Source: Candidatus Avipropionibacterium avicola (GTDB lineage Bacteria > Actinomycetota > Actinomycetes > Propionibacteriales > Propionibacteriaceae). Taken from it: a DNA stretch of 12,718 nt. The stretch is taken from contig DVLP01000314.1 in the NCBI GenBank assembly GCA_018715445.1, positions 1 to 12,718 on the forward strand, in the 5' to 3' direction. Within the stretch, counting starts at the first letter, position 1, and each line of letters begins with the position of its first letter. The translations under genes were made by a program, and so were the position numbers. Of this stretch, positions 1-12,718 are shown piece after piece. The notes under the pieces were generated by a model. It worked only from the letters and a program-made list of their open reading frames with translations, did no database searches and was not told where the DNA came from.

Positions 1-1590
1 CGCGAACTGCTGGAGAGCTTCGACCTGGAGTTCGGCGAGGACATCGGCGACGAGGAGGACCTCGCGGCCCGCCCGCCGGTCGTCACCGTCATGGGTCACG
101 TCGACCACGGCAAGACCCGCCTGTTGGACGCCATCCGCAAGGAGAACGTCGCCTCGGGTGAGGCCGGTGGCATCACCCAGACCATCGGTGCCTACCAGGT
201 CGCGACCGATGTCGACGGGGTCGAACGTCCGATCACCTTCATCGACACCCCGGGTCACGAGGCGTTCACCGCCATGCGTGCCCGTGGTGCCAAGTCGACC
301 GACATCGCCGTACTGGTGGTGGCGGCCGACGACGGCGTGATGCCGCAGACGATCGAGGCCCTGAACCACGCCACGGCGGCCGATGTGCCGGTCGTGGTCG
401 CGGTCAACAAGGTCGACAAGGAAGGCGTGGACCCGTCCAAGGTTCGCGGTCAGCTGACCGAGTACGGTCTGGTCGCCGAGGAGTACGGCGGCGAGACCAT
501 GTTCGTCGACGTCTCGGCCGCCACCGGTCAGGGTCTCGAGCAGCTGCTCGAGGCGATCGTACTGACTGCCGACGCCTCCCTCGACCTGCGGGCCAATCCC
601 GAGATGGACGCCCAGGGTGTGGCCATCGAGGCCCACCTCGACAAGGGACGCGGCCCGATGGCCACCGTCCTGGTCCAGCGCGGCAGTCTCAAGGTCGGCG
701 ACTCGATCGTGTGTGGACCGGCCCACGGCCGCGTCCGCGCCATGCTCGACGACCACGGGGACAACGTCCAGGAAGCTCCGCCCTCGATGCCGGTCCAGGT
801 CCTCGGCCTGACCAACGTCCCGGGGGCCGGTGACTCCTTCCTGGTGGTCTCGGACGACCGCACCGCACGCCAGATCGCCGACCAGCGCGAGGCCCGCAAG
901 CGGGCCGCACTGCAGGCCCAGGGCGCGCGGCGCAAGACCCTGGACCAGCTGTTCGAGCAGATGGAGAAGGGCGAGGCCAGCGAGCTGCTGCTCATCCTCA
1001 GGGGTGACGGCTCCGGTTCGGTGGAGGCCCTCGAGGACGCGTTGACCAAGATCGACGTCGGCGAGGAGGTCTCGTTGCGGGTGATCGACCGTGGTGTCGG
1101 CGCCATCACCGAGACCAACGTCACGCTGGCGGCCGCCTCCGGTGCGGTGATCATCGGCTTCAACGTCCGTGCTCAGGGCAAGGCCACCCAGCTGGCCGAC
1201 CAGGAGAATGTCGACATCCGCTACTACTCGGTGATCTACGATGCGATCGACGAGATCCAGGCGGCACTGAAGGGCATGCTCAAGCCGATCTACGAGGAGG
1301 TCCAGCTCGGCACCGCCGAGGTCCGGGCCACCTTCCGGTCGTCGAAGGCCGGTGTCATTGCCGGTTGCATGGTCACCTCGGGGATCATGCGTCGCAATGC
1401 GAAGTCGCGGCTGCTGCGCGACGGGGTCGTCATCAACGAGTCGACGGTCGAGTCGTTGCGGCGGGAGAAGGACGACGTCACCGAGGTCCGCGAGGGCTTC
1501 GAGTGTGGTCTGACCCTGCACAACTTCGACGACATCAAGGAAGGCGATGTCGTGGAGACCTTCGAGATGCGGGAGAAGGCTCGCGACTGA
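1..1590 (+). CDS. infB: Translation initiation factor IF-2, C-terminal part (5' end outside window)
   Basis: IF-2 is the GTPase that places initiator fMet-tRNA in the 30S P site and drives subunit joining. The frame is open from base 1, and 529 residues are visible. The GTPase core is complete: G1 GHVDHGKT at fragment residues 32-39, switch [10 protein letters not shown] at 56-64, G3 DTPGHE at 82-87, G4 NKVD at 136-139 and G5 SAATG starting at 172. A beta-barrel domain follows, then the alpha/beta domain III (beginning near [14 protein letters not shown], about 328), then the C2 domain that binds fMet-tRNA, ending near [15 protein letters not shown]. The variable basic N-terminal region of actinobacterial IF-2 lies upstream of the window. 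The first ATG in view (91) is internal: conserved sequence ([10 protein letters not shown]) runs through it. rbfA follows, as in most bacteria. The family call is certain. The true start cannot be seen. Confidence 0.98.
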
Positions 1591-1627
1591 GCCCGGTGCA
1601 CACCGCACCATCCTGTTGAACCGCTGA

Positions 1628-1662
1628 CGTGCGCAGGGTCCCACCCCGGGGCCCTGCGCACG
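1628..1662 (+). terminator. 15-bp GC-rich hairpin between infB and rbfA (terminator or processing site)
   Basis: Bases 1628-1642 pair with 1648-1662 around a 5-nt loop (ACCCC). All 15 pairs are Watson-Crick except one T-G pair (1639/1651). The hairpin begins 38 nt after the infB stop. No U-tract follows, so it is not a classical intrinsic terminator, although actinobacterial terminators often lack one. It could instead be an attenuator or an RNase processing/stability element inside an infB-rbfA transcript. I see no convincing promoter between it and rbfA, which favours partial read-through. Confidence 0.6.
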
Positions 1663-1687
1663 CCGCACCCAAGGACATTCGCACACG

Positions 1688-1693
1688 AGGAGG
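1688..1693 (+). promoter_or_regulatory. Shine-Dalgarno of rbfA
   Basis: AGGAGG lies within the purine run 1687-1695, four bases before the ATG at 1698. It decides the rbfA start against an in-frame upstream start at 1629, which lies inside the hairpin and would add 23 residues unlike RbfA. Confidence 0.75.
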
Positions 1694-1697
1694 GGAC

Positions 1698-2138
1698 ATG
1701 GCATCACCACGGCTGCTCAAGCTCGCCGAGCAGATCAAGAACATCACCGCCCAGATGCTGGAGCGACGGATCAAGGATCCCCGCCTGGGCTTCGTCACCC
1801 TGACCGACGTCCGCCTCACCGGCGACAGCCGGGACGCGACCATCTTCTACACCGTGATGGGCGACGACGCCGCCCGGGCCGACACCCAGGCGGCCCTGCA
1901 GTCGGCGACCGGGGTGATCCGGTCCCAGATCGGCAAGCAGCTGGGGCTGCGGTTCACCCCGACCCTCACCTTCATCCTCGATGCCGTGCCGGAGAACGCC
2001 CAGCACATCGAGGAGCTGCTGGCCCAGGCCCGACAGGGCGATGCCGAGGTGGCCGACCGCGCCGCGCAGGCCAACTACGCCGGTGAGGCCGACCCGTACA
2101 AGAAGAAGGCCGAGGAGGATCTCGACCAGGATGGCTGA
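1698..2138 (+). CDS. rbfA: 30S ribosome-binding factor A
   Basis: RbfA is a small KH-fold protein that binds the immature 30S subunit, assists 16S rRNA 5'-end maturation and helps cold adaptation. The product is 146 aa, normal for the family. Visible signatures are the N-terminal helix RLLKLAEQIKNITAQMLE, the hallmark DPRLGFVTLTDVRLT at 27-41, the strand ATIFYTVMG, and the AxG kink of the type II KH fold (A70-T71-G72) leading into RSQIGKQLGLRFTPTLTF. The acidic and basic C-terminal tail (about 113-146) is typically disordered. The start at 1698 is chosen for its strong Shine-Dalgarno and for matching the family N-terminus. The last 8 nt overlap truB, suggesting translational coupling. Neighbours infB and truB form the usual cluster. 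Confidence 0.96.
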   Translation: MASPRLLKLAEQIKNITAQMLERRIKDPRLGFVTLTDVRLTGDSRDATIFYTVMGDDAARADTQAALQSATGVIRSQIGKQLGLRFTPTLTFILDAVPENAQHIEELLAQARQGDAEVADRAAQANYAGEADPYKKKAEEDLDQDG

Positions 2139-3021
2139 GGGCGGCGACGTCTCCGGTGTGGTGGTGGTGGACAAGGCCCCCGGCCTGACCAGCCACCAGG
2201 TCGTCGGGCGCCTGCGACGGCTGCTGGGCACCCGCAAGGTCGGTCACGCCGGCACGCTCGACCCGATGGCCACCGGGGTGCTGGTCTGCGGGGTCAACCG
2301 CGCCACCCGTCTGCTGGGCCACCTGATGGTGGGCACGAAGTCGTACCGGGCCACCATCCGGTTGGGCAGCACCACCGTCACCGACGACGCCGAGGGCGAG
2401 ATCCTCACCACCCCCGGCGCCGAGAGGATCGAGCCCGAGCAGGCCCACCAGCTGTTCGCCCGATTCACCGGTGACATCGAGCAGGTCCCCACCCAGGTCT
2501 CGGCGATCAAGGTCGACGGTGTCCGTTCCTACGCCCGGGTCCGCTCCGGTGAACAGGTCGACCTGCCGGCCCGCCCGGTCACGGTGCACCGGTTCGACCT
2601 GGTGTCCTCGGCCCGTGACGGTGAGCACCTCGACCTGGAGGTCGAGGTCGACTGCAGTGCCGGCACCTACATCCGTGCCCTGGCCCGCGACCTGGGCCGC
2701 GAGCTGGGCTGCGGCGGCCATCTCACCGCCCTGCGACGGACCGCGGTCGGACCGTACGGCCTGGACCGCGCGGTCCGCATCGACCTCGACGACACTGCGC
2801 CCACCGTGATCGACATCGACCGGGTGGCCCGGGAGAACTTCACCGCGGTCCAGCTGGACCCCGAGGAGGCCGCCCGGGTGCGCCACGGCGGACGGATCGA
2901 TCCGTCCCGGTTGGCCCCCGCAGGACTGTCGGCGTTGTTCGACGACGAGCAGTTCCTCGCCCTGCACCGGGGCGACGGTTCGGTCGAGGCCGTCTTCGCC
3001 CCCGCAGGAGCCCGGACATGA
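2131..3021 (+). CDS. truB: tRNA pseudouridine(55) synthase TruB
   Basis: TruB isomerises U55 to pseudouridine in the T-arm of nearly all tRNAs and also acts as a tRNA-folding chaperone. The product is 296 aa. Signatures in order: VVVDKAPGLTSHQVV (11-25); the catalytic motif GHAGTLDPMATG, with the nucleophile Asp44 encoded at 2260-2262; KSYRATIRLG (70-79); SAIKVDGVRSYARVR (124-138); and CSAGTYIRALARDLG (175-189). A short PUA-like C-terminal domain follows, as usual in actinobacterial TruB. The ATG at 2131 overlaps the end of rbfA by 8 nt, with AGGAGG at 2113-2118 upstream. The frame is open further upstream, but that sequence is Arg/Pro-rich shadow of rbfA. The stop overlaps the next ATG as ATGA, so truB and the channel are probably co-translated. 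Confidence 0.97.
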   Translation: MAEGGDVSGVVVVDKAPGLTSHQVVGRLRRLLGTRKVGHAGTLDPMATGVLVCGVNRATRLLGHLMVGTKSYRATIRLGSTTVTDDAEGEILTTPGAERIEPEQAHQLFARFTGDIEQVPTQVSAIKVDGVRSYARVRSGEQVDLPARPVTVHRFDLVSSARDGEHLDLEVEVDCSAGTYIRALARDLGRELGCGGHLTALRRTAVGPYGLDRAVRIDLDDTAPTVIDIDRVARENFTAVQLDPEEAARVRHGGRIDPSRLAPAGLSALFDDEQFLALHRGDGSVEAVFAPAGART

Positions 3022-3881
3022 GCCTGGCCGTCCCCGACCTCCCCGATGAAGCGCCCGGCTGGCAGCGCATCGCCCACCGGGTGGTCCACCACTCGGTGGC
3101 CCAGACCCTGATCGTCACCGCGATCGTGTTGAACGGCATCGTGCTCGGGCTGCAGACCTTCGACTTCTGGTCGCCGCAGACCTATCGCATCCTCGACCTG
3201 ACCGACCGGGTCTTCCTGTCGATCTTCGTCGTCGAGATCGCCGTCCGGTTCGTGGCCTACGGTTGCCGTCCGGGTCGTTACCTGCGCAACGGGTGGAACG
3301 CCTTCGACACCGTGGTGGTCCTGTTGGCGGTGTTGCCCATCGTGGCGGGCAACTCCTCGGTGCTGCGGCTGATCCGGGTGCTGCGGATCGCCCGCCTGGC
3401 CCGGGTGATGCCCGACATCACGGTCCTGCTGGATGGTCTGCGTCGGGTCGCTCGCCCGGCCGCCACCCTGATGGCGCTGACCGCCTTGATGGTCTTCCTG
3501 TACGGGATGGTCGGGATCTTCCTGTTCGCCGAAGGGGCGCCGCAGTACTTCGGCAACATCTCGCGGGCCATGCTGACCTTGTTCGAGCTGCTCACCCTCG
3601 AAGGCTGGAACGACATCCTCCACGAGCTGATCTCGGTGCGGGGCGCGGTCGGTGGGCTCTACACCATCTCCTTCGTGCTGATCGGCACCTACATCGTGAT
3701 CAACCTGATGGTGGCCGTGGTGATCTCCAGCCTCGACGAGGCCCACAAGGAACGGATCCGTACCCGCCACGACGACACCGCCGACCTGCACGAGACCCTG
3801 GACGAGATGAACGGGCTGGTCGAGCGCCTGCAACGGCGGCTGGCCGAGCTCGAGCGCGACCGTCCCGGACCCACGCGGTAG
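3018..3881 (+). CDS. Voltage-gated cation channel, one-repeat (NaChBac/BacNav superfamily), calcium-type filter
   Basis: The 287-aa protein has six transmembrane segments and should form homotetramers in the plasma membrane. S1 is about 27-46. S2 is about 64-82, with Glu73 as gating countercharge. S3 begins at WNAFD with Asp97. S4 carries five arginines exactly three apart (117, 120, 123, 126, 129). S5 is about 149-171. The pore helix MLTLFELL leads into the filter TLEGWND (193-199, bases 3594-3614). S6 (about 212-238) has the conserved Asn229 in NLMVAVV. The C-terminal tail shows a clean heptad: L257, L261, M264, V268, L271, L275, L278, like the tetramerising coiled coil of bacterial Nav channels. 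The Shine-Dalgarno AGGAG is at 3006-3010, and the start overlaps the truB stop. The family is sure. Ion selectivity is inferred: Gly at filter position 4 and Asp at position 7 suggest Ca2+ rather than Na+. Confidence 0.93.
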   Translation: MSLAVPDLPDEAPGWQRIAHRVVHHSVAQTLIVTAIVLNGIVLGLQTFDFWSPQTYRILDLTDRVFLSIFVVEIAVRFVAYGCRPGRYLRNGWNAFDTVVVLLAVLPIVAGNSSVLRLIRVLRIARLARVMPDITVLLDGLRRVARPAATLMALTALMVFLYGMVGIFLFAEGAPQYFGNISRAMLTLFELLTLEGWNDILHELISVRGAVGGLYTISFVLIGTYIVINLMVAVVISSLDEAHKERIRTRHDDTADLHETLDEMNGLVERLQRRLAELERDRPGPTR

Positions 3882-3884
3882 GCT
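3856..3884 (+). promoter_or_regulatory. Candidate promoter of ribF, leaderless type
   Basis: TAGGCT at 3879-3884 fits a TANNNT -10 box, and its TAG is the stop codon of the channel gene. The GTG start of ribF follows 7 nt later, about where transcription would begin. A weak -35 candidate, GCGACC (3856-3861), is 17 nt upstream. No Shine-Dalgarno precedes the GTG. This rests on pattern only. Confidence 0.4.
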
Positions 3885-3891
3885 TCGGCAA

Positions 3892-4788
3892 GTGCCAGAT
3901 CCCCAGCCACCCGTCGTGATCATCGGCAACTTCGACGGCGTCCACACCGGTCACCGTGCAGTGATCGCCGAGGCCGCCCGGTACGGGCCGGTGGTGGCGA
4001 TCACCTTCTGCCCCCACCCGCTGCGGGTGCTGCGTCCCGAGGTCGCCCCGCTGCTGATCAGCACCGATGACGAGCGGCGGGCCCTGCTGGTGGAGGCCGG
4101 TGTCAGCGAGGTGGTCGAGCTGGAGTTCACCCGCGAGGTCTCGCACTGGAGCCCCGAGGAGTTCGTCTCCCGGGTGATCCTGCCGCTGCATCCCTGCCGG
4201 GTCGTGGTGGGGCAGAACTTCCGCTTCGGGCACAAGGCTGCCGGCGATCCGGCGCTGATGGCCGAGATCGGGGCCGGACACTTCGAGGTCGAGGTGCTGC
4301 CGTTGCGTCAGGGCGTCTCCTCATCGCTGGTCCGCGAGGCCCTGTCCCGCGGCGACATCGAGGCCGCCAACCAGATGCTGGGGCGCCCCTACAGCTACCG
4401 CCAGACGGTCGTGAGGGGCCACCAACGTGGACGTGAGCTCGGCTTCCCGACCGCCAACCTCCCGGTGACCCCGGAACGGGCCGCTCCGGCCGACGGCATC
4501 TATGCCGGTTGGCTGACCCGCTGCGACGAGCCCGGATCCCGGCTGCCGGCCGCCATCTCGGTGGGCACCAACCCGACCTTCGACGACGTGCTGGAGACCG
4601 TCGTGGAGGCCCACGTGCTGGACCGCACCGACCTCGAGCTGTACGGGGTGGCGGTGGCGGTGGAGTTCGTGGAACGGCTGCGCGGCAACGAGAAGTTCGA
4701 CGGGCTGGACGCCCTGATGGCCCAGATCGGCCGCGACGTCGAAGCCGTACGACGTCGTCTCGCCGAGCCTGGTTCTGGACGGGACTGA
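3892..4788 (+). CDS. ribF: Bifunctional riboflavin kinase / FAD synthetase
   Basis: RibF phosphorylates riboflavin to FMN and adenylylates FMN to FAD in the cytoplasm. The product is 298 aa. The N-terminal nucleotidyltransferase domain shows GNFDGVHTGH (12-21), TFCPHPLRVLRP (38-49), the FRFGHKAAGD stretch (110-119) and VSSSLVREAL (142-151), equivalent to the family's SSTxIR motif. The C-terminal kinase domain shows GHQRGRELGFPTANLP (176-191), the DGIYAGW strand, and the end motif VEFVERLRGNEKFDGLDAL (257-275). The N-terminus is short, because many actinobacterial RibF proteins carry 10-20 residues before this motif. No upstream in-frame start is available in the 10 nt after the channel stop, so GTG 3892 is kept. 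No Shine-Dalgarno is visible. A -10-like box just upstream suggests a leaderless mRNA in addition to operon read-through. Confidence 0.96.
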   Translation: MPDPQPPVVIIGNFDGVHTGHRAVIAEAARYGPVVAITFCPHPLRVLRPEVAPLLISTDDERRALLVEAGVSEVVELEFTREVSHWSPEEFVSRVILPLHPCRVVVGQNFRFGHKAAGDPALMAEIGAGHFEVEVLPLRQGVSSSLVREALSRGDIEAANQMLGRPYSYRQTVVRGHQRGRELGFPTANLPVTPERAAPADGIYAGWLTRCDEPGSRLPAAISVGTNPTFDDVLETVVEAHVLDRTDLELYGVAVAVEFVERLRGNEKFDGLDALMAQIGRDVEAVRRRLAEPGSGRD

Positions 4789-4801
4789 GACCTCGTACGC
4801 T
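4773..4801 (+). promoter_or_regulatory. Candidate promoter of the NYN-domain gene, leaderless type
   Basis: TTCTGG (4773-4778), a 17-nt spacer and TACGCT (4796-4801) resemble a housekeeping -35/-10 pair. The ATG at 4809 is 7 nt beyond the -10 box, so transcription would start at or next to the start codon. GAGG (4802-4805) lies only three bases from the ATG, too close for a normal Shine-Dalgarno. Confidence 0.5.
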
Positions 4802-4808
4802 GAGGCCC

Positions 4809-5867
4809 ATGAGCACCGAAGAACGACTGGCCGTCTTCCTGGACTACGAGAACCTCGCCCTCGGCGCGCGCGACCACCTCGGTGGGATGACCTTCGACTT
4901 CGGTCCGATCGCCGATGCGCTGGCCCTGCGGGGACGGGTGGTGACCCGACGTGCGTACGCCGACTGGTCCTACTTCGACGAGGACCGTCGCGCCCTCACC
5001 CGCCACCAGGTCGAGCTGATCGAGATGCCGCAACGCATGGGGGCCTCGCGCAAGAACGCCGCCGACATCAAGATGGTGGTCGACGCGATCGAGATGGCCT
5101 TCGAGCGTGACTACATCTCCACCTTCGTCATGTGCACCGGCGACAGCGACTTCTCGCCGTTGGTCCACAAGCTGCGCGAACTCAACAAGTTCGTGATCGG
5201 GGTCGGTGTCGAGGACTCCACCTCGCGGTTGTTGCCGCCGGCCTGTGACGAGTTCCTGTTCTACGACCGCCTGGAAGGGGTCGACGTCCCCGAGAACGAC
5301 ACCCACGGCAAGGACGTCGCCAAGGGCACTGCCCGCAAGAAGGACGTTCCGGAGAAGGACGTCCCCGCGGAGGAGCCGGAACCGAGCGATGCCCCGGCGG
5401 ACCTGGACGTCTTCGTCGCCCAGACCCTGGCCGGACTGCAGTCCTCGGGCAGCAACACCCCGACCGCCTCGGTGCTGAAGCGCACCCTGCTGCGACGCGA
5501 TCCGACCTTCAGCGAGTCCGACCACGGCTTCCGTTCCTTCGGCGAGGTCGTCAAGGACCTGTCCGCCCGCGGGATCATCGACCTCGCTCCCGGTCCGGCG
5601 GCCGGCGACCCGGAGCTCAGCCTGCCCGAGCAGGGGGAGCGGCACGGAGCCTTCGCGCTGCTACGTGAGGTGGTGGCCGCGGCCTCGGGCGAGGTCGCCA
5701 TGTCGGGCCTGAAGGACCAACTGCGCAAGCGCCGCCCGGACTTCAGCGAGAAGAGCCTGGGCTATCGCAACTTCCTGCAGTTCTGCCGTGACGCCGATGA
5801 GGCCGGTGTGGTCGACCTGCGCTGGGACGATGCCTCGGAGGGCTACTTCGTCGAGGTCGCCGGCTGA
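4809..5867 (+). CDS. NYN (PIN-like) domain protein with two C-terminal LOTUS/OST-HTH-like domains
   Basis: The 352-aa protein is probably a cytoplasmic RNase or RNA-binding factor. Residues 1-156 form a NYN/LabA (DUF88-type) domain with the acidic residues expected of a metal-dependent PIN-like nuclease: Asp12 in FLDYENLA, Asp86 in AADIKMVVDA, and Asp112 and Asp114 in CTGDSDFSPLV. A charged linker (about 157-197) contains three KDV units. Two related winged-helix segments follow, about 198-262 and 277-349; FSESDHGFRSFGEVVKDL aligns with FSEKSLGYRNFLQFCRDA. LOTUS domains are known RNA binders in eukaryotic and bacterial proteins. The frame is open upstream to 4509 inside ribF, but that sequence is shadow; ATG 4809 fits the domain and the promoter. 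The target RNA is unknown. A purely structural or regulatory role is possible, although the acidic residues are intact. Confidence 0.88.
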   Translation: MSTEERLAVFLDYENLALGARDHLGGMTFDFGPIADALALRGRVVTRRAYADWSYFDEDRRALTRHQVELIEMPQRMGASRKNAADIKMVVDAIEMAFERDYISTFVMCTGDSDFSPLVHKLRELNKFVIGVGVEDSTSRLLPPACDEFLFYDRLEGVDVPENDTHGKDVAKGTARKKDVPEKDVPAEEPEPSDAPADLDVFVAQTLAGLQSSGSNTPTASVLKRTLLRRDPTFSESDHGFRSFGEVVKDLSARGIIDLAPGPAAGDPELSLPEQGERHGAFALLREVVAAASGEVAMSGLKDQLRKRRPDFSEKSLGYRNFLQFCRDADEAGVVDLRWDDASEGYFVEVAG

Positions 5868-6788
5868 TCAGCTGAGCTGGACCTGCTCGGCCAACTCCGC
5901 GACCGTCGCCGCGTCGAAACGGCCGGCGCCGGGGACCAGGGCATTGGCCGTGCCGCAGGCCGTCGCCCAGCGCAGCGCCTCGGCCAGCGCGTCGCCGCGG
6001 TCCAGGCAGGTCAGCAGACCGCCGAGGAACGAGTCACCACTGCCGACCGGGAAGCCGCCGTGCACCCCGGGCAGGCTGGCACGCACCAAGGTCTGGCCGT
6101 CCCACCCGAGCGCCCCGTCGGCGCCGTCGGTCAGCACCACGTGACCACCGCTGCGCTCGGCCAGCTGCCGGGCCATGGCGCCCAGGTCGCCCGACGGGTC
6201 GACACCCAGCTCGGCGGCTGCCTCGCCACGGTTCACCTTGACCAGCTCGGGGCGCTCGGTGAGGGCGGCGTGCAGGGCGGGTCCGGCGCTGTCCACGGCC
6301 ACCGCGGCGCCGTGGCGGTGGCCGGTCCGCACCACACCCGCCACGGTGTCCTCGGGCAGGTTGCGCGGCATCGACCCGCTGGTCGACAGCCAACCCGGCC
6401 GATCGGCGAGCAGGGCCGCGGTCCGTTCCAGCAGCTCCTGCCAGGCCTCGGGCTCGGTCCGGGGGGCGTGCTCGTACACCTCGGTCAAAGTGCCGGTCGC
6501 GGTCGAGGCGACCGAGACGCAGGTCCGGGTCTCGGTGGCGCTGGTGGCCGTCGAGGTCCGTACGCCCTCGGCCTCGAGCTCGGTCACGATCCAGTCGCCA
6601 CTCGAGCCGCCGACCACCGTGGTCAGGGCGACATCGGCGCCCATCCGGCGGGCGGCCCGTGCCATGTTGAGGGCCTTGCCGCCGGCACACCGGGCGACGC
6701 AGGTGGGACGATGGATCTCGCCGAGTCGGTAGTCGTCCACCACGTAGGTGATGTCGATCGACGGGCTCGGGCCCAGCACGGTCAGCAC
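5868..6788 (-). CDS. PfkB-family carbohydrate kinase, 1-phosphofructokinase-like
   Basis: This is a ribokinase-fold ATP-dependent sugar kinase of 306 aa. Signatures are the N-terminal substrate loop PSPSIDITY (7-15), GGKALNMARAARRMG (36-50; PfkB signature 1), SGSMPRNLP (137-145), VDSAGPAL (165-172), KVNRGEAAAELG (184-195) and VGSGDSFLGGLL (248-259; signature 2), with Asp252 the expected catalytic base. The SGSMP, DSAGPAL and K-x-N-x-x-E arrangement is closest to FruK/LacC enzymes, so fructose-1-phosphate or tagatose-6-phosphate is a likely substrate, but this is not decided. Two residues depart from the common pattern: KPN is KVN and GAGD is GSGD. The start is GTG at 6788. It stands alone on the minus strand with no PTS or sugar-transport gene in view. 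Its stop abuts the NYN stop with no gap. Confidence 0.92.
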   Translation of the reverse strand: MLTVLGPSPSIDITYVVDDYRLGEIHRPTCVARCAGGKALNMARAARRMGADVALTTVVGGSSGDWIVTELEAEGVRTSTATSATETRTCVSVASTATGTLTEVYEHAPRTEPEAWQELLERTAALLADRPGWLSTSGSMPRNLPEDTVAGVVRTGHRHGAAVAVDSAGPALHAALTERPELVKVNRGEAAAELGVDPSGDLGAMARQLAERSGGHVVLTDGADGALGWDGQTLVRASLPGVHGGFPVGSGDSFLGGLLTCLDRGDALAEALRWATACGTANALVPGAGRFDAATVAELAEQVQLS

Positions 6789-6794
6789 GCTCCG

Positions 6795-6800
6795 AGCCTA
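6795..6800 (-). promoter_or_regulatory. Candidate -10 box of the PfkB-family gene
   Basis: Read on the minus strand, TAGGCT (6800 to 6795) is followed by 6 nt and then the GTG start at 6788. It is the same hexamer as upstream of ribF. No clear -35 is visible. It implies a leaderless transcript diverging from rpsO. Confidence 0.42.
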
Positions 6801-6814
6801 GGCCACCCGACGAA

Positions 6815-6844
6815 TTGCCGATGGCGCCGTCCGGCAGGTAGAGT
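6815..6844 (+). promoter_or_regulatory. Promoter of rpsO
   Basis: TTGCCG (6815-6820), an 18-nt spacer and TAGAGT (6839-6844) form a good vegetative promoter. Transcription should begin near 6851, giving a leader of about 115 nt. The same -10 hexamer and spacer length occur before pnp. Confidence 0.65.
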
Positions 6845-6850
6845 CGTGGA

Positions 6851-6964
6851 GTTGCCGTCACGACGGCCGCGGACATCCAAGAGCTTCCACCACCCGATGT
6901 GGACCGGACCGGTCATCCCGGATCCGGGCGGGGGCGCCGCGCAACGAGACCGAAGGACCATCGC
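6851..6964 (+). promoter_or_regulatory. rpsO mRNA leader with 5' hairpin and Shine-Dalgarno
   Basis: The predicted leader opens with a hairpin, GCCGT (6854-6858) / ACGGC (6863-6867), with a CACG loop. Further on, ACATC (6873-6877) can pair with GATGT (6896-6900), and CCCG/CGGG (6917-6920/6925-6928) closes a GATC loop. The Shine-Dalgarno GAAGGA is at 6952-6957, 7 nt before the ATG. S15 represses its own mRNA through the leader in several bacteria. Whether this leader does so is inference; no known S15 site is recognised here. Confidence 0.45.
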
Positions 6965-7234
6965 ATGTCGATCAGCGCTGAAGTCAAGCAGCAGACCATC
7001 ACCGAGTTCGCCACCCACGAGGGTGACACCGGATCCCCCGAGGTCCAGGTTGCGCTGCTGACCCGCCGCATCTCCCACCTCACCGAGCACCTCAAGGCTC
7101 ACAAGGGCGACCACCACAGCCGTCGTGGGCTGATGTTGCTGGTCGGCCAGCGTCGCCGTCTGCTCAACTACCTCTCCAACACCGACATCGAGCGCTACCG
7201 CTCGCTGATCGAGCGCCTCGGCCTGCGCCGCTGA
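6965..7234 (+). CDS. rpsO: 30S ribosomal protein S15
   Basis: S15 binds the central domain of 16S rRNA early in 30S assembly and contributes to an intersubunit bridge. The product is 89 aa, exactly the family length. The helical protein shows the conserved [20 protein letters not shown] (about 21-40), [19 protein letters not shown] (about 46-64) and RRLLNYL leading to a basic C-terminus, RLGLRR. The ATG at 6965 has a good Shine-Dalgarno; the upstream in-frame start at 6899 would add 22 residues not found in S15. No terminator is seen after the stop, and the next start is 13 nt away, so rpsO transcription probably runs on into the envelope genes. pnp, the usual neighbour, is 4.2 kb further on. 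Confidence 0.98.
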
Positions 7235-7247
7235 GCGCCGCCATCCG

Positions 7248-7742
7248 GTGTACCGCTTCACCTACACCAGGGCGGCGATCAGCAAGCTGCTCCTGTTGAG
7301 TGTGCTCTACACCGTCGTGGCCCTGTTGTGGACGCTGCTGGCGGTCGTGACCCAGTTCCTCGACACCACCGTGTTCAGCTGGTTCGGTTGGCCGGCGGGG
7401 GCGATGGCTGTCGTCAGCATCATGTACTGGATCGGGTGGTTCCAGACCCGGCGTGACCCGGTTGCCCTGGTGGTCGATGCCGAGGGCATCAGCCTGCACC
7501 CGAGCACCGGGCGACGCTTCGTGATGCCGTGGGCCCGATCGCAGGATCTCGCCTGGGGCAGCTATCTGGGACAGGGCACGCTCAAGCTGGGTGGGGGACC
7601 GGGACGCATGATCGGCCTCAATGCCCTGGAGCAGGACCCGCACCTGCTGGTCCAGGCGATCATGCACTTCCGAGGCGCACCGCCGGCCGGGCAGCCGCCG
7701 CCCGTGCTCGGCCAGCGCCCGGGAGGCGGCCCCCATGGTTGA
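7248..7742 (+). CDS. Small membrane protein with two TM helices and a PH-like C-terminal domain
   Basis: The 164-aa protein is of unknown function. Hydrophobic segments at about 13-37 and 46-66 should form a membrane hairpin, and the aromatic turn between them contains FSWFGWPAG. Residues about 70-143 (VALVVDAEGISLH, RRFVMPWARSQDLAWG, then GRMIGLNALEQDPHLLVQAI) have the strand-then-PWxxxxD pattern of bacterial PH-like domains such as those in YcxB/STM3941-type proteins. That is a resemblance, not a firm assignment. The last 20 residues are Pro/Gly-rich. The start is GTG, 13 nt after the rpsO stop, with no Shine-Dalgarno, so it may depend on reinitiation. Its end overlaps the glycosyltransferase start by 8 nt, which ties it to the envelope cassette. 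Confidence 0.75.
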   Translation: MYRFTYTRAAISKLLLLSVLYTVVALLWTLLAVVTQFLDTTVFSWFGWPAGAMAVVSIMYWIGWFQTRRDPVALVVDAEGISLHPSTGRRFVMPWARSQDLAWGSYLGQGTLKLGGGPGRMIGLNALEQDPHLLVQAIMHFRGAPPAGQPPPVLGQRPGGGPHG

Positions 7743-8622
7743 GAAGCTGCCGTCGTACGGCGTCGTCGTGCTCACCCAGGGCACCCGGCCCCACGACCTG
7801 CGCCGCGGTCTGGAGTCCGTGCTGGCCCAGCGCGATGTCGAGACCGACATCGTGGTGGTCGGCAACGGCTGGGTGCCGGTCGACCTGCCCGACGGGGTCC
7901 GAGGGATCCACCTGCCCGACAACCTGGGCATCCCGGCCGGGCGCAATGCCGGCGTGCCCCACGTGGACGGGGAGTACCTGTTCTTCCTCGACGACGACGC
8001 CTGGCTGCTCGACGACGACTTCCTGGCCCGCTGTGCCCAGTCCTTCGCTGCCGACCCGAGCCTGGGGATGATCCAGCCCCGGATCGAGGACCCGAGCGCC
8101 GACGAACTGCCGTCGCGGTGGATCCCGCGCCTGCGCAAGGGCAGCCCGCACCAGTCCTCCAACGTCTTCTCCGTGGTGGAGATGGCGGTGGCCGTGCGCC
8201 GCGACGTGTTCGACGCCACCCTGGGCTGGCCCGCCCCGTTCTTCTACGCCCACGAGGGCATCGAGCTGGCCTGGCGGGTGTGGGGGGTCGGCAGCCGTAC
8301 GGTCTATCGCGGTGACCTGCGCGCCGGACACCCGGTGATCGACCCGCGCCGCCACGGCGACTACTTCGTCAAGAACGCACGCAACCGGGTCTGGCTGGCC
8401 CGGCGCAACCTGCGCTGGCCGGTCAGCTGGGCCTATGTCGGCTCCTGGACCCTGGTGCAGTTGGTCCGGTGGCGGCGCCGCCCGGACTACCTCAAGCCGT
8501 GGTTCGCCGGCTGGAAGCAGGGCTGGACCACCAGCCCGTGGGCACCCGGTGAGCCGCACCGCAAGCTGTCCTGGGCGACCCATCTGCGGATGGGGCGCGC
8601 CGGTCGGTGGCCGGTGATCTGA
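7735..8622 (+). CDS. Family 2 (GT-A) glycosyltransferase, rhamnosyl/galactofuranosyl-transferase-like
   Basis: The 295-aa enzyme should transfer a sugar from a nucleotide-sugar to an envelope acceptor on the cytoplasmic face of the membrane. The GT-A fold is visible: YGVVVLTQGTRP (8-19) as first strand and loop, the DIVVVGNG strand (38-45), NLGIPAGRNAGV (63-74), the metal-binding DxD-type motif FFLDDDAWLL (83-92), and a later acidic motif YAHEGIELAWRVW (171-183) with the candidate catalytic base in HEGIE. These are typical of WbbL/GlfT-like GT2 enzymes. The C-terminus (about 210-265) is rich in Arg and Trp with amphipathic character and may associate with the membrane. There is no signal peptide. 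The start at ATG 7735 has GGGAGG at 7721-7726 and overlaps the previous gene by 8 nt. Donor and acceptor cannot be told from sequence. Confidence 0.88.
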   Translation: MVEKLPSYGVVVLTQGTRPHDLRRGLESVLAQRDVETDIVVVGNGWVPVDLPDGVRGIHLPDNLGIPAGRNAGVPHVDGEYLFFLDDDAWLLDDDFLARCAQSFAADPSLGMIQPRIEDPSADELPSRWIPRLRKGSPHQSSNVFSVVEMAVAVRRDVFDATLGWPAPFFYAHEGIELAWRVWGVGSRTVYRGDLRAGHPVIDPRRHGDYFVKNARNRVWLARRNLRWPVSWAYVGSWTLVQLVRWRRRPDYLKPWFAGWKQGWTTSPWAPGEPHRKLSWATHLRMGRAGRWPVI

Positions 8623-8626
8623 CCGC

Positions 8627-8632
8627 TACAGT
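8627..8632 (+). promoter_or_regulatory. Candidate -10 box of the CDP-alcohol phosphatidyltransferase-like gene
   Basis: TACAGT is a close match to the -10 consensus and lies 7 nt before GTG 8640, again the leaderless spacing. No strong -35 is visible. It supports 8640 as the start of the next gene over in-frame GTGs at 8607 and 8631. Confidence 0.42.
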
Positions 8633-8639
8633 GAACCGC

Positions 8640-9461
8640 GTGACATCTGCCCGGCCGACGATCGCGGAACTGCGTGAGGTCTCCCAGCCGCCGACCGTCC
8701 GGGGGCGCAAGAATGCCGAGCACTGGTCGGGGGAGTACCTGCGCCACGGCTCGTTGTACCTGACCCGGCTGTTGGTGCCGACCCCGTTGCGCCCCAACGG
8801 GGTGACGGTGCTGATGATGCTGTCCGGCTGGTGCATCGCGGGCTCGCTGCTGGTGCCCGGCATCGTCGGGCCGCTGCTGGCACTGTTCTTCTCCCAGGTC
8901 CAGATGTACCTCGACTGCGTCGACGGTGAACTGGCCCGCTGGCGCAAGCAGTTCAGCCCGGCCGGGGTCTACCTGGACCGGATCGCGCACTACACCACCG
9001 AGGGCTTCGTCGGACTGGCCCTCGGCCTGCGCGCCGCCGGGTTCATCGGCTCCGATCCCGAGCCCGGTGAGTTGTGGATGTACGCCTTCCTCGGCGCGAT
9101 CCTGATGGCCGGGATCATGCTCAACAAGGCCGTGAACGACCTGGTCCACGTGGCGCGGGCCTTCAACGGGATGGACCGGCTGCCCGACACCGCCGCGGCC
9201 AAGACGGTGCCGGCCCGGACCCTGATCGGCACCCTGCGCCGGGCGGCCCGGTTCCTGCCGTTCCACCGCATCTTCCACTCCGTCGAGTTGAGCCTGGTGG
9301 CGGTCGGGGTGGCCGTGGTGGGCCTGTTCGTCGGGGACCTGACGGCCTTCCGGGTGGCGGTGTGGGTGCTGGCACCGGTGATCTGGGTCGTGGTCGCCGG
9401 ACACCTGCTGGCCGTGGTCGCCTCGCCGCGGCTGCGGGCCACGACCGAACGGACCGACTGA
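8640..9461 (+). CDS. CDP-alcohol phosphatidyltransferase family protein with atypical active site
   Basis: This is a 273-aa polytopic membrane protein with about six helices. The family swaps CMP on a CDP-activated alcohol for another hydroxyl acceptor. The signature DxxDGxxARx8GxxxDxxxD is present with one change: Asp92, Asp95, Gly96, Ala99, Arg100, Gly109 and Asp113 are all in place, but the final Asp is His117 (CAC at 8988-8990). The spacing is exact, so this is a substitution and not a shift. The N-terminal stretch (TIAELREVSQPP, then RNAEHWSGEYL) is soluble and probably lies along the membrane. A hydrophobic C-terminal pair spans about 210-262. The start is chosen at 8640 by its -10 box; 8607 (16-nt overlap with the upstream gene) and 8631 are possible. 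Substrates are unknown. It is 3 nt from the TagF-like gene and probably acts with it. Confidence 0.85.
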   Translation: MTSARPTIAELREVSQPPTVRGRKNAEHWSGEYLRHGSLYLTRLLVPTPLRPNGVTVLMMLSGWCIAGSLLVPGIVGPLLALFFSQVQMYLDCVDGELARWRKQFSPAGVYLDRIAHYTTEGFVGLALGLRAAGFIGSDPEPGELWMYAFLGAILMAGIMLNKAVNDLVHVARAFNGMDRLPDTAAAKTVPARTLIGTLRRAARFLPFHRIFHSVELSLVAVGVAVVGLFVGDLTAFRVAVWVLAPVIWVVVAGHLLAVVASPRLRATTERTD

Positions 9462-9464
9462 GCC

Positions 9465-11126
9465 ATGGGACGGATGCGCAGGCTCGGAGTCGGTTCGCTG
9501 ACGGTGCTGGGGCTGGCGGCGCTGGTCGCGGTCCTGGTGGTCGCGGCCTCGATCGGGCTGGCGCTGCCGGTGGTGGCGGTGCTGGTCACCGGGGTCGCCC
9601 TGGCGGTGCTGGCCGGGCTGGCCGCCGCCGGACCGGGCCACCTGGTCGTGCTCGTTGGGGCCGGGACCGCGCTGGCGGTGGCACTCGCCCGGGCCGAACG
9701 CCTCGGACCGGGTTTCGCGATCGCCGTCGCCCTGGTCATCGCCGCGGCTGCGGCCGACGAACCGCTGGCCCGCCGACTGGCCCCGACCGTACGGACCGCG
9801 CAACTGCCCGGGGTCCGCTCCGACCTGCGCCCCAGTGGCGAACGGCCCTTCCTGGGGTCGGTGACGATCGCGGTGGCCCTGAGCGGGATCGCCGCGGCCC
9901 TGTCGCCACTGCTCGCCCCGGACTCGGTCGGCCTGCAGGTGGTCGGCGCCCTCGTCGCGCTGGTCGTGGCCGTCCTCGTCGGCGCGGCGGCGCTGCGGCT
10001 GCGCACGATGGTGCGCGCCATCGGTGACGGCACCGCCGACCATGCGGTGACCGCCGCCCTGCAGGCGTACGCGCCGGAGTTCGTGCTGCACTTCTCCGGT
10101 CCTGTCGAGGGCGACTACCAGATCCGGATGTGGCTGCCGTACCTGTCCCGACTCGATCGTCGCTGGGTGATCCTGACCCGGGACCACCGGATGCTCGCCC
10201 GCGCCGCCGACCTCGACGGGCAGGTGCCGATGGTGTCGTGTCCGCGGCTGTCGGCCCTCGACGGATGCATGGTCGACTCGATCCGGGCGGTCTTCCACGT
10301 CAACACCGACCACCAGTGCGTCGACCTGGTGCGCTTCGCCGACCGGACCCAGGTCCAGCTCAACCACGGCGACTCCGACAAGCCGTCGAGCCGGCACCCG
10401 ATGATCGCGATGTTCGACCAGGTCTTCGTGGCCGGGCAGGCCGCCATCGACCGGTTCGTCGAGCACGGCGTGACGATCCCGCCCGAGAAGTTCGTGGTCG
10501 TCGGACGGCCCCAGGTCGCCGACATCGTGGCCACCAATGTCGAGCCGCACGACCAGGTGAGCGTGCTGTACGCCCCGACCTGGCGCGGGGGCACCACCGA
10601 CATGTCTCTCAGCTCGCTGGCCCGCGGCGTGGAGGTGGTCGAGGCCCTGCTGGGGCTCGGCGTACGGGTGATGTTCCGCCCGCACCCGTACTCGTTGCGT
10701 GAGGCCGGCTCGGCCGCTGCGGTGGCCCGGATCGATGCCCGCCTGGCCGCGGCCGGCCAGCAGCACCTGGCCAGCAAGCAGACCGTCACCGGCTCGATGG
10801 CCGACTGGTTCAACCGCAGTGACGCCCTGGTCGGTGACGTCTCCAGCGTGCCTGTCGACTACCTGCAGTCCGGCAAGCCATTGGCGGTCACCGACCTCGG
10901 TGACCCCGGCGAGAGCGCATCCGGTGCGAACACCTCCGGGATCCTGCAGGGGGCCTACGTGCTGCACCTCGGTGGCGACCTGCACGCCCCGCTGGCCGCC
11001 ATGGTCGGCGACGACCCACTGGCCGAGCAGCGGGCCCGGGTCCGGACCCACTACCTGGGCGACATCCCCACCGACGAGCTGGTGCCGCACTTCCTGGCGG
11101 CGGCCACGGCGGCCATCGACGGCTGA
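9465..11126 (+). CDS. CDP-glycerol glycerophosphotransferase (TagB/TagF-like) with N-terminal membrane domain
   Basis: The 553-aa protein has a membrane domain and a GT-B-like catalytic domain. Residues about 8-52, 57-76, 83-97, 130-150 and 155-177 are hydrophobic, giving roughly five or six helices. From about 190 the sequence matches the TagB/TagF family, which adds glycerol-phosphate or related polyol-phosphate from a CDP-polyol to a lipid-linked acceptor. Motifs are NHGDSDKPSS (300-309, containing the conserved HG..xK), a VGRP turn (346-349), YAPTWRGG (369-376), FRPHPYS (404-410) and GDVSSVPVDYLQSGKP (457-472). The expected His residues are present. ATG 9465 is 3 nt after the previous stop; ATG 9474 is an alternative. 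No clear Shine-Dalgarno is seen, so coupling to the upstream gene is likely. The fused membrane domain is unusual, since TagF itself is peripheral. Confidence 0.86.
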   Translation: MGRMRRLGVGSLTVLGLAALVAVLVVAASIGLALPVVAVLVTGVALAVLAGLAAAGPGHLVVLVGAGTALAVALARAERLGPGFAIAVALVIAAAAADEPLARRLAPTVRTAQLPGVRSDLRPSGERPFLGSVTIAVALSGIAAALSPLLAPDSVGLQVVGALVALVVAVLVGAAALRLRTMVRAIGDGTADHAVTAALQAYAPEFVLHFSGPVEGDYQIRMWLPYLSRLDRRWVILTRDHRMLARAADLDGQVPMVSCPRLSALDGCMVDSIRAVFHVNTDHQCVDLVRFADRTQVQLNHGDSDKPSSRHPMIAMFDQVFVAGQAAIDRFVEHGVTIPPEKFVVVGRPQVADIVATNVEPHDQVSVLYAPTWRGGTTDMSLSSLARGVEVVEALLGLGVRVMFRPHPYSLREAGSAAAVARIDARLAAAGQQHLASKQTVTGSMADWFNRSDALVGDVSSVPVDYLQSGKPLAVTDLGDPGESASGANTSGILQGAYVLHLGGDLHAPLAAMVGDDPLAEQRARVRTHYLGDIPTDELVPHFLAAATAAIDG

Positions 11127-11128
11127 TC

Positions 11129-11180
11129 CCGTACCGACGCGCGGGTGGCCCGTGTGTCGGGATTGGCCCCGTCGGTACGG
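11129..11180 (+). terminator. Inverted repeat after the TagF-like gene (possible terminator or operator)
   Basis: Bases 11129-11139 and 11170-11180 are perfectly complementary over 11 bp (core CCGTACCGAC / GTCGGTACGG). They enclose a 30-nt loop that can form its own stem, CCCG/CGGG at 11149-11152/11158-11161. It begins 2 nt after the stop codon. No U-tract follows. The right arm lies inside the pnp promoter, so an operator role is as likely as termination. Confidence 0.45.
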
Positions 11181-11192
11181 CCCGGATAGAGT
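11163..11192 (+). promoter_or_regulatory. Promoter of pnp
   Basis: TTGGCC (11163-11168), an 18-nt spacer and TAGAGT (11187-11192) match the rpsO promoter in spacer and -10 hexamer. Transcription should start near 11199. The -10 box is flanked by the inverted heptamers GGTACGG (11174-11180) and CCGTACC (11198-11204). Confidence 0.6.
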
Positions 11193-11198
11193 GTGAGC

Positions 11199-11399
11199 CG
11201 TACCAGCACGCCGATTCTCGGCGGACGCCCACGGACACCGGCTGGCCCCGGTCCTCGGTAGTGGGTTGCGGAGCCTGATGTTCCGACACCCTCGATCGAA
11301 GACCGGCTCAGAACGCCGGCCCCCTTTCGTGTGCGAACCCTGCCGTGTCGGGTGCTTCGTCAATCGCGGCCATGTGGTGCCGCGCGAAAGGAGAGCCCC
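11199..11399 (+). promoter_or_regulatory. Structured pnp mRNA leader
   Basis: The leader is about 200 nt, with no convincing small gene in it. Hairpins visible are CGCCGA/TCGGCG (11209-11214/11218-11223), ACCGG/CCGGT (11237-11241/11248-11252), and two competing folds at the ribosome binding site. Fold A pairs 11323-11333 with 11381-11391 (11 bp, two G-U pairs) and covers the Shine-Dalgarno. Fold B pairs 11365-11370 with 11379-11384 (6 bp) and leaves it free. The two cannot coexist. pnp leaders are known sites of RNase III cutting and PNPase self-repression in enterobacteria, and the Streptomyces rpsO-pnp transcript is also processed. Control here is inferred from structure. Confidence 0.5.
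11387..11393 (+). promoter_or_regulatory. Shine-Dalgarno of pnp
   Basis: AAAGGAG lies 6 nt before the GTG at 11400. It decides the GTG start, since the next in-frame ATG (11538) would remove conserved PNPase sequence. Confidence 0.8.
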
Positions 11400-12718
11400 G
11401 TGGAGGGTTCCGAACTCATCACCAGCCAGGCCGTCATCGACAACGGCTCGTTCGGCAAGCGGGTCGTCCGCTTCGAGACCGGCCTGTTGGCCAAGCAGGC
11501 CGGCGGCTCGGCCACCATCTACATCGACGACGACACCATGTTGTTGTCCTGCACCACCGCCTCCTCCCGCCCGCGGGAGGGGATGGACTTCTTCCCCCTG
11601 ACCGTCGAGGTCGAGGAGCGGATGTACGCCGCCGGGCGCATCCCCGGTGCCTTCTTCCGTCGTGAGGGTCGTCCCTCCGAGGGCGCCATCCTGGCCTGTC
11701 GTCTGATCGACCGTCCGCTGCGCCCGCTGTTCACCAAGGGCCTGCGCAATGACGTCAACGTCATCGTCACGGTGCTCTCGCTGAACCCCGACGTGGCCTA
11801 CGACGTGGTGGCGATCAACGCTGCCTCGCTGTCGACCCAGCTCTCGGGCCTGCCCTTCGCCGGGCCGGTCGGTGGCATCCGGGTCGCCCTGATCGGCGAC
11901 CAGTGGGTCGGCTTCCCGACGGTCACACAGCTCGCCGACGCGACCTTCGACATGGTCGTGGCCGGCGGTGTGCTGCCCAACGGCGACGTCGCCATCTCGA
12001 TGGTGGAGGCCGAGTCGACCGAGCAGACCTGGGACCTGGTGCGCTCCGGACGTACGGCTCCGACCGAAGAGGTCGTGGCCGAGGGCCTCGAGGCCGCCAA
12101 GCCGTTCATCAAGGCGCTGTGCGACGCGCAGGCCGAGGTGGCCGCCAAGGCTGCCAAGCCGACCGCGGAGTTCCCTGTCTACCCGGAGTACACCGACGAG
12201 GTGTACGCCGCCGTTGAGACCGCTGCAGCCGCCGAGCTCGACTCGATCATGCAGATCGGCCCGAAGCACGAGCGTGAGGACGCCCAGAACGCCCTGCGTG
12301 ACAAGGTGGTCGCCGAGCTCGGCGAGCGCCTCGGTGACGACGCCGGTTACATCCACGGCGCCTTCAACGCGCTGAGCAAGAAGATCGTGCGTCAGCGCGT
12401 GCTGCGCGACAAGGTCCGCATCGACGGTCGCGGCCTGGCCGACATCCGGCCACTCTCGGCCGAGGTCGAGCTCATCCCGCGGGCACACGGTTCGGCGCTG
12501 TTCCAGCGTGGCGAGACCCAGATCATGGGTGTCACCACCTTGAACATGCTCGACATGATGCAGAAGCTCGACACCCTCGCGCCCGAGACCGAGAAGCGCT
12601 ACATCCACCACTACAACTTCCCGCCCTACTCGACCGGTGAGACCGGCCGGGTCGGGTCGCCGAAGCGTCGCGAGATCGGTCACGGCGCGCTCGCCGAGCG
12701 TGCCCTGGTGCCGGTGCT
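11400..12718 (+). CDS. pnp: Polyribonucleotide nucleotidyltransferase (PNPase), N-terminal part (3' end outside window)
   Basis: PNPase is the trimeric, phosphate-dependent 3'-to-5' exoribonuclease that degrades RNA; it can also add tails in reverse. The frame is open to the window end, giving 439 complete codons of an expected 700-750. The first RNase PH-like domain (about 12-145) contains the conserved [18 protein letters not shown] (62-79), [15 protein letters not shown] (80-94) and [11 protein letters not shown]. The all-helical linker domain follows. The second, catalytic RNase PH-like domain begins near 335 with VRIDGRG, then [12 protein letters not shown] and [14 protein letters not shown]. 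The catalytic Asp cluster and the KH and S1 domains lie beyond the window. The start is GTG with a good Shine-Dalgarno. pnp has its own promoter here because four genes separate it from rpsO. Confidence 0.97.

Follow-up and report, generated by a model that had tools for sequence, protein, structure and literature searches.

The window, by which we mean the whole stretch of 12,718 nucleotides that was analysed, carries on one strand the genes infB, rbfA, truB, a channel gene and ribF. The first of these (91..1590, +; PF11987) encodes the C-terminal part of IF-2, its listed ATG being mechanical, and is followed after a gap of 107 bases by rbfA (1698..2138, +; PF02033, E 1.4e-31) and by truB (2131..3021, +; PF01509, E 3.2e-50), two genes that overlap by 8 bases with the start codons that we chose. 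The channel gene (3018..3881, +) overlaps truB by 4 bases, in the motif ATGA at 3018-3021, and a putative ribosome-binding site AGGAG (3006..3010, +) lies 7 bases upstream of its ATG. Its stop is separated by 10 bases from ribF (3892..4788, +; PF01687, PF06574), the gene for FAD synthetase / riboflavin kinase. Directly after ribF, a gene at 4809-5867 (+) encodes a protein with an NYN nuclease-type domain and an OST-HTH/LOTUS domain; glycosyltransferase, CDP-alcohol phosphotransferase and glycerophosphotransferase genes at 7705-11126 (+) form a possible teichoic-acid-like polymer cluster.

The channel frame is complete and encodes 287 amino acids, with no internal stop. Residues 26-245 match the Pfam family Ion_trans (PF00520, E 6.4e-44), and an AlphaFold2 model of the monomer (pLDDT 90.8) matches the folds of NavMs, NavAb and NaChBac in the PDB: six helices, with an S1-S4 sensor and an S5-P-S6 pore. 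The S4 stretch RLIRVLRIARLAR (R117-R129; 3366..3404, +) places five arginines at every third residue, R117, R120, R123, R126 and R129, of which the first four are invariant in an alignment of 32 rows. The selectivity filter TLEGWND occupies residues 193-199 (3594..3614, +), with Gly196 in position 4, after the filter Glu (3603..3605, +). The P2 helix (197-208 in the model) and the start of the P2-S6 loop follow at residues 197-210 (3606..3647, +), where the measured spacing leaves no place for a long extracellular insert. S6 continues as a single modelled helix over residues 210-281 (3645..3860, +), whose tail after S6 is a putative coiled coil. The initial annotation described a complete one-repeat channel with six transmembrane helices, five S4 arginines and this filter, and the reading frame, the Pfam match and the model bear it out. 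The frame is not a chance one: it is matched by 257 proteins at E <= 1e-3 (the window's own, P0002, included), among them a protein 83% identical (P0003), and an orthologue from the same genus, 74% identical, lies in the same gene order.

Presence and absence at the truB-ribF site

Ten loci of the TLEGWN clade were read in other genomes (L067-L076). Four of them have the order truB-channel-ribF (L067, L068, L069 and L070, from genera g1, g19, g19 and g15 respectively), so that the place of the channel beside truB, already pointed out in the initial annotation, is common to three genera. The other six have none of the neighbours of the window in the stretch read, although one of these, L074, says little, being on a contig of 4.8 kb. 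The same annotation proposed translational coupling to truB. The ATGA overlap makes this plausible in the window; in the four other truB-channel-ribF loci, the truB stop and the channel start form no ATGA, and coupling as a conserved arrangement was rejected.

Of the 17 genomes searched for truB and ribF, 9 have the aligned ends of the two genes less than 200 bases from each other. Among the 13 of these 17 that have no channel match, 8 show this close spacing, including two of genus g19 (G018, G073), a genus in which two other genomes (G163, G167) have the channel at that very site. Such close sites that lack the channel, even within one genus, indicate that the gene comes and goes here, as an accessory to the row rbfA-truB-ribF.

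The distribution of the gene is patchy. Matches at E <= 1e-3 are found in 16 of 197 genomes of the same family, and the 11 matches that reach 40% identity in these genomes, the window included, all have the filter TLEGWN. At E <= 1e-10, matches are found in 28 of 293 genomes of the order and in 15 of 396 genomes of the phylum, counting the genome of the window, whose assembly (G000) is 91% complete. A search of genome contigs returned two Propionibacteriaceae loci. In two close orthologues from one genus (L012 in G105, L013 in G039), the stretch read contains an in-frame TGA before S1, so that these two genes may be broken or start oddly; the frame of the window and the eight other close matches (at least 40% identity) have no internal stop. 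A mobile origin was also considered, and nothing suggests carriage by phages or plasmids: 38 plasmid records match, all below 60% identity, and a single phage record matches over residues 19-110 only.

The genome of the window contains a second one-repeat channel (L004 1405-2238; G000:C409:6904-7524), with filter IGDGWAV. By eye, its neighbours resemble murI and rph, and it is like channel L022 of a genome of the same genus.

The selectivity filter among relatives

A first protein search scored 8000 candidates and retained the 257 proteins mentioned above, the best 120 of which were listed. Together with the query they provide 121 filters, in which the query is counted twice because one of the listed proteins (P0002) is the window's own. 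TLEGWN followed by S, T, E, Q, D or A accounts for 109 filters, TLEAWS followed by D or E for 7, and TLEGWSD for 2, with TLEGWIE, TLKGWNT and TLENFPA once each. TLKGWNT, in which Lys replaces the filter Glu of a close homologue (P0046), could be a sequence error. Many of the relatives among the matches listed are automatically annotated as voltage-gated sodium channels.

Removing P0002 and one row shorter than 240 amino acids leaves 119 aligned homologues. Position 4 is Gly in 111 rows, Ala in 7 and Asn in 1; position 6 is Asn in 108, Ser in 9, Ile in 1 and Pro in 1. Position 7 is shared between Ser (36), Thr (28), Asp (18), Glu (17), Gln (15) and Ala (5), and is never Met. The codons for Gly196 among 10 loci are GGC (6), GGG (2), GGA (1) and GGT (1); an eleventh locus, L053, does not fit the pattern used. 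A Gly kept in 111 of 119 rows while its codon varies is a clade trait that, judging from these alignments, looks constrained; the Gly after the filter Glu, to which the initial annotation pointed, is conserved over a large actinobacterial clade.

The same annotation took Asp199 as a second argument for calcium, and here it fails. With an entropy of 2.39, Asp199 is the most variable of residues 182-206 and ranks 215th of 287 in conservation, so that we rejected it as a determinant at the level of the family. What the clade conserves is TLEGWN, and not the full TLEGWND; Asn198, in position 6, had been overlooked.

Further away, the filter changes more freely. Starting from a distant member (P0118), another search gave 1544 hits, the best 120 of which were listed: 48 of 118 further proteins have Gly in position 4, and the remaining ones Asn, Ser, Glu, Gln, Thr, Asp or Ala. 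Even the filter Trp is absent in several related actinobacterial channels (L026, L027, L057-L059, L061-L065, P0121, P0214, P0243), whose filters read TLENLP, TLENFP, SLEGLP, SLETLP, TLDGLG, TLDGLT or TLDGIG. Five uncharacterised metagenome proteins (P0240, P0245-P0248) carry exactly TLEGWVD, the filter of CavMr, and lack a long P2-S6 loop.

Relationship to characterised channels

We computed a tree with IQ-TREE on 86 rows of our choice and 213 columns. It is unrooted, the filter columns were removed, and L028 (TFEDWTD), chosen by filter resemblance alone, stands in for the four published members of the AnclNav group, CavMr and NavPp among them. On one side of a branch with support 100/99 lie 63 rows of the actinobacterial family, including the window, and on the other side 23 rows: NavAb, NavMs, NaChBac, 4bgn (presumably NavCt), three plasmid channels with filter TLESWSM, 13 other actinobacterial channels, L028, and two of the TLEGWVD proteins (P0245, P0246). 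A second branch (98/95) separates 20 rows, including the canonical channels, from L028, P0245, P0246 and the 63-row family. The channel of the window thus lies outside the clade of NavAb, NavMs and NaChBac, and its family is separated from canonical sodium channels in this tree. L028, P0245 and P0246 lie between the two, across the 100/99 branch from the family of the window, although the place of L028 is unsure because its branch is very long. Another TLEGWVD protein, P0240, falls inside the wider family.

The window's own clade comprises 28 rows, all TLEGWN (support 98/94). Over the whole tree, changes between Gly and another residue in position 4 number at least 8. The AU test rejects a single clade made of all 35 TLEGWN rows (p 4e-37, on the rows that we picked and with the filter removed).

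Other comparisons bring the window closer to canonical channels. The best one-repeat matches in the PDB by sequence are NavMs, 4bgn and NaChBac. The distance from the filter Thr to the S6 Asn is 35 residues in 70 of the 86 tree rows, which include most of the family; a count of 36 is found in the seven canonical rows, in L017 and L066, and in the window together with the four rows nearest to it. The filter itself is different: canonical channels (NavAb, NavMs, NaChBac, NavCt) have TLESWxxG, the window TLEGWND. Cav3 T-type channels are the top PDB matches overall, with scores summed over repeats; the pore of their repeat I, with filter TLEGWVD, aligns with that of the window, but that repeat is one of four unequal repeats of a eukaryotic channel of 24 helices.

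Two channels of the AnclNav group (PMC7041947) also resemble that of the window. CavMr, from Meiothermus ruber, is a one-repeat prokaryotic voltage-gated channel with a TLEGWxD filter and the same Gly in position 4. It differs from the window by a Val in position 6, where the window has Asn198 and its family nearly always Asn; by position 7, which is free to vary in the window's family; and by a P2-S6 loop, reported to carry a disulfide, that is 17 residues longer than that of NaChBac. In the published numbering, the filter Thr is 57 residues from the position of NaChBac Gly229 in CavMr, and 40 both in NaChBac and in the window, which lacks the extension. NavPp, from Plesiocystis pacifica, has one repeat and a filter of seven residues that also ends in Asp, TLEDWTD; however, its position 4 is Asp, and it is sodium selective and blocked by calcium. 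Neither Meiothermus nor Plesiocystis is named among the matches listed (best 120 of 257, best 120 of 1544, and 11 of 11), most of which are nameless.

Calcium or sodium

Published measurements on these pores disagree. According to PMC7041947, the permeability ratio PCa/PNa of CavMr is 218 in the reference G240A, and 11.9, 7.7, 40.1 and 144 in mutants G4S, G4D, V6T and D7M; for NavPp, it is 0.31 in T232A and 41.4 in D4G. Gly in position 4 is there the key determinant of calcium selectivity in both channels, and Asp in position 7 is unneeded. The pattern of the window's family, with position 4 held and position 7 drifting, agrees with CavMr, which needs Gly4 and Val6 and can do without Asp7. The filter of the window is one residue away from TLEGWVD and one from TLEGWTD, the filter of both V6T and D4G. 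A straight read-across from these measured filters would give a preference for calcium, perhaps tens-fold, with a possible leakage of potassium. The beacon rule (PMC10120453) associates Gly in this position with calcium selectivity in one-domain channels, and it predicts such selectivity here.

In our reading, the window probably encodes a calcium-preferring voltage-gated channel (probability roughly 0.6), in an uncharacterised clade whose sisters naturally vary the filter. Four subunits would form a homotetramer activated by depolarisation, the model being that of a monomer. Their Glu195 residues may form a high-field ring, Gly196 would keep the outer mouth wide and flexible enough for hydrated calcium to enter and bind, and Asn198 would line the mouth. 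Calcium would then pass in preference to sodium, as in CavMr but probably less exclusively, and short pulses admitted on depolarisation could be cleared by ordinary cation exchangers. The genome of the window has two cation-exchanger loci (PF01699), a weak support since the family is also present in 11 of 14 control genomes, and no match to the EF-hand family PF13499.

The main evidence against the calcium reading is NavAb S178G, whose TLEGW filter is selective for lithium and sodium, with PCa/PNa < 0.01 (PMC12919392). The window channel could likewise prefer sodium, or lithium and sodium, its Gly being tolerated in a sodium-type pore and conferring no calcium selectivity: the best one-repeat sequence matches and the total spacing from filter to S6, both those of canonical channels, speak for this. 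Several other points count against calcium: the Asn that replaces Val6 of CavMr, where the V6T change cuts the ratio to 40; the missing long loop; the lack of an EF-hand match (PF13499) in the genome; the sodium-channel annotations of relatives; and the fact that, in NaChBac and NavAb, calcium selectivity reportedly came from added Asp residues. However, the backbone into which S178G was introduced has the filter TLESWSM, and in NavAb the replacement of Met181, in position 7, brings PCa/PNa to 0.36-0.47 (0.47 for S178G with M181A; PMC12919392). Since that Met is found in none of the 119 rows and the family lies apart from the canonical channels in the tree, the NavAb result may not transfer; NavAb is a poorer guide, though not an irrelevant one, because the window shares the canonical spacing of 36. 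We consider a sodium channel unlikely.

A poorly selective channel, passing calcium, sodium and potassium alike for depolarisation or for osmotic or pH adjustment and not for calcium signalling, would fit the free variation of position 7 and the PK/PNa of 0.69-0.81 reported for TLEGWTD filters despite their PCa/PNa of about 40 (PMC7041947). The retention of Gly and Asn in positions 4 and 6 speaks instead of a constrained selectivity, and makes this quite improbable. Finally, the gene could be a remnant without conducting function that simply travels with truB and ribF. Its absence from the same site in relatives, the low number of close matches and the two orthologues with an in-frame TGA could be read that way, but the uninterrupted frames of the window and eight others, the conserved residues of S4, filter and S6, and Gly codons that differ synonymously across loci leave it very little credit.

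The proposal of a native calcium channel is partly supported, by a Gly kept across a clade that stands apart from canonical sodium channels, but not by Asp199. As a large actinobacterial group shares the TLEGW pore, the channel makes a good candidate for a second type of calcium channel native to bacteria, CavMr being called the only identified prokaryotic Cav in a 2026 paper (PMC12919392). The sequences also invite a broader reading, to which we give slightly less than even chances: a second and separate family of voltage-gated calcium channels native to prokaryotes may exist in the Actinomycetota, with TLEGWN in a large clade and again in a second one, and with sister groups that replaced the Gly, the Asn and even the Trp (TLENWP, TLENLP, TLEAWS, TLDGLG). 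This group is large and apparently unstudied: our search of the open-access literature found no study of actinobacterial TLEGWN channels among the papers listed.

Gly in position 4 gives calcium selectivity in CavMr and NavPp (PMC7041947), but not in NavAb (PMC12919392). A large family that conserves this Gly outside the canonical clade, and whose close sisters vary positions 4, 6 and 7, would make it possible to ask which features of the backbone make the Gly work. If the calcium reading is true, the sister filters would be a natural mutagenesis series of calcium and sodium selectivity in homotetramers, and the question of voltage-driven calcium entry would be raised for the Actinomycetota.
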